Assembly (NCBI GenBank): GCA_017640605.1
Contig: JAEPQH010000003.1
Span: 124,001 to 188,000 of the forward strand
Direction: 5' to 3'
Source: Balneolaceae bacterium
GTDB lineage: Bacteria > Bacteroidota > Rhodothermia > Balneolales > Balneolaceae
Length of the DNA stretch: 64,000 nt
The stretch's first letter is position 1. Each line of letters begins with the position of its first letter. This document shows positions 1 through 64,000 of the stretch, piece after piece. The position numbers and the translations under genes are program-made. The notes under the pieces were generated by a model that saw only the letters and a program-made list of their open reading frames with translations, was not told where the DNA came from and searched no databases.

Positions 1-1
1 A

Positions 2-661
2 ACTCAAAAAGTTTTAAATCAGATGAAGAAATATAAGGCTCAACCTATTCAGGTTTTGCCTTCAAGTTTGTTAAGCATGGGCAGTACAGAATTAGTCGTA
101 TTTCTGTTAGCAGCTTTATTCGGTGATATTTCTCTTGGATTTTATGCCTTAGCCTACAGGGTGTTAAGCGTTCCAAGCGCCTTTTTGGGATCGTCGGTTG
201 GTGAGGTATTTTATCAAAAAGCTAATGAATTGATCCAAAATAAATTGTCAGTAAACACTTTGCTTTATAAGACCTGGTTAGGTTTGGCATGCGTTTCGAT
301 AATTCCATCCATACTATTATTTCTATTTGGAGAAAATATACTTTCCTTTGTATTTGGTACAGAATGGATTACTGCTGGAACAGTAGCTGAATTACTTGCT
401 CCACTAATTTTCGTGAATTTTATTAGTGCTCCTACGGGTAAGCTGCTGATGGCACTAGGTGAACAAAAAGTGATGCCTGCGCTTTCTTTTTGCATAGTAA
501 TTAGCAGAGTATCCGGCTTGATGATTGGTTACTTTTCATCAGGTTTTCTAATGGGAATACTATTGATGGTAGTTTTCCATATAGCCTCTCTATTGTTGTA
601 CAATATTGTGCTTGTTTTTAAAGTTCGAAAATACCAGAAGCAACTAACCGATTCTTTGTAA
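2..661 (+). CDS. Polysaccharide flippase (Wzx/MATE-like), 3' part only
   Basis: The frame is open to the left edge, so only the C-terminal part (about 220 residues) is present. It has about six hydrophobic segments, and charged or Asn-containing stretches such as YQKANELIQNK between helices, as in the second half of O-antigen/exopolysaccharide flippases that move undecaprenyl-linked sugar units across the inner membrane. The first in-frame ATG is at 23, but because codons before it are open and the family is about 400-480 residues long, that is unlikely to be the true start. Its stop codon is directly followed by the ATG of the GT4 gene, so the two are probably co-transcribed in a surface-polysaccharide locus. 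The exact substrate cannot be told. Confidence 0.75.
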   Translation, partial: TQKVLNQMKKYKAQPIQVLPSSLLSMGSTELVVFLLAALFGDISLGFYALAYRVLSVPSAFLGSSVGEVFYQKANELIQNKLSVNTLLYKTWLGLACVSIIPSILLFLFGENILSFVFGTEWITAGTVAELLAPLIFVNFISAPTGKLLMALGEQKVMPALSFCIVISRVSGLMIGYFSSGFLMGILLMVVFHIASLLLYNIVLVFKVRKYQKQLTDSL

Positions 662-1828
662 ATGTATACTGTTGACTTAGTATCACATATCTATCCAACC
701 AAACATGATGTGAGTAGCGGAATATTCATCCAGAAAGAGGCCCGGTTGCTTGCCACTAAACATAAAGTAAATGTTTATTTACCTGCGGTTTATGCCCTAC
801 CATGGCAGCATCAGGCAAAAAGATCTTTTAATCCGGTTGATGAAAAGTTTCCGGTTAACAGAATAAAGTATCTGTCAGTCCCTCGCAGAAGGCTTCCTGC
901 TTTTAGCATTGCTAACTTATCACGAGCACTAATCCGAGATTTAAGATCATCGAAAAGTGATATTCTTCATATACACTGGCTATTTCCTGCCGGACTTTCT
1001 GTGCCTGAATTAAAAAAACAATTAAAAAAACCGATCGTATTAACACTGCATGGGGGTGATTGGTACTCAAATCTGAATCGCGGTATCGACCGTATGATTG
1101 CGGATGCATTAGATCAAACTGATATGATCATTTGCGTTGGAAAACAACTGAAGGAAGATATTCTTGTGAAATTTCCATCTCTTTCTGAGAAAATCACTCA
1201 TATTCCTCATGGCATCGATTGCAGTGTATTCCAACCTGCCTCAGAAGAGGAGAAAATTTCTTTGCGCAAAACTTTATCATGGGATTTGAAATCAGAACAT
1301 ATTCTCTGTGTCGCTAACTTTTATCAAGAAAAAGGCGTCGAATTATTAGTCGAAGCATTTTCGAATCTTTCATTGAAAGACCAATTTCATTTACACTTGA
1401 TTGCCCCTCGAAGAGACCGGAGTATTGAAAGCAACATTCAAACTATCATAGCAGAAAATGGACTAAATCAACTGGTTTCCATTTATCCTTCAATGTCGGA
1501 AAGTGAGTTAGTACAACGATATCAGTCAGCTGATTTTTTGGTCTCGCCAAGTAGAAAAGAAGGGTTTGGCTTAGCCATTGCAGAAGCTATTGCAACTGGC
1601 TTACCCGTTTTGGCTACAAGATCTGGAGGACCTGAAGAAATTGTTACAAAGGATACCGGGATTTTAGTAGAAGCAAGTAATATCAAAGCGTTGGGGAAAG
1701 GAATACAAAGCATGGCGAAAGAATACAATGAATATTCTTCGTCAATACTGCATCAATCCATTTCAACCCGATTTAGTCTATCATCCAAACTTGATGCATT
1801 AACTTCTATATATCAGCGATTAGCGTAA
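662..1828 (+). CDS. Glycosyltransferase family 4
   Basis: A 388-residue GT-B fold protein expected to transfer a sugar from a nucleotide donor in the cytoplasm during polysaccharide assembly. The N-terminal half has the acceptor-side Rossmann fold with LHIHWLFPAG and TLHGGDW; the C-terminal half has the GT4 donor-binding signature EGFGLAIAEA (E-x7-E) followed by TGLPVLATRSGGPEEIV. Length is normal for the family. The ATG abuts the TAA of the upstream flippase, implying translational coupling. The last 9 bases overlap the end of the convergent GT2 gene on the other strand. Sugar specificity is not readable from sequence. Confidence 0.9.
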   Translation: MYTVDLVSHIYPTKHDVSSGIFIQKEARLLATKHKVNVYLPAVYALPWQHQAKRSFNPVDEKFPVNRIKYLSVPRRRLPAFSIANLSRALIRDLRSSKSDILHIHWLFPAGLSVPELKKQLKKPIVLTLHGGDWYSNLNRGIDRMIADALDQTDMIICVGKQLKEDILVKFPSLSEKITHIPHGIDCSVFQPASEEEKISLRKTLSWDLKSEHILCVANFYQEKGVELLVEAFSNLSLKDQFHLHLIAPRRDRSIESNIQTIIAENGLNQLVSIYPSMSESELVQRYQSADFLVSPSRKEGFGLAIAEAIATGLPVLATRSGGPEEIVTKDTGILVEASNIKALGKGIQSMAKEYNEYSSSILHQSISTRFSLSSKLDALTSIYQRLA

Positions 1829-2632
1829 GAAGCGGTTATAGGCTTCTATACCAACTATTTTTGCCAACCGGAATTTGATATCTAGAAGTCTGTATTTAAC
1901 CCATAGCTTGAGGGTAAATAAAAACCCTTGTTTTTTGAATGCGTTATTATGTTTTGCATAGATCTGTTTGGCCCCCCTGATCTTTTTATCGAAGTTTACA
2001 CTAATCTGATCTGTGGATTGAAATTCTTCTGTTAACACTTCGTCCACATAATCGACTCCATAAAATTCACTCAAACGAATTTGTAAATCATATTCCTGAT
2101 TGGATACCAATTCTTCATCAAAGCCATTTACTTTAAGAACAGCTTCTTTTTTGTAGAGCACAGTTTCAATACCATCAATCAAGAATTTCTCGAGTAATCG
2201 TTTATGGATGTCTCCCCTGACCTTATTGTATTTTGTTACATTAAATCCCGTTCTGCCATCATTAGTATGACAAACTACAAAACCTAATCTTTCAACTTGA
2301 TGAGGATTCTTTGCGAATAGGTCAATTTGTTTCTCAATTTTAGTTGGGTAAAGTATATCGTCGTCATCCAGAAAATTTATAAACTCACCGTTCGATGCTT
2401 TAAGTCCACGATTTCTACAATAACATCCACCTTGATTAACCTCATTAACAAGCAACTTAACGGTTTCATCTCCAGAAAATAAATCCAGCACTCTGTTATC
2501 ATTTGCATCATCAATCACAATGATTTCAATGTTAGAGTACGTTTGCTTTTTTACCGAATCAATGGCTCTTTTTAGGAGGTCAGGACGTTTGTACGTAGGT
2601 ATGATTACACTTACAAGTGGTGAATTATTCAT
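1820..2632 (-). CDS. Glycosyltransferase family 2
   Basis: A 270-residue GT-A glycosyltransferase. It starts with the family signature VSVIIPTYKRPDLLKRAIDS, then EIIVIDDANDN and the metal-binding FLDDDD motif near residue 95, all typical of cytoplasmic inverting GT2 enzymes. It is the last gene of a three-gene minus-strand run; its ATG overlaps the stop of the asparagine-synthase-like gene by 8 bases (ATGAATAA), so the genes are probably translated together. The 3' end overlaps the plus-strand GT4 gene tail to tail by 9 bases. Acceptor unknown. Confidence 0.88.
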   Translation of the reverse strand: MNNSPLVSVIIPTYKRPDLLKRAIDSVKKQTYSNIEIIVIDDANDNRVLDLFSGDETVKLLVNEVNQGGCYCRNRGLKASNGEFINFLDDDDILYPTKIEKQIDLFAKNPHQVERLGFVVCHTNDGRTGFNVTKYNKVRGDIHKRLLEKFLIDGIETVLYKKEAVLKVNGFDEELVSNQEYDLQIRLSEFYGVDYVDEVLTEEFQSTDQISVNFDKKIRGAKQIYAKHNNAFKKQGFLFTLKLWVKYRLLDIKFRLAKIVGIEAYNRFLR

Positions 2633-3953
2633 CTAAAAACTCTCTCAAATGAAGGTTTAAAGAAATTATTCTGGATCGTAATGTTGAAGATGAAATTTTC
2701 TCTAATTCAATGTTATTAAATAATCCAATCTTAGATAAATATTTCATTGATTCATCTAACTCAATTGAATTATGACTTTCCTTACTGTTTGTTATAGTAT
2801 TTGAGTAAAAAAATCTTGAAAAGACCTTACCAGACTTTGTGTGAATGTATTTCAATAAGTCGGTCAGATAATTATAAGTTCGATTCGATAATGTCATTCC
2901 TCCTTCGGTTGTTGGGAATGATGCGAGTACAGGGTCAATCTTTGAAATAACTTTTCTATGAAATTGATTTAACCACCTAACTGACGTCGGTAACTGATTA
3001 GAAACCGACAGAAACTTGTTTTCAAGTAATGGCGAATAAGAAGGTGTGAAATTACCCGAAATCTTATTGAACAATGAAATTTGTTCCTTTATTCTGAAGT
3101 TCAGATAAATATTATCATATGTACTGGTATTATCATCTAACGTGTAGATCCCTAAAGTATCTACTAATTTTTCTATCCTATTATTATAGTTGATATACCC
3201 ATCTATAAATAAATCATCCGGAATATGTACTGGATACATCCTTGATTTGACTAGCCGATCTAAATTTGATTTTTTAACCCCATAAAATGGAAAGTCTTGC
3301 TGCCACCAAAAATCTTTATATAACTCCCCAGCCACACCAGTAATAGTTAAGTCAAAACCCTTTCTTTTTCTGATTTTTAACGCTCCTACTAGTGACTTAA
3401 TTGAATTAATATCAATTAAACCATCTGATAACCTTACTAATTCTTGAATATTATAATCTTGACCTGGTGATAGCGTATTCAGCCTCACATTAAGATAATT
3501 AGCAATTTTATTTACAATTTTCAATTCGTCTTCATCACCAGAAATTAAGGAATAAAATCCTTCAAAGGGCACTTTGTGATACTTTAACAATGCAATAATG
3601 AGCCTCGAATCGGTCCCACCGGTTATATCAACAGAAATTGATTTATCTCTGATCTTTTCCGCTATAATCCCAAATGTGTCTATGAAATAATCTACTGCAG
3701 AATCAATATTTATATAGGTTAGATCAGTATGCTCTTGAGGAATTAAATGTTCTTTATTTTCAAATTTCTTAGTTATATGCTTTAAGGGAGTCTCCTGTCC
3801 ATAGTAGTATCCATGAATCAGAAAATCAGCAATAGCCGCATGATTCAAATCTCCAACGGTAACTTCGCAGTCTACAGCTGCATCAAAAAACCTATCATAT
3901 TTTTTACCAGTTATGGAATTGATGAATTCTCTTTCAGAATTAGATGAAAACAT
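2625..3953 (-). CDS. Asparagine-synthase-like amidotransferase domain protein without glutaminase
   Basis: About 442 residues resembling the C-terminal synthetase domain of asparagine synthase (AsnB). The ATP-pyrophosphatase P-loop is present as DITGGTDSR near residue 110, and the segment before it (AAIADFLIHGYYYGQ) matches the AsnB linker. The N-terminal Cys-dependent glutaminase domain is missing, so the protein would need ammonia, another amine donor or a partner. Such proteins occur in sugar-polymer and peptide-natural-product loci, where they form amide bonds on sugars or peptides. The ATG shares a base with the stop of the upstream GT2 gene (TAATG). The gene looks clearly more AT-rich than pyrB/pyrR beside it, which suggests acquisition. 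A role in modifying the polysaccharide is inference. Confidence 0.75.
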   Translation of the reverse strand: MFSSNSEREFINSITGKKYDRFFDAAVDCEVTVGDLNHAAIADFLIHGYYYGQETPLKHITKKFENKEHLIPQEHTDLTYINIDSAVDYFIDTFGIIAEKIRDKSISVDITGGTDSRLIIALLKYHKVPFEGFYSLISGDEDELKIVNKIANYLNVRLNTLSPGQDYNIQELVRLSDGLIDINSIKSLVGALKIRKRKGFDLTITGVAGELYKDFWWQQDFPFYGVKKSNLDRLVKSRMYPVHIPDDLFIDGYINYNNRIEKLVDTLGIYTLDDNTSTYDNIYLNFRIKEQISLFNKISGNFTPSYSPLLENKFLSVSNQLPTSVRWLNQFHRKVISKIDPVLASFPTTEGGMTLSNRTYNYLTDLLKYIHTKSGKVFSRFFYSNTITNSKESHNSIELDESMKYLSKIGLFNNIELEKISSSTLRSRIISLNLHLREFLDE

Positions 3954-5050
3954 TACCAACTCTTCTTGCTGGAAAGCCCACTTTTTACCAATTGGTACAA
4001 AAAGCCAAAGAAGTGACCGAATTGCATCAGTATGAGTGAAATCAATGTGTTAACAAGATTCGAAACCACTCCGGGTTTTCTTCCCTTCTCATTCCAAATC
4101 TCTTCTTTGAAACAAGATCTTTTTGATAATACAATTCTGAATGACTCTAGAAACAGAATAAAAGCAAGACCCGCAATCACTTCAAATGAATACAATTTAG
4201 TTGATGTAACTGTATCAACTAATACATAAATGGTCAAAAGCATCAAACTTAAAAAAGGAATCATCCCTCGAATCGGGCTGATATCGGGGTGTAAAATCCG
4301 AGTTAAATAACGCCCTCTACCATATCGAAAATATTGTTTGAACAACTTCCCAAATGAATCTCGGGGGTAGTACCAGCTTTTAATTTCAGGACTAACATAC
4401 ACGGTTTCGCCATACTTTTCGATTAACCGGAGGTTTAACTCAGAATCCTGATTGGTAACATTTTCGGTATTAAAGCCACCGATTTCTCTTAAATCCTTTG
4501 TACGAAAACATCCCAGAAAAACGGTGTCGGCATATCCGAGATAATTCTCGTCCATATATTTTGCACCACCGTTTCCTAACACGCTTTTCACGGCTAATGC
4601 AATACCGGCTTGAACTCGATTTTTTGCCATGTAACGCTGTGCGCCACCCACATTTCGTGCACCGGTTTTTAGCATCACCGATACACATTTTTCTACATAA
4701 TCTTCTTTGTAGTGGCAATGCCCGTCGGCTCGAAGAAAAATTTCTCCTTCCGCAACATCTATCATCCTATTTAAACCATAAGACTGATATTTCTCGGGGT
4801 TATCGACTAATTTTACACGCTTATCCTCCTTCGAGAGTTCAGCAATTATAGCACGAGTTCGGTCAGTGCTACGTCCGTCTGCGATGAGTATTTCAACCAG
4901 ATTTGGATATGCCGTAGCAAGGAATCCCTCAACTACTCTGCGGATGTGCTTCTCTTCGTTATACACTGGGATTGCCACAGTTACGCTAGGCAATTCATCT
5001 ATGTGGGTAAGGTCTGTGATATAATTCGGTTTTACTTCTGTTGCAAACAA
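3953..5050 (-). CDS. Membrane-anchored glycosyltransferase family 2 (ExoA-like)
   Basis: A 365-residue GT2 with VTVAIPVYNEEKHIRRVV near residue 25, LIADGRSTDRT and FLRADGHCHY (the DxD-like ADG), then NQDSELNLRL corresponding to the acceptor/base region, followed by three or four hydrophobic segments from about residue 255. This arrangement is that of succinoglycan-type ExoA glucosyltransferases, which act on lipid-linked intermediates at the inner membrane. No ATG lies near the expected N-terminus; TTG at 5050 is the best start, with an in-frame stop shortly upstream. It is the first gene of the minus-strand run with the asparagine-synthase-like gene and another GT2. Confidence 0.82.
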   Translation of the reverse strand: MFATEVKPNYITDLTHIDELPSVTVAIPVYNEEKHIRRVVEGFLATAYPNLVEILIADGRSTDRTRAIIAELSKEDKRVKLVDNPEKYQSYGLNRMIDVAEGEIFLRADGHCHYKEDYVEKCVSVMLKTGARNVGGAQRYMAKNRVQAGIALAVKSVLGNGGAKYMDENYLGYADTVFLGCFRTKDLREIGGFNTENVTNQDSELNLRLIEKYGETVYVSPEIKSWYYPRDSFGKLFKQYFRYGRGRYLTRILHPDISPIRGMIPFLSLMLLTIYVLVDTVTSTKLYSFEVIAGLAFILFLESFRIVLSKRSCFKEEIWNEKGRKPGVVSNLVNTLISLILMQFGHFFGFLYQLVKSGLSSKKSW

Positions 5051-5092
5051 AGTACTAAAGCTAACTAAAAGTTCTTAAATATAACCAATTCT

Positions 5093-6043
5093 CTACACCC
5101 GATTTCCACCACTTAACAAATACAGAACTGCCATACGAACAGCCACCCCATTGGTTACTTGATCCAGAATTACTGCTCTGTCACTATCTGCAACATCGCT
5201 TTCAAGTTCTACTCCTCGGTTTATTGGTCCGGGATGCATGATTTTAAAGTCAGGATACTTTTCCAAGTGCTCCATTCTGATTCCAAATAAATCGTGGTAT
5301 TCTCGAAGTGAAGGGAATAATCCGGGGGTATGATCTTGCCGTTCTAATTGAATGCGTAGCGCCATCGCTATATCGCACCACGCCAAAGTTTCTTCCAGAT
5401 TGTAAGAAATGGTACAACCCATTTGCTCTACAAACTTTGGCATAAAAGTTTTTGGGCCACAAATAATTACTTCGGCACCTACTTTTATTAAACCAATAAT
5501 ATTTGATCGGACAACCCTACTGTGTGAGATATCACCAATAATCGCAATCTTCTTTCCGGTGAGATCAGGATGGATTTGCTGCATGGTAAACATATCGAGC
5601 AGCGCCTGTGTTGGATGTTCATGAGCTCCATCGCCGGCATTAAGAATAGAGGCGTCTACACACTGGGTTAGAAAATCGGGTACGCCCGGACTCTCATGCC
5701 TACACACTACCATATCAATTTTCATTGAGCTGATATTGCGGATCGTGTCCTTAAGCGACTCTCCTTTTTTGGTGCTGGAAGTGCTTGCCGAAAAATTCAC
5801 TACATCAGCACCCATTCTTTTTTGAGCTAGTTCGAAGGATAAACGCGTTCTAGTACTATTTTCGTAAAAGAGGTTTACGATGGTTTTATCCCGTAATGTT
5901 GGGATTTTAGGCACCGGTCGATCGAGTATTTCACGAAATGACTTTGCCTGTTCCAGTACAAAGAGGATGTCTTCCTTTGAATACTCGGCTAGCCCCAACA
6001 GATGCTTTTGTTCAAACTGATAATCTTCGGGAATACTACTCAT
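5093..6043 (-). CDS. pyrB: Aspartate carbamoyltransferase catalytic subunit
   Basis: Catalyses carbamoyl phosphate + aspartate to N-carbamoylaspartate, the first committed step of pyrimidine synthesis. The carbamoyl-phosphate loop FYENSTRTRLSFE, the following loop SSTKKGESL, HPTQALLD and the HPGPINRG motif near the C-terminus are all intact. About 316 residues, normal for the catalytic chain. I chose the ATG at 6043 because GGAGG sits at the right distance before it, whereas the upstream alternative at 6061 would place that ribosome site inside the gene. The start overlaps the pyrR stop by 8 bases (ATGAGTAG). No pyrI regulatory subunit is adjacent, so control probably comes through PyrR. Confidence 0.97.
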   Translation of the reverse strand: MSSIPEDYQFEQKHLLGLAEYSKEDILFVLEQAKSFREILDRPVPKIPTLRDKTIVNLFYENSTRTRLSFELAQKRMGADVVNFSASTSSTKKGESLKDTIRNISSMKIDMVVCRHESPGVPDFLTQCVDASILNAGDGAHEHPTQALLDMFTMQQIHPDLTGKKIAIIGDISHSRVVRSNIIGLIKVGAEVIICGPKTFMPKFVEQMGCTISYNLEETLAWCDIAMALRIQLERQDHTPGLFPSLREYHDLFGIRMEHLEKYPDFKIMHPGPINRGVELESDVADSDRAVILDQVTNGVAVRMAVLYLLSGGNRV

Positions 6044-6587
6044 CTTCCAGTTCCTCCACATTTACCAGATATACAGCGTCTTCTCCGTCCAGTTCTTCAA
6101 CTTTTACTCTGATTTCTTCTTTACTATGGGTAGGCACATAGAGTCCGGTAAAATCCGGTGCAATGGGTAGTTCTCTGTGTCCCCGATCTACCATACAGCA
6201 AAACTGAATTTTTCTAGGGCGACCATAAGCCATTAGTGCATCCATTGCTGAGCGAACGGTACGACCGGTGTAGAGTACGTCATCAATCAGAATTACATCA
6301 CGATCGTATAGATCGAATGGGATTTCGGTAACCTTCACTTCCGGCATTTTCAATTTGGTACGAAAATCATCTCGATAAAAAGTAACGTCGAGTACACCGA
6401 AATCAATTTCTATTCCAAATTCCTTTTTGATGTGTGCTACAATTCGCTTGCCTAAATACACGCCACGAGTCTGCATCCCAATGATTGCCAGCCGAGATGG
6501 ATCATCGTACGACTCCAAAAATTGATGGGCGAATCGCAAAAACGTGCGATCGAGTTCTTCGGCGTTCATGATTTGAACTTTATCCAA
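6036..6587 (-). CDS. pyrR: PyrR regulator / uracil phosphoribosyltransferase
   Basis: PyrR binds pyr mRNA in a uridine-nucleotide-dependent way in many bacteria and also has weak UPRTase activity. The PRPP-binding signature VILIDDVLYTGRTVRSAMD is present around residues 100-118, followed by MVDRGHRELPIAPDFTG. The protein has 183 residues. The start is uncertain: TTG at 6587 preserves the KVQIMNAEELDR stretch that aligns with other PyrR N-termini, while ATG at 6569 is an alternative. It is the first gene of a pyrR-pyrB operon with overlapping ends. The leader before it is only about 70 bases and shows no PyrR-type hairpin that I can recognise. Confidence 0.95.
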   Translation of the reverse strand: MDKVQIMNAEELDRTFLRFAHQFLESYDDPSRLAIIGMQTRGVYLGKRIVAHIKKEFGIEIDFGVLDVTFYRDDFRTKLKMPEVKVTEIPFDLYDRDVILIDDVLYTGRTVRSAMDALMAYGRPRKIQFCCMVDRGHRELPIAPDFTGLYVPTHSKEEIRVKVEELDGEDAVYLVNVEELEDE

Positions 6588-6618
6588 GCCTGCAGGTCGT
6601 TTTGATGCTTAATTTTGC

Positions 6619-6626
6619 CAAATATA
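6619..6626 (-). promoter_or_regulatory. Candidate -7 promoter box of pyrR-pyrB
   Basis: Read on the minus strand this is TATATTTG, an exact match to the TAnnTTTG -7 element described for Bacteroidota housekeeping sigma factors, about 31 bases before the pyrR TTG. No convincing -33 box is seen, so this is only a suggestion. Confidence 0.35.
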
Positions 6627-6659
6627 CGAGTTTTCAGGATTTATTTAGGTGCAGAAAAT

Positions 6660-7784
6660 TCAAACTTTTTTACCCGTCAAAATCTCCAATATTTGCATAG
6701 AAGCTTTCCCATCCCCAAATGGATTTTTTTTCGCGCTTCTTTCGCGATAAAGCGCTTCATTATTCAGCAATCGTTCTACGCTTTGAGTAATTAAGCTCGG
6801 ATTTGTACCCACTAACTCTGCGGTTCCAGCTTCAATGGCTTCCATTCGCTCAGTGTGATCGCGCATTACAAGCACCGGCTTTCCTAAACTAGGCGCTTCT
6901 TCCTGAATACCTCCGCTATCGGTTAGCACAAGATAAGAGTGTTGCATTAGCCAGATAAATTCTGGATAGCCTAATGGCTCCATTAACAAGACGTTCTCAA
7001 CATCGCCAAGAATTGAATACACCGGCTCTTGCACTTTGGGGTTCAAATGCACCGGATAAACGATCTGTAAATCCGATCTTTGCGCTATTTTTTTTAGGGC
7101 GATGCAGATTTTTTTAAATCCGTCTCCAAAACTCTCACGGCGATGACCGGTAACTAAAATGAGTTTCTTACTTGGGTTCAAGCTCGATGTAAGCTGCTCT
7201 ATTTCCGGTGAACTGTAATCTTCTAGTAATTCAATTCCCGATAATAAGGCATCAATTACCGTATTTCCCGTTACCCAGATTTTATCGGGCTCGATTCCTT
7301 CATCTAATAAATTATTTTTTGCTGTAATGGTAGGTGCGAAGTGAAGATCTGCCAATCGTGCTGTAACTTGCCGATTAACTTCTTCAGGATAGGGTGAGAA
7401 ACGATTCAACGTTCTTAATCCTGCTTCGATATGGTACACCTTAATTCCTGAGTAAAATGCGGCCAGTGCTCCTATGGTAGAAGTAGTGGTATCACCCTGA
7501 ACAAAGATTGCATCCGGTTTAGCCTGCTGAAATACCTCTTTTAACCCATCTAAAATTGCTGATGACAACGAAACCAACCCCTGTCCTTTTTTCATCACAT
7601 CGAGGTCGAAGTCTGGTTTAATTCCGAAAAAATCCAACACCTGATCTAACATTTCACGGTGTTGAGCGGTTACGCATACCTGCGTGTCAAATTGAGGTTG
7701 ATTCTTGAACAATCGGATTACCGGTGCCATTTTAATGGCTTCGGGGCGTGTTCCGAATACAAACAGATACTTTTTCTTCGACAT
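6660..7784 (-). CDS. wecB: UDP-N-acetylglucosamine 2-epimerase, non-hydrolysing
   Basis: Interconverts UDP-GlcNAc and UDP-ManNAc in the cytoplasm, supplying ManNAc-type sugars for envelope polysaccharides. The N-terminus FGTRPEAIKMAPVI, VQGDTTTS, HIEAGLRT, the TGHRRES motif and the C-terminal LTDSGGIQEEAPSLGKP motif match the WecB/MnaA family over its whole length (374 residues). It lies just upstream of pyrR-pyrB on the same strand but 72 bases apart with a possible promoter between, so probably a separate unit. The nearby polysaccharide locus (1-5 kb) is a likely user of its product. Confidence 0.96.
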   Translation of the reverse strand: MSKKKYLFVFGTRPEAIKMAPVIRLFKNQPQFDTQVCVTAQHREMLDQVLDFFGIKPDFDLDVMKKGQGLVSLSSAILDGLKEVFQQAKPDAIFVQGDTTTSTIGALAAFYSGIKVYHIEAGLRTLNRFSPYPEEVNRQVTARLADLHFAPTITAKNNLLDEGIEPDKIWVTGNTVIDALLSGIELLEDYSSPEIEQLTSSLNPSKKLILVTGHRRESFGDGFKKICIALKKIAQRSDLQIVYPVHLNPKVQEPVYSILGDVENVLLMEPLGYPEFIWLMQHSYLVLTDSGGIQEEAPSLGKPVLVMRDHTERMEAIEAGTAELVGTNPSLITQSVERLLNNEALYRERSAKKNPFGDGKASMQILEILTGKKV

Positions 7785-8159
7785 TAACTACCTAATTTTC
7801 GATGCCTTTGAAAGTATTACATTTTAAACTCTGATAAATAGTTAAAATCCTGATTAAGGCTTTACAATTCATAGCAATGCCTGCCTTTCATTTCGTTGGC
7901 ATTCACTATTTGTGATGAGGGCACCTTAAAGAAGTGCTAATTAGCGAAAACTTCCTTCCAAATACACGGTTAAAGAACGTTTTTCATAGTTAGGCTAAAG
8001 CCCTGTATAGTGATAAATATATTGTTATTTATTTCATGTTTTTCCTACATTTATGCGCATAAATACTTTTCGGTGTGACATGTTTTACAAACGGTTTTTT
8101 CAATACCAAAGTCAAATTAAAGGGTCACTCTAATTTTAATATAATAAGCGAGAAGGCTG
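7785..8159 (+). promoter_or_regulatory. Divergent intergenic region with a 16-bp perfect palindrome
   Basis: No gene is visible. Two AT-rich inverted repeats stand out: ATTTATGCGCATAAAT at 8049-8064 is a perfect 16-bp palindrome, and 8013-8032 contains ATAAATA facing TATTTAT around a 6-base loop. Both lie about 95-145 bases before the lipoprotein gene at 8160, where an operator could sit. GAGAAGG just before 8160 is a good ribosome site. Confidence 0.4.
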
Positions 8160-10052
8160 ATGAGTCTTAATTCTTTTACACTTTCCTCTATCATTTTTTT
8201 AGCCCTCATTTCATCGTCTTGTACAGATTCTGGTACCAGTATTATTGAGGACACAACATCAGAACCATTGGTAATGAATGAAGGATTTAAGGTGTTAATT
8301 GATTCCTCACATTTTCAGCTCTCATTTATACATGAATCTCACTTAAATAGCACTTTTGGTACCCCTTTTTACTCAACCGATATTTTCTGGCCAATGTTAG
8401 ATATTGATCTCTATTTGAATCAGCCGGATACAAGTTCGGAAATAAAAAAGCTTTTGATATTTAATGAGGATGGCCTGGGCTGGGAAATCAATAGAAACGA
8501 ATTAGATGAATTATTCCTAAACGGCACTTTTAAATTGGAGTTAAACAACCTTCAAATGAATTTATCCATCGTTAATAATGACCAATTATTTACAGTATGG
8601 TTTATAAATGATAAAAATGAACGTAGCGAAAACTATCAATTTATTGTGAAGGGTGACTTACCTTTTAAACTATCATCAGAAAATTATTGGTTATCTAGAG
8701 ATACGCTAGAGTTTGAAAACACTATGCTTCAAAACTCATACAACAATTATATACGAGGATATAATCCAATCACAGATTCCGACAATATTACCATTCAATG
8801 GCTTGATGATTCATATACTCAGATAGCAACGCTTCCAGTTAACTCGGAAGAATTTCAAACATCGGAAAATGAAAATATACATCATTTACAAACTCAGCCC
8901 AGCGCTTCAGAAATAGCATATAACTATACAACTTTTACTCAATACAGAACAAATTCAACTTATAGACTTGTAAGTGCTATTTCTCCAGTATTGCAGAAAC
9001 CAGGTGAAAATGTTTCCATATACAAAGTGGCAGAACATAATTTTCGGTTGCTACATCATGATAATACAGTTACAATTATTATTTCGCAGCACCCCACGCA
9101 GCCTAATGAGCTATCATCTTTAGAAGTATTCTCGAGTGCGATTGAAAATGAACGTATTCATCAAATTGATATTAATGGAAGCATCTACAACGACCTACTA
9201 AATGTTTATTTCGATGCTGACTTAAATACTATTTATTACTTTGATACTAATACCGAGCTCTACTATTTGGATTTAACAACCGGTGTACAAGACCAAGTAA
9301 ACGAACCGAATCATTTTGGTAATAGTTATACTGAAAAAATACTTCCTTATGGAGATCATCTTTTAATTGGAAAGGACAACATCTCTTACTTATTAAACAG
9401 AGAATCAAAAGAAACCTCTGTTATAAATAACTTTGGTATTTCAGGAGTTGACGCTAATTCCTTTTACTTCTCACCAATCGACACAAGCTTATATATCGCA
9501 GATAACAATCGTAGGTTTTATAAAATTAGAGTTACACAATCAGAAAACGTAGCTACAGCAAGTATTGAGAACTTTTATAACCCATACAATTCTTCTACCT
9601 CTTACGGCGGCAGACTTTTAAATCTGCATTTCGACACAAAAGACTCATTACTCATACATTCAAGTGGATTGGCATTATCAATTAAAAAAGAGAGCGCATT
9701 TACGGTAAATTCAATAACAACACTTCCGAATTTACAATCATATAGTTCAGTCTGGTTTGATAATGAACGCTCCTTAGTGGCTTACATTGATAACGGCTTG
9801 GTGAATAGGTACCTATATGATGGCTCAACATTTACTAAAGGGGGAACATTAAACTACTACCTACATCCATTTTCTATTCAGCCTCATCATTCTGACTCCA
9901 ATAAACTTATATTGTTAAGTCATTACTATCAAGGTTTCAATAGACCAAGAGCAGCATTGCTACATTCATATACTCTTGATGACTTCCAGACTAATACTTC
10001 TAATCTGAAAATCAATTTTGTGTATAAAGCTATGTCTCGCGTCAGGTACTGA
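8160..10052 (+). CDS. Large uncharacterised lipoprotein, beta-propeller-like
   Basis: 630 residues with an N-terminal export signal ending in a Ser-rich lipobox (ISSSC near residue 21), so probably an envelope lipoprotein. I recognise no named family. The middle and C-terminal parts contain repeated short beta-type segments with aromatic and Asp/Asn-rich turns, for example TIYYFDTNTELYYLDL and SLYIADNNRRFYKIRV, resembling blades of a propeller. A clear ribosome site GAGAAGG precedes the ATG. The coding sequence is noticeably AT-rich and rich in Asn, Ser and Thr compared with sucC beside it, consistent with a fast-evolving or acquired surface protein. It stands alone between wecB (divergent) and sucC. 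Confidence 0.7.
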   Translation: MSLNSFTLSSIIFLALISSSCTDSGTSIIEDTTSEPLVMNEGFKVLIDSSHFQLSFIHESHLNSTFGTPFYSTDIFWPMLDIDLYLNQPDTSSEIKKLLIFNEDGLGWEINRNELDELFLNGTFKLELNNLQMNLSIVNNDQLFTVWFINDKNERSENYQFIVKGDLPFKLSSENYWLSRDTLEFENTMLQNSYNNYIRGYNPITDSDNITIQWLDDSYTQIATLPVNSEEFQTSENENIHHLQTQPSASEIAYNYTTFTQYRTNSTYRLVSAISPVLQKPGENVSIYKVAEHNFRLLHHDNTVTIIISQHPTQPNELSSLEVFSSAIENERIHQIDINGSIYNDLLNVYFDADLNTIYYFDTNTELYYLDLTTGVQDQVNEPNHFGNSYTEKILPYGDHLLIGKDNISYLLNRESKETSVINNFGISGVDANSFYFSPIDTSLYIADNNRRFYKIRVTQSENVATASIENFYNPYNSSTSYGGRLLNLHFDTKDSLLIHSSGLALSIKKESAFTVNSITTLPNLQSYSSVWFDNERSLVAYIDNGLVNRYLYDGSTFTKGGTLNYYLHPFSIQPHHSDSNKLILLSHYYQGFNRPRAALLHSYTLDDFQTNTSNLKINFVYKAMSRVRY

Positions 10053-10143
10053 GCTTTAAACTACCTTTCATTTCTTCTGCTTTCTCGGTATTATTGCGCT
10101 CCCAAATTAAGCCAATAACAGAACGTATTTTTAGGACTTTTCC

Positions 10144-11349
10144 ATGAAAATTCATGAGTATCAAGCAAAAGAAATTCTCAAAAAATATGGCGTAGCCGTT
10201 CCCGATGGCATCGCCGCAACCTCCGTTGAAGATGCTGTTGAAGCAGCAAAAAAAATGGAAGCTAACGGAGCCACACTTTTTGTGGTAAAAGCTCAGATTC
10301 ATGCCGGTGGGCGTGGAAAAGGTCGCACTAAAAAGAATAATGCAAAGGGCGTAATCCTCTGCAAATCTGTAGAAGAAGTACGTGAAGCCGCAGAATCACT
10401 GCTGGGCGATGTATTGGTAACTATCCAAACCGGCGAAGAAGGACAACTAGTTCAAACTTTGTATGTGACTGATGGTGTGGATATTGCTAAAGAATTTTAC
10501 TTAGGAATTCTTCTTGATCGCGCAGTTTCTAAGAATGTAATTATGGTTTCTACCGAAGGTGGTGTAGAAATCGAAGAAGTTGCTGAAGAAACGCCTGAGA
10601 AAATCATCAAAGAGTGGGTTGAGCCGGGAATGCCGTTACAGGTAAATCAGGCACGTCATCTTGCATTTGCTCTAGGGTTAGAAGGCGAGGCTCTCAAAAA
10701 AGGAATCAAATTCATCATGGCTATTTATAATGCTTATGTTGAAACCGATTCTGATATGTTCGAAATCAATCCACTGATCCTTACTCCAGATAACGATGTG
10801 ATGGCACTTGATGCCAAAGTAACTTTTGATGGAAATGCATTATACCGTCATCCTGATTTGGCTGAGCTTAAAGATGAATCGGAAGAAGATCCATTTGAAT
10901 TAGAAGCTGCTAAATACAACCTCAATTACATCAAATTGGATGGTAATGTTGGTTGTATGGTAAACGGCGCCGGACTTGCAATGGCAACCATGGATATCAT
11001 CAAACTATCCGGTGGTGAGCCTGCAAACTTCCTGGATGTTGGTGGTGGAGCCAATGTTGAGACCGTAAAAAATGGTTTCCGAATTATCCTAGACGATCCG
11101 AATGTAAAAGCAATTCTAATCAATATTTTTGGCGGTATTGTTCGCTGTGATCGTGTTGCTAATGGAGTAATTGAAGCCGTAAAAGATCCGGAAATTGCTG
11201 AAAAAGTAGCAGATGTTCCAATTATTGTTCGGCTACAAGGAACTAATGCTGAGGAAGCAAAAGAGATTATCGACAACTCAGGCTTGAATGTGATTTCGGC
11301 AGTATTGCTGAAAGAAGCTGCCTCAGAAGTTTCGAAAGTGCTTGCTTAA
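10144..11349 (+). CDS. sucC: Succinyl-CoA synthetase (ADP-forming) beta subunit
   Basis: TCA-cycle enzyme subunit: binds nucleotide in an ATP-grasp domain and with SucD converts succinyl-CoA + ADP + Pi to succinate + CoA + ATP. MKIHEYQAKEILKKYGV at the start, VKAQIHAGGRGKG (nucleotide-binding), FEINPL, GCMVNGAGLAM, LDVGGGA and NIFGGIVRCD are intact over the usual roughly 400 residues. The partner sucD is not adjacent: the gene is followed by its own terminator and by the convergent bshA. It is about 90 bases downstream of the lipoprotein gene and probably has its own promoter. Confidence 0.97.
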   Translation: MKIHEYQAKEILKKYGVAVPDGIAATSVEDAVEAAKKMEANGATLFVVKAQIHAGGRGKGRTKKNNAKGVILCKSVEEVREAAESLLGDVLVTIQTGEEGQLVQTLYVTDGVDIAKEFYLGILLDRAVSKNVIMVSTEGGVEIEEVAEETPEKIIKEWVEPGMPLQVNQARHLAFALGLEGEALKKGIKFIMAIYNAYVETDSDMFEINPLILTPDNDVMALDAKVTFDGNALYRHPDLAELKDESEEDPFELEAAKYNLNYIKLDGNVGCMVNGAGLAMATMDIIKLSGGEPANFLDVGGGANVETVKNGFRIILDDPNVKAILINIFGGIVRCDRVANGVIEAVKDPEIAEKVADVPIIVRLQGTNAEEAKEIIDNSGLNVISAVLLKEAASEVSKVLA

Positions 11350-11374
11350 TCTCTGTATTAGCTGAGAATATTAA

Positions 11375-11405
11375 GGCGCTGAGTTTTACTTAGCGTCTTT
11401 TTTTT
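11375..11405 (+). terminator. Intrinsic terminator after sucC
   Basis: A 10-bp stem (GGCGCTGAGT with ACTTAGCGTC, two G-T wobbles) around a 3-base loop, followed by eight T. It overlaps the 3' end of the convergent bshA gene by a base or two and ends sucC transcription. Confidence 0.88.
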
Positions 11406-12543
11406 ATATTCGTACCAAGCCAGCACTAACCTGCATATAAAACTCTTCGTATGCAGCAACTACTTTATCCTGATTAAAAAGCTCAGCTCTGCGACGAGCA
11501 TTTTCTGATAATCGGTTATGAAGAGCCTCGTCAGTTAAAATATTTTTGGCATGTTCTGCCATACATTCGATGTCGTCTAAATCACAAAGATAGCCCGTTT
11601 CACCTTCAATGTTAACTTCCGGTAGCCCACCAATATTGGACGAAATCACCGGAACCGAACAACTCATAGCTTCTAACGCAGCTAATCCAAATGTTTCAGA
11701 GCCGGATGGAATCAGAAATAAATCTGCGATTGAAAGCACTTCCTCCACTTCATCTAATTTTCCAAGGAAACGAGTGTGTTCGCAAATACCCAAATCCCGA
11801 CATTGCTGCTCGGCTTTTTGGCGATCGGGACCATCACCCACCAAAAGAAGTTTAGCTTCAATGCCATGCTCTAAAATCTTAGCAAATACAGAAACTACCT
11901 CAGGAACACGTTTCACTTTTCTGAAATTGGAAACATGAACCACCACTTTTTCTCCATTAGGGCATATGGCTTTCTTGAAATGGCTTTTATTCGATTTTTG
12001 AAATCGATCTAAGTCGATGAAGTTTGGAATTACTTTTATATCCTGCTTGATATCGAAGTTTGCGTACGTTTCTCGCTTTAAGTAATCGGAAACGGCAGTT
12101 ACCCCATCACTCTTATCAATAGAAAACTCCACTACGTGTTTATAGCTTGGATCCCGCCCAACTAAGGTAATATCGGTGCCGTGTAGCGTAGTAACTACCG
12201 GAACAGAAATGCCGCGTTCGGCCATAATCTGCTTAGCTAAATATGCACTTGTTGCGTGAGGTAGCGCATAATGCACATGTAATAAATCCAGATTTTCGTA
12301 TTCGATAAGATTTACCATTTGCGAGGCTAACGCTAATGCATAAGGCGGATATTCAAATAAAGGATAGGAGTTGATGGATACTTCGTGATAGGAAATGTTT
12401 GAATCAAGCGTATCAAGCCGTGCAGGTCTACTGTAGCTTAATACATGAATTTTATGCCCTTTTGATGCTAATACCTTGGCTAATTCGGTAGCCACAACAC
12501 CACTCCCACCAAATGTGGGGTAACAAACAATACCTATATTCAT
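11404..12543 (-). CDS. bshA: N-acetyl-alpha-D-glucosaminyl L-malate synthase (bacillithiol pathway)
   Basis: GT4 enzyme that joins GlcNAc from UDP-GlcNAc to L-malate, the first step of bacillithiol synthesis. The N-terminus MNIGIVCYPTFGGSGVVATE is the hallmark of BshA, followed by LHVHYALPHATSAYLA, TTLHGTDITLVG, and the donor site SGSETFGLAALEAMS. About 379 residues from the ATG at 12543; an in-frame start 30 bases upstream (12573) would add a tail not seen in relatives. Tail-to-tail with sucC across a terminator. Other bacillithiol genes (bshB, bshC) are not in the window. It indicates bacillithiol as low-molecular-weight thiol. Confidence 0.93.
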   Translation of the reverse strand: MNIGIVCYPTFGGSGVVATELAKVLASKGHKIHVLSYSRPARLDTLDSNISYHEVSINSYPLFEYPPYALALASQMVNLIEYENLDLLHVHYALPHATSAYLAKQIMAERGISVPVVTTLHGTDITLVGRDPSYKHVVEFSIDKSDGVTAVSDYLKRETYANFDIKQDIKVIPNFIDLDRFQKSNKSHFKKAICPNGEKVVVHVSNFRKVKRVPEVVSVFAKILEHGIEAKLLLVGDGPDRQKAEQQCRDLGICEHTRFLGKLDEVEEVLSIADLFLIPSGSETFGLAALEAMSCSVPVISSNIGGLPEVNIEGETGYLCDLDDIECMAEHAKNILTDEALHNRLSENARRRAELFNQDKVVAAYEEFYMQVSAGLVRI

Positions 12544-12926
12544 AATCTCTTTTATTTGTGTAAAGGTACTCATCCTTTATGTTTCACGCGCAGCTAAAAA
12601 CAACCTTTAACACCAGCTTCAAGCTCAATTATTTCGATGATCACGGCTATTCTTTATATTTGCGCTTCTAAGAATCAACTTAATTTTATCAACCAATTAC
12701 CACACTATAATGTGTTCAAAAGGTTCATCCAAAGAAGAAAAAAATGAGCTAAATCGTTCAGCCATCGATGTATAGCTTAGTTACAACTTCGGAGTATGAA
12801 TTGGCCGTATAGGACATAATTTTCAAGTTTTAAAATGGATTTTGGATTTCCAACGCAATCACCTAACAAATAGTGAGTTTATTACCTGCGATTGGATAAG
12901 GAATCTCTTATTGTTGCGTACATTTT
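12544..12926 (+). promoter_or_regulatory. Intergenic region before the Bat operon
   Basis: About 380 bases between divergent bshA and the Bat genes. TATATTTG at 12655-12662 matches the TAnnTTTG promoter box but lies 265 bases before the first gene, which would leave a long leader. A 21-codon open frame begins at 12710 (MCSKGSSKEEKN...) but has no supporting evidence. No strong hairpin or known riboswitch was recognised. Confidence 0.3.
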
Positions 12927-13565
12927 ATGACATTTAAAGGCATTACATATCTGTTTTTACTTTTTGCGCTTATTGGGGCAACCAATGAGGATGCACGCAA
13001 AGCTAATGAAGCGTACGAAAACGCAGAATACGAATTGGCTGAAGAACTCTATCGATCGGCACTGGAAGCTGATCCCGAAAACGCCGATATCTACTTCAAT
13101 TTGGGAAACACACTGGCAAAACAAGGCAAAGTTGAAGACGCCATCCAAATGTATCTCGAGTACAGTGCCATGGTAACTACTCCCGAAGAAAAAGCTCAGG
13201 CAGAATATAATATTGGCACCGTTTTGTCAGAAAGCCAACAGTGGAAGCCGGCCGTTCAACATCTTAGAAATGCGCTGAAGTACAATCCAACCGATTCCGA
13301 CACAAAGCACAATTTTGAGCGTGCTTTGGCCGAAAGCCAAAAAGAGGAAGATGATCAGCAGCAACAGCAAGATCAAAATCAAGAGCAGGAACCTCCCAGC
13401 GAGTATGCCAAAGCCATGAAGAAACGAGCCGAGGAATTGGTGAGGCAACAACTTTATGGTGAAGCATTCCAGTTGATGCAACAGGCATTGCAAGTGGATC
13501 AAACGGTTCAAAATTACAATCAATTTATACAACGAATAGGAGCTGTAAGTGAAATCGATTCTTAA
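12927..13565 (+). CDS. TPR protein of the Bat (aerotolerance) cluster, BatC-like
   Basis: 212 residues with an N-terminal hydrophobic signal/anchor (FKGITYLFLLFALIGAT), then two or three tetratricopeptide repeats (DIYFNLGNTLAKQGKVEDAI, EYNIGTVLSESQQWKPAVQ), a Gln/Glu-rich linker near residue 145 and a final helical segment. TPR genes of this type sit upstream of batD/batE in Bacteroidota Bat operons, which are linked to aerotolerance or envelope function and of unclear mechanism. The 3' end overlaps the next gene by 17 bases. No von Willebrand-factor genes (batA, batB) or moxR precede it, which is unusual. Confidence 0.75.
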   Translation: MTFKGITYLFLLFALIGATNEDARKANEAYENAEYELAEELYRSALEADPENADIYFNLGNTLAKQGKVEDAIQMYLEYSAMVTTPEEKAQAEYNIGTVLSESQQWKPAVQHLRNALKYNPTDSDTKHNFERALAESQKEEDDQQQQQDQNQEQEPPSEYAKAMKKRAEELVRQQLYGEAFQLMQQALQVDQTVQNYNQFIQRIGAVSEIDS

Positions 13566-14091
13566 ATATTTATCCAGCTTTCTTTTGCTTGGTGTGATAT
13601 TTACTACACAAACCAGCCTTGCACAAAATGCTGAGGATTATTTTCATGATGGAGCTCAAACATTCATTAATGGAAATATCGAATCTGCGATAGCAAGAGT
13701 TCAGCAGGGATTATCCCAATTCCCAAATGATCCAAAATTGAACGAATTGTTAGCAAAGCTGGAAGAAGAACAAGAGAAGCAACAGCAGCAGCAACAGCAA
13801 AATCAACAGCAGGAAAACCAAAACGAAGATCAGGAAAATCAGAACCAAGAGCAGCAAAATCAAGAACAAGAAAATCAGGAAGAGCAAGAGCAGCAGGAAA
13901 ATGAGCAGAATGAAGAAAATCAGGAGCAAAACCCTGAGGAGCAGCAAGCTCAGCCTAAAGATGCACGTGAAATAAGTAAAGAAGAGGCTCAGAAAATTCT
14001 TCAGGCACTAGCTCAAAAAGAAAAAGAACTTCTCAAAGAATTTAAGAAGCAAAAAAAACAAGGATCTGCAACGCATGATAAAGACTGGTAA
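13549..14091 (+). CDS. batC: BatC-type periplasmic protein with long Q/E/N-rich tract
   Basis: 180 residues. A signal peptide (LSSFLLLGVIFTTQTSLAQ) is followed by one TPR-like unit (YFHDGAQTFINGNIESAIAR), then an extreme low-complexity Gln/Glu/Asn tract at about residues 68-140, and a conserved-looking end ISKEEAQKILQALAQKEKEL closing with KDW, as I recall for BatC proteins. GTG at 13549 is the start, with AGGAG six bases before it. Overlaps the genes on both sides by 17 bases, so strictly co-translated. The typical BatC seems to be divided here between this gene and the preceding one. Confidence 0.7.
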   Translation: MKSILKYLSSFLLLGVIFTTQTSLAQNAEDYFHDGAQTFINGNIESAIARVQQGLSQFPNDPKLNELLAKLEEEQEKQQQQQQQNQQQENQNEDQENQNQEQQNQEQENQEEQEQQENEQNEENQEQNPEEQQAQPKDAREISKEEAQKILQALAQKEKELLKEFKKQKKQGSATHDKDW

Positions 14092-15823
14092 ACGTATCGG
14101 TTTTATTTATTTGCTGATTTTTGCTTTAGGATTCTTGCCCAACGTTAAGGCGCAGGATATCTCGGTAAGTGCGGCCCTAACCGAAACAAATATTTTTGCA
14201 GGCGAATCGGTTCGTTTAGATGTCACAATTTCGGGACAATCGCTGAACTCCATAGATCGACCTAATATTCCAAATACTCCCGGTTTACGGTGGCTTTCGG
14301 GAAGTACCAGTCAGTCTACTAATTATTCTTACATCAATGGTCGCCCCTCTGTTTCTTACACTTATGGTTATTCGTTCATAGCACAAAATCCAGGCTCTTA
14401 TACTTTTCCACCTCTTCAAATTGAAGTAAACGGCGAGCAATTTGAAACCAAGCCAATCAATTTTAAAGTACTTGATCCGGAAACCATTGATCAAGGAAAT
14501 GCTGCCCGATCACCTGATATTTACGTACGTTTAGAACCGAGCACCGACAATCCAGTTGTGGGAGAGCAAGTAATTGCTAATGTGGTGCTTTATTTTAAAA
14601 GTGATGTCGAAGTATCATCCTATCAACCCTCACCAGGTTGGAAAGCTGAAGGGTTTTGGAAAGAAGATCTTGAAAATCGCCAGCAAGCTCGAACTACTTC
14701 TACTTTGATTAATGGCGTTCGTTATCAACGTGCGGTGCTCTTGCAGCAGGCAATTTTCCCAACTAAATCCGGCGAGTTAACACTGAGCCCATTCGAAGTT
14801 GTTGTGCAAGTACGGAAGCGAAATCGTCGCCGCGACATTTTTAGCTTTGGTTTAGGACAAGAACGCATGGAGCTGAATACACTACCTGTTACCGTAAATG
14901 TTCGTCCTCTCCCGGATGTTGATAATGCTGTATTTTCAGGAGCTGTTGGTAAATTCGAAATCTCCCGAACTCTTGAACCCAACGAAGCTTTTGTTGGTGA
15001 AAGCGTTGAAATTAATACCTCCATCACGGGACAAGGAAATATTCCCTTAATCGTGAAACCGGAATACGAATATCCCGAAGCTTTGGAATTGTACGATCCT
15101 CAGGAAAGCTCCTCCATCACCAGAAACAATCAGCAAATTGGCGGAAGTAAAACCTTTACCGACATCGTGATTGCGAGAAACGAGGGGGAGTATGTAATTC
15201 CCGAACAACGATTTGCCTATTACGATCCCGAATTGCGCCGATACCGAAATATCACCTTACCCTTGCTAACATTGGAGGTAAAGCGCGACCCCAGGTTAGT
15301 TAATTCAAGTGCCAACGAATATCGATTTGAAATTACTCCCATGACGGGACTCGCAAATTGGGTATCAAGCTCGCAGAATCATTTGCATCAAAAAACATGG
15401 GTTTGGTTTCTTTTGATTTTACCCATTGCCTCACTTGCAGGTGCTTTTGTAGTTCGCACGTATACCGAACGAATGAATAACGACAGCGCTTTTGCCCGTT
15501 CTCAAAAAGCGCGAGAAAAAGCACTAACTACATTATCTGAAGCAGTGAAAACCGAGGACATTAAATCAGGATATCATTTTATTGAGAAAGCACTGATTCA
15601 ATTCGTAACCGACAAGCTCGACTTACCACAAGCCGGTTTGTCTATCAAAGAATTAAGTGATGCCATTTTAACTAAAGGCGATGCTGAATCTGCACAAGAA
15701 TTGAAACGACTCCTCGATAAGTGCGAAACCATTTCTTATGCCCCAAATACGAGCCAAGAAGGTTTAAACGCCGACATCCAACGAGCTAAAGAGCTCATCA
15801 AAAAAGTGGGGAAAATCGCATGA
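14075..15823 (+). CDS. batD: BatD-family protein
   Basis: 582 residues: signal peptide ending KAQ near residue 27, a large periplasmic region of repeated immunoglobulin-like strands (VSAALTETNIFAGESVRLDV; LEPNEAFVGESVEI) and a single membrane helix around residues 448-466 (VWFLLILPIASLAGAFVV), followed by a cytoplasmic helical tail of about 110 residues. This is the BatD oxygen-tolerance layout (BatD family). It overlaps batC by 17 bases and batE by 4 (ATGA). Biochemical function is unknown; Bat proteins are proposed to act as an envelope complex. Confidence 0.88.
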   Translation: MIKTGKRIGFIYLLIFALGFLPNVKAQDISVSAALTETNIFAGESVRLDVTISGQSLNSIDRPNIPNTPGLRWLSGSTSQSTNYSYINGRPSVSYTYGYSFIAQNPGSYTFPPLQIEVNGEQFETKPINFKVLDPETIDQGNAARSPDIYVRLEPSTDNPVVGEQVIANVVLYFKSDVEVSSYQPSPGWKAEGFWKEDLENRQQARTTSTLINGVRYQRAVLLQQAIFPTKSGELTLSPFEVVVQVRKRNRRRDIFSFGLGQERMELNTLPVTVNVRPLPDVDNAVFSGAVGKFEISRTLEPNEAFVGESVEINTSITGQGNIPLIVKPEYEYPEALELYDPQESSSITRNNQQIGGSKTFTDIVIARNEGEYVIPEQRFAYYDPELRRYRNITLPLLTLEVKRDPRLVNSSANEYRFEITPMTGLANWVSSSQNHLHQKTWVWFLLILPIASLAGAFVVRTYTERMNNDSAFARSQKAREKALTTLSEAVKTEDIKSGYHFIEKALIQFVTDKLDLPQAGLSIKELSDAILTKGDAESAQELKRLLDKCETISYAPNTSQEGLNADIQRAKELIKKVGKIA

Positions 15824-16590
15824 GAAAAGTGACGTTTGTTCTTTTTGTAATTATCTGCGGGTTTCATTTCGATTCGGTGGCTCGACAAAATGCGCAGATC
15901 ATGTTCGATCAAGCAAATACCTTGCTTGAAGAGAATGATTTTATGGGAGCGCTCGATTCTTATCGAAATATTGTGGAGATCGGGGAGGTTTCAGGTCCAT
16001 TATTCTTAAATATGGGAATCGCCGCCATGGAAATCGACTCCATGGGATTAGCGAAATACTATTTCATTAAAGCGTCCCGATTTTCTGTTACCGAAGATAA
16101 AGCCTTGGAAGCGCTCGAGTATGTGTCCTCACAATTTAGCCGGCAATCTGCCATTTTACCCAAGCTTCCGTGGGACCGCGCCGTAGATCGCTTAAAAGTT
16201 GAAGTAGGTGCCACACGAATATTCTTTCTCGGTTTCCTGATGATTTCTATTTCGGTGATTGTAATTATTCTTAGCTGGTTTAAGAAATTCGAAATTCCCA
16301 AAAAGAATACGATCATCGGAACTGCAACAACGCTGAGTGTTTTAACTGTAATTCTGGCTTTTTATGTGGATTATGTGGATCAGCGCTACAAAGAAGGAGT
16401 AGTGATTGCCAAAGAAATTCCCGTTCGAACTAACCCAACAGAAAATGCTGATCTTGTGAGTATCGCGTATGAAGGATACTCAATTACCATAGACGCTTTT
16501 ACCAGTGAAAATGCCGAAGAATGGTATTACATTCGCCTAGGAAACGGACAATTCGGATGGATACAAAAGCCAGGTTCTAAATTACTTTAA
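15820..16590 (+). CDS. batE: BatE-type TPR and SH3-like protein
   Basis: 256 residues: signal peptide, a short TPR region (FDQANTLLEENDFMGALDSY), two membrane helices around residues 130-150 and 163-185, and a C-terminal bacterial SH3-like domain (EIPVRTNPTENADLVSIAYE ... GQFGWIQ). This order (TPR, membrane helices, SH3) is that of BatE in Bacteroidota aerotolerance operons. ATGA overlap with batD. It is the last Bat gene; the M20 peptidase starts 18 bases later and may be co-transcribed. Confidence 0.8.
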   Translation: MRKVTFVLFVIICGFHFDSVARQNAQIMFDQANTLLEENDFMGALDSYRNIVEIGEVSGPLFLNMGIAAMEIDSMGLAKYYFIKASRFSVTEDKALEALEYVSSQFSRQSAILPKLPWDRAVDRLKVEVGATRIFFLGFLMISISVIVIILSWFKKFEIPKKNTIIGTATTLSVLTVILAFYVDYVDQRYKEGVVIAKEIPVRTNPTENADLVSIAYEGYSITIDAFTSENAEEWYYIRLGNGQFGWIQKPGSKLL

Positions 16591-16608
16591 CGATCTAACT
16601 TTACAATC

Positions 16609-17985
16609 ATGAGCAAGTCTCAAGCCTACATCGACGCCAATCAACAGAAATTTTTAGATGAACTTTTTGAATTACTTCGCATTCCAAGCGTAAGCACCGA
16701 TTCTACCAAAAAAGGTGAAATCCAAAAAGCAGCAAATTTTCTGCTTGATCAACTAAAGTCGTTAAATCTCAATAAGGTTGAATTGTTTGAAACTCCCGGA
16801 AACCCGATCGTGTACGGTGAGCATTGCCCACACGCCGATAAGCCAACCGTTCTAATTTACGGCCATTACGATGTTCAACCCTCCGATCCTGACGATCTTT
16901 GGGACACCCCCGCTTTCGAGCCGACTATTAAAGATGGAAACATCTATGCGCGCGGAGCCAGCGATGACAAAGGTCAGGCGTACACGCATGTTAAAGCGCT
17001 GGAGTCGTTTGTACAATCAGGCGAAGAAATTCCGGTAAACGTGAAAATCATTTTAGAAGGCGAAGAAGAAATTGGTTCTCCAAATTTAGTACCGTTCATC
17101 AATCAGCATAAAGATATGCTTACTTGTGATATGGTTCTGATTTCAGATACCGCTATGTTTGGAAAAGATCAGCCTTCAATTACTTACGGCTTGCGTGGAC
17201 TTGCTTATATGGAAGTAGAAGTAGTAGGACCAAATCGTGATTTACACTCCGGCGTGTATGGCGGTGCGGTAGAAAACCCTTTGAATGTGCTGTGCGAGAT
17301 GATTGCCAAAATGAAAGACGAAGATGGCGTGATTCAGATTCCGGGATTTTATGATAAAGTGATTCCTTTAACCGATGCCGATCGTGAAGCCTCAGCTGCC
17401 CTTCCTTTTGATGAGGAAGCGTATAAAAAGTCACTCGATATTGATGACGTTCACGGCGAGAAAGGATACACCACCTTAGAGCGAGCATCCGCGCGACCAA
17501 CTTTGGATGTGAACGGAATCTGGGGTGGTTACACAGGCGAAGGGGCAAAAACTGTGCTTCCATCTAAAGCGAATGCTAAAATCAGTATGCGTTTAGTTCC
17601 GGATCAGGATCCTAAAGAAATTGCGAAACTGTTTACCGAATACTTCCACGCTATCGCACCTGATACGGTAAAGGTTAAAGTAACTGAGCATCATGGTGGA
17701 CATGCATCCATCACCAATCTCGATTTTTATGGCTTAAAAGCAGCTGCTAAAGCTTTCGAAGATGTGTTTGAGAAAGATGTGCTGTTCTCTCGTGAAGGTG
17801 GTTCTATCCCCATTGTGGCCGACTTCAAAAAAATCTTAGGTGTAGAATCCATCCTGATGGGCTTTGGATTAACGAGTGATGCCATTCATTCGCCCAATGA
17901 AAAATTTTCGATTCAGGATTTTCACAGGGGCATCAAAACTTCGGCGAGATTCTTTGAATTGCTTCCGGATTTTGTTGAGAAATAG
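16609..17985 (+). CDS. M20-family dipeptidase
   Basis: 458-residue zinc peptidase of the ArgE/DapE/ACY1/CPG2 group, expected to cleave dipeptides in the cytoplasm (no signal peptide). Metal ligands are readable in order: His in YGHYDVQ, Asp in GASDDKGQ, the Glu-Glu pair in EGEEEIGS, Asp in LISDTAMF and His in SDAIHSPNE. A dimerisation insert carrying DLHSGVYGGAV lies in the middle. Length is normal. It follows batE closely and ends in an intrinsic terminator. Substrate range not determined. Confidence 0.93.
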   Translation: MSKSQAYIDANQQKFLDELFELLRIPSVSTDSTKKGEIQKAANFLLDQLKSLNLNKVELFETPGNPIVYGEHCPHADKPTVLIYGHYDVQPSDPDDLWDTPAFEPTIKDGNIYARGASDDKGQAYTHVKALESFVQSGEEIPVNVKIILEGEEEIGSPNLVPFINQHKDMLTCDMVLISDTAMFGKDQPSITYGLRGLAYMEVEVVGPNRDLHSGVYGGAVENPLNVLCEMIAKMKDEDGVIQIPGFYDKVIPLTDADREASAALPFDEEAYKKSLDIDDVHGEKGYTTLERASARPTLDVNGIWGGYTGEGAKTVLPSKANAKISMRLVPDQDPKEIAKLFTEYFHAIAPDTVKVKVTEHHGGHASITNLDFYGLKAAAKAFEDVFEKDVLFSREGGSIPIVADFKKILGVESILMGFGLTSDAIHSPNEKFSIQDFHRGIKTSARFFELLPDFVEK

Positions 17986-17995
17986 GTATATAAAG

Positions 17996-18022
17996 AAGGG
18001 GATTTCGAATTGAAATCCCCTT
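17996..18022 (+). terminator. Hairpin after the M20 dipeptidase
   Basis: Perfect 11-bp stem AAGGGGATTTC / GAAATCCCCTT with a 5-base loop, followed by a weak T-containing tail. Likely the end of the Bat-dipeptidase transcript. Confidence 0.75.
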
Positions 18023-18059
18023 TAAATTTCGTACTCAGCATTTATATGTGAGCGCGATA

Positions 18060-18078
18060 TTATCAACCAATTTGATAA
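18060..18078 (+). promoter_or_regulatory. Candidate operator of the ParE/RelE-type module
   Basis: TTATCAA and TTGATAA form a perfect 7-bp inverted repeat around a 5-base spacer, 54 bases before the antitoxin ATG. Toxin-antitoxin operons are normally autoregulated at such sites. No experiment supports it here. Confidence 0.4.
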
Positions 18079-18132
18079 GCTCTCATTTATTTACCACTTT
18101 TTTACCGTTAGAATAAAGCAAATAGTAACAAC

Positions 18133-18372
18133 ATGTCGATAAAGCAAAAACTGCATGAATTAATCGAAAGTATAGACGACGAACAAGTTTTAGAAGCCTA
18201 TTTTCATTTGTTAAAGCCATTAAATGAGGAAGTAATGGGGGGAAACTGGTCAAACTTAAACGATTCGGAAAAAGAGGAACTACTTTTTTCATATGATGAA
18301 AGCTTCGCCCCAAAAAACCTAGTTGATCATTCAGTTGTTATGGAACGTGCTAGAAAGTGGAACGTAAAATAA
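18133..18372 (+). CDS. Putative type II antitoxin
   Basis: 79 residues, acidic and helical (MSIKQKLHELIESIDDEQVL ... MERARKWNVK). It has no DNA-binding motif I can name with certainty, but position and size mark it as antitoxin of the overlapping ParE/RelE-type toxin gene, whose GTG start lies 16 bases inside it. Similar short acidic proteins are described as addiction-module components. The C-terminal Arg/Lys-Trp stretch may contact the toxin. A good inverted repeat lies upstream. Confidence 0.65.
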   Translation: MSIKQKLHELIESIDDEQVLEAYFHLLKPLNEEVMGGNWSNLNDSEKEELLFSYDESFAPKNLVDHSVVMERARKWNVK

Positions 18373-18653
18373 TTTGGACAAAAAGAGCCTCAAAAAAATT
18401 TGAGCTTATTCAGCAATATTTGCTGGAGGAATGGAGTGATAATACTAGGATTGCATTTGTTGATAAAACGGATATTATTTTAAATCATCTGGCATTCTTT
18501 CCGCATTTAGGCCCAATCGAACATCAAGAGTTGGGTATCTATTCATTTGTGATATCAAAGCAAAACACATTATTCTATCGGTTTAACGACTCGCATCTTA
18601 TCGTTCTCAACTTTTTTGATACGCGACAATCAAATTCTAAACGCAGTTACTGA
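18357..18653 (+). CDS. ParE/RelE-superfamily toxin
   Basis: 98 residues with the RelE/ParE fold pattern: WTKRASKKFELIQQYLLEEW (first helix pair), then FFPHLGPIEHQELGIYSFVI and LFYRFNDSHLIVLNFFDTRQ, typical of the beta-strand core of plasmid-stabilisation toxins. Family members either cut ribosome-bound mRNA (RelE) or poison gyrase (ParE); the sequence alone does not decide which. GTG start inside the antitoxin gene implies translational coupling. Its stop abuts, with no gap, the stop of the small membrane protein gene on the other strand. Confidence 0.82.
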   Translation: MERKIIWTKRASKKFELIQQYLLEEWSDNTRIAFVDKTDIILNHLAFFPHLGPIEHQELGIYSFVISKQNTLFYRFNDSHLIVLNFFDTRQSNSKRSY

Positions 18654-18863
18654 TCACTCTTTGTTTGGTAATTGATTTCTCTTTGAGTCCCGCTCTACAA
18701 ATCGTCTAATTGAAGTTTCAATTGCGATATAGATTGCTGTGGAAAGTGTCCCCGTAACTACACCAAAAATAATTCCATATTTATCATAATAAATGCTGGT
18801 AAGCAGCACAGTACTAATAACAAACAACAGCAAGTACTTTTTATATTTCATCATAATCATCAT
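18654..18863 (-). CDS. Small two-helix membrane protein
   Basis: 69 residues with two predicted membrane helices (YLLLFVISTVLLTSIYY and FGVVTGTLSTAIYIAIETS) and a basic C-terminal tail. No family recognised. GGAG occurs 12-15 bases before the ATG cluster, inside the end of the upstream TolC gene, from which it is separated by only 6 bases, so it is probably the last gene of the export operon. It could be spurious, but the hydrophobic pattern and ribosome site favour a real gene. Confidence 0.5.
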   Translation of the reverse strand: MMIMMKYKKYLLLFVISTVLLTSIYYDKYGIIFGVVTGTLSTAIYIAIETSIRRFVERDSKRNQLPNKE

Positions 18864-18869
18864 CGGTTT

Positions 18870-20345
18870 TTAAAACTCCTGCTCGTACTCAATAGGCATA
18901 TCAGCCTCAAAATCATACAGCGTCAGTTGACGTAAGTTGTAGTATCCTTGCCAATACCTTCGAAGCGATTGGATATAATTTCGGGTTGCACCATCTTTTT
19001 CACTTTGCGCAATGAATAAATTAGTGATGTCGATTTTACCGATTAAATATCGGTTCTTAGCTACATCATAGCGGCGGGCAGCAATGTCGTTCGAGATTCT
19101 TGCTAACTCTACCTGATCACGAAGTTGTAAAAATTCCCGAACCGTACTTTTTACACTCAGTTCAAATTGCAGTTTTTGATAGGCAATGGTGTTGGCTGTT
19201 TCCTGCTGTTGATTTCTGGCAGATTTTATCTCTGCGCGATTTTTACCCCAATTGAAAATCGGGATTTGAAATCCTACCGTAAAAAATTGCCGGTTTTCAG
19301 GATCTTCATAAAGTTCAGAAATTTCTGGCGATGATTGATTAAGTCCATAACTGGCTCGTAAATTGGCGGAAAATCCCGTGTTTTTTACCGCCTGATCGTA
19401 CGCCTGATCTGCCAGTATTCGGTTCAGATCAAACAATAAACTGGTAGAGTTGTTTTCGGTTGCCAAGCGCTGCGCTTTATCAACATCAACATCAAACACT
19501 TCAGCAACAGCGGGTACGGTAATTTCGATTTCCTGATCATCATCTAACCCAAGCAGAGCTTTAAAGTTTTCTATTGCTCGTTCGTAGCCTAAGCGTGCAG
19601 TAGTTAGGGATGCTCGTGCATTTCTAAACTCGAGTTCACTTTGCAGCAATTCATTTTCGGCTATACTCCCCACTTGAAATCGCCCTTGAGAGATATTAAA
19701 AATGGAATCGTTGACCGTAACATTGAACTCGGCGGCTTCTACATTAATGCGTGCAAGAAGTAAATCGAAATAGCTTTCGGTTACGGTAGTGGCTAATTCC
19801 TCCATGTCTTCTACATATTGCTTTTTCGCAATTTTAAAGCGCAATGGTTCGGTTTTGTTTTGCCACTTTAGACTGTTGAACTGAAACAGAGGTTGATTAA
19901 TACTCGCAACTAACGGTGTACTTTGCCACAAATAGGTATTTTCTCCGGTAAAAATACCAAGACGAGTAATTCCTGATGAAAGCGATAAACGCCCACCCGT
20001 TGGCATGATGTTTTGATCGATAGAAAGCGCTGCCGATGCTTCCGATTGAGTACGTGATGAAAAGGTTACCGTGCCATCATCCAGCACATTCGAGAAAATC
20101 GATTTATTGTAATTCGGAGCGTCTCCGTTCAGGCTTAAGCTTGGGTATAAATCAGCACGGAACGATGAATATCTCCATTTGGCTGAAAGCACTGCAAAGC
20201 GAGCAGCTCGCGAAAGTGGACTGTTTTGCTTGGCGTATTCAATACTCGACTCCAGTGTTAAAACGGAAGATTGAGCCTTTGATTGGCTTGAAAATCCCCC
20301 AATAAATAAGCCGAGTAGTAATAATAAATATAGATGTTTATTCAT
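18870..20345 (-). CDS. TolC-family outer-membrane efflux protein
   Basis: 491 residues: signal peptide (LLLLLGLFIGGFSSQSKAQ), then two structurally repeated helical halves typical of outer-membrane efflux channels, with coiled-coil stretches such as VNVTVNDSIFNISQGRFQVG and NNTIAYQKLQFELSVKSTVR-type segments, and DITNLFIAQSEKDGATRNYI near the end. It would form the outer-membrane tunnel for the adaptor and permease encoded upstream. The ATG overlaps the permease stop by 8 bases (ATGAATAA). Substrate unknown. Confidence 0.9.
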   Translation of the reverse strand: MNKHLYLLLLLGLFIGGFSSQSKAQSSVLTLESSIEYAKQNSPLSRAARFAVLSAKWRYSSFRADLYPSLSLNGDAPNYNKSIFSNVLDDGTVTFSSRTQSEASAALSIDQNIMPTGGRLSLSSGITRLGIFTGENTYLWQSTPLVASINQPLFQFNSLKWQNKTEPLRFKIAKKQYVEDMEELATTVTESYFDLLLARINVEAAEFNVTVNDSIFNISQGRFQVGSIAENELLQSELEFRNARASLTTARLGYERAIENFKALLGLDDDQEIEITVPAVAEVFDVDVDKAQRLATENNSTSLLFDLNRILADQAYDQAVKNTGFSANLRASYGLNQSSPEISELYEDPENRQFFTVGFQIPIFNWGKNRAEIKSARNQQQETANTIAYQKLQFELSVKSTVREFLQLRDQVELARISNDIAARRYDVAKNRYLIGKIDITNLFIAQSEKDGATRNYIQSLRRYWQGYYNLRQLTLYDFEADMPIEYEQEF

Positions 20346-21696
20346 GGCGTAATGCGTGTACCGGATCTTGTTGTGCAGCTCGTTTTGCCGGGAAATACCC
20401 GAATGTGATACCTATTAATGAGGCAACCCCGAACGAAATCAGAATAGACATGGGTGTTACAATGGTTTTGATATCGGCGGTGTACTCGATGGCTATTCCA
20501 AACCCAATCCCCAGAAAAATCCCAAGAATTCCACCTGTAATACTGATAGTTAGTGCCTCGGTTAAAAACTGTAGTTCTATATCTTTTTTCTGAGCACCTA
20601 CCGCCATTCGTACCCCAATTTCGCGATAGCGTTCAACTACCGAAGCCAACATAATATTCATGATTCCGATACCACCAACTATTAAAGAAATAGAAGCGAT
20701 GGAAGACAACACAATATTAAAAATTCGTTTTGTCCGCTGTTCTTGTTGTAGTAATTGCTCGGGTACAATGATTTCAAAATCAACCACTCCGTTGTGGCGT
20801 CGGGTAAGCATTCGAGATAACACATCTGCAATGGAGGCGCTGAATTTAGTATCCGAAACCGTTACAATGAGCTTATCGAGCTGGTGATAGTTTTCATCAG
20901 CGGCTTCTTCTTCATCACCGCCTCCACCAAACATTATTACTCGCATCCCGCTACCAGCTGTAAGATCTAAGTCATCTTTGGTGATTAATCCCCGGTTTTT
21001 AAATCGCAATAAAATGGTGGAAGCCGGCGAGAAAATGTCAAGATTGTAATTACGGATCCCTAAACTTTCGATGTTTTCAGTACTCAGTTCTTTTTTCTCG
21101 AGCACTCCAACTACCGTAAGCCAGATATTTCCCACTTTTATTTGCTTGCCGATGGGATCATCACCCGCAAAAAATTTCGCACGAACATCTGACCCAATAA
21201 TACAGACGGAAGCTGAATTCTCTACCTGTTGAGAGGTAAATGCCGAACCACTTTGCAATTGAAAATTATTAATCTGGAAATAATCTTCGGTTACTCCCAC
21301 TACTTTTCCCGTGCGTATTCTCCCACTTCGAATAAAGGTGGTTTCAAATACTATTTCGGGACTGATATACTCGATTTCCGGAATTACATCTCGGATACTG
21401 TAAAGGTCTTGCAGATTAAGGCCCGGAGAATACTTTTTTTGCTCACCGTTTGATGAGGCATCAGCCGAGAGTTCGGCTTCGAACTGTTCCATCACCGGTC
21501 GAATAATCACATTATTGGTACCCAGTAATTCCATTTGAGCCAGAATTTCCTGCTGTGCCCCAGTTCCAATAGCTAACATTGCGATTACCGATGCCACCCC
21601 AAATATGATTCCCAGAGAAGTGAGTAATGCGCGTAATTTGTTGCGTTGTATTGCCTCGATGGCAATTTCGTAGTTGTACAGTATTTTTTGAAGCAA
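20338..21696 (-). CDS. MacB-type ABC transporter permease (no ATPase domain)
   Basis: 452 residues: an N-terminal membrane helix (SLGIIFGVASVIAMLAIG) followed by a periplasmic core domain of about 230 residues and three C-terminal helices of the FtsX/MacB type (ISLIVGGIGIMNIMLASVVE; EIGVRMAVGAQKKDI is the cytoplasmic coupling helix). The ATP-binding domain fused in classical MacB is absent, so a separate ATPase subunit is needed, and none is found in the window. TTG at 21696 is the start with AGGAG correctly spaced. Lies between the adaptor and TolC genes. Confidence 0.9.
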   Translation of the reverse strand: MLQKILYNYEIAIEAIQRNKLRALLTSLGIIFGVASVIAMLAIGTGAQQEILAQMELLGTNNVIIRPVMEQFEAELSADASSNGEQKKYSPGLNLQDLYSIRDVIPEIEYISPEIVFETTFIRSGRIRTGKVVGVTEDYFQINNFQLQSGSAFTSQQVENSASVCIIGSDVRAKFFAGDDPIGKQIKVGNIWLTVVGVLEKKELSTENIESLGIRNYNLDIFSPASTILLRFKNRGLITKDDLDLTAGSGMRVIMFGGGGDEEEAADENYHQLDKLIVTVSDTKFSASIADVLSRMLTRRHNGVVDFEIIVPEQLLQQEQRTKRIFNIVLSSIASISLIVGGIGIMNIMLASVVERYREIGVRMAVGAQKKDIELQFLTEALTISITGGILGIFLGIGFGIAIEYTADIKTIVTPMSILISFGVASLIGITFGYFPAKRAAQQDPVHALRHE

Positions 21697-21708
21697 AGCG
21701 ACTCCTGA

Positions 21709-22968
21709 TTAGCGTTTGGTAAATGAGTCGCTGAGCATAATGCGATTTATCCCGATGGTATCTTCCGGAACTGTTAAATACAGTTCATCAGTTTCTGCTA
21801 CTCCTCGGTGAATAATCACGGAGTTTTCGTTCATAGCACCTAATTCCACCTGTTGCATTACAGGAGAAACGCCATCCTTTTTGAATACAAAGTTGAGGGA
21901 ATCTACGGTATGCACCGTTTCGAGTGGCGCATAAAGCACATCTTCGAAAGTATTGATGATAATACGATTACTTGTTGTCATAGCCGGGCGTAAGAGGCTA
22001 TCGCTTTCGTTAACCTCAATAACTACTTCAAACACTTTGGAATCGTAATTTTTTCGTTGCTCGCCAATATTCGCCACATCTACAACTTTACCGGTAAGCT
22101 TTTTGTCGGCTACAGCATCTAGACCTAGATTCACTTGCTGGCCAACTTCAATTTTCTGAATATCTACCTCGTTAATGTAGGTTACCGATTCCATTACAGA
22201 AAAGTCTGGCAGCTCTGCCACGACCGGGCTCCATGCGCTAATCTGACCGCCTTCCGTAATTTTGGTACCGTCCCAACTTCTTCGATAAATCAACATCCCT
22301 TGATCGGGTGCAAAAATCGTAAACTGACTCATCAGCCCTCTGATTTTTGAAAGTTCGTTTTGGCGCTTTGACAGCTCTGCCTCAACTTCGCTTAGCTTTG
22401 CAACAGCCTGTTTTACTTTGGTTTGATAATTTTTCGTTTCCTGAGCAAGTTGCCGTTTAGCACGATCGAGTTCAATTTCTGCTTGCCGCTGTACTGCAGG
22501 AGATTCGTATTTGGATTGTTCAACGGCGATTTCTCTTTCTTCCAGTGCAAATTCCAGATTTATGAGATTATCTCGTGCTTGCGAGAGCTCTAACGTACTG
22601 TCTAGCTGTGCCTGAGTAACCTGAGATTGTGCAGATTGAAGGTCAAGTTGAACATCCTGCATCTTACCCATGATTTCTGATCGATCCAGTTCTGCGATGA
22701 AATCACCTTGTTTTACGATGGTGCCTTCTGGTATAAGCCGTTGGATGGTGATGTTATTTATCCGAAATTCACGAACACCCTGAGGCCCCATAATTTCTTT
22801 AGAATTTTTTGCTCTTAGCTCGCCGGTAGTTACCACATCTACTACAAATTCACCCACCGATGGCTTCACAAATAGATCTGCTGTGCTAGTATCCCCAGAT
22901 CGAATAGCAAAAAAGCCAATTACAGCTACAAGAATTATCACCCCTATCGAAATATTTCTTTTGTTCAT
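21709..22968 (-). CDS. HlyD/MacA-type periplasmic adaptor
   Basis: About 419 residues: single N-terminal membrane anchor (ISIGVIILVAVIGFFAI), a lipoyl-like half-motif, a long alpha-helical hairpin at about residues 90-210 (Gln/Glu/Lys-rich), and beta-barrel segments near 250-400. It links an inner-membrane ABC permease to TolC. I take ATG 22968 as the start because TAGGT lies seven bases upstream; GTG 22977 is possible. First gene of the HlyD-permease-TolC-small-protein run. Confidence 0.88.
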   Translation of the reverse strand: MNKRNISIGVIILVAVIGFFAIRSGDTSTADLFVKPSVGEFVVDVVTTGELRAKNSKEIMGPQGVREFRINNITIQRLIPEGTIVKQGDFIAELDRSEIMGKMQDVQLDLQSAQSQVTQAQLDSTLELSQARDNLINLEFALEEREIAVEQSKYESPAVQRQAEIELDRAKRQLAQETKNYQTKVKQAVAKLSEVEAELSKRQNELSKIRGLMSQFTIFAPDQGMLIYRRSWDGTKITEGGQISAWSPVVAELPDFSVMESVTYINEVDIQKIEVGQQVNLGLDAVADKKLTGKVVDVANIGEQRKNYDSKVFEVVIEVNESDSLLRPAMTTSNRIIINTFEDVLYAPLETVHTVDSLNFVFKKDGVSPVMQQVELGAMNENSVIIHRGVAETDELYLTVPEDTIGINRIMLSDSFTKR

Positions 22969-23126
22969 TGAATGCACCTATTGTTTTACGAAACGTGTTC
23001 CCTTTAAGAGTACGCATTATCTTTAATCAATTAAAAATTAATTGTTAAAGCGTACTTAAATATAAAAATACAAGGTATAGACGTTTTACAACAGCAGATA
23101 GTTGTTGCTTCAAATGTAATTAAATG

Positions 23127-23144
23127 AAAAGGAGTGCTTACTCC
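23127..23144 (-). terminator. Weak hairpin at the end of the transporter gene
   Basis: On the minus strand GGAGT-aagc-ACTCC is followed by TTTTCATTT, overlapping the stop codon of the cation-chloride-cotransporter-like gene. Five-bp stem only, so termination strength is doubtful. Confidence 0.35.
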
Positions 23145-25357
23145 ATCGTATCTTTCTTGATGAGCACTTCCCCGAACGAAATTTCTTGCGCAGCAAGTGC
23201 CAGAATGGTAGTTGGCAACCCTTCTACTCTCTTTTGTACTTTTTCGTAGTACTCCTCGAAATGTTCATCAGGTTCGGCGAGACCAAGAAATATTAAGTCG
23301 GCATTCTTGGAGTTTTTTTGGAGCACTTCATCAAAACTTCTGCCTTTGGCGGGAATAATATCAACCACGGCGCGAATTCTGATTTCTTCTAATAAAGCTA
23401 AAATATTTTCGCGTGTTGGGTCTACGGCATCCTCATCTTGTACCATCATTTTGATGTGAACTTCTGCATTGCGCCAGTCTAAACTTGAGTTCATCAAGTA
23501 CGCCAAAATCATCATCAAACCACCGTTGCCTTTTAATCCACCCCACCAGACATCGATACGTTTTCGATTCCGAAACGCCTTGCCTTCATCCACCTTATGC
23601 ACGATTAATACATTTCGCTGAAACTCGTGGAATTTTGAAATCATTTGGCAGAAATCGCCGCGGAATTTCGGATCTTCGCTATCCCCTAAAATAATGGTAT
23701 TGGGCTCCAATGATCCTAAACCAAACGACTGCACCAAATTCGTAACTCCCTGAAATCGATCGTTTGCTGCAATCACTTTCACCAATCCCTGAATTCCTCT
23801 TTTTGATAGAAATTCGCGGATGTTTGCCGTCATACTTTGTTTTTGATCCATGCTCATGGTTCCTTCAGGAATTAAGGAAGCCACGCTTAATAAACCACGA
23901 TTATGGGTGATGGTATTCGCAAAGTCGATTAAATGCCATCGCTTTGTTGGCGATCCTGCGAGTACTAAGGGATTTGGTCGCCAATTTTTTGGCTCCTGAT
24001 CTTCGCTTAGTCGCATCAATCCGGCACGTATTACCGCCATCCAAATTCCTCGCCCGATATCACCCCAAGCCGACTGCATTTCTCTGCGTTTCAACCAAAA
24101 GAAAATCAATCCCACAAATATAAATGCAATAATAGTGGCAACTGCATTAATCAAAAACATTACTGCAATACAGCCCAAGGCTCCCAATAACGAAAGAATC
24201 CAATGCACGCGAAAAGTGGGGCGGAAAGACGGACTACCCAAAAATCGCTCGATTCCTGCTGCAACATTCAGCACTCCGTATGTGGTTAAGAAAAACATGG
24301 TAAGTACCGGCGCGATCAGGTTTAAATCGCCGAACCAAACCGCAATCAAGGCGATAACCATCGTAAAAACGGTCCCCAATCTTGGAGTATCATCTTCCCC
24401 CGAGCCTTTGCCCAACCAATTTAAAAAAGATGGCAAAATCTGATCTTTAGCTAAGGCTTGAAGCACACGGGGTGCTCCTAAAATACTCCCCACTGCACTG
24501 GAGAGGGTTGCGCCCCAAACACCTACCAAAATTGCATCGCCCCAAAATGAAATATCGCGCATCACCAGTGGATCGTTAAGTAACGAATCGGTATCGGCCC
24601 GCATCGCCAGAATAAATGGAAGTACCATGTAGATGACATAACCGGTTCCAATAGCAGCAAAAGTACCAATTGGGATTGATTTATTGGGAGATTGTAAATC
24701 GCCCGACATATTTACACCCGCCATAATGCCGGTTACCGCAGGAAAGAAAACCGCAAATACCACCCAGAAGTTTTCGGGATTATCTGTTTGTATGCCTAAA
24801 AAACTATCGGTGGCAGTTTCTAATGGGCTACCAAAAACGAGGCTAATCAAACTTAGCGCAATCCCGATCATAATTACGTATTGCGCCCGGATGGCCGCTT
24901 TCGCTGAAGCCAAGGCAAGAATTGAAACCAATACTGTGGTAACAATCCCAATCATTTTTTCACTTACACCCGGAAAGACTCGTCCCAGACTTTCAGCAAA
25001 ACCAACGGTATACAAAGCAACGGATAAAGCTTGAGCGAAATACAGTGGAATACCTATTGCTCCACCCGATTCAATTCCCAAGGAACGACTTATCATATAA
25101 TACGCGCCACCAATACGAACACGTTGATCGGTGGCGATGGAGGCGATGGACAGTCCGGTAAGAAAAGTGATGCTGGTTGAAAGTGTGACAATCAACAGCG
25201 TACCAATCAAGCCGACATTGGCTACTACCCAACCAAAGCGGAGATACATGATTACCCCTAGAATGGTGAGAATGGAAGGCGTAAATACGCCACCAAAAGT
25301 CCCGAGTCCACCTTCTTTTGCAGATATTACCTGCTGTTTTAAATTCAGCTTAGCCAA
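23138..25357 (-). CDS. APC-superfamily permease, cation-chloride-cotransporter-like
   Basis: 739 residues: about 12 membrane helices in the first 450 residues, starting with LGTFGGVFTPSILTILGVIM, which resembles the opening helix of SLC12-type Na-K-Cl cotransporters, and MSGDLQSPNKSIPIGT. A cytoplasmic domain of about 270 residues follows (WWGGLKGNGGLMMILAYLM, VDIIPAKGRSFDEVL), as in bacterial and eukaryotic members. Probably moves chloride, cations or amino acids across the inner membrane; ion specificity cannot be read. Stands alone between panD and the export operon. Confidence 0.85.
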   Translation of the reverse strand: MAKLNLKQQVISAKEGGLGTFGGVFTPSILTILGVIMYLRFGWVVANVGLIGTLLIVTLSTSITFLTGLSIASIATDQRVRIGGAYYMISRSLGIESGGAIGIPLYFAQALSVALYTVGFAESLGRVFPGVSEKMIGIVTTVLVSILALASAKAAIRAQYVIMIGIALSLISLVFGSPLETATDSFLGIQTDNPENFWVVFAVFFPAVTGIMAGVNMSGDLQSPNKSIPIGTFAAIGTGYVIYMVLPFILAMRADTDSLLNDPLVMRDISFWGDAILVGVWGATLSSAVGSILGAPRVLQALAKDQILPSFLNWLGKGSGEDDTPRLGTVFTMVIALIAVWFGDLNLIAPVLTMFFLTTYGVLNVAAGIERFLGSPSFRPTFRVHWILSLLGALGCIAVMFLINAVATIIAFIFVGLIFFWLKRREMQSAWGDIGRGIWMAVIRAGLMRLSEDQEPKNWRPNPLVLAGSPTKRWHLIDFANTITHNRGLLSVASLIPEGTMSMDQKQSMTANIREFLSKRGIQGLVKVIAANDRFQGVTNLVQSFGLGSLEPNTIILGDSEDPKFRGDFCQMISKFHEFQRNVLIVHKVDEGKAFRNRKRIDVWWGGLKGNGGLMMILAYLMNSSLDWRNAEVHIKMMVQDEDAVDPTRENILALLEEIRIRAVVDIIPAKGRSFDEVLQKNSKNADLIFLGLAEPDEHFEEYYEKVQKRVEGLPTTILALAAQEISFGEVLIKKDTME

Positions 25358-25426
25358 ACGGTAAATAGATTAATTCTGCCTTAAGTAAGGCGTTGCATTC
25401 AATAGCACTGATAAACAACACCCTGA

Positions 25427-25837
25427 TTATTTTACTGCGAGTCCTGTAGCCAGGTCGAAAGTAGTTTCGGGTTGAGAATAGTCGATGATGGATTTAGGAT
25501 CGTTGTTTTCGTCAACAACTACGGTACGCGGTTTGTATTCAGCTGCTTCTTCGGGGGTCATTTCTGCGTAGGAAATAATGATTACGCGATCACCAACTTG
25601 TGTTAAGCGAGCAGCCGCACCATTCATGCAACAAACTCTACTTCCACGCTCGCCGGGAATAGTATACGTTTCGAGGCGCGATCCATTAGTGATATTTAGA
25701 ACCTGAACTTTTTCGTAAGGTAACAAGTGTGCGGCATCCAGCAGATCCTGATCAATAGTAATGCTTCCCTCGTAATTAAGGTTAGCTTCAGTAACCACCA
25801 TCTGGTGCAATTTCGATTTAAACATGGTTAGCTTCAT
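25427..25837 (-). CDS. panD: Aspartate 1-decarboxylase proenzyme
   Basis: Makes beta-alanine from L-aspartate for pantothenate synthesis. The self-cleavage site is readable as YEGSITID (cleavage between Gly and Ser around residues 24-25, giving the pyruvoyl group), with [12 protein letters not shown] before it, and [24 protein letters not shown] later. 136 residues, normal. Lies 3 bases after panC on the same strand, so the two genes that make pantothenate from beta-alanine are coupled. Confidence 0.97.
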
Positions 25838-25840
25838 TGC

Positions 25841-26692
25841 TCAGCACTCAAAAATAATATTATCAATTAGTCTGGTTCTTCCCAGATATACAGCCGTTGC
25901 CAGCACATAGGTTTCTCCCTTGATTAATGTGGCAATCGGCTCCATTCGATTCATAGAGAACGTGCTAAAATAATCATTTTTGAATCCTTTTGCTTCCAGC
26001 TCATTTTGTTTGGCTTTAAATAAGGATTCTGGCTCCAGTTCTCCGGCTTGAATTTCTTCGACACATTCCTGCATTTTCTTAAACAATAATGGTGCCAATG
26101 CTCGCTCTTGTTCACTCAAATAGGCATTTCGGCTGCTTAACGCCAAACCGTCATCTGCCCGTTCGATGGGGGCCATCACCAACTCCAAATCGTGATTAAA
26201 CTCGTTCACCATTTGTTGTATGATCTGAAACTGTTGGTAATCTTTTTGCCCGAAAACGGCAATATCGGGCTGTACAATGTTGAATAGTTTGTTCACCACC
26301 AATGCGATGCCCTGGAAATAGCCCGGACGAGAACCACCGTCCAAGTATTTATTTAATACGTCAATTTCGATGCGGAAAAACTTCTCGCCCGAACCATACA
26401 TAATCTCATCATCCGGAGTGAAAACAGTACCAACGCCTTCTTGTCGGCAAAACTCTAAATCACGTTCCAAAGTACGTGGGTAAGAACCAAAATCTTCATT
26501 CGGACCGAATTGTTCGGGATTTACATAAATCGAAACTACAATGTGATCGGCATGTTTTTTTGCTCTACGGATTAGCGATAAATGCCCATTATGCAAAGCG
26601 CCCATGGTTGGAACAAAGGCTACTTTTTTACCTTCTCGCTGAAGTTGTTTTACAGCGCCCCGAATTTCTGATATGGTTTTATATATGTTCAT
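25841..26692 (-). CDS. panC: Pantoate-beta-alanine ligase (pantothenate synthetase)
   Basis: ATP-dependent joining of pantoate and beta-alanine. FVPTMGALHNGHLSLIRRA carries the HxGH nucleotidyl-transfer motif (HNGH), then VVSIYVNPEQFGPNEDF, FGQKDYQQFQ and ALSSRNAYLS, all family signatures. About 283 residues. ATG at 26692 is preferred over GTG at 26695. First gene of panC-panD; the upstream boundary is a strong terminator. Confidence 0.97.
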   Translation of the reverse strand: MNIYKTISEIRGAVKQLQREGKKVAFVPTMGALHNGHLSLIRRAKKHADHIVVSIYVNPEQFGPNEDFGSYPRTLERDLEFCRQEGVGTVFTPDDEIMYGSGEKFFRIEIDVLNKYLDGGSRPGYFQGIALVVNKLFNIVQPDIAVFGQKDYQQFQIIQQMVNEFNHDLELVMAPIERADDGLALSSRNAYLSEQERALAPLLFKKMQECVEEIQAGELEPESLFKAKQNELEAKGFKNDYFSTFSMNRMEPIATLIKGETYVLATAVYLGRTRLIDNIIFEC

Positions 26693-26699
26693 CACTCAC

Positions 26700-26728
26700 A
26701 AAAAAAGAGACGCTGAGTTTAGCGCCTC
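26700..26728 (-). terminator. Intrinsic terminator between the E2 gene and panC
   Basis: On the minus strand GAGGCGCT-aaactc-AGCGTCTC forms an 8-bp stem (one G-T) followed by seven T. It lies 170 bases downstream of the E2 gene stop and directly before panC, so it separates the two units; panC then must be transcribed from within or after it. Confidence 0.8.
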
Positions 26729-26786
26729 CAATCAATTTTTAAACTACTCTACTTATTACTAGTACAACCAATTTTCCAGACTGTCT

Positions 26787-26868
26787 GCACCAGTGGACGC
26801 TGGCGCTAGTTTATTCGGATATCGAATTTTAATACAATCTTTGTCTAGTTCAAGCGTCCGCTTGGACT
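26787..26868. repeat. Degenerate copy of a REP-like palindromic element
   Basis: Two half-elements: GCACCAGTGGACGCTGGCGCTAG-type arm at 26787-26809 (diverged) and CTAGTTCAAGCGTCCGCTTG at 26845-26864, the latter matching the arm of the elements at 29.5, 30.7 and 31.8 kb. The arms are further apart and in the other order, suggesting a rearranged copy. Confidence 0.65.
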
Positions 26869-26894
26869 AAAGTTAGATACCGGATTAGCTTCCA

Positions 26895-28703
26895 TTAAAC
26901 CGAACGATCGGTGTCGAAATCTTCCAGAATCTGCTTCACTCGATTCACAAAAGCACCACCATGTGCACCGTCAATAATTCGGTGATCGTAGCTCATGCTT
27001 AAATACATCATGTGACGGATCGCAATTACATCACCCTGCGGAGTCTCCATCACCACCGGACGTTTAACAATCGCACCGGTTCCTAAAATGGCCACTTGTG
27101 GCTGACTGATAATCGGAGTTCCCATCAAATTACCAACGCTTCCATAGTTGGTAAGGGTGATGGTTCCGCCTACTAAATCATCCGGGCTTAGTTTTTTGCT
27201 TCGGGCTTTAGCAGCTACTTCGTTCACCGATTCGGCAAGACCAACCAGGTTTTTCTGTTGTGCCTTTTTCATCACGGGAACAATCAAACCACCTTCGCCG
27301 CCGCTACCAAGAGCTACCGCGATACCGAAATTGATATCTTTTTTGATGTGAATTTCATCACCAACTACAGAGCTGTTCATCATTGGATATTCCAGCATTG
27401 CTTTGATGATGGCTTCCACAAACAATGGCGTAAAAGTAAGTTTCACACCGGTTTTCTTCTGGAACTCGTTTTTGTTGGCATTTCTCCAGTTCACCATGTT
27501 GGTCACATCCACTTCGGCAAACGTAGTAACGTGTGCAGAAGTCTGCTTCGATTCCACCATGTGCTTCGCAATCATTTTGCGCATGCGATCCATTTTCACA
27601 ATCTCAACATCACCGGTAGGTGTTTTGGATACATCCAACTGCCCGGCCGAAATCGCTTCTTTGTCTTTTGGAGCGTCTGATTTCGGTTGTGGTTTCGTCA
27701 TGGTTGAAGTCGAACCGGTGGATTTCGTTTTTTCTTCCGCTCGATTTTCAACGTAATTGAGAATATCCTTTTTAGAAACGCGCCCGCCTTGCCCTGTTCC
27801 TTCGATGCTTTCCAATTCCTGCACCGTAATGCCCTCTTCTTTGGCAATCGATCGGACAAGTGGCGAGAAAAACTTCCCGTCTGAACTGGTTCTTGGGATT
27901 CCATCTTCCCCATTCGGCGAGCTTCCGCCCGACATCAACTGCTCGGGTGTCATTTGAGCGATGTCTTCTTTGGTCATTCCCGAAGATTTATCAGAATCAG
28001 ACTCCGACTTCTTTTCTTCTTTTTTTGGAGCAGATTTTGATGACGATTTCTTCTTCGATCCACCACTTCCGGTAGAAATAATGGCAATGGTTTGACCCAC
28101 TTCGATGGTTTCATCAGCTTGGGCCATGATTTCAACCAAGGTTCCTTTGGCTGGTGATGGCACTTCGCTATCCACTTTGTCGGTAGAAATCTCAAGCAGC
28201 GTCTCGTCTTCTTCTACAGAATCGCCCACTTCCTTGCTCCATTCAATTACAGTGGCTTCCACCACCGATTCGCCCATTTGCGGCATCACCACTTCGATGC
28301 GTTCGCCGTCGTCATCACCTTCATCAACTTCTTCTTCATCATCGGCAGACTCGCTTTCTTCTTCTGTGCTTTCGGTTTCTGTTGATTCTTCCTCGGCTTC
28401 GGGCTCTTCTTCTTTTTCTTCGGATGCAGACTCACTACTTCCTGCATCACCTGCAGCATCGGCGTCGGTTTCAATAATGGCAATGGGTTTTCCCACTTCG
28501 ATGGTATCGCCTTCTTCCACCAGAATTTCCACGAGCGTTCCTGCTTCGGGGGAAGGCACCTCGCTATCTACCTTATCGGTTGCAATTTCGAGGAGGGTTT
28601 CATCAACCTCAACGGTGTCGCCTACACTTTTGCTCCATTCGATAACGGTTCCTTCCATTACCGACTCTCCCATCTGGGGCATCACCACTTCTACCTTTGC
28701 CAT
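26895..28703 (-). CDS. 2-oxo acid dehydrogenase E2 subunit (dihydrolipoamide acyltransferase), two lipoyl domains
   Basis: 602 residues. Two lipoyl domains at about 1-76 and 136-212, each with the lipoylated Lys in TDKVDSEVPSP; an acidic Glu-rich linker between; a peripheral-subunit-binding domain near 283-320 (FFSPLVRSIAKEEGI, GTGQGGRVSKKDIL) and a catalytic acyltransferase domain from about 375 ending with SYDHRIIDGA, which holds the active His-x3-Asp. The family includes OdhB/SucB, branched-chain and pyruvate E2s; I cannot choose. No E1 or E3 gene is adjacent. No internal stop or frameshift. Confidence 0.93.
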   Translation of the reverse strand: MAKVEVVMPQMGESVMEGTVIEWSKSVGDTVEVDETLLEIATDKVDSEVPSPEAGTLVEILVEEGDTIEVGKPIAIIETDADAAGDAGSSESASEEKEEEPEAEEESTETESTEEESESADDEEEVDEGDDDGERIEVVMPQMGESVVEATVIEWSKEVGDSVEEDETLLEISTDKVDSEVPSPAKGTLVEIMAQADETIEVGQTIAIISTGSGGSKKKSSSKSAPKKEEKKSESDSDKSSGMTKEDIAQMTPEQLMSGGSSPNGEDGIPRTSSDGKFFSPLVRSIAKEEGITVQELESIEGTGQGGRVSKKDILNYVENRAEEKTKSTGSTSTMTKPQPKSDAPKDKEAISAGQLDVSKTPTGDVEIVKMDRMRKMIAKHMVESKQTSAHVTTFAEVDVTNMVNWRNANKNEFQKKTGVKLTFTPLFVEAIIKAMLEYPMMNSSVVGDEIHIKKDINFGIAVALGSGGEGGLIVPVMKKAQQKNLVGLAESVNEVAAKARSKKLSPDDLVGGTITLTNYGSVGNLMGTPIISQPQVAILGTGAIVKRPVVMETPQGDVIAIRHMMYLSMSYDHRIIDGAHGGAFVNRVKQILEDFDTDRSV

Positions 28704-28903
28704 AAAAATGTTTGTTTTTTAGCGCCTCAACGGCATTTTTTATTCGAATAAACAGGGGCGTAAAGTTCCGTATAATTCTGATTAGTTCAAAATCACGTTC
28801 TTTCACAAATCTTTAGAAAAAGCGCTTTTTTTAACATCAAAAAACCGTTTGAATTATTTTCAAAATCTCAGACTTTTTCAATTTCATATCCGTTGAAATC
28901 TCC

Positions 28904-29464
28904 ATGAAAACTAGCCTACACCTTATCCTATTTGTGCTTTTGAGTGCTCCAACTTTTGCTCAACCCTCACTTTCCGTGGAATCACAAATCTACCCAGCCG
29001 GATCTATTCATTCGCTTCGATTAGATCTGCCAATCTTAGCTTCGGTTAATGCCTTTGCCCGAACTGGTTTGAATGTTACCGATCGAAGAGATTGGGGAGA
29101 TCAGGATCGTGAAGAAGGGCAAGGTTACGGTTTTGGCGCCGGCGTTGAATTCTCAAATTCAAATTACGATCGAATATCGCTGCTTATCCGCACTGATTTA
29201 TGGTTTCTGGACATCAACTGGACCAATTTCGATACCGTTTGTCCAATTGTACCGCCTTGTTTCGAAAATCGCTTTGATGGGGCTACAAAAGTAACCGTGC
29301 TACAGCCAACGATAGGGTTTGCATATCAAATCCCACTAACAGGTTCTTTCTTTTTGAAACCCTCGGTAAATCTAGGTTATGAAATCAATATTAAAACCGA
29401 AGGTGAACCGGTAGGTGAAGGAGCGATTTTATTGGGTGGATTGCAGGTTGGATTTCGTTTTTGA
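28904..29464 (+). CDS. Small outer-membrane beta-barrel protein
   Basis: 186 residues with a signal peptide (MKTSLHLILFVLLSAPTFAQ) followed by alternating polar/hydrophobic strands with aromatic girdles (YGFGAGVEFSNSNYDRISLL; LKPSVNLGYEIN) and a C-terminal Phe (VGFRF), the usual end of outer-membrane barrels. No named family. Stands alone, divergent from the E2 gene across about 200 bases. Function unknown. Confidence 0.72.
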   Translation: MKTSLHLILFVLLSAPTFAQPSLSVESQIYPAGSIHSLRLDLPILASVNAFARTGLNVTDRRDWGDQDREEGQGYGFGAGVEFSNSNYDRISLLIRTDLWFLDINWTNFDTVCPIVPPCFENRFDGATKVTVLQPTIGFAYQIPLTGSFFLKPSVNLGYEINIKTEGEPVGEGAILLGGLQVGFRF

Positions 29465-29502
29465 TCTGTAGGCATGTGACTATTTGACTCTTCGCATTAT
29501 AG

Positions 29503-29557
29503 GGCAAGCGTTCGCTAGTGTGATATTCTGATCGGTCCAAGCGGACGATTGTACTAG
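29503..29557 (+). repeat. REP-like palindromic element, copy 1
   Basis: Diverged copy of the 59-bp element (CAAGCG...CGCT arm, spacer GTGTGATATTCTGATC, CCAAGCGGACG arm, TACTAG end). It precedes the first TolB-like lipoprotein gene, and the following bases (TTGGCAGTTGATAACGC) are shared with copy 2. Confidence 0.75.
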
Positions 29558-29603
29558 AAATTGGCAGTTGATAACGCTGCATTCGTAACTAAAATTTTTC
29601 CGA

Positions 29604-29619
29604 ATAATATTCATATTAT
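29604..29619 (+). promoter_or_regulatory. Palindrome in the leader of lipoprotein gene 1
   Basis: ATAATAT and ATATTAT face each other across TC, a perfect 7-bp inverted repeat 40 bases before the ATG, repeated identically before the paralogue at 30843. Operator or promoter role is inference. Confidence 0.35.
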
Positions 29620-29658
29620 CATATCGTTACACCTACTGACAAACCAATTTTAGGGCAT

Positions 29659-30612
29659 ATGATTCGGGTACTTTTATTTATTGCAGCCGCTCTCACACTT
29701 TTTTCCTGCGATATCGTAAATATTTTTGGTAGCGATTCGGATAATATTTTGTTGTTTTCAGCCCACTACACTGAAAACGAACCAGCCCAACTGTACCTTT
29801 TTAATGTTAGAACCCAAGCTCTTATCAGAGTGACAAATGAAAAATACGGCGTTCGATTTTTTGATTGGAGTAATGAGGCTAATCGAATTGTCTATGAGAC
29901 GAATGAAAATCAGAGCTATTCACCCATTTTAAAAACCGTTCACATTGATGGAAGTTATCCCACAATTTTGAGGAATGAAGATGGTAAAAAAATTAAAGGT
30001 AGCTTTGCAAATTGGAGTCCAGATGGTAAAAGAATTGTATACCAAGTTCGAGCGAAAATAGAAGGAGAATTTGCAGGTCAACTTTACACCTACACCATTA
30101 AACATCAAAAAAAGACTCGAATTACAAAAAACCTGTTTAATAACTCTCTGCCGGTTTGGTCTAAAGCAGGAGATAAAATTTATTATAACTCTGATCGAAA
30201 TTCTAAACGCAATTTATTTTCAATCGATGTAGATGGGACGAATGAAACTCAGCTAACTGATTTTGAAAACGCTTCACTTTTTAGACATTTTAGTTCAAAG
30301 AATTCCCAATTTATTTATTCGCATCGTGATAGTTCAATATATAGTTCAAATCCGTGGAATACATATTTACTCGACTTACACACAGGAAATAGTGAACTCA
30401 TTGATGTTGATAACATACCAAGCGAGAATAACTTTAATTTCCGCATCATTTCGACGACAGAAGATCCAAACACATTAATAGTTTCAAAAACACACCCATG
30501 GGTTATGAGTCACGGCGCAACGTTATTTTTCTGGAATTACAGAACCGGTGAGCTCACAAAATTATTAAATGCTCCTAGAATAGTGAATGCTAAGGCCATT
30601 GATATTGATTAA
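29659..30612 (+). CDS. TolB-like (PD40) lipoprotein, paralogue 1
   Basis: 317 residues with a lipoprotein signal peptide ending LTLFSCD (lipobox LFSC near residue 17). The mature part has WD40-like/TolB beta-propeller blades: FDWSNEANRIVYET, FANWSPDGKRIVYQV, PVWSKAGDKIYYNSDRN. It resembles periplasmic propeller domains that bind partners. A closely related gene follows at 30843 with the same signal sequence and a diverged body. AGGG precedes the ATG. Function unknown. Confidence 0.8.
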   Translation: MIRVLLFIAAALTLFSCDIVNIFGSDSDNILLFSAHYTENEPAQLYLFNVRTQALIRVTNEKYGVRFFDWSNEANRIVYETNENQSYSPILKTVHIDGSYPTILRNEDGKKIKGSFANWSPDGKRIVYQVRAKIEGEFAGQLYTYTIKHQKKTRITKNLFNNSLPVWSKAGDKIYYNSDRNSKRNLFSIDVDGTNETQLTDFENASLFRHFSSKNSQFIYSHRDSSIYSSNPWNTYLLDLHTGNSELIDVDNIPSENNFNFRIISTTEDPNTLIVSKTHPWVMSHGATLFFWNYRTGELTKLLNAPRIVNAKAIDID

Positions 30613-30682
30613 AAGCGACTATTTGTGAATTACAAGGTTGTCGTCATTCCGGGTAAGACCCTGAATCTGACTCGAACCCAAT

Positions 30683-30741
30683 CTAGCGCAAGCGTCCGCT
30701 TGTGCGATATTCTGGTCGGTCCAAACGGACGCTTGAACTAG
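30683..30741 (+). repeat. REP-like palindromic element, copy 2
   Basis: 59 bp starting and ending in CTAG. Two arms (CTAGCGCAAGCGTCCGCTTG and the reverse complement-like CAAACGGACGCTTGAACTAG) flank a 15-base spacer; each arm contains the palindrome CAAGCG-NN-CGCTTG. It differs from copy 3 at three positions. Lies between the two lipoprotein genes. Confidence 0.85.
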
Positions 30742-30787
30742 AAATGGGCAGTTGATAACGCAGCCTACAAAACTAGAATCTTTCCGA

Positions 30788-30803
30788 ATAATATTCATAT
30801 TAT
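30788..30803 (+). promoter_or_regulatory. Palindrome in the leader of lipoprotein gene 2
   Basis: Exact copy of the ATAATAT-TC-ATATTAT palindrome found 40 bases before paralogue 1; the whole segment from here through the signal peptide is almost identical. Confidence 0.35.
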
Positions 30804-30842
30804 CATATCGTTACACCTACCGACAAACCAATTTTAGGGCAT

Positions 30843-31799
30843 ATGATTCGGGTACTTTTATTCATTACAGCCGCTCTCACACTTTTTTCCTGCGATATCG
30901 TAAATATTTTTGGTAGCGATTCGGATAATATTTTACTCTTTACCGGAAGATTTTCTGAAGATGATCATTATCAAATCTATATCTACAACGCTCAAAGCGG
31001 AGCCATTGATAAGCTAACCAACGAAAAGCAAGGGGTTAGTTTTTTTGATTGGAGTAATAAATCGAAGCGAATCGTTTATCATACTGCCTCTAACGATCAT
31101 AACACTCGTTATCTAAAAACTATTTCGATTAATGGAGACTTTTCTAAAACACTAAAAAATAATGATGGGGACCTCATTTATGGAAGTTATCCTCATTGGA
31201 GCCCCGATGGGAATTCAATTACGTATCAATCAGGCCCGGGTGTCTACCACGGTTATATATCGAAAGATGAGATCTTCATGTATAATCTAAAAAGAAAATC
31301 CGAAACAAAGCTGACTGACAACTTTTACTGGGACTTTTTCCCGATTTGGAACTCCAGCGGAGAGAAGGTGTATTTCAATTCAGATAGGGAGGGTGCATTC
31401 AATCTGTACTCTGTTGATATTAATACTAAGGAAGAAGAAAAAATCACCTCTGAACAACTAGCTTTCGGATTTCGATGGTTCGATAAACCTCAAAATCTTA
31501 TTATTTATGATAGCAGAGATAGCTTAATAAATGGCACTGATCGTTGGGTAAATCGCTTAGTCGATCTAAATTCAATGCAAAGCTATAAAGTGCCATTTGC
31601 CCCACATCAAGAAAAGCCAAATTTCGATTATAGAATCCTCGATTATATCGACCCTACTACAGTATTACTGGTTGAACGACATAAATGGAACGATGAACAT
31701 GGTTCCACATTATATTTTTGGGATACCGAAAGTGGCGAACTTTCCACAATTCTTAACGCATCATTTATTGGTATGGCTAAAGAAATTGACCTGAAATAA
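30843..31799 (+). CDS. TolB-like (PD40) lipoprotein, paralogue 2
   Basis: 318 residues. The first 33 residues differ from paralogue 1 at a single position (lipobox LFSC included), and the leader upstream is also nearly the same. After residue 33 the two proteins diverge strongly but keep the propeller blades: FFDWSNKSKRIVYHTASN, PHWSPDGNSITYQ, PIWNSSGEKVYFNSDRE. Size and fold are shared, so the pair arose by duplication followed by divergence (or by conversion of the leader). Framed by REP-like elements on both sides. Function unknown. Confidence 0.8.
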   Translation: MIRVLLFITAALTLFSCDIVNIFGSDSDNILLFTGRFSEDDHYQIYIYNAQSGAIDKLTNEKQGVSFFDWSNKSKRIVYHTASNDHNTRYLKTISINGDFSKTLKNNDGDLIYGSYPHWSPDGNSITYQSGPGVYHGYISKDEIFMYNLKRKSETKLTDNFYWDFFPIWNSSGEKVYFNSDREGAFNLYSVDINTKEEEKITSEQLAFGFRWFDKPQNLIIYDSRDSLINGTDRWVNRLVDLNSMQSYKVPFAPHQEKPNFDYRILDYIDPTTVLLVERHKWNDEHGSTLYFWDTESGELSTILNASFIGMAKEIDLK

Positions 31800-31805
31800 C
31801 CCAAT

Positions 31806-31864
31806 CTAGCGCAAGCGTCCGCTTGTGCGATATTCTGATTGGTCCAAGCGGACGCTTGAACTAG
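31806..31864 (+). repeat. REP-like palindromic element, copy 3
   Basis: 59 bp, CTAG at both ends, same two palindromic arms as copy 2. Follows paralogue 2 by 6 bases and could act as a transcription-stop or processing hairpin. Confidence 0.85.
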
Positions 31865-31967
31865 AAATGTCATTTCAAAATGTGACAATTCGTGAATCGT
31901 CTCTACGGTAGCCGTACCAATGCGTCCCTACCTTGTGCCTTTGTCCCTCTGCTCCTTTGTCCCTTTC

Positions 31968-34139
31968 CTACTTCTGACTAGCCACATAATACAACTGCAT
32001 AATGCGCAGCTCGTCGTAGCCAATTTGCTTCTTACATTCATCATATACAAACCGAAGCATTTCATGTCCGCGTTTTTTGAAGGCTTTGAGTACCTGATCA
32101 CGTTGGCGATCGGAAAGATTAGACGCTTGGAGTAATCCTTCCAGGCGAAGATCGTTGCCTTCTTCCAGAAACTTCTTTAGGTGACTTAAAATGCTTACTT
32201 CTTTCACACCGTGTTCTTCGGCCAGTAGTTTGATTGACTTTCCTTCGTTAAATCCATGACCCACCTGCTCGTGCTTTTCACCGGTTTTAACTTCGCGCAC
32301 TTTCTTGATCAGTGTTTTCTGCCGCTCTACAATATCATGGTTTTTCGAGTAGGTTTTAATGATGCCAATAAACGCATCTCCAAACTTGCCCTTTTTTACC
32401 GAACCAACGCCGTAAATAGCATCGAGCGAGTCTTTGCTTTGCGGATAGTAATAGGCCATTTCAATAAGTGTAGTATCCGGAAAGATCGCATAAGGAGGAA
32501 CGTCGTCGGCATCAGCCAGTTCTTTTCGTTTCTCGCGAAGCAGCTCAAATAGCTCCACATTATATTGATTTTCAATCTCGCTGGAAGTTCGAACTACGTC
32601 ATCTTCAGCCGTTTGTACATCGGTGCGATCTAAAATTCCATACACATTTTCTTTGCCGCTGAGTACGGCCATGGCTTTGTCTTCTACCTCCAACACACCA
32701 AAAGTTCCTCGTTTCAGGAAACGCTGACGCATCAGCAAGCGATATAACTGTTCCCATTGCTTTTTCGACCACTCCAAACCGGAACCGTAGTGCTCTACTT
32801 TGTCATGTTCGTTTTCGAGCACTTTCTGGTTTTTCGATCCGCGTAGTACATCAATAACTTGTCCTGCTCCGTATTCTTCTTCCAACTCAAGCACGCAGTT
32901 CAAAAACTTCTGCGCTTGTAGCGTCAAATCTTCCACATCCTCTTCTACCGAAAGATCATTGTCGCACATTTCGCACGGGTCTTTGGTATAGTCTTCGCCG
33001 AAATAATCGAGCAGTGGCTTGCGGCGACATCCTGTAAATTCCAGGAATTTCAACAACTTTTCGAGATGGCGTTCCGCTACCGTTTTCTCGGTTCCTTTCT
33101 TTTGGTTGATGAAGTACTTGATCTTTTGGGTATCCGCATAGCTGAATAAAAGCACACAATCGGCACGCAATCCATCACGACCGGCACGACCAATTTGCTG
33201 ATAATACGATTCGATATTCTGCGGCATATCGTAATGCACCACATAGCGAACGTTTGGTTTGTTGATCCCCATACCAAAAGCAATGGTGGCCACTATAATG
33301 CGGGCATCATCCCGAATAAACGCCCGTTGATTAATCGCTCTTTCTCTAGCCATCAATCCGGCATGATACGGCTTCGCATCGTAGCCTTCTTCAACCAATA
33401 GTTCGGTGAGTTCATCAACTTGCCGACGCGAAAAACAGTAGATAATACCCGATTGCTTTTTTCGGGTGTAGAGGAAATCGAGAATCTGATTTTCAGGATC
33501 TTTTTTGTCTACGATTTTCAAAAACAGATTCGGTCGATCAAAGCTCGATACAAAAGATTCGGACTCATCAAATTCCAATGTTCGTTTGATATCGCGCTGA
33601 ACACGTGGCGTTGCCGTTGCGGTAAGTGCTACACAAACCGCATCCGGAAAATCTTTTCTAACGCTTGCCAATTGCCGATATTCCGGCCGGAAATCATGCC
33701 CCCATTCCGAAATACAGTGCGCCTCATCAATGGTAAAACAATCCACTTTGATGTTTTTCAGAATCTCTTTAGTGCGATCCATCATCAGCGTTTCGGGTGC
33801 TACGTAGAGTAGCTTAACTTCGCCATTCAGGATTTTTTTTACGTTGTACTCGTAGGCTTCCGGTCTAAGTGATGAATTCAGATACACCGATGGAATATCA
33901 TATTCCCGAAGTTGCTCCACCTGATCTTTCATCAACGAAATAAGCGGTGAAATTACGATGGTCATTCCGTCAAAAATCATGGCAGGAATTTGGTAACACA
34001 ACGATTTACCGCCACCGGTGGGCATAATTACTAATGCATCTTTTTTGTTTAGTACTTGGGTAATGGCTGCCTCTTGTTGCAGGCGAAATTCGTCGTACCC
34101 AAAGGTGTTCTTCAGGATGCTTTTAGCTTGTTCAATCAT
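31968..34139 (-). CDS. recQ: ATP-dependent DNA helicase RecQ
   Basis: 723 residues, 3'-5' helicase of recombination and repair. Motif I MPTGGGKSLCYQIPA near residue 40, motif II TIDEAHCISEWGHDFRPEY, motif VI region QQIGRAGRDG, zinc-binding cysteines (CRR...CEMCDND), an HRDC-like segment (PPYAIFPDTTLIEM) and a C-terminal helix-turn-helix stretch (SIKLLAEEHGVKEVSILSHL). The length is that of RecQ forms with the extra C-terminal module. Stands alone. Confidence 0.96.
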   Translation of the reverse strand: MIEQAKSILKNTFGYDEFRLQQEAAITQVLNKKDALVIMPTGGGKSLCYQIPAMIFDGMTIVISPLISLMKDQVEQLREYDIPSVYLNSSLRPEAYEYNVKKILNGEVKLLYVAPETLMMDRTKEILKNIKVDCFTIDEAHCISEWGHDFRPEYRQLASVRKDFPDAVCVALTATATPRVQRDIKRTLEFDESESFVSSFDRPNLFLKIVDKKDPENQILDFLYTRKKQSGIIYCFSRRQVDELTELLVEEGYDAKPYHAGLMARERAINQRAFIRDDARIIVATIAFGMGINKPNVRYVVHYDMPQNIESYYQQIGRAGRDGLRADCVLLFSYADTQKIKYFINQKKGTEKTVAERHLEKLLKFLEFTGCRRKPLLDYFGEDYTKDPCEMCDNDLSVEEDVEDLTLQAQKFLNCVLELEEEYGAGQVIDVLRGSKNQKVLENEHDKVEHYGSGLEWSKKQWEQLYRLLMRQRFLKRGTFGVLEVEDKAMAVLSGKENVYGILDRTDVQTAEDDVVRTSSEIENQYNVELFELLREKRKELADADDVPPYAIFPDTTLIEMAYYYPQSKDSLDAIYGVGSVKKGKFGDAFIGIIKTYSKNHDIVERQKTLIKKVREVKTGEKHEQVGHGFNEGKSIKLLAEEHGVKEVSILSHLKKFLEEGNDLRLEGLLQASNLSDRQRDQVLKAFKKRGHEMLRFVYDECKKQIGYDELRIMQLYYVASQK

Positions 34140-34291
34140 GGAGTGAGTGAGTCTCTGTGTGCATTCTTTTTAATTTGATGAATGCATTTTCGTGATTTTA
34201 ATTTTGATGAAAATAACAGATCAAATATACTGAGAATATTCGGCTAAGAATACCGCCGAAAAAAGTCTGTTCATCTTACCATTACACTATT

Positions 34292-34753
34292 ATGAAATAC
34301 AAGAGTATTTTTTTAACCAAGTCGATTTTAACCGCTTTTATTTTGATGCTTCATGTTGGCTGCACCATGAAATTAGTTGAAGATCAATCGGCTGAGGTAT
34401 CCGGGGCCATCATCAAAGTGGCGAAAACAACCGATGCCTTTCTATTAAATATTTCGGTTACCAGTTCAAGTGTGGATGGATCGCGAGCATTCGACAATTA
34501 TGCCGGTGGATATGCCGCCATCGAAAATGAATTGATCAGCTTAGGGCTTCAGAATCAGGTTCGCCCGATTAATAAATATGCCTTCGAAATTGCTGAAATT
34601 GCACTGAATAAATGGTTAGAATTTGCTGCCAAACATGAGCAAAACGACATCATAAGCGATACTTCGATTAATGAGATGAGAGTTACCATGCAGGATATTT
34701 TCCGCGCCATGCTGATTGAGGATGAAGGCGAGCGGTATTTGATGATTGAGTAG
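34292..34753 (+). CDS. Uncharacterised lipoprotein
   Basis: 153 residues with a lipoprotein signal (LTAFILMLHVGCT, lipobox HVGC near residue 24). The rest is largely helical and acidic (VSGAIIKVAKTTDAFLLNIS; LNKWLEFAAKHEQNDI). No family recognised. Divergent from recQ across about 150 bases. Its downstream region is full of repeat fragments. Confidence 0.65.
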   Translation: MKYKSIFLTKSILTAFILMLHVGCTMKLVEDQSAEVSGAIIKVAKTTDAFLLNISVTSSSVDGSRAFDNYAGGYAAIENELISLGLQNQVRPINKYAFEIAEIALNKWLEFAAKHEQNDIISDTSINEMRVTMQDIFRAMLIEDEGERYLMIE

Positions 34754-35201
34754 AACGTTTTTTTGGTCATTGCGAAGAGCCTGGGAATCTGAAATCGAAG
34801 CAGTTTACACTCGACGCAGCAATCTCCATATTAAAGCCACCTTAGGGAGATCACTTCGTCGATGGAAAACCTCAACAAGTCTATAGCCTCCTAATGATGT
34901 GCAAAAAAGCTCCCACGCAGAGCATCGGAGCTAGTATATGTTGTCATTCCCACGAAGGTGGGAATCTAGAAAGTAAATTGAGGCACCTGTCTGACTTATA
35001 TAATTCTGAGTTTTTGTGCTTTAGTGGTATAAAAACACCTCATCTGTCATCTCCTCAAGGAGAAGGACTCGTTGATTAAGAAATGATTTAATTTCGAAAA
35101 CTAGTTCTCAATCCAATGCTCTGCGTTGGATTGAAAAATTAAAAGCTCTGCCGCAGGCATTGGTTCTAAAGCATGGTAGTATGCAAAGAAGCAATTACCG
35201 T
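34754..35201. repeat. Repeat-rich intergenic region between the lipoprotein gene and carB
   Basis: No gene seen. It holds a TCATTGCGAAGAGC...GCAATCTCC type repeat at 34766-34827, a GTCATTCCCACGAAGGTGGG copy of the ATTCCC-N8-GGGAAT repeat at 34943-34969, and a hairpin CAATCCAA/TTGGATTG with a 9-base loop at 35109-35133 that may mark the end of the carAB transcript. Confidence 0.6.
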
Positions 35202-38030
35202 TTACTTACTCAAGTACAGACTCTTGAACTCAAACGGTTTGCGGAAATGTTCATCGTTGAAGTCTTCCGCAAAGTAGATGCTTTCTCCTGTCGATTTCAT
35301 TTCGGGGCCCAATTCTTTTTTCACGCCGGGGAATTTATCAAAAGGAAAAACCGGCTCTTTAATCGCCCAGCATTTGAGTTTCGATGTGGTATCAAACTCT
35401 TTCAATTTGGCACCCAACATCACTTTTACGCCAATTCCTGCCTCCGGCACTTGATTCGCTTTGGCCAAAAATGGTACCGTTCGCGTAGTTCTTGGATTAG
35501 CCTCAATCACATACACTTTATCGTCTTTTACGGCATATTGTACATTCAAGAAGCCAATTACATTCAGCGCTTTCGCAATTCTTGTTTGATAATCTCTGAT
35601 GGTAGCCTGAACCTCTTCACTCAAAGAGTACGGCGGAATTACCGCTGTAGAATCTCCCGAATGTACTCCAGCCGGCTCAATATGCTGCATCATTCCCGAA
35701 ATGTGTAGTTCATCACCATCAAACACCGAATCTACATCCACTTCAATAGCATGCTCGAGGTACTTATCAATCAAAAAGGCGTTTTCGGGATGGGTCTTCA
35801 AAATACGATCCACATAACGCTCGAGCTCTGCACGTTTTACGGCAATCCGCATTCCTTGTCCACCCAGCACGTAGCTAGGTCTAATTAACACCGGATATCC
35901 AATTCGATCGGCAATTTCTAGCGCTCCTTCAACTTCTGTGGCAGTACCATAAGCCGGGAAAGGAATGTCATTTTCGATCAAAAGATCAGAGAATTCACCG
36001 CGATCTTCTGCCAAATTGATGTTTTCGAAATCAGTTCCAAAAATCTTGATTCCCGCTTTCACCAGACGTTTTCCAAGTTTAAGGGCTGTTTGTCCACCCA
36101 CTTGAATAATCACACCTTCGGGTTGTTCATGCTCAATAATATCCAGCACGCGCTCCCAATAAACCGGCTCGAAATACAGCTTATCAGCAATGTCGAAGTC
36201 GGTGGAAACTGTCTCCGGATTACAATTTATCATGATGGCTTCGTAACCCATTTCTTTGGTGGCAAGCACCGCATGTACACAAGAATAATCGAATTCAATT
36301 CCCTGACCAATACGATTCGGACCGGAACCCAGAATAATTACTTTCTTTCGATCGGTTACGATACTTTCATTTTCGCCTTCGTAACTTGAATAGTAATATG
36401 GAGTTTGAGCCGGAAACTCTGCCGCACATGTATCCACTACTTTGAACGCAGGTTTTAATCCAAGTTCGAGTCTTCGCGCGCGCACTTCATCGTCGGTTAC
36501 CGTTTCGCCGCCTTTACTTGTTAGCCATGCAATCTGAGAATCCGAAAATCCTGCTTGTTTCAACTCGAAAAATTCTTCTTTTGTGATTTCATTTAGCGAC
36601 TGACCTTCGGTTCGATTTTCAAGCGACACCATGTATCGAATTTGCTGCAAGAACCATGGGTCAATTTTAGTGATGTCGGCGATTTCTTCTACCGACGCTC
36701 CGAGCTTAAAAGCATTCCGAACCTGAAGTGAGCGATCCCAATAGGGCTTCATTAGTCGTTCGCTTACTTCTTTTCGACTAATTTCTTCGTATCCATCGGC
36801 ACCCAGCCCGGAACGCCCAATTTCCATGCTTTGCCATGCTTTGTTCAGTGCTTCCGGGAAATTTCGCCCGATGCTCATTACTTCTCCAACGGCCTTCATT
36901 TGCGTAGAAAGTTCTTCATCAGCGCCGGGGAATTTATCGAAATTAAAGCGCGGCACTTTACACACCACATAATCGATACTTGGCTCAAAGCAGGCAGAAG
37001 TAGTTCCCGTAATCTGATTTTTGAGCTCATCCAAGGTATAACCAACCGCTAATTTCGTAGCCACTTTCGCAATTGGATATCCGGTTGCCTTAGAAGCTAA
37101 CGCCGACGATCTACTTACCCGAGGGTTGATCTCAATCGCCACAAAACGATCACTACCAGGCTCAACGGCAAACTGCACGTTACAGCCGCCTGCAAACGTT
37201 CCGATGGAACGCATCATTTTAATGGCTGCATCCCGCAAAATTTGATATTGCTTATCCGACAAGGTCTGCGTTGGAGCAACAGTTACCGAATCACCGGTAT
37301 GCACACCCATTGGATCCATGTTCTCGATCCCACAGATGATCACCACATTGTCGTTGGCGTCGCGGAGTAGCTCAAGCTCGTATTCTTTCCATCCAAAAAT
37401 GGATTCTTCGATCAATACCGAGTGCACCGGACTCATTTCCAAACCTCTCAACACCATTCGATCGAAATCTTCTTCCTCCCAAACGATTCCGCCTCCGGCA
37501 CCACCCATAGTAAACGAAGGACGAATTACAATCGGAAGTCCACCCAATTCTTCCTTGATTTCTTTCGCATCCAAAAGCGATTCTGCCTGACGACTTCTAC
37601 ATTGCTCAATTCCGATTTCTTCCATTCGATCGCGAAAGAGTTGACGATCTTCAGTCAGCTCAACCGCCGCAATATCCACACCAATTATCTTGATGCCTTT
37701 TTCTTCCCAATATCCTTGCTTTTCCAAATCGCGGCAAAGATTCAGCCCGGTTTGTCCGCCCATCGTTGGCAGTACAGCATCCGGCTTTTCCTTTTCTACA
37801 ATTTCGCGGATAGAATCGGTGGTCATCGGCAGCATATAAATCGCATCCGCCATAATCGGGTCGGTCATGATGGTGGCAGGATTCGAATTGATGAGCACGA
37901 TTTCGTAGCCTTCTTCTTTCAAAGAGCGGCAAGATTGTGAACCGGAATAATCAAACTCGCAAGCTTGACCGATTACGATGGGTCCGGATCCGATAATTAG
38001 AATTTTGTGTATGTCGTCGCGTCTAGGCAT
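35202..38030 (-). CDS. carB: Carbamoyl-phosphate synthase large subunit, lacking the C-terminal allosteric domain
   Basis: Makes carbamoyl phosphate from ammonia (via CarA), bicarbonate and two ATP. Both synthetase halves are present: [20 protein letters not shown] / [20 protein letters not shown] in the first, [20 protein letters not shown] / [17 protein letters not shown] in the second. It ends at about residue 942, shortly after GPEMKSTGE, whereas enterobacterial CarB continues for about 130 residues with an MGS-like domain that binds UMP, IMP or ornithine. I take ATG 38030 (MPRRDD), as the GTG at 38063 adds a weak tail. Downstream of carA by 68 bases. Confidence 0.96.
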
Positions 38031-38098
38031 GGGTGGGTTTTGTATGTTTTGGTCGAGATGCACCGAGGTACATCACAGAGTGAAATTCATTAGTACTA

Positions 38099-39202
38099 TT
38101 ACTTTTTCATCATGTTGATGAACTGATCGAATAAATAGGCCGAATCGTGCGGGCCGGGAGATGCTTCCGGATGATACTGCACCGAAAAACCCGGGAAGTT
38201 CTTAAAACGAAGACCTTCCACCGTATCGTCATTTAGGTTGATGTGCGTGATAGTAGCTACATCTTCGGTTACACTTTCTTCAATCACGCCAAATCCATGA
38301 TTTTGGGTAGAAATCTCAACTAATCCGGTCTCCAGGTTTTTTACAGGATGATTGGCTCCACGATGGCCAACAAACATTTTCCCAACTTTGATGCCCTCGC
38401 TCATGGCCATTAATTGATGACCGAGGCAAATCCCAAACAGCGGTTTTCCGGTTGATTTGGCGTATTCAACCACTTCCAAAGCGTAATCTCCTGTCGGATT
38501 GGGATCACCGGGTCCGTTTGAAAAGAAAAATCCATCGGCTTCCCAAGCTTTTATTTCGTCCAGCGAGCTCTTTGCCGGAAAAACTCGAAGAGCACATCCC
38601 CGAGCAACGAGATTATTGATGATGTTTTGTTTAATTCCGTAATCGAAAGCTGCAACCTTAAACTTTGCTTCTCCTTCCGGTTGATACGTTTGTGCTTCTG
38701 CCCGAGTTACTTTGGTGGCAAGCTCCAGACCTTTCATATCTTCCCACTCTTTCGCCATTTGAACCAGTTTTTCTTCGTTTAGTTCTGTGGATGAAATCAC
38801 GGCATTCATAACTCCTTTTTCGCGAATATGACGAACCAAGGCCCGGGTATCTACTCCCGAAATTCCAACAATTTTATGGTTTTCAAGGTACTCGTTTAAG
38901 CTGCTATCAGCCATGGGATTACTGTATTCCCAGGAAAAGGCACGCACGATTATTCCGGCAACGGTAACTTTGCGGTGCTCATCATCACGAGCGATGGTTC
39001 CGTAGTTTCCAATATGCGGATAGGTCATCATCATGAGTTGACCGTAGTAACTTGGATCAGTAAATATTTCCTGATAGCCCGTCATACTGGTGTTGAAGCA
39101 GAGTTCGCCGCCGGTAATGCCTTCGTGGCCAATGGCCCATCCGCGCGAGATGGTGCCGTCACTCAGTGCGAGGATTGCTTTTTTTCTAGGTTGAAGAGAC
39201 AT
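38099..39202 (-). CDS. carA: Carbamoyl-phosphate synthase small (glutaminase) subunit
   Basis: 367 residues. N-terminal CPSase domain with TGYQEIFTDPSYYGQ and HIGNYG; C-terminal class I glutaminase with the catalytic Cys in FGICLGHQLMA and the His/Glu of YHPEASPGP. Supplies ammonia to CarB through a tunnel. First gene of carA-carB. A hairpin with a U tract lies 32 bases before the ATG and could attenuate transcription. Confidence 0.97.
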   Translation of the reverse strand: MSLQPRKKAILALSDGTISRGWAIGHEGITGGELCFNTSMTGYQEIFTDPSYYGQLMMMTYPHIGNYGTIARDDEHRKVTVAGIIVRAFSWEYSNPMADSSLNEYLENHKIVGISGVDTRALVRHIREKGVMNAVISSTELNEEKLVQMAKEWEDMKGLELATKVTRAEAQTYQPEGEAKFKVAAFDYGIKQNIINNLVARGCALRVFPAKSSLDEIKAWEADGFFFSNGPGDPNPTGDYALEVVEYAKSTGKPLFGICLGHQLMAMSEGIKVGKMFVGHRGANHPVKNLETGLVEISTQNHGFGVIEESVTEDVATITHINLNDDTVEGLRFKNFPGFSVQYHPEASPGPHDSAYLFDQFINMMKK

Positions 39203-39234
39203 GTTTATTGGTTTGGAATGGGAAGTTGTGGATC

Positions 39235-39270
39235 AAAAAAAATCCGACTACGAAAACACGCGTCGGATTT
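39235..39270 (-). terminator. Hairpin plus U tract in the carA leader (candidate attenuator)
   Basis: On the minus strand AAATCCGAC pairs with GTCGGATTT (9 bp, 13-base loop) and runs into eight T, ending 32 bases before the carA ATG. An intrinsic terminator in front of a biosynthetic operon usually serves attenuation. A second hairpin (39300-39335, TTAGCA-ACCC arms) and a TATTTTTG box (39289-39296) lie just upstream. Confidence 0.6.
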
Positions 39271-39299
39271 AAAAAATATGTGGTAAACCAAAAATATCA

Positions 39300-39335
39300 T
39301 TAGCAACCCGCCGGTTTAGGTTCTGGGTGTGCTAA
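39300..39335 (-). promoter_or_regulatory. Upstream hairpin of the carA leader
   Basis: Minus-strand TTAGCA(C)ACCC pairs with GGGTTGCTAA around a 15-base loop, 10 bp with one bulge. It precedes the terminator hairpin by about 30 bases and could be part of a regulatory leader if the promoter is farther upstream than the TATTTTTG box. Confidence 0.35.
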
Positions 39336-39520
39336 AGATTCAAAGCTATGCTGTGCTAACAATTGGATTTTCAAGTGAGCTTTGTTGAGGTTTTCGCAAG
39401 ATACAAAGGGGCAGGCAGGGATTCAATTTGAATCGTGAGTGTTTTTTAGTTTTCGGCTGGGTTGTTTTTATATAACAACTCCATCTTTTTTTGATTTGCT
39501 CCTACAAGTACTCATATAAG
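39336..39520. other. Intergenic stretch, nothing else recognised
   Basis: Between the carA leader and the 122-bp repeat array I see no gene, hairpin or repeat worth naming. The carA promoter may lie in its left part. Confidence 0.4.
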
Positions 39521-39909
39521 TCATTCCTGCGGAGGCAGGAATCTAGTATGTAAATCAAGGTTCCTACCCTATTCAAAGTCTCAGATCTCGGCATTCGCTG
39601 CGGGATGACGTGCTTTTTACTAACACCTTATCCTCTTAAATGTCATTCCCGCGAAGGCGGGAATCTGGAATGTAAATAAAGGTTCTTGCCCTATTCAAAG
39701 CATAAGATCCCGGCGTTCGCTGCGGGATGACGGGCTTTTTACTAACACCTTACCCTTTAAATAGTCATTCCCGCGAAGGCGGGAATCTAGAATGTAAATC
39801 AAGGTTCTTACCCTATTCAAAACATCAGACCCCGGCATATACTGCGGGATGACGGGCTTTTTACTAGCAACTTACCCTCTTAAATGTCATTCCTGGGGAG
39901 GTAGGAAAC
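39521..39909. repeat. 122-bp tandem repeat array (three units plus a fourth partial)
   Basis: Units begin at 39521, 39643, 39765 and 39887, exactly 122 bases apart. Each starts with TCATTCC-(8 nt)-GGAATCT, a hairpin of the ATTCCC-N8-GGGAAT type, continues with CAAGGTTCTTACCCTATTCA and ends with a second hairpin-like segment (CGGCATTCGCTGCGGGATGA). Units differ by scattered substitutions. Confidence 0.9.
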
Positions 39910-39985
39910 TTAGGCGCTAACAAGGCTTTGAAATATTTGTTTAACCACATATCCTCACTACATTTTCAGTCGACACGGTGTATTT

Positions 39986-40663
39986 CTAAAAGCCGAAAAA
40001 TGAAACACCCAAACTCAAAAAATTATCATCTATTTCATAAAGCCTACCAAATTCAATGAGACCTGTTAACGCGACCCCCATTTCTTGACCTGATCTCAAA
40101 ATAAACCGTGAGCGTAGACCAGCATTTTTTAGATAGTCATAATCAGAAGACCCAAAAGTAACACCGCCACCACACGGTTCATCATCAAAACAATCGCTGT
40201 AATTCTCATAGCCTCGATAAGAACGAGCAACAAAAAAGCCAACTGACATACCTAATCTATTGTAGCTAATTATTCTATTCTGCAGAATAAATTTGAAGCT
40301 TTGGTTTGCAGAGGCGGTTGCTGTTATATAAGAATTACTCATTATCTTTTTTGTAACATCTATTCCAAAGCTATGAAAAAGGGAAACACCCAAACCGAAA
40401 TCATCTCTTTTCATCTTAAATATCGAAAGAGACACTGGCTCTTCTATTAAATATGATTGAGAAAATTCACCTTCTCTTTTTTTCTCAAACTGTTCATTTG
40501 AAATATTTTCTGAATAGATAGTTAAACCACCACCTTTGTCAGGTAATTTTCCCGAAGTTGTATCTATTCTAGTATTAAACATCACCATTTCACTCATTGG
40601 GGCGTGAGTAGCACAGGCCTGAAGTAGTGGAATTAGTAGAAGTAACCAGAAAACCTGCTTCAT
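39986..40663 (-). CDS. Uncharacterised lipoprotein between repeat arrays
   Basis: 225 residues with signal MKQVFWLLLLIPLLQACAT (lipobox LQAC near residue 17). The mature part has beta-strand-like alternation (FGLGVSLFHSFGIDV; GMSVGFFVARSYRGY; NFLSLGVSFFGF) and ends in Phe, as in small barrels, although a lipobox and barrel together are unusual. Two Cys lie in YSDCFDDEPCGGG. AT-rich. 122-bp-type repeats flank it on both sides. No family recognised. Confidence 0.6.
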   Translation of the reverse strand: MKQVFWLLLLIPLLQACATHAPMSEMVMFNTRIDTTSGKLPDKGGGLTIYSENISNEQFEKKREGEFSQSYLIEEPVSLSIFKMKRDDFGLGVSLFHSFGIDVTKKIMSNSYITATASANQSFKFILQNRIISYNRLGMSVGFFVARSYRGYENYSDCFDDEPCGGGVTFGSSDYDYLKNAGLRSRFILRSGQEMGVALTGLIEFGRLYEIDDNFLSLGVSFFGF

Positions 40664-40753
40664 AAGCTAATGTAAATTAATCATCTAATAGAATAATAAT
40701 ATAGCATTAATGCTATGAAGAGAATGTGAAGAGAAATTGATTCCATTAAAGTT

Positions 40754-40944
40754 GAAATCTGCAATGTAAATCAAGATTCATGCCCCAAATAAAAGTTCAG
40801 ATACCGGCATTCGCTGCGAGATGACGGGTTTTAACCAGCAACTTACTCTATTAAAAGTCATTCCCGCGGAGGTGGGAATCTAGAACTTAATTTACAGTTC
40901 CTACCCTATTCAAGGTTTTAGATCCCTGCCTGCGCAGGGATGAC
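40754..40944. repeat. Second copy of the 122-bp-type repeat
   Basis: A partial unit (from AATCTGCAATGTAAATCAAG) followed by a unit starting at 40858 with TCATTCCCGCGGAGGTGGGA and ending in a strong hairpin ATCCCTGC-ctgc-GCAGGGAT (40922-40941). Same orientation as the array at 39.5-39.9 kb. Confidence 0.8.
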
Positions 40945-40962
40945 CTGACCTTTGGCAAAGAA

Positions 40963-41355
40963 TTAAGCAGTAGCTTCCTTCTGATTTACCAAACTCCCCG
41001 TCATCGTTGCTAACCCACTTATAAAGCCACCAAGTACGGCAGTGATCAAAACTACAATCAACGGCGAGCCAACCCCAAGCATATCAGCAATGCGGCCAGA
41101 CATTATTCCGTCGTTAGAAATGTGAATGTAAAGTGCTTGCCCGCCCCAAAGTAGAAACAGGGCCAAAAATCCCCATAAAAAAGAAGCCGTAGCTTTTTCT
41201 TTATACAGATAGCCCAATATCAAGCCGGGAATAGTTATGCTCCACCATGGGAGGAAGAGGTTTAGGATGAAGGCGGTTATTAAAATGAGTAATGCTAGTA
41301 ACATAATTTTTGACGATAGACTAAGGTTGAAAGACGAACGACGGTCGTTAGTCAT
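40963..41355 (-). CDS. Small polytopic membrane protein
   Basis: Up to 130 residues with about four hydrophobic segments (MLLALLILITAFILNLFL; WWSITIPGLILGYLY; SFLWGFLALFLLWGGQALYI; PLIVVLITAVLGGFISGL). No family recognised. Two starts are possible: ATG 41355, which lies in a GTCGTT-rich micro-repeat, or ATG 41304, which begins directly at the first helix; the latter is quite possible. It is 16 bases downstream of the penicillin acylase gene on the same strand and probably co-transcribed. Confidence 0.6.
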   Translation of the reverse strand: MTNDRRSSFNLSLSSKIMLLALLILITAFILNLFLPWWSITIPGLILGYLYKEKATASFLWGFLALFLLWGGQALYIHISNDGIMSGRIADMLGVGSPLIVVLITAVLGGFISGLATMTGSLVNQKEATA

Positions 41356-41371
41356 TCGTCGTTGGTCGTTT

Positions 41372-43786
41372 TTAATTTCCGGTTAATGTGATTTCATAGA
41401 GTGCCGTTTCCGGTTTTTCGCGGTAGAAATTGAGCTCAAAATGTTGCCCGAGTCGCCAATTGTCTATAAAGGCATCGTAGTTTGGTGAACCCGGGTTTCC
41501 TGAAATTCCACCGGGATAAACGCCCCAGCCTTTTACTTCCGGACCCAGCTCAACTACCATTCTCCAGCTTGGGCCATACCCAAAACGAGTGGCGTTAATA
41601 GCTTCCGATGATCCGCCGGAGTACACATCATTGGCTCCCATCCCAGGAATCTGGCCTACGTGATCAATGTCGTTATTCATCACATATCCCCAGTTCCAAT
41701 CCTCCCCACGATTGCCGAAGTAAGTGGCCATCACATCGTAAGCGTATTTGTAAGCCGAGGTTGCTAAATGCTGAATGGTTTCCACTTCTTCTGTCTCTAT
41801 GTTGTCTATGAGGGCAAAATCAGGCTCCGACTTCAACACTTCAATCAAACGATCGCGGTCGGGATATCGTAGGCGAACTCCTGCAGCACCGTACTCATCT
41901 CTAAAAATGGAGCGATAAAATTCTCTGAACCAATAGTAGAAAAAGCCGGGTTGTTGCAAATCTGCATTCATCTCGAAATTCCAATCCATCATCGCAGTGA
42001 TAAACTCGATTTCTTTCACGTTTAAACTGTCGCGAATCACCCAATCCAACATTTCGGGCACAATACTTTCTGCGTGCAGACTCATGTTATCCATCTGCAT
42101 GTCCATCATGTCTTGCGGTGTAATGTTCTCCATTTCCCGAAGCATGTCGTTAATTCGTTTTCCCCGTTCGTAAGGAGCAAATTCATCCGACAAATAATAA
42201 GGATACGCATCACCCACCGATTCCTGATTCGCAGAACTCACAAATCCACTTGTGGGATTTTTTATATGTGGATTATGCTTATGCGGAATCCATCCCTGCC
42301 AATCGTAAGCAGGATCTGTTCCGTCACTAACTGATTGTCCCTGATAATCCCATTTATTGGGGAATTTTCCATTCACCCAAATAGCGATATCTCCTTCATT
42401 TGAGGCAAACACAAAGTTTTGAGCCGGAGCTACATAATCTTCCAAGGCTGCTACATAATCATCGTAGTTTTTTGCTTTATTTAGCCCAATAAACGTTTTG
42501 AGACTGTTTCCGGCTTCATGTCCTATCCAGCGCATAGCATGATAATCCGGTTCGTTTAATGTATCGTTTGGATTGGCGAGTACTACCGGCCCGTGGTGGG
42601 TAAAAACCAGCGTATCAATAATGGTTTCTCCGCCTTTTACTTTAATTTCTTCGATGCGTTTGGATGTCGGTTTCCATTCTCCATCGTACCAATATTCGTT
42701 TTTGGATGCATCCTTAAACTCAATCTGATACCAGTCCATTACATCCGAGCCGGTATTGGTTTCCGAAAAAGCAATGTGTTCATTAAACCCAATCAAAATT
42801 CCGGGAATCCCTTGAAAGGTAACGCCATAGGTGTTGTAGCCCGGTGCGTTCAACTGCATTTCCATCCAGATGGAAGGCAGCGATAAACTCAAGTGTGGAT
42901 CGCCGGCTAAAATCGGGTATCCGCTGGCCGTTTTTGATCCATCTACCGCCCAGTTATTGGAGCCAACGCCCGCATTTGGTTCCCAAAATTGTACCCGTTC
43001 TGCCGTTTTGGGGATGAAGTCCGAATCGGGAGCATTGGGTCGTTCAACCGATTCAAAATCCCATACTCTATCGTTTGGAATGATTGGCTCCAGGGATTGC
43101 GGATCGGTATTAAAAAACTTTTCGATGTATTCCTGCCCAAAGTATGCGCGAGTTCTCGAAGTTCGATCATCGCTACTTCCACCCGCTAATGTTCGCAACA
43201 TATTCATGTGGAGCAGACTTGTTTTGAGTGGTGTCCAGGCTTCGGGTGCAGCATCCAATACTTTGTATTCTACTGGATATTCGTCCGGCGAGAGACTTTC
43301 GATGTATGCATTTACCCCTTTTGCATACGCATTCACGATAATAGAACTGGCGGAGTCCTGCATCACAACATCTAGTTTCTTTTCGGCTGCCCAAGGCATT
43401 CCCCATCGCCGGGTTGTTAAATCCCGATCCTGAACTCCCGGGTTTTCACCAATCAATTCCGAAAGTCTTCCGGCCGCATCATAGGTTTGAATTTCCATTT
43501 GAAACAAACGCTGTTGCGCCGTGATATAGCCCTGAGCCATAAACAAATCATGCTCATTTTGAGCAAAAATATGGGGGACTCGCCGCTCATCAAAAACTAC
43601 GGAAACTTCATCCAGAAGTCCTTGAATGTGCAGTATTTCATTTTCTGGCAACGTGGTTTCGGCGTTAGCCCAAAATCCGGCATCCGGATCGAAAAACTTC
43701 CCCAGCGGGGGAATCGAACCAAATTTGGTGTTTAGGGCGAAGATCAATACGACCAAAGCAATTAAAGAAGCTATTGGCTTTGTCAT
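41372..43786 (-). CDS. Penicillin acylase family protein (Ntn hydrolase)
   Basis: 804 residues made as an export-competent precursor (hydrophobic N-terminus PIASLIALVVLIFALNT). The self-processing site is readable as GVGSNNWAVDG: Ser at about residue 276 becomes the N-terminal nucleophile of the beta chain; Asn residues for the oxyanion hole follow (SNNW, and FSETNTGSDVMDW). An alpha chain with ERRVPHIFAQNEHDLFMAQGY precedes. Family members cleave amide bonds in penicillins, N-acyl homoserine lactones or other acyl amides; the true substrate is unknown. Confidence 0.92.
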   Translation of the reverse strand: MTKPIASLIALVVLIFALNTKFGSIPPLGKFFDPDAGFWANAETTLPENEILHIQGLLDEVSVVFDERRVPHIFAQNEHDLFMAQGYITAQQRLFQMEIQTYDAAGRLSELIGENPGVQDRDLTTRRWGMPWAAEKKLDVVMQDSASSIIVNAYAKGVNAYIESLSPDEYPVEYKVLDAAPEAWTPLKTSLLHMNMLRTLAGGSSDDRTSRTRAYFGQEYIEKFFNTDPQSLEPIIPNDRVWDFESVERPNAPDSDFIPKTAERVQFWEPNAGVGSNNWAVDGSKTASGYPILAGDPHLSLSLPSIWMEMQLNAPGYNTYGVTFQGIPGILIGFNEHIAFSETNTGSDVMDWYQIEFKDASKNEYWYDGEWKPTSKRIEEIKVKGGETIIDTLVFTHHGPVVLANPNDTLNEPDYHAMRWIGHEAGNSLKTFIGLNKAKNYDDYVAALEDYVAPAQNFVFASNEGDIAIWVNGKFPNKWDYQGQSVSDGTDPAYDWQGWIPHKHNPHIKNPTSGFVSSANQESVGDAYPYYLSDEFAPYERGKRINDMLREMENITPQDMMDMQMDNMSLHAESIVPEMLDWVIRDSLNVKEIEFITAMMDWNFEMNADLQQPGFFYYWFREFYRSIFRDEYGAAGVRLRYPDRDRLIEVLKSEPDFALIDNIETEEVETIQHLATSAYKYAYDVMATYFGNRGEDWNWGYVMNNDIDHVGQIPGMGANDVYSGGSSEAINATRFGYGPSWRMVVELGPEVKGWGVYPGGISGNPGSPNYDAFIDNWRLGQHFELNFYREKPETALYEITLTGN

Positions 43787-43805
43787 GGATAGGTGATGTG
43801 TTAGG

Positions 43806-43858
43806 TGTTGGGGTGTTGGGGTGTTGGGGTGTTGGGGTGTTGGGGTGTTGGGGTGTTG
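43806..43858 (+). repeat. G-rich tandem repeat TGTTGGGG, six copies
   Basis: Six exact TGTTGGGG units at 43806-43853 plus a partial one. Six runs of four G with 4-base loops on the plus strand could fold into a G-quadruplex. It lies between the penicillin acylase gene and the four-helix-bundle gene. Confidence 0.93.
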
Positions 43859-43924
43859 AAAATAATTTGTAAGGAGTTCAAATAAACTCAGTCTTACTAT
43901 TAAATCAAAATGAACTAAGTAAAG

Positions 43925-44296
43925 ATGAAAGTCACAAAATTTGAAGACCTGAATTGTTGGAAAGATTCGCGGAAATTAGTTTCTATGATCTATCGTATCA
44001 CTAATGAATTGCCATTTTCTAAAGATTTTGGATTACGTGATCAAATCCAAAGGGCGTCAGTATCTGTCATGACAAACATAGCGGAAGGATTTCATCGGTA
44101 TTTTGATAAAGAAAGCATTCGGTTCTATGATTTTGCACAAAGTTCAGCTGCAGAAGTTTCTAGTTTGCTTTATGTAGCTCAAGATCAATCTTATATCACT
44201 GAAGATGACGCAATATTAATTCGAGAACAAGCCAATAAAACTAGAGCCCAAATACTCGCCATGATTAAATACTACCGAAAAAAAGAGATGAAGTGA
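43925..44296 (+). CDS. Four-helix-bundle protein (23S intervening-sequence family)
   Basis: 123 residues. FEDLNCWKDSRKLVSMIYRI, DFGLRDQIQRASVSVMTNIA and EGFHRYFDKESIRFYDFAQS are the family landmarks; the rest is helical, ending with a Lys-rich tail. Related proteins are encoded inside 23S rRNA intervening sequences and, as bAvd, next to reverse transcriptases in diversity-generating retroelements; free-standing copies such as this are common in Bacteroidota and are of unknown function, possibly nucleic-acid binding. AAAG is the only ribosome site. G-rich arrays lie on both sides. Confidence 0.88.
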   Translation: MKVTKFEDLNCWKDSRKLVSMIYRITNELPFSKDFGLRDQIQRASVSVMTNIAEGFHRYFDKESIRFYDFAQSSAAEVSSLLYVAQDQSYITEDDAILIREQANKTRAQILAMIKYYRKKEMK

Positions 44297-44342
44297 TTTG
44301 GTGTTGGACGTTTTCGCGTGTTGACGTACTGAGGTATTCAGG

Positions 44343-44374
44343 TGTTGGGGTGTTGGGGTGTTGGGGTGTTGGGG
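44343..44374 (+). repeat. G-rich tandem repeat TGTTGGGG, four copies
   Basis: Four exact TGTTGGGG units, the same motif and orientation as at 43.8 kb, 47 bases after the four-helix-bundle stop. Confidence 0.93.
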
Positions 44375-44406
44375 TAAAATTTGCCCTATAACTACTTAAT
44401 CAATAC

Positions 44407-44446
44407 AACACTTGAACACTTGAATACTCGAACACCCGAACACTAT
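44407..44446 (-). repeat. Degenerate 8-bp repeat in reverse orientation
   Basis: AACACTTG twice, AATACTCG, AACACCCG and a partial AACACTAT. Read on the minus strand these are CAAGTGTT/CGGGTGTT units, degenerate versions of the GGGGTGTT array lying head-on to it. Confidence 0.75.
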
Positions 44447-44447
44447 A

Positions 44448-45344
44448 TCACCAAAGCATCATCTTCATGCAAAAAACACTACCACCGCTTTTTAAGTACT
44501 CTTCGGTGTTAAATTCATGAACGATAAAGCCGAGTTCTTCGAGTTTAGCATTTACCTCGGTACAGCCTTTTTGAATCATTACATTTTTACCGTCCGGGCA
44601 GGTAGCGTTGCAAGCGAATAAGTCTTCGGCTTCGTGCTGATTCGCTTCAATCACAGTTGGAAAAATTGCCCGAATTTTTGCAAGTCCGTCGGCGGTAAAT
44701 GCCGGAGGATATATCAAACATGTTTCTTCATTAAGAATGCACAAACAGGTATCGAGGTGATAGAATTTTTCATTCACCAACTCGAGGGCTATAACCGGAG
44801 TGTCTAAAGTTTCAGAAATATGATCATACACTTCCGAACTCGAACGATAACCGTAACCGCCCCAAATCAGGCGTTTTTTGAAATGCCAAATAGCATCACC
44901 CATCCCCTCAAAATCCGTAAACTGAGTTTCATCAAGATGAATTACGTTGTATGAGCTTTCTTCGTACACTTTTTCGATATGAGGTACTTCTCCTTTTCGC
45001 TCAGGAGCATGCATCACACTCATAATCACTTCTTTTGTGCCATCAGCTTTTATATTTGGCAGACTTTGATTGGCACAAAAAACCATGTCGGGGTACTCGG
45101 GCTGTGGGGCAACTTCATGCACATAAAATCCCAGCTTTTTGTAGGCATCCCGAAGCCGGTTCCACTCGGCAGTTGCTTCTTCTTTGTTGATGTCGCCGAT
45201 ATGACCTTCCATATGTGGATTAATAACATATTTGACATCAAAGTATTTAGGATGCACCACCATTACTTTACCCGGTGCCGGCATATCTTCAAGATCAGCA
45301 AATGTAAAATCAAGCTGATCTGAATGCGTGATTACTCTTCTCAT
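44448..45344 (-). CDS. Amidinotransferase-fold hydrolase (arginine deiminase/DDAH-like)
   Basis: 298 residues of the guanidino-group-modifying beta/alpha propeller fold. Catalytic residues readable: DMVFCANQSL near residue 86, His in KFYHLDTCLCIL near 195, and the C-terminal Cys in GGSVFCMKM near residue 292. The family includes arginine deiminase, DDAH and amidinotransferases; length and layout fit a DDAH-like enzyme acting on arginine or methylated arginine, but the substrate is not proven. No arc operon genes nearby. Confidence 0.85.
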   Translation of the reverse strand: MRRVITHSDQLDFTFADLEDMPAPGKVMVVHPKYFDVKYVINPHMEGHIGDINKEEATAEWNRLRDAYKKLGFYVHEVAPQPEYPDMVFCANQSLPNIKADGTKEVIMSVMHAPERKGEVPHIEKVYEESSYNVIHLDETQFTDFEGMGDAIWHFKKRLIWGGYGYRSSSEVYDHISETLDTPVIALELVNEKFYHLDTCLCILNEETCLIYPPAFTADGLAKIRAIFPTVIEANQHEAEDLFACNATCPDGKNVMIQKGCTEVNAKLEELGFIVHEFNTEEYLKSGGSVFCMKMMLW

Positions 45345-45504
45345 TCAGTGTTTTGAATTAAATGTGTGTTGATAAAAATTTGGCTCCGTTATCGGAACAA
45401 GATGAGAGTGAAGTGATAGGATGCTAAGAATACGAATAAAACCAAGTGATTTTCCATCTCTAAATTCAATGGCAATCACATTCTCCCTATATTTAAGCTC
45501 GCTC

Positions 45505-45512
45505 TAACTTTG
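45505..45512 (+). promoter_or_regulatory. Candidate -7 promoter box of ddl-nadK
   Basis: TAACTTTG matches TAnnTTTG 12 bases before the ddl ATG, which would give a very short leader. No -33 box recognised. Confidence 0.3.
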
Positions 45513-45524
45513 TAAAAATTACAG

Positions 45525-46715
45525 ATGAATCAAAAAAATCTGATTATAGCCTTTGGGGGCGTTTCTCCCGAACACGAAGTATCGGTATTAACAGCCATGC
45601 AGGTTTTTTCTGCACTTGAAAATTCCAGCTATAACTTAGTTCCGTTATATATCACAAAATCAGGACATTGGCTGGGTGGTGATGCACTTTCAAATCTGGA
45701 AAATTACAAAGATCTGAACACACTTGAATCGATGTGTTATCCCGTTTCCTTTACTAAAAGCGAGATGGGAATTACACATTTAACCGAGCAAGGAAATTTT
45801 GGCTTATTCAAAAAACCGATTTCAGTTCCGGTTTACGCTGTTGTTTGTGCTTTCCACGGCAGTGAAGGCGAAAATGGTGCATTTCAGGGAATCTGCGAGC
45901 AATACAATATTCCTTATACGGGAAGTGGAGTGTTAGCTTCGTCGGTTGGGATGGATAAAGTAAAAGCCAAACAATTGTGCGAAGCGAATCAGATTCCGGT
46001 TACCTCAAGTTTAGATTTTTACGAAAGTGATTGGGAGCAACATCAGGAAACAATTCTTAATGAAGCAGCACTGCTTGAATTTCCTCTCGTCGTTAAACCC
46101 TCTTCATTGGGAAGTAGTATTGGCGTAAAAAAAGTAGATACCAAAGAAGAGCTCATTGAAGCTGTAGAAATTGCCTTCCGCTACGACGCCCATCTGTTGG
46201 TTGAGGTTGCCATTAATCCTCTTATGGAAATCAACTGCTCTGTGCTTGGAACTTCTGAAACGTGTCGCGCAAGTGTATGTGAACGCCCACTAGGCAGTAT
46301 GGAGACACTTTCATTCGAAGATAAATATCAACGTGGCGGGGGCGCTGAAAAAGGAATGGCTTCCGCAGATCGTGTAATTCCGGCAGATATTTCGCCTGAG
46401 CTAACCGATCAAATTCGGTCGATGGCTGTGCATACCTTCAAAACCTTTGATGCCTCCGGGGTTGCGCGACTCGATTTTCTGGTAAATGCTGATACCGAAG
46501 AGGTCTATTTTAACGAGATAAATACCATACCGGGTTCTTTTTCTTTTTATTTATGGGAAAAATCTGATCTTAGTTTTGCTGGATTAGTGAACGAACTCAT
46601 TGATATTGCATTAAAGAAGCATCAAGCTAAAAACGGTCGTATTCGCAGTTATGAAACCAATTTGCTAAGCGAAAAAGCAGCTACAGGCATAAAAGGGTTA
46701 AAAGGCAGTAAATGA
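45525..46715 (+). CDS. ddl: D-alanine-D-alanine ligase
   Basis: Makes the D-Ala-D-Ala dipeptide of peptidoglycan precursors from two D-Ala and ATP. IAFGGVSPEHEVSVLTAMQV is the N-terminal signature, CAFHGSEGENGAFQG the second, ATP-grasp residues follow (PLVVKPSSLGSSIGVKK) and FNEINTIPGSFSFYLWEKS carries the metal and substrate residues. SFEDKYQRGGG holds the Tyr of the omega loop typical of D-Ala rather than D-lactate ligases. 396 residues, slightly longer than E. coli DdlB. ATGA overlap with nadK. Confidence 0.95.
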   Translation: MNQKNLIIAFGGVSPEHEVSVLTAMQVFSALENSSYNLVPLYITKSGHWLGGDALSNLENYKDLNTLESMCYPVSFTKSEMGITHLTEQGNFGLFKKPISVPVYAVVCAFHGSEGENGAFQGICEQYNIPYTGSGVLASSVGMDKVKAKQLCEANQIPVTSSLDFYESDWEQHQETILNEAALLEFPLVVKPSSLGSSIGVKKVDTKEELIEAVEIAFRYDAHLLVEVAINPLMEINCSVLGTSETCRASVCERPLGSMETLSFEDKYQRGGGAEKGMASADRVIPADISPELTDQIRSMAVHTFKTFDASGVARLDFLVNADTEEVYFNEINTIPGSFSFYLWEKSDLSFAGLVNELIDIALKKHQAKNGRIRSYETNLLSEKAATGIKGLKGSK

Positions 46716-47602
46716 CCGCCACCACATTAAATATCGGGGTAATTGCGAATCCTCAAAAGTATGAGGTGAAGTCGGTATTCAAAACGGCGTTAAAATGGGC
46801 CGAGTCTAAAAAAGTGACTCTATACGTTTCGCAATCGATATGTGAATTGTTGAAGCCCAAAAAATCTCAAAATTTGATTCTCACCGAAAGTGATGAAGAC
46901 ACCATTCAGCAAGCCGATATTTTAGTAGTTATGGGTGGTGATGGTACTATTCTATACACTGCGCGCATCTCCAAAAACAATCCCAAACCGGTGCTTGGGG
47001 TAAATAGTGGTCGATTAGGATTTATGACCAATACTCAAAACGAGGATCTTGTAGAAGCGCTGGAACTTGTAAGAACCGGAAATTATAAACTCGACCGCCG
47101 GCATTTTCTAAAGGCCACAACTAGTAACGGGAGCGAATTTTTTGCTTTAAATGAATTTCTGTTTACCCGAACAGATTCAACCTCGATGATCAATATTTCA
47201 GCGGAATATGATGGGCATCCGATCAACACCTATTGGGCGGATGGTTTATTAGTTGCATCTCCAACAGGATCAACGGCCTATAATTTGTCTTCAGGTGGAC
47301 CGATTGTAGCGCCCGGTTCCGGAGTGATTTTGCTTACACCTATTAATCCACATACGCTTACTACAAGGCCGCTGGTGGTAAGTGCAGATAAAGCGCTCAC
47401 AATAAAGGTGGATCAACAACCGAGTAATATTTTGTTTTCGTATGATGGTGTAGTTGAAGAAATCGATGCATTGCCATTTAGTGTGCAAATTCAAAAATCA
47501 AAACTAGCCTTTCCACTCATTCAACTCCCTGATCAAAATTATTTCGATACCCTCCGCAAAAAACTCATGTGGGGACAGGATTCTAGAAGATTGAAGAATT
47601 AG
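46712..47602 (+). CDS. nadK: NAD kinase
   Basis: Phosphorylates NAD+ to NADP+ with ATP. The GGDGT motif is present as VVMGGDGTILYTAR near residue 73, followed by VNSGRLGFMTN, the YWADGLLVASPTGSTAYNLS segment and GPIVAPGSGVILLTPINPH, all family landmarks. 296 residues. Start overlaps the ddl stop by 4 bases, so it is co-transcribed with ddl. Confidence 0.96.
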   Translation: MTATTLNIGVIANPQKYEVKSVFKTALKWAESKKVTLYVSQSICELLKPKKSQNLILTESDEDTIQQADILVVMGGDGTILYTARISKNNPKPVLGVNSGRLGFMTNTQNEDLVEALELVRTGNYKLDRRHFLKATTSNGSEFFALNEFLFTRTDSTSMINISAEYDGHPINTYWADGLLVASPTGSTAYNLSSGGPIVAPGSGVILLTPINPHTLTTRPLVVSADKALTIKVDQQPSNILFSYDGVVEEIDALPFSVQIQKSKLAFPLIQLPDQNYFDTLRKKLMWGQDSRRLKN

Positions 47603-47648
47603 AGAATATAGAATGTAGAATCTGGAATTATTCTACATTCTATATTCT
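47603..47648 (+). repeat. 19-bp perfect inverted repeat after nadK
   Basis: AGAATATAGAATGTAGAAT (47603-47621) and its exact reverse complement (47630-47648) around an 8-base loop, beginning right after the nadK stop and followed by more TATTCT repeats. No T tract, so it may stop or stabilise the transcript as a long hairpin. Confidence 0.85.
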
Positions 47649-47730
47649 GTATTCTATATCTTCATCACGAATACATAAAAGCGGAATAGCTTAAACACGA
47701 ATTTCAAACTTAAAACTCAATTTTAGTTCC

Positions 47731-48687
47731 ATGAAAGTAACAGTAGTAGGAGCCGGCGGTAATGTAGGGTCAACCGTTGCATTAAGCGTAGCACAAAGAG
47801 ACTTTGCAAAAGAAGTAATTGCTCTCGATTTAGAGCGAAAAGATGGTGACAAAACGTTTTATCCATCAAAAGGTCGCGCACTTGACCAATGGCAGGTTTC
47901 ACCCATCGATTTGTTTGATACTCGCGTAAAAGGAACCACCGACTATGCAGATACCGCAAACTCTGATGTTTGTGTGATTACAGCTGGTGTTCCACGTCGT
48001 CCGGGTATGAGCCGAGACGATCTGCTTTCCATCAATGCGAATATTGTTGAGAGCGTGACAAAAGAGCTTGTAAAGTATTCTCCGGACACCATCATCATTG
48101 TTGTTTCTAATCCTTTGGATGTAATGGTACAAGTGGCAAAAGATGCTTCCGGCTTGCCATACGAAAAAGTGATGGGAATGGCCGGAATTTTGGATACTGC
48201 ACGCTATCGTGCATTTATTGCCGAAGAAATTGGCGCTTCTCCAAAAGATATTCAGGCGATGTTAATGGGTGGCCATGGCGATACGATGGTTCCACTACCT
48301 CGCTTTACCACTGTTTCAGGGCTACCAATCTCTCACTTTATTTCTGATGAGCGCTTAAATGAAATTGTTGAGCGAGCTAAAAAAGGTGGCGGAGAATTAG
48401 TTGGTTTGATGGGAACCTCTGCCTGGTATGCGCCAGGTACTGCAGCTGCTCAAATGGTGGAGGCAATATTATTGGATCAAAACCGTATTTTCCCGGTATG
48501 TGCTCACATTGATGGTGAGTTCGGGATCGATGACTTGTATATCGGTGTTCCTGTAATGCTTGGCAAAGGCGGTATTAAAAAAGTAATTGAAGTTGCGCTT
48601 ACTGATGATGAGCAAGAACTTCTAAACAATTCTGCGAACCATGTTCGTGGAACATTAGATGCCTTCAAGGCGCTAATGAATAAATAA
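47731..48687 (+). CDS. mdh: Malate dehydrogenase
   Basis: 318 residues, NAD-dependent enzyme of the TCA cycle in the LDH-like subgroup. VVGAGGNVGSTVALSVAQRD is the Rossmann glycine loop; substrate-binding Arg residues are in GVPRRPGMSRDDLL; VSNPLDVMV and catalytic His in MGGHGDTMVPLPR are intact. The Arg-Arg pair in the loop argues for malate over lactate. Own transcription unit, with a terminator behind it. Confidence 0.96.
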   Translation: MKVTVVGAGGNVGSTVALSVAQRDFAKEVIALDLERKDGDKTFYPSKGRALDQWQVSPIDLFDTRVKGTTDYADTANSDVCVITAGVPRRPGMSRDDLLSINANIVESVTKELVKYSPDTIIIVVSNPLDVMVQVAKDASGLPYEKVMGMAGILDTARYRAFIAEEIGASPKDIQAMLMGGHGDTMVPLPRFTTVSGLPISHFISDERLNEIVERAKKGGGELVGLMGTSAWYAPGTAAAQMVEAILLDQNRIFPVCAHIDGEFGIDDLYIGVPVMLGKGGIKKVIEVALTDDEQELLNNSANHVRGTLDAFKALMNK

Positions 48688-48730
48688 TAAGTAAACAACG
48701 AGGACTAAGGTTCTCACTACTTGCATTTTA

Positions 48731-48762
48731 ATCCCTCGTATCTTTGATGCGAGGGATTTTTT
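48731..48762 (+). terminator. Intrinsic terminator after mdh
   Basis: ATCCCTCG pairs with CGAGGGAT (8 bp, extended by ATC/GAT inside) followed by six T. It reaches the stop codon of the convergent vapC. Confidence 0.9.
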
Positions 48763-49150
48763 ATTCAGCCAATTTGAGAGGCAAGTGCTTCGCAATTAGA
48801 TTAAAATCTCTGTCACTTGCTAACAATGATTTATCGTTTTCGATGCAATAAGTGGCAATAATTACATCTATAGTTTTTCGGATAGTGACCCCGTTCTTTC
48901 TGAGACTTCGGAAATTTTCGGCGGATTGAAGCGCACAAGTTTTACCTAGTACTTCAAAAGTGGTTAATTCTGATAAGAGATTCTTTGCTATAGCAAAATC
49001 CGTATCCGATCTGAAGCCTTGAAGAACTTCGGTTATAATTATATCGAGAATCTCAATTTCACCTTCAGCAAGTAACTGATCCAATCGATTGGTTTCTTTT
49101 GATTTGATCCCATTGAAATAATCGATCCAAACACAGCTATCAACTATCAT
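48761..49150 (-). CDS. vapC: VapC-type PIN-domain toxin
   Basis: About 129 residues from the ATG at 49150. PIN-domain ribonuclease: first Asp in MIVDSCVWIDYFNG, acidic residues in the middle (EILDIIITEVLQGF) and a final acidic cluster in SLLASDRDF, giving the Mg-binding site; VapC toxins cut tRNA or rRNA. Overlaps the antitoxin by 11 bases. The longer frame to 49171 is not needed. Flanked by the mdh terminator. Confidence 0.88.
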   Translation of the reverse strand: MIVDSCVWIDYFNGIKSKETNRLDQLLAEGEIEILDIIITEVLQGFRSDTDFAIAKNLLSELTTFEVLGKTCALQSAENFRSLRKNGVTIRKTIDVIIATYCIENDKSLLASDRDFNLIAKHLPLKLAE

Positions 49151-49343
49151 CGACGTCAGTTCGCATCGCATTCAAATCACCAGACCATGTCAATTTCCCG
49201 CGATAGTCTCTTATTTTTTGCTGATTAATCCGATCCAGTAATAATTTAAGACCTTCGTTCACCGCTTCTTTTTTAGTTTTGAACGCACCTTTCTCAAGAA
49301 CCTGATCCATCAATTCGTCTTCTATTTCAATATTTGTTCTCAT
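49140..49343 (-). CDS. vapB: VapB-type antitoxin
   Basis: 67 residues: MRTNIEIEDELMDQVLEKGA is the ribbon-helix-helix N-terminus of VapB-like proteins, EAVNEGLKLLLDR the following helix, and the C-terminal tail with GKLTWSGDLNAMR would wrap the toxin. Overlaps vapC by 11 bases. A palindromic site lies upstream for autoregulation. Confidence 0.85.
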   Translation of the reverse strand: MRTNIEIEDELMDQVLEKGAFKTKKEAVNEGLKLLLDRINQQKIRDYRGKLTWSGDLNAMRTDVDDS

Positions 49344-49347
49344 GATT

Positions 49348-49375
49348 TGTGTATGAATTTATAATATTATACACA
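49348..49375 (-). promoter_or_regulatory. Candidate vapBC operator
   Basis: TGTGTAT and ATACACA are a perfect 7-bp inverted repeat 14 bases apart; between them TATAATATTATA (49360-49371) is a 12-bp perfect palindrome. Directly upstream of vapB, where the RHH antitoxin would bind. Confidence 0.5.
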
Positions 49376-49434
49376 TTGAGTATTCAAATTCCTATTCAAA
49401 AACCTTATATACCTATCAAACTAAATTTCTAGAA

Positions 49435-50415
49435 ATGAACACCATCAAATGGGGAATAATCGGTTGCGGGGCAGTTTGTGAGGTAAAGAGCGGTCCGGGA
49501 TTCCAAAAAGCGCACAACTCGGAATTGGTGGCGGTTATGCGCCGAGATGCAGAAAAAGCTCGAGATTTTGCTAATCGCCATGGTGTTCCAACTTGGTATT
49601 CCGATGCTTCGGCATTGATCAACAACCCGAACGTAAACGCCATTTACATCGCGACACCACCAAAGCATCATTTAGATTATGTTCGATTGGCGGCTAAATC
49701 CAGCAAGCCAATATATGTAGAAAAACCAATGGCACGAACCTATGCCGAATGCCTCGAAATGATCGAAATTTGTGAATTGGCAGTTGTTCCTCTTTTTGTG
49801 GCGTATTACCGGCGAAGATTACCCTACTTTTTAAAAGTAAAAGAGATATTGGATTCAGGAGTTATTGGCACCCCAACCGGCATTTCCTTAACGCTGCATA
49901 AATCCCCAAAGCCAAATGACAATGATCCCAATACAAACTGGCGAATTAATCCCGAAATTTCAGGTGGTGGTTATTTTCATGATCTAGCTTCGCATCTATT
50001 TGATTTGCTGGATTTCTTATTTGGGGATATTACCTCCGCAAACGGAACTACCGATTCAACCATCATTGATAATCCTGCCCAAGATCGAGTCATCGCAAAA
50101 TTTACCTTTGCTTCAGGACTTAGCGGCACAGGAAACTGGGATTTCACCGTTTCTGAAAATCAACGTCGTGATAACGTGGTGATTGAAGGTACTGCCGGAC
50201 GAATGAGCTTCGCCACATTTAATGGAGAAGCTCCGATTGTAGTAGAAACCCAATCAGAGAAAAAGGAATATCATCTTCCATATCCGGCCCACGTTCAACA
50301 ACCGCTCATTCAATCCATTGTAGATGAGCTCCGAGGCGTAGGTACCTGCCCCAGTACTGGTCAAACAGCAGCGAGAGCAAATTGGGTGATGGGTGAGGTT
50401 TTAAAGATTAATTAA
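49435..50415 (+). CDS. Gfo/Idh/MocA-family oxidoreductase
   Basis: 326 residues. N-terminal NAD(P)-binding Rossmann fold: KWGIIGCGAVCEVKSGPGFQ and AIYIATPPKHHLDYVRLAA; EKPMARTYAE carries the catalytic-region Lys of the family. The C-terminal sheet domain binds the substrate, usually a sugar or inositol. No sugar-transport genes nearby; substrate unknown. Tail overlaps the convergent NYN gene by 4 bases. Confidence 0.9.
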   Translation: MNTIKWGIIGCGAVCEVKSGPGFQKAHNSELVAVMRRDAEKARDFANRHGVPTWYSDASALINNPNVNAIYIATPPKHHLDYVRLAAKSSKPIYVEKPMARTYAECLEMIEICELAVVPLFVAYYRRRLPYFLKVKEILDSGVIGTPTGISLTLHKSPKPNDNDPNTNWRINPEISGGGYFHDLASHLFDLLDFLFGDITSANGTTDSTIIDNPAQDRVIAKFTFASGLSGTGNWDFTVSENQRRDNVVIEGTAGRMSFATFNGEAPIVVETQSEKKEYHLPYPAHVQQPLIQSIVDELRGVGTCPSTGQTAARANWVMGEVLKIN

Positions 50416-51218
50416 TGCCTATTCACCAGCACTATATTTTCAGCTACTAGTCCCTTGTCATTTTCAACAATATCGAATTCGAAAATATAGTCCCGATTGG
50501 GAAGATGATTCATATCCAAGCCTTCCTCAAATTGTGAAATGTGTGCAAACACAGTTTTAAACGGGGAGTCTTCATCACGGGAATCGGTAACCCATAGCAG
50601 GTCACTGAAATCGGTGAGAAAGCGCATGAACCCATAGCCATCGTGGGTAGAAAAATCGTAGCAAATTCCTCGCACTCGCGATCCCGGCTTTCCCCAAGGA
50701 TAAGGTGTATCAATAGGTAATAATCCAGGAATCAAATAGCCCGAAACATACGAATCGGCTACTTTTTTTAGCGCCATTGACACATGCTCAAAGCCAATTA
50801 CTTCCACTTTACAACCTTTATTTTGTAAAGCGTTAACCACACTTACATAACTGCCGTTGCTGGTAAGCAATACAATTTTGTGTAAATGTTCGGAGTGTAC
50901 CATCATATCCACTGCCATGTCCATATCGATGGTAGATTTCGTAATCTTTTCGCCCGTCTCATGATTGTTGTAGGTAATAAGCGGCTTCTCCATCACTTTG
51001 TATTCGAAATCCCGAAGCATATCACAAAAACGCTGGGTTTTCTTACGGTAATCATGATCGTTTTGCAGGCGTTCTTCATCGTAAGAAAGGTATACATTAA
51101 GACGGGAAGCAGCACCGCCACAACGACTTGCAAATTTTCTCAGCACGTCGTATCTCATTCCGTATCCACCGTTCATCGTTACGTTTACGGCATCAACATA
51201 AATCCCAATTCGTCCCAT
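50412..51218 (-). CDS. NYN-domain (PIN-like nuclease) protein with C-terminal cold-shock domain
   Basis: About 268 residues from ATG 51218 (MGRIGIYVDAVNV). The N-terminal NYN fold has acidic residues in YVDAVN, then KSTIDMDMAVDMMVH and VLLTSNGSY, the metal-binding positions of LabA/DUF88-like nucleases. A C-terminal segment (about 200-265) reads as a cold-shock OB fold: GICYDFSTHDGYGFMRFL (KGYGFI-type RNP1) and VFAHISQFEEG (RNP2-like), ending NDKGLVAENIVLV. This couples a putative ribonuclease with an RNA-binding domain. An alternative start upstream (51263) lies in the flippase gene. Minus-strand run with flippase, aroQ and HIT. Confidence 0.78.
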   Translation of the reverse strand: MGRIGIYVDAVNVTMNGGYGMRYDVLRKFASRCGGAASRLNVYLSYDEERLQNDHDYRKKTQRFCDMLRDFEYKVMEKPLITYNNHETGEKITKSTIDMDMAVDMMVHSEHLHKIVLLTSNGSYVSVVNALQNKGCKVEVIGFEHVSMALKKVADSYVSGYLIPGLLPIDTPYPWGKPGSRVRGICYDFSTHDGYGFMRFLTDFSDLLWVTDSRDEDSPFKTVFAHISQFEEGLDMNHLPNRDYIFEFDIVENDKGLVAENIVLVNRH

Positions 51219-51240
51219 AATAAATAATAGTAATTCAAGA

Positions 51241-52713
51241 TTAGGCCTGCGTGCGTCGACCAATAATATTTCTAAGGCTCAAAACGCTGATCAATAGAAC
51301 AGACGCGATAAATAATAGTAGTGAAACGGCAATGTCTGAAAAATTTTGGTCAACTAAAAAAGGTTTTGCCAATATAGCCAAGGCGGTAATTGTAAGCACA
51401 CCAACTGCTTGAAGCTTCTTGTAAGGGATTTCCATTGCTCTATTGGCGTAAAAATAGATGAGTAAAGCCATCACAAAATAGCTAAGCAATGTAGCGGTGG
51501 CAGAGCCCATAATTCCGTAGAAAGGAATCAGAATTAGGTTAGCAATTACCGTAATCAAAGCTCCGATCAAGGTTATTTGCGCCAGTTTTTTTGTTTTGTT
51601 TTTGATGAAGATGCCGGCCGAAAAATTCACATACCAACCTTGAAACCAATAGGCAAACAGTAGTACCGGTACAATTGATAAACCAACCCAGTATTCTTCA
51701 CCTATTAACGAGGTGTTTAAAAATGGAATTCGGATTGCTACGATGTGATCTACAAAAAGGGCTACAAAAAGCACCATAATGGCAGCCGCAAAATTGAATA
51801 ACGAAAAAGCTTTGGCGAATAAATGAGGGGCGTCGGCATCGTCTGATTGACGCATAAAAAATGGTTGCCAAGCCATGCGGTACATTTGAACGAGCAACAA
51901 CATAAATACCGCCAATTTGTAGCAGGCATTGTAAATACCCACCAAATAATCCGCTGAAATACCTGCACCGTAAATGGTTTCGATTGCTTCAGGCGACATC
52001 CCTTTAATGAAAAACCGATCGAGCATTTCGTTAATTACATGCCCGATTCCTGCAGGTACAAAGGGCAATCCAAAAATCAATGCAGTTCGAAGGTGATCGG
52101 CATTCCATTTGCCGGAAAACTGTGGAATGGTAATGAGCCAAATCACTAGTGCAGTTACAATCGAGGCAATAAAATTGGAAATAAAAACGGCTTCGATTCC
52201 GTAATCCAATCCTAAAATCAGGTAGAAATTCAGTCCAATGTTAATGAGTACATTTCCGGTTTTTAGCGAGGCAAATGTGATGGCTTTTCGAACAAATCGA
52301 AGTTCCGCAAAGGGAACAATCGAAAGAGTATCAAACAGCAGAATTCCCAGCATTAATAGGTAAATATCTGAAGATTGCTCAATCCCTAAAAGTGGTGAAA
52401 CGACCGGCTGAATAATCCACATAATCACCACAAGCAACACAGAACTGCCGAGTAAGAAGAGCTGCAAGGTTTTGAAAAAACTCGATGATTGATCTCTGTC
52501 TTTAGCGTAGCGTAGATAAGCCGATTCCATCCCCATGGTAAAAATCACATTTAAAAAAGCGATGGCCGCATAAACTAAACCCACAATTCCATACGCTTCG
52601 GGATCGAAGATTCCGGTATAAAGAGGAACGAGTAGATAGTTTATAAAGCGGGCAAAAACGCTGCTTATGCCGTAAATGAGAGTGTCAGAAAAGAGTTCTC
52701 GAAGTTTACTCAA
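51241..52713 (-). CDS. Polysaccharide flippase (Wzx/MATE-like)
   Basis: 490 residues with about 14 membrane helices (FARFINYLLVPLYTGIFDPE at the start is a family signature; ISNFIASIVTALVIWLITIP; LLSYFVMALLIYFYANR). Predicted to export lipid-linked oligosaccharides. TTG at 52713 is the start, overlapping the aroQ stop by 8 bases. Distinct from the flippase fragment at the left window edge. Confidence 0.85.
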   Translation of the reverse strand: MSKLRELFSDTLIYGISSVFARFINYLLVPLYTGIFDPEAYGIVGLVYAAIAFLNVIFTMGMESAYLRYAKDRDQSSSFFKTLQLFLLGSSVLLVVIMWIIQPVVSPLLGIEQSSDIYLLMLGILLFDTLSIVPFAELRFVRKAITFASLKTGNVLINIGLNFYLILGLDYGIEAVFISNFIASIVTALVIWLITIPQFSGKWNADHLRTALIFGLPFVPAGIGHVINEMLDRFFIKGMSPEAIETIYGAGISADYLVGIYNACYKLAVFMLLLVQMYRMAWQPFFMRQSDDADAPHLFAKAFSLFNFAAAIMVLFVALFVDHIVAIRIPFLNTSLIGEEYWVGLSIVPVLLFAYWFQGWYVNFSAGIFIKNKTKKLAQITLIGALITVIANLILIPFYGIMGSATATLLSYFVMALLIYFYANRAMEIPYKKLQAVGVLTITALAILAKPFLVDQNFSDIAVSLLLFIASVLLISVLSLRNIIGRRTQA

Positions 52714-53143
52714 AATCAGTGGACAATAATTCTACCGCTTGTACGCCCAATTCATAGCTATGCACGCCAAACCCGGTGATGATTCCATGCATCACTTTTC
52801 CCGTTATGGATGTTTTGCGGAATTCTTCCCGTGCATGGATGTTGGAAATATGCACTTCTACTTTGGGTAATGTGATGGGTTCCAGTGCGTCTCGTATCGC
52901 GACCGAAGTGTGTGTATAGCCGCCAAAATTAGCAATTATTGCTTCGGTGCCGTCGCTTATTGCAGATTGTATTCTGTTGATTAACTCACCTTCTACATTA
53001 CTCTGGAAAAAATGGAACTCATGATTTTCAAAACGTTGCTTCAAGTTTTCGTTTAGGTCTTCTAATGTAGTAGAGCCATAAACTTCAGGATTTCTGGTGC
53101 CGAGCATGTTTAAATTTGGCCCATGTAATACTAGAATTTTCAT
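52706..53143 (-). CDS. aroQ: 3-Dehydroquinate dehydratase, type II
   Basis: 145 residues. Shikimate-pathway enzyme converting 3-dehydroquinate to 3-dehydroshikimate. KILVLHGPNLNMLGTRNPEV is the signature start (catalytic Arg and Asn), then the active Tyr in EVYGS and EVHISNIHAREEFR with the His/Arg. ATG is in an ATGA overlap with the HIT gene stop; the end overlaps the flippase by 8 bases. Confidence 0.97.
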   Translation of the reverse strand: MKILVLHGPNLNMLGTRNPEVYGSTTLEDLNENLKQRFENHEFHFFQSNVEGELINRIQSAISDGTEAIIANFGGYTHTSVAIRDALEPITLPKVEVHISNIHAREEFRKTSITGKVMHGIITGFGVHSYELGVQAVELLSTDFE

Positions 53144-53538
53144 AACTCTACCGCATTTCTGATGAGTTCAGCCACTTCCTGCATTCGCTCTTTCGAAATA
53201 TCCGATGTTCTTCCCAAACTCATTGGTTGCCCTTCGAAGTGAATCGGAACTAAGTGAACATGCGCATGCGGCACTTCCATACCTTCAACAATTACCCCGG
53301 TTCGAATAGTACTCAACGCTTTATCAATACCTTTAGCTATTTTTTTTGAAAATGTGAGTAGGCCGGTTAATGTCTCGTCATCGAGATCGAAGAGATAATC
53401 AATTTCTTTTTTTGGAACCACGAGTGTATGACCTTCGGCAACAGGATTGATATCCAAAAACGAAAAATAATGTTCATTTTCAGCGATTTTGTAGCAAGGA
53501 ATTTCGCCGTTAATAATTTTTGTGAATACAGAAGCCAT
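53140..53538 (-). CDS. HIT-family hydrolase
   Basis: 132 residues with the histidine triad HAHVHLVPI near residue 106, IINGEIPCYKIAENEHYF at the N-terminus and FLDINPVAEGHTLVVPKKEI in the middle. Family members hydrolyse nucleoside phosphoramidates or dinucleotides. First gene of the HIT-aroQ-flippase run. Physiological substrate not known. Confidence 0.92.
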   Translation of the reverse strand: MASVFTKIINGEIPCYKIAENEHYFSFLDINPVAEGHTLVVPKKEIDYLFDLDDETLTGLLTFSKKIAKGIDKALSTIRTGVIVEGMEVPHAHVHLVPIHFEGQPMSLGRTSDISKERMQEVAELIRNAVEL

Positions 53539-53603
53539 AGTTACCGTTCTTTAGTACTTTATTCCGAAGATACGTTGCACACTTGAAATTCTCTCATCCG
53601 AAT

Positions 53604-54092
53604 ATGATAAAATCTTTTGTCCTTTTTTTACTGATTTCTCTTCCGGTAGTTGAAACTAGCCACGCTCAAGAATCTGACATTCTGGGATCCACAACCGTTG
53701 AGGAAATTCGAAATAGCCACCGCATTTTTGATATTTATACCAATCGATACCAACCCGACAGTGCAGCAGTTGTGTTTCTGAATAATCTAGAAGAGGAAAT
53801 TGATATAAAAGTTTTGTTCGGAACGTGGTGCCACGACAGTAAAAGAGAGATTCCTGCGTTCATTAAAACGATGGAAATGATAGAAAATGAAGGAATTACT
53901 TTTGAATTAATTGGGGTAAGTCGAAAGAAATCAGAACCCGGAGATCGACATAATGTTTATGATTTGCAGTATACCCCAACTTTTATCATTTTCTCGGCAG
54001 AAAAAGAAATTGGAAGGATAGTTGAAGAATCAACTGAGAGCATTGAAAAAGATCTCGTTGAAATCATTAAATCCGGCACAATTCGGGACTAA
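53604..54092 (+). CDS. Thioredoxin-fold protein with WCHDS active site
   Basis: About 162 residues from ATG 53604, with signal peptide IKSFVLFLLISLPVVETSHA, so exported. The thioredoxin motif region reads VLFGTWCHDSKREIP: only one Cys, with Ser at the second position, followed by a conserved cis-Pro in YTPTFIIFS. A monothiol active site suggests a non-redox or glutathionylation/chaperone role, or resolves via a partner. The TTG at 53583 is an earlier, less likely start. Upstream of tRNA-Lys. Confidence 0.75.
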   Translation: MIKSFVLFLLISLPVVETSHAQESDILGSTTVEEIRNSHRIFDIYTNRYQPDSAAVVFLNNLEEEIDIKVLFGTWCHDSKREIPAFIKTMEMIENEGITFELIGVSRKKSEPGDRHNVYDLQYTPTFIIFSAEKEIGRIVEESTESIEKDLVEIIKSGTIRD

Positions 54093-54169
54093 AATAAACT
54101 TTTGGTCTTTTTTTTAATGTTTACGTTGAAAAAAAGTGACTAAAAGCCTTATCTTTGAAGTCTTTGAAC

Positions 54170-54242
54170 GAACCGGTAGCTCAGTTGGTAGAGCAACTGC
54201 CTTTTAAGCCGTGGGTCGTGGGTTCGAGTCCCACCCGGTTCA
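54170..54242 (+). tRNA. tRNA-Lys (UUU anticodon)
   Basis: Cloverleaf: acceptor GAACCGG / CCGGTTC, D arm GCTC...GAGC, anticodon loop CTTTTAA (anticodon TTT), T arm GTGGG-TTCGAGT-CCCAC, discriminator A. CCA is not encoded. Anticodon stem ACTGC/GCCGT has one T-C mismatch (29-41), otherwise normal; 73 nt. Confidence 0.93.
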
Positions 54243-54289
54243 CATTTTTATATCCCCTAAAGAGTTCATATTGACTCTCTCTTGACCAG

Positions 54290-54321
54290 CCCCGTTCGAT
54301 TGATCTCGGATGGGGTTTTTT
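54290..54321 (+). terminator. Terminator after tRNA-Lys
   Basis: CCCC(GT) and (AT)GGGG form a short stem around an internal GAT/ATC pairing, followed by six T, about 48 bases downstream of the tRNA. Confidence 0.65.
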
Positions 54322-54349
54322 CTTGCCCAACCCTTACACGATCAATCTT

Positions 54350-56272
54350 TCAAAGAGTTACAACCGGACGAAGCCGTTCTAATCTCCGTTCGCCGATTCC
54401 TTTTATATTTAACAGCTCTTCTACAGTATCAAAACCTCCATTTTGTTCCCGATACTCTATGATTCGTTTCGCGTAGGTTTCTCCAATTCCGGGGAGCAAC
54501 TGCAGCGTGGCTCGATCTGCTGTGTTTATGTTAATCGGATACACCACATCAACTGCATCCGTTTTTGAGAGCTCAGACTGTCGGGCTACTTTTGTACCAA
54601 TTAATGCCCGCCGTTTCCAAATTCCTTCACGATTATTTTCGGCATTCTCGGCCACTTTCTTAAATAGATTTACAGAATCTGGATGTTGTGGTAAGAAATC
54701 AGAAAACGTGGCATATCCATTTTTAAGCATGGTCTTATTCAGAGGGAGCTCAATTCCATCAAAATCAACAGAAACATAGGCATAATACGCTCCATATTTA
54801 ACATCCGGCATAGATTTTCCGGGTACTGATATTTTCACTTTCCTGCCTTCCAGAATGTTTCTGAGATACTCAGCTGCAGGACCGGCGAAATAGTCGGAGG
54901 AATTGGTTCCTGCAAAAATACTTGGTACTCGTGCTCCGAGTAACCGTACCGGATATCCGAAGCCGGGCAGCACTTCTATTTCAAATTCACGCCCATCTCG
55001 TATTGCATACACTTCATACCAGGTTTCTGAATTTATAGGCGGAGCAGGAGCTTCAAGCTCTCCCTTTGCGCGAGCAAAAGCTCCCTGAAAATCTGCTAAG
55101 TATTGAGCGGCGATTTCATCAGAATGAATAACGATAAGGTTTTCATCATTATTAAATTCTGCGTTGTTCGAAAAATTATAAGAGCCGGTAACCACTATTG
55201 CTTGTTCATTTTCATCCGGATGCTCCGCGTCAATCAACAGCACTTTATGATGAAGCTTACGAGTTTCTCTGGCTGGTAAAATCATTCTATTGCCGGATTG
55301 TGCTTCTTTGCTGCCCCAAATTTGAGATGCATTTCGATATCTACTAAAAAAACCGGGATCAATTACTCCTTGAAGGGAAATTGCAGAATCGGAACTAGCA
55401 TTCCAGATCGCCTCTGCTAAAGGAATGGTTGGGGTAAATGAAAAAGCTTGAAATTTGATATCGTGTTGCGCTTTTTGCTGTATCAGCTCAACCAATCGAT
55501 CGCTGATACTTGGTTTTGTTTTTTCACGATTTTGAGGCGCAAAGTATATCTCAATTTTGGTTCCATCTACATCAAAAACCGATGGGGTAAGATTGCTCTT
55601 ATCCTTATGAAAGCGTGCATTAAACGGATCAGCAGTTTCTCCGGAACTTCCCCACATTTGTTCAAATTCCTGCTCGTAAAGTAATGCAACCTCTGCATCC
55701 TTAATGATGAGCACATTGTTGGTATTGTACGCTCCGGTGTACGTTAAATTGGTGGATCCCGTCCAAACAATATCATCATTTGTAGTTGGACTCAAGCGAT
55801 CGATTACTGCAAATTTGTTGTGCATATCGGCACTATTGTTAACCAGGTCAAAATCTGCAATGGAAGCATTTTGTTGATAAATGTCTCCATCATCATCCAG
55901 CGAGAATATTCCGGCATCTCCTAAAAGCTTCCACATTTCTGCGTCAAGCTCTCTGGAGTCGGTTCGATTATGATCATCGGTTACCAGCCTAACTCGTAGT
56001 CCTCTTTTTTTTGCGCGAACTAATGCTTCGCCAATCCGCGGATGCTCCAAATCGTAAATGCATAAATCTATGCTCGTAGTGGCACTATCGATTAATGTTT
56101 CCAATGTGCCAATCAAATCAAACCCATCGTTGATAGATTGATCTAAAAATGAACCTTTTTCAGTAACCGCAGGCATATTAAAGTATGCCTTTATCCACTC
56201 GGTAGATTGAGCTTGAATGCTGAATTGCATTCCCAAAATGAAGATTACCCCTGCAAAAAATCTAATGTGCAT
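54350..56272 (-). CDS. Exported PLD-type, SNase-like and helix-hairpin-helix protein
   Basis: About 640 residues with a signal peptide (FFAGVIFILGMQFSIQAQ). Two phospholipase-D HxK motifs: HNKFAVID near residue 151 and HHKVLLID near 351, each followed by a GS(T/Y)N motif; then a staphylococcal-nuclease-like domain (residues about 430-575: YLRNILEGRKVKISVPG, YGAYYAYVSVDFDGIELPLN) and a ComEA-type HhH DNA-binding tail (ININTADRATLQLLPGIGE, LLNIKGIGERRLERLRP). Probably a secreted or periplasmic DNase or phosphodiesterase. ATG 56272 is preferred to the upstream start at 56305. Convergent with the tRNA. Confidence 0.85.
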   Translation of the reverse strand: MHIRFFAGVIFILGMQFSIQAQSTEWIKAYFNMPAVTEKGSFLDQSINDGFDLIGTLETLIDSATTSIDLCIYDLEHPRIGEALVRAKKRGLRVRLVTDDHNRTDSRELDAEMWKLLGDAGIFSLDDDGDIYQQNASIADFDLVNNSADMHNKFAVIDRLSPTTNDDIVWTGSTNLTYTGAYNTNNVLIIKDAEVALLYEQEFEQMWGSSGETADPFNARFHKDKSNLTPSVFDVDGTKIEIYFAPQNREKTKPSISDRLVELIQQKAQHDIKFQAFSFTPTIPLAEAIWNASSDSAISLQGVIDPGFFSRYRNASQIWGSKEAQSGNRMILPARETRKLHHKVLLIDAEHPDENEQAIVVTGSYNFSNNAEFNNDENLIVIHSDEIAAQYLADFQGAFARAKGELEAPAPPINSETWYEVYAIRDGREFEIEVLPGFGYPVRLLGARVPSIFAGTNSSDYFAGPAAEYLRNILEGRKVKISVPGKSMPDVKYGAYYAYVSVDFDGIELPLNKTMLKNGYATFSDFLPQHPDSVNLFKKVAENAENNREGIWKRRALIGTKVARQSELSKTDAVDVVYPININTADRATLQLLPGIGETYAKRIIEYREQNGGFDTVEELLNIKGIGERRLERLRPVVTL

Positions 56273-56351
56273 CCGCCTAAAGCTTTCATTGTCAATAAAT
56301 ACCAAATTACTGTATTTTCGGACATTGCAAAGTTAAAACTACCCATCATCT

Positions 56352-56657
56352 ATGGCACTGGAAATCCTTAATCCGCTACGTTGGAAAAAATCGGTTCTCT
56401 TCTCGCTTTTGGTAGCATTTGTTCTGGTTTGGTTCACTTTTATTGACGTATACAGTTTGAAAACCAGATGGGAATTAAATCAACGTAAAAAAGAACTGGT
56501 AGAACGCACTCAGGATTTACATGTAAAATCGGATGTTCTGAAAGTGAAGTTAGAGTCGCTTGAAAATGATCCTGCTCTTTTGGAAAAAATTGCGCGCGAA
56601 CAATATGGGATGCGCAAACCCGGCGAAACGGTGTACAAGATTAAATCCAAAAAGTGA
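56352..56657 (+). CDS. Septum formation initiator (FtsB/DivIC family)
   Basis: 101 residues: N-terminal cytoplasmic segment, one membrane helix (VLFSLLVAFVLVWFTFID), then a coiled coil (RKKELVERTQDLHVKSDVLK) and IAREQYGMRKPGETVYKI, the family's C-terminal signature. Acts with FtsL/FtsQ-type proteins at the division site. Followed by the ROK kinase 56 bases later. Confidence 0.9.
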   Translation: MALEILNPLRWKKSVLFSLLVAFVLVWFTFIDVYSLKTRWELNQRKKELVERTQDLHVKSDVLKVKLESLENDPALLEKIAREQYGMRKPGETVYKIKSKK

Positions 56658-56713
56658 TGACTTGTTTTCTTTGCTCCCTCATTAGCTATTTTCTCACTCA
56701 TACTTAAAGGTAC

Positions 56714-57658
56714 ATGAAGGCCATTGGAATTGATTTAGGCGGTACAAACATAAAAGTTGCTGTTGTTGACAAAAAGAAAGGAATTCTGGAGCAAACCAGT
56801 GTTCCTACAAACGCCGAACTAGGAAGAGAACATTTACTCGACAGAATTGCTGCAACCGTAAACAGCATGTCTGATTTAGAAGGCGTAATTGGAATCGGGT
56901 TTGGTTTACCGGGCATGGTAAGTTTAGACCAAACCACGGTATACAATCCACCAAATTTACCCGGTTGGGAAGAGGTGAAAGCCGCTGAAGAAATTACCAA
57001 ACGTACCAATATCCCTTGCAGAATTGAGAACGATGCAAACGTTGCTGCTTTGGGTAGCTTGCACTTTGGTAAGGGTAAACAGTTCGACAGTTTTGTAATG
57101 CTTACACTCGGTACGGGAGTTGGAGGTGCGATTATTCACGAACGAAAACTGTTTAAAGGCACCCGTGGAATGGCAGGCGAACTTGGCCATGTAATTATTG
57201 ATTATCACGGACCACTTTCGAATAGCGTAACACGTGGTACTGTAGAAGCTTATGTTGGCCAGCGCTTTTTGAGTCGTTTTGCAACCGATATGATCAGCCA
57301 AAATCCAAGCAATGTTCTCTTTAAACGTTTCCAGGGTAATTTTGATAAACTAGAGCCGGTTGATTTAACTCGCGAAGCTGAACTTGGTAACGATCTTGCC
57401 ATCGAAATTTTGATGAAAACAGGTCAACGGCTTGGTTATGCAATCATCAACTACACGCACATACTAGATATCCGAAAATATTTACTCAGCGGCGGAGTTT
57501 CTAAAGCGGGCTCGTGGATTACTGAGCCTGCAAACGAAATAATCAAAAAGCAGATGATGCCACCCTTCCAAGTAGACTTTGAGTTACTTGTTGAAGACTT
57601 AGGCAACGACAGTGCACTGTTAGGTGCTGCCGGACTTGCCTTCGATTCATTTGCATAA
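56714..57658 (+). CDS. ROK-family kinase (glucokinase-like), zinc cysteines missing
   Basis: 314 residues. IGIDLGGTNIKVAVVDKKKG is the ATP-binding start; LGTGVGGAIIHE and GTRGMAGELGHVII follow. In most ROK proteins the next stretch carries CNCGxxGC; here it reads PLSNSVTRGTVEAYVG, with Ser, Ser and Thr in place of the cysteines, so zinc binding is unlikely. Probably phosphorylates glucose or another hexose; exact sugar unknown. Upstream of lptD by about 50 bases. Confidence 0.86.
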   Translation: MKAIGIDLGGTNIKVAVVDKKKGILEQTSVPTNAELGREHLLDRIAATVNSMSDLEGVIGIGFGLPGMVSLDQTTVYNPPNLPGWEEVKAAEEITKRTNIPCRIENDANVAALGSLHFGKGKQFDSFVMLTLGTGVGGAIIHERKLFKGTRGMAGELGHVIIDYHGPLSNSVTRGTVEAYVGQRFLSRFATDMISQNPSNVLFKRFQGNFDKLEPVDLTREAELGNDLAIEILMKTGQRLGYAIINYTHILDIRKYLLSGGVSKAGSWITEPANEIIKKQMMPPFQVDFELLVEDLGNDSALLGAAGLAFDSFA

Positions 57659-57709
57659 TCTACGCATACAGCTCTGAATGGGATAAATCTACATAGTGGC
57701 AAATGGTTT

Positions 57710-60430
57710 TTGGGGATTTATCTCGTTGCGCTGTTCATGAGTACGAGCGTATTGGCGCAAGTTCAGGACGATAGTACACAAGTTAATCGACCGGCTTTAA
57801 TTGCTTCGCCTGAGGATACCAGTCTTGTAAATCAAAACAACAGACCCAATCCTCAATCCGGATTCGATAGTTCAACACAAACTACACAATCTCAGCAAAG
57901 TTCCAGAGCCACAGTTCCGGATGCGGTTCAGTTTCAATCTCAGGATTCACTAGTTGTAGATTTTAAAAATGGAAGAACTGCCAGTTTATACGGAGCTGCA
58001 AAAGTAAGCCATCCGAGCGGGACTCTTACCTCTGGTACGATAGATATGGATTTGAAGACAAATGTTGTGGAAGCTACAGCATCAAATCCACAGGATACTA
58101 CGTCGATGCCGGTTCTAACTCGCGAGAGTGATGAAATCCGTTCCCGCCGAATACTGTTCAATTATAAAACTCAAAAAGGAAAGTTTGAGGAAGCTCGAAT
58201 TAAAGTTGGTGAGGGACAACTTATTGGGTCGAAGGTTAAAAATGTAAGTGAAACGGAAGTCTTTATTGAGGACGGAATTTATTCTACTTGTCCGCCCGAA
58301 TATCTCTACTACTATTTGAAAGCGGAAAAGATGAAAGTGGTAGATCAGGATGAGATATTCTTCGCCAATGCGCGGCTTTACATTCTGGATATTCCTTACC
58401 CATTGGTTTTTCCTTTTGGATATGTTCCTTCTGGCATCGAACAAAAACAATCGGGTTTATTAACCCCAACCTATGTGTTTGATGCAAAATCTACCCGGGG
58501 GATTGGACTAAATAATGTAGGCTGGTTTCAGTACATCAACGATTACGTTACTTCCTCTATTCGATCGGATATTTATACTTCGGGTACTTTTTATGTAAAT
58601 ACAACTACTCAATACCGTAACTCCGACCTTTACAGTGGTTCGGTAAATCTCGGATATTCGCGTGCACAGGGCTTAGAACCTACCGATCCATCGTTTAGCA
58701 GAAAAGTAAACCGCTCGATCAGTGTACAACATAACCAAACGCTATCGCCTTACGCTAACATTAATGCTAACATTAATTTACGTACTGAAGATTTCCTTAC
58801 CGAAAACTCTTTTGATATCGAACAACGTGCACAAACAACTTCACAATCGCGCTTTGCATATAAGTACAATCATCCCGAGCGTTTATTCAATTTTTCGACA
58901 AGTGCTAATCTTACTCAAGATTTCTTCAACAACGAAACCTTGTTACGGGGACCTTCAGCTACCTTTAGTTTAAGAGCGCTCACCCCTTTCCAGAACCCAA
59001 ATAATAATGGAAACCCTAAATGGTACGAAAGTTTAAATGTACAGTACAGCAACAAACTGAATACCGAATTCGATTATGAACCTCTTGCTGCTGACTCGGC
59101 AGAAATCTCTTTTTTGGATGCACTTACCGATCGCAGTTTATACCGCGAAGCAACAGGTAATGATGATTACATTAGAACGGGATTCCAGCAATCGGCTTCT
59201 TTTGGATTGAATCGAATTATTCCCAGCCAGTTTGTGAATACTTCCCTAAACTTTAGTTTAAACGAATATTGGTTTCCGTCCTCAATCCGCAAAACTTATA
59301 ACGAGGAAACAAATTCCATCGTAACTGAAAATGTTAATGGCTTTGTAACCGGGCGAGATTTCAATACCGGCTTATCTTTTTCTACTACCGTTTATGGTAT
59401 CTCGAACAAACGCATTGGCAATCTTGAAGGATTCCGCCATACATTTTCGCCACAGGTTGGCTTTAGCTATCGCCCGGATTTCAGCGATCCTAAGTGGGGC
59501 TTTTATCGAACGGTACAAAGTGACACCCTAGGTAACACTCAAACGTATTCCATTTTTGAAGACGAGGTATTTAGTGGCCCCGGTCGCGGTGAATCTCGCT
59601 CGCTATCATTTAGCATTCGAAATGTATTTGAAACCAAGCAAGTAAAGCGTGATTCAACCGGTGAGGTATCAGAAAAAAACATCAAAATTATTGACAACTT
59701 TCAGCTTAGTTCGTCCTATAATTTTGCTGCTGATAGCTTGAATCTTGCCAATCTTACCACCAGTTTATCATCTAGTGCGATTGACGGTTTGAATTTAAGA
59801 GCCAATGCTACTTTCTCGTTTTATGAACGCGATGAAAACGGCCGGTTCTATAATCAGTTTTTATGGGAAGAGGGAAAACTGGCACAACTTGAGCGATTTA
59901 CAGTTTCGGCTAGTACTTCTTTTCGAGGCGGTAAAAAGGGAATAGAACCATTCACGCCCATCTATCGCCGAACGTACGATCCATTTAATCAAGGAGTTTT
60001 CAGCACCATTGATCCCGGCTTCGGCTACGAACCGGTAGCGCCTTTAAATTCGCCGTGGAGTTTTGGATTAAGCTTCAATTATTCATGGAGGTATAATCAC
60101 AACCGAAAGCCAACAAGATCTGCGGTTCTTAATGCGAACAACATCTCTTTTAATCTTACTCCAAAATGGCAATTCCGCACAAAAATTGGGTATGATTTTA
60201 TTGAAAAGGATCTTACTCCCTCTCAGTTTAATCTGGATCGGAGTCTGGAATGCTGGAATTTATCCTTCCAGATTAGTCCGTTTGGCGAGAATCAGTACTA
60301 CTTTTTCAGGTTAAGTGTAAACAGCCAACAGATTCAAAGTTTATTCCAAAAACTACCTGTTCTCCGTAATCTGGAACGCGGCTCATCACCCAATACAGGA
60401 CGTTCTCCCAGCTTCCCAAGTGGATTTTAG
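57710..60430 (+). CDS. lptD: LPS-assembly protein LptD-like outer-membrane protein
   Basis: About 906 residues: signal-like N-terminus (VALFMSTSVLAQVQ), a Gln/Ser/Thr-rich linker, an OstA-type beta-jelly-roll region (about 75-220, e.g. FKNGRTASLYGAAKVSHPSG) and a large beta-barrel from about residue 240 with LPYPLVFPFGYVPSGIEQ-type motifs (IPYPLVFPFGYVPSG). LptD inserts lipopolysaccharide in the outer leaflet. No ATG is in frame at the start: the only usual candidate is TTG at 57710, which would give a signal peptide lacking a basic start. An ATG at 57703 is one frame off by a T run. Ends overlapping ribE by 4 bases. Confidence 0.87.
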   Translation: MGIYLVALFMSTSVLAQVQDDSTQVNRPALIASPEDTSLVNQNNRPNPQSGFDSSTQTTQSQQSSRATVPDAVQFQSQDSLVVDFKNGRTASLYGAAKVSHPSGTLTSGTIDMDLKTNVVEATASNPQDTTSMPVLTRESDEIRSRRILFNYKTQKGKFEEARIKVGEGQLIGSKVKNVSETEVFIEDGIYSTCPPEYLYYYLKAEKMKVVDQDEIFFANARLYILDIPYPLVFPFGYVPSGIEQKQSGLLTPTYVFDAKSTRGIGLNNVGWFQYINDYVTSSIRSDIYTSGTFYVNTTTQYRNSDLYSGSVNLGYSRAQGLEPTDPSFSRKVNRSISVQHNQTLSPYANINANINLRTEDFLTENSFDIEQRAQTTSQSRFAYKYNHPERLFNFSTSANLTQDFFNNETLLRGPSATFSLRALTPFQNPNNNGNPKWYESLNVQYSNKLNTEFDYEPLAADSAEISFLDALTDRSLYREATGNDDYIRTGFQQSASFGLNRIIPSQFVNTSLNFSLNEYWFPSSIRKTYNEETNSIVTENVNGFVTGRDFNTGLSFSTTVYGISNKRIGNLEGFRHTFSPQVGFSYRPDFSDPKWGFYRTVQSDTLGNTQTYSIFEDEVFSGPGRGESRSLSFSIRNVFETKQVKRDSTGEVSEKNIKIIDNFQLSSSYNFAADSLNLANLTTSLSSSAIDGLNLRANATFSFYERDENGRFYNQFLWEEGKLAQLERFTVSASTSFRGGKKGIEPFTPIYRRTYDPFNQGVFSTIDPGFGYEPVAPLNSPWSFGLSFNYSWRYNHNRKPTRSAVLNANNISFNLTPKWQFRTKIGYDFIEKDLTPSQFNLDRSLECWNLSFQISPFGENQYYFFRLSVNSQQIQSLFQKLPVLRNLERGSSPNTGRSPSFPSGF

Positions 60431-61032
60431 AGAGCGTCTCTCCCTATTCCCGCAAGGTACTTCACCACATATTTGCCAATAATATCGAATTCAAGATTTA
60501 CCTGATCGCCCACTTTTTTTGTGTTCAGATTGGTGTGATCCCAGGTGTATGGGATAATCGCTAACACAAACTCATCCGATTCTTCACGTGCAATCGTAAG
60601 GCTTATACCTTCTACTGTAATACTCCCACGACCAACAATCATATTTTTAAACTCATCAGGATAACGCACTCCGATTAACCAACCGGTTTCTTCCTTTTCC
60701 ATCGAGATAATTTCACCAGTTGTATCAACATGGCCTTGAACCAGATGTCCTTCGATACCTTGTTGTAAAGTCATAGAACGCTCAAGATTTACAACTGTAC
60801 CTTCTTTTAGCGATCCCATGGTTGTTTTGCGTAAGGTTTCCTCTACACTTTGCACAGTAAAAGTATCTGCATCAAACGCGGTAACTGTATGGCAAGCACC
60901 ATTAATCGCAATACTTTCATCGATATGACAACTATCTGCAAAACTGCATGCGATGCTAAATTGCATTCCGCCGCCATTTAAACTTTCTGCTTTTTGTATG
61001 ATTCCGGTTTCCTGAACAATTCCTGTAAACAT
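60427..61032 (-). CDS. ribE: Riboflavin synthase alpha chain
   Basis: 201 residues, two lumazine-binding repeats; MFTGIVQETGIIQKAES is the family start, GACHTVTAFDADTFTVQSVE in the first repeat, EGHLVQGHVDTTGEI and VEGISLTIA in the second. Converts two 6,7-dimethyl-8-ribityllumazine into riboflavin. Follows ribD on the same strand by 4 bases. Convergent with lptD with a 4-base overlap. Confidence 0.96.
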   Translation of the reverse strand: MFTGIVQETGIIQKAESLNGGGMQFSIACSFADSCHIDESIAINGACHTVTAFDADTFTVQSVEETLRKTTMGSLKEGTVVNLERSMTLQQGIEGHLVQGHVDTTGEIISMEKEETGWLIGVRYPDEFKNMIVGRGSITVEGISLTIAREESDEFVLAIIPYTWDHTNLNTKKVGDQVNLEFDIIGKYVVKYLAGIGRDAL

Positions 61033-61036
61033 GATG

Positions 61037-62167
61037 CTATAAATATGCCGTTAGTAATAAATCTTCGCCCACTTGTTTCCATTGTGGGTCTTTTAATTGT
61101 TTGATATCCCGCATGTGATTAATTCCCAAATTAATAACCGATCTGGTGCCGCCACCCAACATTTTCGGAGCTACAAAAACATGAAGTTTATCAACTAAAT
61201 TTTCCCGAAGTAAAGCAGAAGTTAACTGTTGTCCTGCTTCAACCAAAACCGATGTAATTCCCCTGTTTCCCAGTTCTTGCAGAGCTTCTTTCAGGTTCAG
61301 ATGCCCCTCTTTTTTGCCAACCTGAATCACTTCGCCACGAAAGTAATTCGGCTGCATCATTCGAAGCATCGGATCGGCATCCGTAGCTGATGCCTGCTTA
61401 TTCCAGGTAAGAATGATGGTTTTCTCCTCATGTCTATCCGAAAAAAGTTTTAAATCTCGAGGTAATTCGTACGGTCCGTCAATTACAATTCGCTTTGGTT
61501 GTCTCCCTTTTACATGTCGAACTGTAAGGCTTGGGTTATCGGTAAATGCGGTGGTTCGGCCTACCATTACGGCATCTAATTGCGAACGCCAGCGATGTAC
61601 CATTTCCCTCGATTTTTTTCCTGAAATCCATTGCGAATCGCCATCGGGCGCTGCAAGATATCCATCTAAGGTTTGGGCAATTTTCAAAATTACCAGTGGA
61701 CGACCAAATAACTGATGATGAATAAAGGCTTCATTAAGTTGTTCGCACTCCTTTTTGAGAACTCCAACTTCTACTTCAATCCCTTTTTCGCGCAAAAGTG
61801 AAATACCTTTTCCATTCACTTTCATATTCGGATCTTGATGGCCAACCACAACTTTTTTGATGGGTAAGCCGGCTAACATGCTGGCACAGGGAGGAGTTTT
61901 ACCGTGATGCGAACAAGGTTCCAAAGTAACGAAAACCGTAGCGTCTTTTAGCTGGGATTTATCTGTAATAGACTCAACTGCATTAACCTCTGCATGAGCT
62001 TCACCAAATTTTTGATGATACCCTTCCCCTATTTTCTCTCCATTCTTATCAACGATAACACACCCTACCATAGGATTAGGCGAAACAAATCCCATTCCGC
62101 TTCGAGCCAATTCTAGGGCTTCGAACATCCAGAATTCGTTGGTATTTGATGGATAAGAGTTATTCAT
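61037..62167 (-). CDS. ribD: Bifunctional pyrimidine deaminase/reductase of riboflavin synthesis
   Basis: 376 residues. N-terminal deaminase: HAEVNAV, VTLEPCSHHGKTPPCAS with the zinc Cys/His, and MGFVSPNPMVGCVIVD; C-terminal reductase: SQWISGKKSREMVHRWRSQL and AVMVGRTTAFTDNPSLTVRH. Full-length. First gene of ribD-ribE; ribB/ribA and ribH are not nearby. Confidence 0.96.
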   Translation of the reverse strand: MNNSYPSNTNEFWMFEALELARSGMGFVSPNPMVGCVIVDKNGEKIGEGYHQKFGEAHAEVNAVESITDKSQLKDATVFVTLEPCSHHGKTPPCASMLAGLPIKKVVVGHQDPNMKVNGKGISLLREKGIEVEVGVLKKECEQLNEAFIHHQLFGRPLVILKIAQTLDGYLAAPDGDSQWISGKKSREMVHRWRSQLDAVMVGRTTAFTDNPSLTVRHVKGRQPKRIVIDGPYELPRDLKLFSDRHEEKTIILTWNKQASATDADPMLRMMQPNYFRGEVIQVGKKEGHLNLKEALQELGNRGITSVLVEAGQQLTSALLRENLVDKLHVFVAPKMLGGGTRSVINLGINHMRDIKQLKDPQWKQVGEDLLLTAYL

Positions 62168-62201
62168 ATGGAATTGTCTTTATGCAGGATTTCATCCAAC
62201 A

Positions 62202-62231
62202 AAAAAGGGCGAAAACATCGTTCTCGCCCTA
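62202..62231 (-). terminator. Intrinsic terminator between ppiD and ribD
   Basis: On the minus strand AGGGCGAGAAC-gat-GTTTTCGCCCT forms an 11-bp stem (one G-T) followed by six T. It ends the PpiD-type transcript before ribD. Confidence 0.88.
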
Positions 62232-62254
62232 TAATTTTTCAAAAAGCGATATGC

Positions 62255-64000
62255 TTATCGAAGCAATCGGCTTCTGTTGTCTACAATATCAGCTTCATTT
62301 TTCAATTGATCTAACCAAACAGCCAAATATTTTTGATTGATCTGCTGCTCAAGCTCGGTACGGATGGAAGAAGCTGTAGCATCGTCTAATGTATTAGGTG
62401 CCGGTTCTGTAATAGAATTCACGAAAACAACATACGCTCCGTTTACTCCTTCAATGGCAGGACTTAATTCGTTTTCTTGCATCGCGAAAACACTACCAAT
62501 CACTTTAGGTTCGCGTCCCGCGCCGGTCAATACCATAGCTGAAGCGGCAAGTCCATCCACATTTTGAATGTCTTTTTCTGCAGCTGCACTCAATGACTCC
62601 AAATCGCCATTGGCAGCAATCATGTTTTGCACTTTTTCGACAGTGATGCTCTTTCTCTTTTCGTTCTTTACCTGAGTTTCGATTTGAGCGCGCACTTCAT
62701 CCATTGGGCGATGACCAGCCTCATTCACTTCCGTTAAGCGAATAACAACGAATTGTGTTGCCAATTCAATTGGATCAGAAATATCGCCTTCGTCTGATGT
62801 TTCAAGAAAGCTGAGGACCTGTTGACTTGAACCAACACCGGAAACAAAAGTATTCCCTTTTGTTGCAAATGCTTCTTGAATTAATAAACCCGATCGATTG
62901 GCTTCTTCCTCGAACGAGCTTTCCTCGGCAAAGTATAAGAACTCGTCGGCTGCTTCAAAAGCATCATCGATAGTAGCCGGTAGTGCTTCAAACGCCAACG
63001 ACATTACCGCAAACTTGATCTCATTACTGTTTTCTTCAACGTTTTTAATGATTGCTGCACTGGCACCTAGGTTAATTATCGCAGTAACTTCGCCTTCTTC
63101 AACATCTAGTACTGGTGCATAATCTTCTCTGATTTCATCCTTATCAACAAACACATTATTGTATCGGGTTGTTGATTGGTTACGAACCAGAAATAAGGAA
63201 TCGTTTTCTGCGGAAGCAAAATCTTGTCTCAGTTCTTCCAGCTCTTCGCGAATAGTGGCTGAATCTTGCGCTGTTGGCAAAGTTGAAAACGTTACGAATT
63301 GTGCACGATAGCTTTCTTCGGTCTTAAACAATTCTTTGTTTTCGTTGTAGTAAGCGCGAATATCTGCATCGGTAATTTCGATCTCATTATCAGTTACTTC
63401 GTTGTATGGAAAACGGATGTAACTGATGCTTGCGAATGAGTTTCTCTTATTGAACTCTTCAATCACCTGTTGATCGGTAACCTGAAGACCAGCAGTAATA
63501 AAGTTGCTCAATTTTTCTTGGCGGCGCTTTTGGCGCAATTGAACTTCAATAGCCATTGCCTCCTGCGAATAAGTTGGATCTGTGAGTACGTTTTGGATGG
63601 CAAATCGGTCAACAGTCCCATCTGGTCGGCTAAAATACTGCATAATAAGTGGGTCCGGATTGTCTCCGTATGCCATTCCTAAAAGCTCAGAATCGGTAAC
63701 GGTGATACCAAGTTCGTCCATTTTCTGCTCAAGCAGTTTTGCGCTCACTAACTCGTCCCAAACTTGATTTTCGTAGATAGCACGAATTTCCGGAGTCATT
63801 GCAGCACCGGATTGCTGAGAATAAGCGTTGGTGTAATAAGTTACCCGGCTGTTATACTCATCTAAACTGATAGGCTCTCCGTTCACTTCGCCTAAATCAC
63901 GTGGCCCCATAGTTGCAACATTGGGATCGTACACATCCATGATCACCCAAAGCAATCCAAAAGAACCAATTAATATCCATAAGATAATACCTGTATTATC
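62255..64000 (-). CDS. PpiD/SurA-type periplasmic chaperone and peptidyl-prolyl isomerase, 5' end missing
   Basis: The frame runs off the right edge, so the N-terminus is incomplete; the visible part is about 580 residues. Immediately before the window end the codons give DNTGIILWILIGSFGLLWVI, the single membrane anchor typical of PpiD. Then comes a SurA-like N-terminal region (LDEYNSRVTYYTNAYS), long helical segments and a parvulin-like middle. The protein helps fold outer-membrane and periplasmic proteins. The visible ATG-type starts inside the gene are not the real ones. Followed by a terminator. Confidence 0.85.
   Translation of the reverse strand, partial: DNTGIILWILIGSFGLLWVIMDVYDPNVATMGPRDLGEVNGEPISLDEYNSRVTYYTNAYSQQSGAAMTPEIRAIYENQVWDELVSAKLLEQKMDELGITVTDSELLGMAYGDNPDPLIMQYFSRPDGTVDRFAIQNVLTDPTYSQEAMAIEVQLRQKRRQEKLSNFITAGLQVTDQQVIEEFNKRNSFASISYIRFPYNEVTDNEIEITDADIRAYYNENKELFKTEESYRAQFVTFSTLPTAQDSATIREELEELRQDFASAENDSLFLVRNQSTTRYNNVFVDKDEIREDYAPVLDVEEGEVTAIINLGASAAIIKNVEENSNEIKFAVMSLAFEALPATIDDAFEAADEFLYFAEESSFEEEANRSGLLIQEAFATKGNTFVSGVGSSQQVLSFLETSDEGDISDPIELATQFVVIRLTEVNEAGHRPMDEVRAQIETQVKNEKRKSITVEKVQNMIAANGDLESLSAAAEKDIQNVDGLAASAMVLTGAGREPKVIGSVFAMQENELSPAIEGVNGAYVVFVNSITEPAPNTLDDATASSIRTELEQQINQKYLAVWLDQLKNEADIVDNRSRLLR

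Follow-up and report, generated by a model that had tools for sequence, protein, structure and literature searches.

Why does a small gene in this genome stand between arrays of a G-rich 8-bp word? Within the window, the whole 64-kb stretch of DNA that was analysed, the word TGTTGGGG occurred six times in tandem at 43806–43853 and four times at 44343–44374, both on the same strand and on either side of a four-helix-bundle gene. These arrays, which an earlier note on this DNA had described, are far above chance (11 matches in the 64 kb versus 1.38 expected, 0 of 100 shuffles), and there was only one stray copy elsewhere in the window. TRF placed the arrays at 43804–43858 (6.9 units) and 44341–44375 (4.4 units), with a 100% match in both. 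The features of the site, in window positions, were the following.

41372–43786, minus strand: left neighbour, a penicillin-acylase-family gene (PF01804); site boundary
43804–43858, plus strand: array A, the cassette's 5' arm; ~6.9 perfect GTGTTGGG units of 8 bp, with an inverted match to array C
43866–43897, plus strand: leader motif TTTGTAAGGA ... GTCTTAC (leaders were compared by eye)
43925–44296, plus strand: four-helix-bundle (S23/IVP-type) gene, 123 aa (TIGR02436 and PF05635)
44302–44375, plus strand: array B, inner arm of a local hairpin with array C; 8-bp units on the same strand as A
44407–44446, minus strand: array C, outer 3' arm; degenerate reversed units complementary to A and B
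44448–45344, minus strand: right neighbour, a DDAH/arginine-deiminase-like gene (PF19420); site boundary
47595–47655, no strand: gene-free, arms-only hairpin built of 7-bp TAGAATN words; it lies between a gene at 46712–47602 and one that starts at 47731

The 123-aa protein matched the TIGR02436 profile with 103.5 bits (cut-off 24) over residues 11–117 and PF05635 (23S_rRNA_IVP) with 112.3 (cut-off 33.8), and it has a solved homologue (2GSC, XCC0516). Its gene runs antiparallel to both neighbours. The leader is a small inverted repeat in its own right, and many copies in related genomes carry it, conserved, ahead of their start codon. The G-rich strand of array A runs inward. Array B, also G-rich, starts with degenerate 8-bp units (44302–44340), followed by the 4.4 perfect GTGTTGGG units at 44341–44375. 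Array C, which adjoins the 3' end of the DDAH-like gene, reads GTGTTCGG GTGTTCGA GTATTCAA GTGTTCAA GTGTTG on the minus strand.

Array C paired with A across the gene (0 of 2000 shuffles did as well) and with B locally (1 of 2000). Because both A and B pair with C, the layout of A, gene and B resolves into a single pair of arms and an additional hairpin of local extent: the bracket is the inverted pair A/C, and B is the inner arm of C's own 3' hairpin. The reversed array reported by the earlier note is thus real, but it is the true partner arm of A and not the afterthought for which it had been taken. The word period at this locus was 8. Being direct repeats, A and B might bring about loss of the gene, with a hairpin remaining. 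The gene-free hairpin at 47595–47655 shares its word family with the arms of another copy (L002) and is perhaps the relic of a lost cassette. Other repeats were also seen in the window: three tandem copies of a 122-bp unit with GTCATTCCCGCGAAGGCGGGAATCTAG and, close to them, an inverted copy lie at 39520–39893 and 40919–40944, and related palindromes (TCTAGCGCAAGCGTCCGCTTG) lie at 30682–30702 and 31805–31865.

A profile search of the genome gave 15 matches, corresponding to 14 four-helix-bundle genes. Most of these copies carried their own repeats, of the same design but with other words, e.g. CCAGCAA, TAACTCTG, AACTGAT, CTCACGT, TCGGTGAT and TTCTTAA. When the two flanks of each of the 14 genes were aligned in inverted orientation, true pairs reached a mean local-alignment score of 35.5, compared with 21.0 for flanks taken from different genes. 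Since own flanks match inverted and mismatched flanks do not, the element consists of two arrays in inverted orientation, with a word private to its site.

The same was seen in a related set of 96 loci, probably Balneolales as judged from the nearest named hits (Gracilimonas and Aliifodinibius). Here the own inverted pair was in the top 5% of its row at 69 loci, in contrast to eight for the direct orientation, and 56% of own pairs scored at least 30, as did 1.6% of mismatched pairs. None of 80 ordinary genes of similar size, from a 400-kb sample of this genome used as background, reached that score. The score thresholds were our own choice, and start codons were assigned by rule. For 71 loci from Chloroflexota, Neomarinimicrobiota, Acidobacteria, Verrucomicrobia and further phyla, picked by similarity to the window protein and therefore not a census, the corresponding values were 49% and 6.5%. 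About a quarter to half of the copies were without clear arms at the thresholds used, reflecting either decay or arms that are not universal. Read inward, the 5' arm was G-rich and C-poor at 48 of 60 and 28 of 37 untied loci, a bias that the simple hairpins of this genome did not have (23 versus 20).

Strict arrays were approximately 11-fold denser beside four-helix-bundle genes than in the other non-coding DNA of the genome, and many orthologues had arms, with other words. The arrays belong with the gene, as the earlier note had surmised, and flanking arrays are a general feature of this gene family; they are neither scattered through the genome without a link to the gene nor generally missing from its orthologues. 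Arms were also found without the gene. Samples of genomes lacking the gene held no arrays in 500 kb, but samples of three other gene-rich genomes held none either, and the comparison is confounded by lineage. All six strict arrays found elsewhere in gene-rich genomes had a period of 7. Separately, positions 5300–6610 of L224 (G000:C10) contained several copies of a repeat unit some hundreds of bases long, with CTCCTTTCTCCTGATTCC-type 7-bp arrays at the end of each copy and no obvious gene inside.

A dimer of the window word, TGTTGGGGTGTTGGGG, was found nowhere but at the window locus among the 39 genomes searched (its own and 38 relatives), and TGTTGGGG was accordingly rejected as a dispersed target. 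Words are specific to their locus and often differ even between orthologues, which speaks against the earlier proposal that TGTTGGGG is a shared target or binding sequence. G-quadruplex capacity, which the earlier note had pointed out, did not hold up as a common feature: four runs of three or more Gs were present at only 2 of the 96 related loci, one of them the window locus, and at 3 of the 71 others. This capacity is a peculiarity of the window copy and is incidental. From site to site the word changed, with the complementarity of the arms preserved. Together, the data point to a type of gene cassette, bracketed by hairpins, that is widespread and has apparently not been described before; a search of open-licence papers for a link between the four-helix-bundle family and tandem repeats returned nothing relevant.

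Word length was constrained. At a strict cut, the best period was 7, 8, 14 or 15 in all 102 loci with arms, whereas shuffled letters gave all periods. Among loci with arms, a looser cut gave 7 or 8 as the best lag in 69 of 73 and 47 of 51 cases (116 of 124 together). Genes of the unrelated GxxExxY family (TIGR04256) also had inverted flanks (47% of own versus 3.3% of mismatched pairs at a score of at least 28, 66 loci), but their lags were mostly 9–10, with CGCAGAGNN-type words (L075–L077, L344–L415). The periodicity was weaker than at four-helix-bundle loci, and the cargo-specific word length is based on 31 GxxExxY loci from one bacterial class. In one species, G012, cassettes of both kinds stood side by side. 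Because word length follows the cargo, something in the biology of the cassette probably sets or favours the geometry of the stem. At L396 (G018:C9, ~91044–91385), the GxxExxY match lay in an open frame of 883 codons; the same was seen in G043 and G047, and in G075 with 896 codons, and frames of this type are possibly fusions to a large protein.

Orthologous sites were compared using the DDAH-like gene as a marker. The DDAH site held a four-helix-bundle gene in four species (G000, G005, G008 and G009), with four different words, and a GxxExxY gene in G018. An arms-only hairpin, of the kind that gene loss between A and B would leave, was present at this site in the sister species G001 and in species G019. 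An element similar to the 122-bp unit of the window was seen at the DDAH site of G007 (L047), which marks that unit as a dispersed repeat. In a tree of 93 proteins, the DDAH-site copies formed one clade (100/99), and most other sites largely did likewise. As the tree groups the proteins by site, the copies are mostly old and vertically inherited. Nine syntenic sites were common to the sister species. At three of these (L009/L165, L006/L160 and L011/L021), the words had changed on both sides while the arms still matched. With flipped pairs removed, the median arm match was 30 within a locus and 21 between orthologues. The proteins had dN far below dS; they are under purifying selection, and the cassette is thus more than debris.

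The sites were not static. Different protein lineages occupied the same site in different species at three sites (S1, S5, S6), and at three others (S4, S0b, S0d) the orthologous gene was inverted between unchanged syntenic neighbours. Between sodA and brxA, the sister species retained both arms around a fused ORF remnant, the one clear deletion relic; in G005, the sodA site had arms without a gene. The gene is probably the ancestral state at both the DDAH and the sodA site, and arms alone at these two sites therefore look like losses. In scpB, a cassette was inserted within the 3' end, where five relatives are uninterrupted; it replaced ~70 bp of a low-complexity tail, and its borders are blurred by the array. 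As for the suggestion that the cassette is mobile, signs of movement and rearrangement were found (insertion in a gene, lineage swaps at a site, inversion in place), although most copies are old and vertically inherited.

Stems made of heptamers are known from other settings. The P6b loop of the Nostoc trnL intron contains degenerate heptanucleotide stems of two classes, TDNGATT and NNTGAGT (PMC4476775). There, as in cyanobacterial STRR heptamers, a stem of seven-nucleotide repeats pairs with their complements, and in P6b the word class switches while the structure stays and units are gained on both sides. The cassettes likewise had complementary arms of degenerate words, with lags of 7–8. P6b, however, lies within an intron RNA, with two word classes reported and no protein gene in its loop, whereas the cassettes enclose a protein gene and their word is private to the locus, rather than forming a structured non-coding RNA or dispersing one word per genome. 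Intergenic heptamer arrays have been described for GGGAATC in Xanthomonas and GGGGATT in Nostoc (PMC4692102), and for TAACTGA in Beggiatoaceae, Cyanobacteria and Bacteroidetes (PMC4679880). All of these are likewise seven-bp and intergenic, and in Xanthomonas many form convergent inverted pairs. The published arrays have one main word per genome, whereas here the word changes by locus. The terms S23 and helix bundle are absent from both papers, which make no link to a four-helix-bundle gene.

The protein family is the same as that of 23S rRNA intervening sequences (IVS), which sit within the rRNA gene, in helices 9, 25 or 45. The cassettes could be RNA elements of this sort, with arms pairing in the transcript, RNase III cutting the stem, and selection for RNA pairing maintaining the complementarity. 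The Coxiella burnetii 23S rRNA IVS, which encodes S23p, has complementary ends and is excised by RNase III (PMC4990558). Both systems have a PF05635/TIGR02436 ORF in a loop closed by complementary ends, occur sporadically, and show decay of the ORF with the stem kept. The arms on both sides of the ORF also fit, as does the window element, which folded better than its shuffles (z −2.97, DNA parameters). We nevertheless consider this reading unlikely. The window cassette is flanked by acylase and DDAH-like genes and not by rRNA, and hence is not a 23S IVS; the four other sites whose neighbouring ORFs were read (L003, L008, L012, L013) also lay among protein genes. Cassettes occur in many copies per genome, once within the scpB 3' end, their stems are arrays of locus-private 7–8-bp words, and arms outlast a deleted gene. 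Mismatches in the arms had no excess of G.U over A.C (145 versus 180), although selection for pairing in the gene-sense RNA should produce one, and such selection was therefore rejected as the principal force preserving the arms. An ordinary IS or MITE with terminal inverted repeats would also have inverted ends, intergenic sites and more than one copy in a genome. This reading is highly improbable: the ends had no sequence in common between copies (mismatched flanks were at background, ~20, versus 32–36 for own flanks), the cassette lacks a transposase, and the copies are long resident at conserved syntenic sites. Diversity-generating retroelements had been brought in by the earlier note through bAvd, whose four-helix-bundle fold is related. 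The genome (assembly 99.84% complete) had no match to the RVT_1 reverse transcriptase; machinery of that kind, of retrons or of group II introns was rejected on this ground, and the link was dropped.

Two further readings concern the relation between gene and stem. The gene could be a bystander, with the hairpins at gene ends being neutral products of slippage and arm correction, or terminators, and the gene family tolerating or preferring such spots. The arms-only hairpins at orthologous gene-free sites (DDAH in G001 and G019, sodA in G005) and elsewhere would agree with this, as would the sodA words, which resemble a terminator stem, and the heptamer arrays of intergenic DNA mentioned above. 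It is an improbable explanation all the same, given that ordinary small genes had no such arms, that strict arrays concentrate beside four-helix-bundle genes, that the period depends on the cargo, and that the arms-only DDAH and sodA sites look like losses. The opposite reading is that the stems are self-made: the four-helix-bundle protein, and separately the GxxExxY protein, would help to build or copy short words, hence a length linked to the cargo. The periods of 7–8 in several phyla and of 9–10 at GxxExxY genes in related genomes, once side by side (in G012), favour it, as do the empty samples of gene-free genomes and the uniform period of 7 in the arrays elsewhere in gene-rich genomes. 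However, we know of no catalytic residues in the four-helix-bundle family, the genome has no reverse transcriptase, arms remain after gene loss, and the samples of three other gene-rich genomes were also empty. A self-made stem therefore appears quite unlikely.

The explanation that we favour, and hold to be reasonably probable from the sequence comparisons, is an IVS-like cassette in which a protein gene under selection lies within a DNA stem that template switching during replication would maintain. Its anatomy is well supported; the mechanism we infer. Complementarity that survives wholesale change of the word requires either selection for pairing or copying from arm to arm, and a mechanism at the DNA level is favoured by the lack of a G.U excess and by the homogenised arms and inverted spacers, which are signatures of template switching. 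Between imperfect inverted repeats, template switching is reported to homogenise arms and to invert spacers (PMC8604942). In the proposed cassette, the gene is the cargo; facing arms of degenerate 7–8-bp words form an inverted repeat, with gene and leader in the loop, and the word, being private to each site, is not a recognition sequence. The arms would fold on each other when single-stranded at replication, and slippage would lengthen the arrays. By copying one arm onto the other, polymerase template switching would preserve their complementarity as the word drifts; from time to time it would also invert or delete the loop. Our guess is that the protein, which is related to the 23S IVS protein, may bind the stem; stems may also act as landing sites.

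Several observations stand against this explanation. Quasipalindrome template switching (PMC8604942, PMC7202029) resembles the present case in both arm homogenisation and spacer inversion, but it is documented for short spacers and multinucleotide changes, and not for a gene-sized loop, here ~500 bp, between arms of tandem words. Most copies are old and vertically inherited, with no target duplication defined, and arms without a gene indicate that the gene is dispensable, at least in the short term. Template switching and slippage would account for the arms, but not for why the four-helix-bundle family occupies the loop.

The four-helix-bundle family is common in bacteria, and to our knowledge no role has been assigned to it since it was first met with in split rRNA genes. 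The same rule in several phyla, with a gene in the loop, a private complementary stem and a word length tied to the cargo, is a first handle on its function and allows cassettes and their remnants to be recognised by a simple test on the sequence. The cassettes also offer cases from nature in which the two arms of an inverted repeat change together and a loop as large as a gene is inverted. More tentatively, four-helix-bundle and GxxExxY genes might represent two classes of one unnamed element, with private-word DNA stems whose word length is set by the cargo (7–8 and 9–10 bp); building, copying or selecting these stems would fall to the encoded protein or to some process specific to the cargo. 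If this were true, the role of the IVS protein S23p would be the maintenance of the stem.
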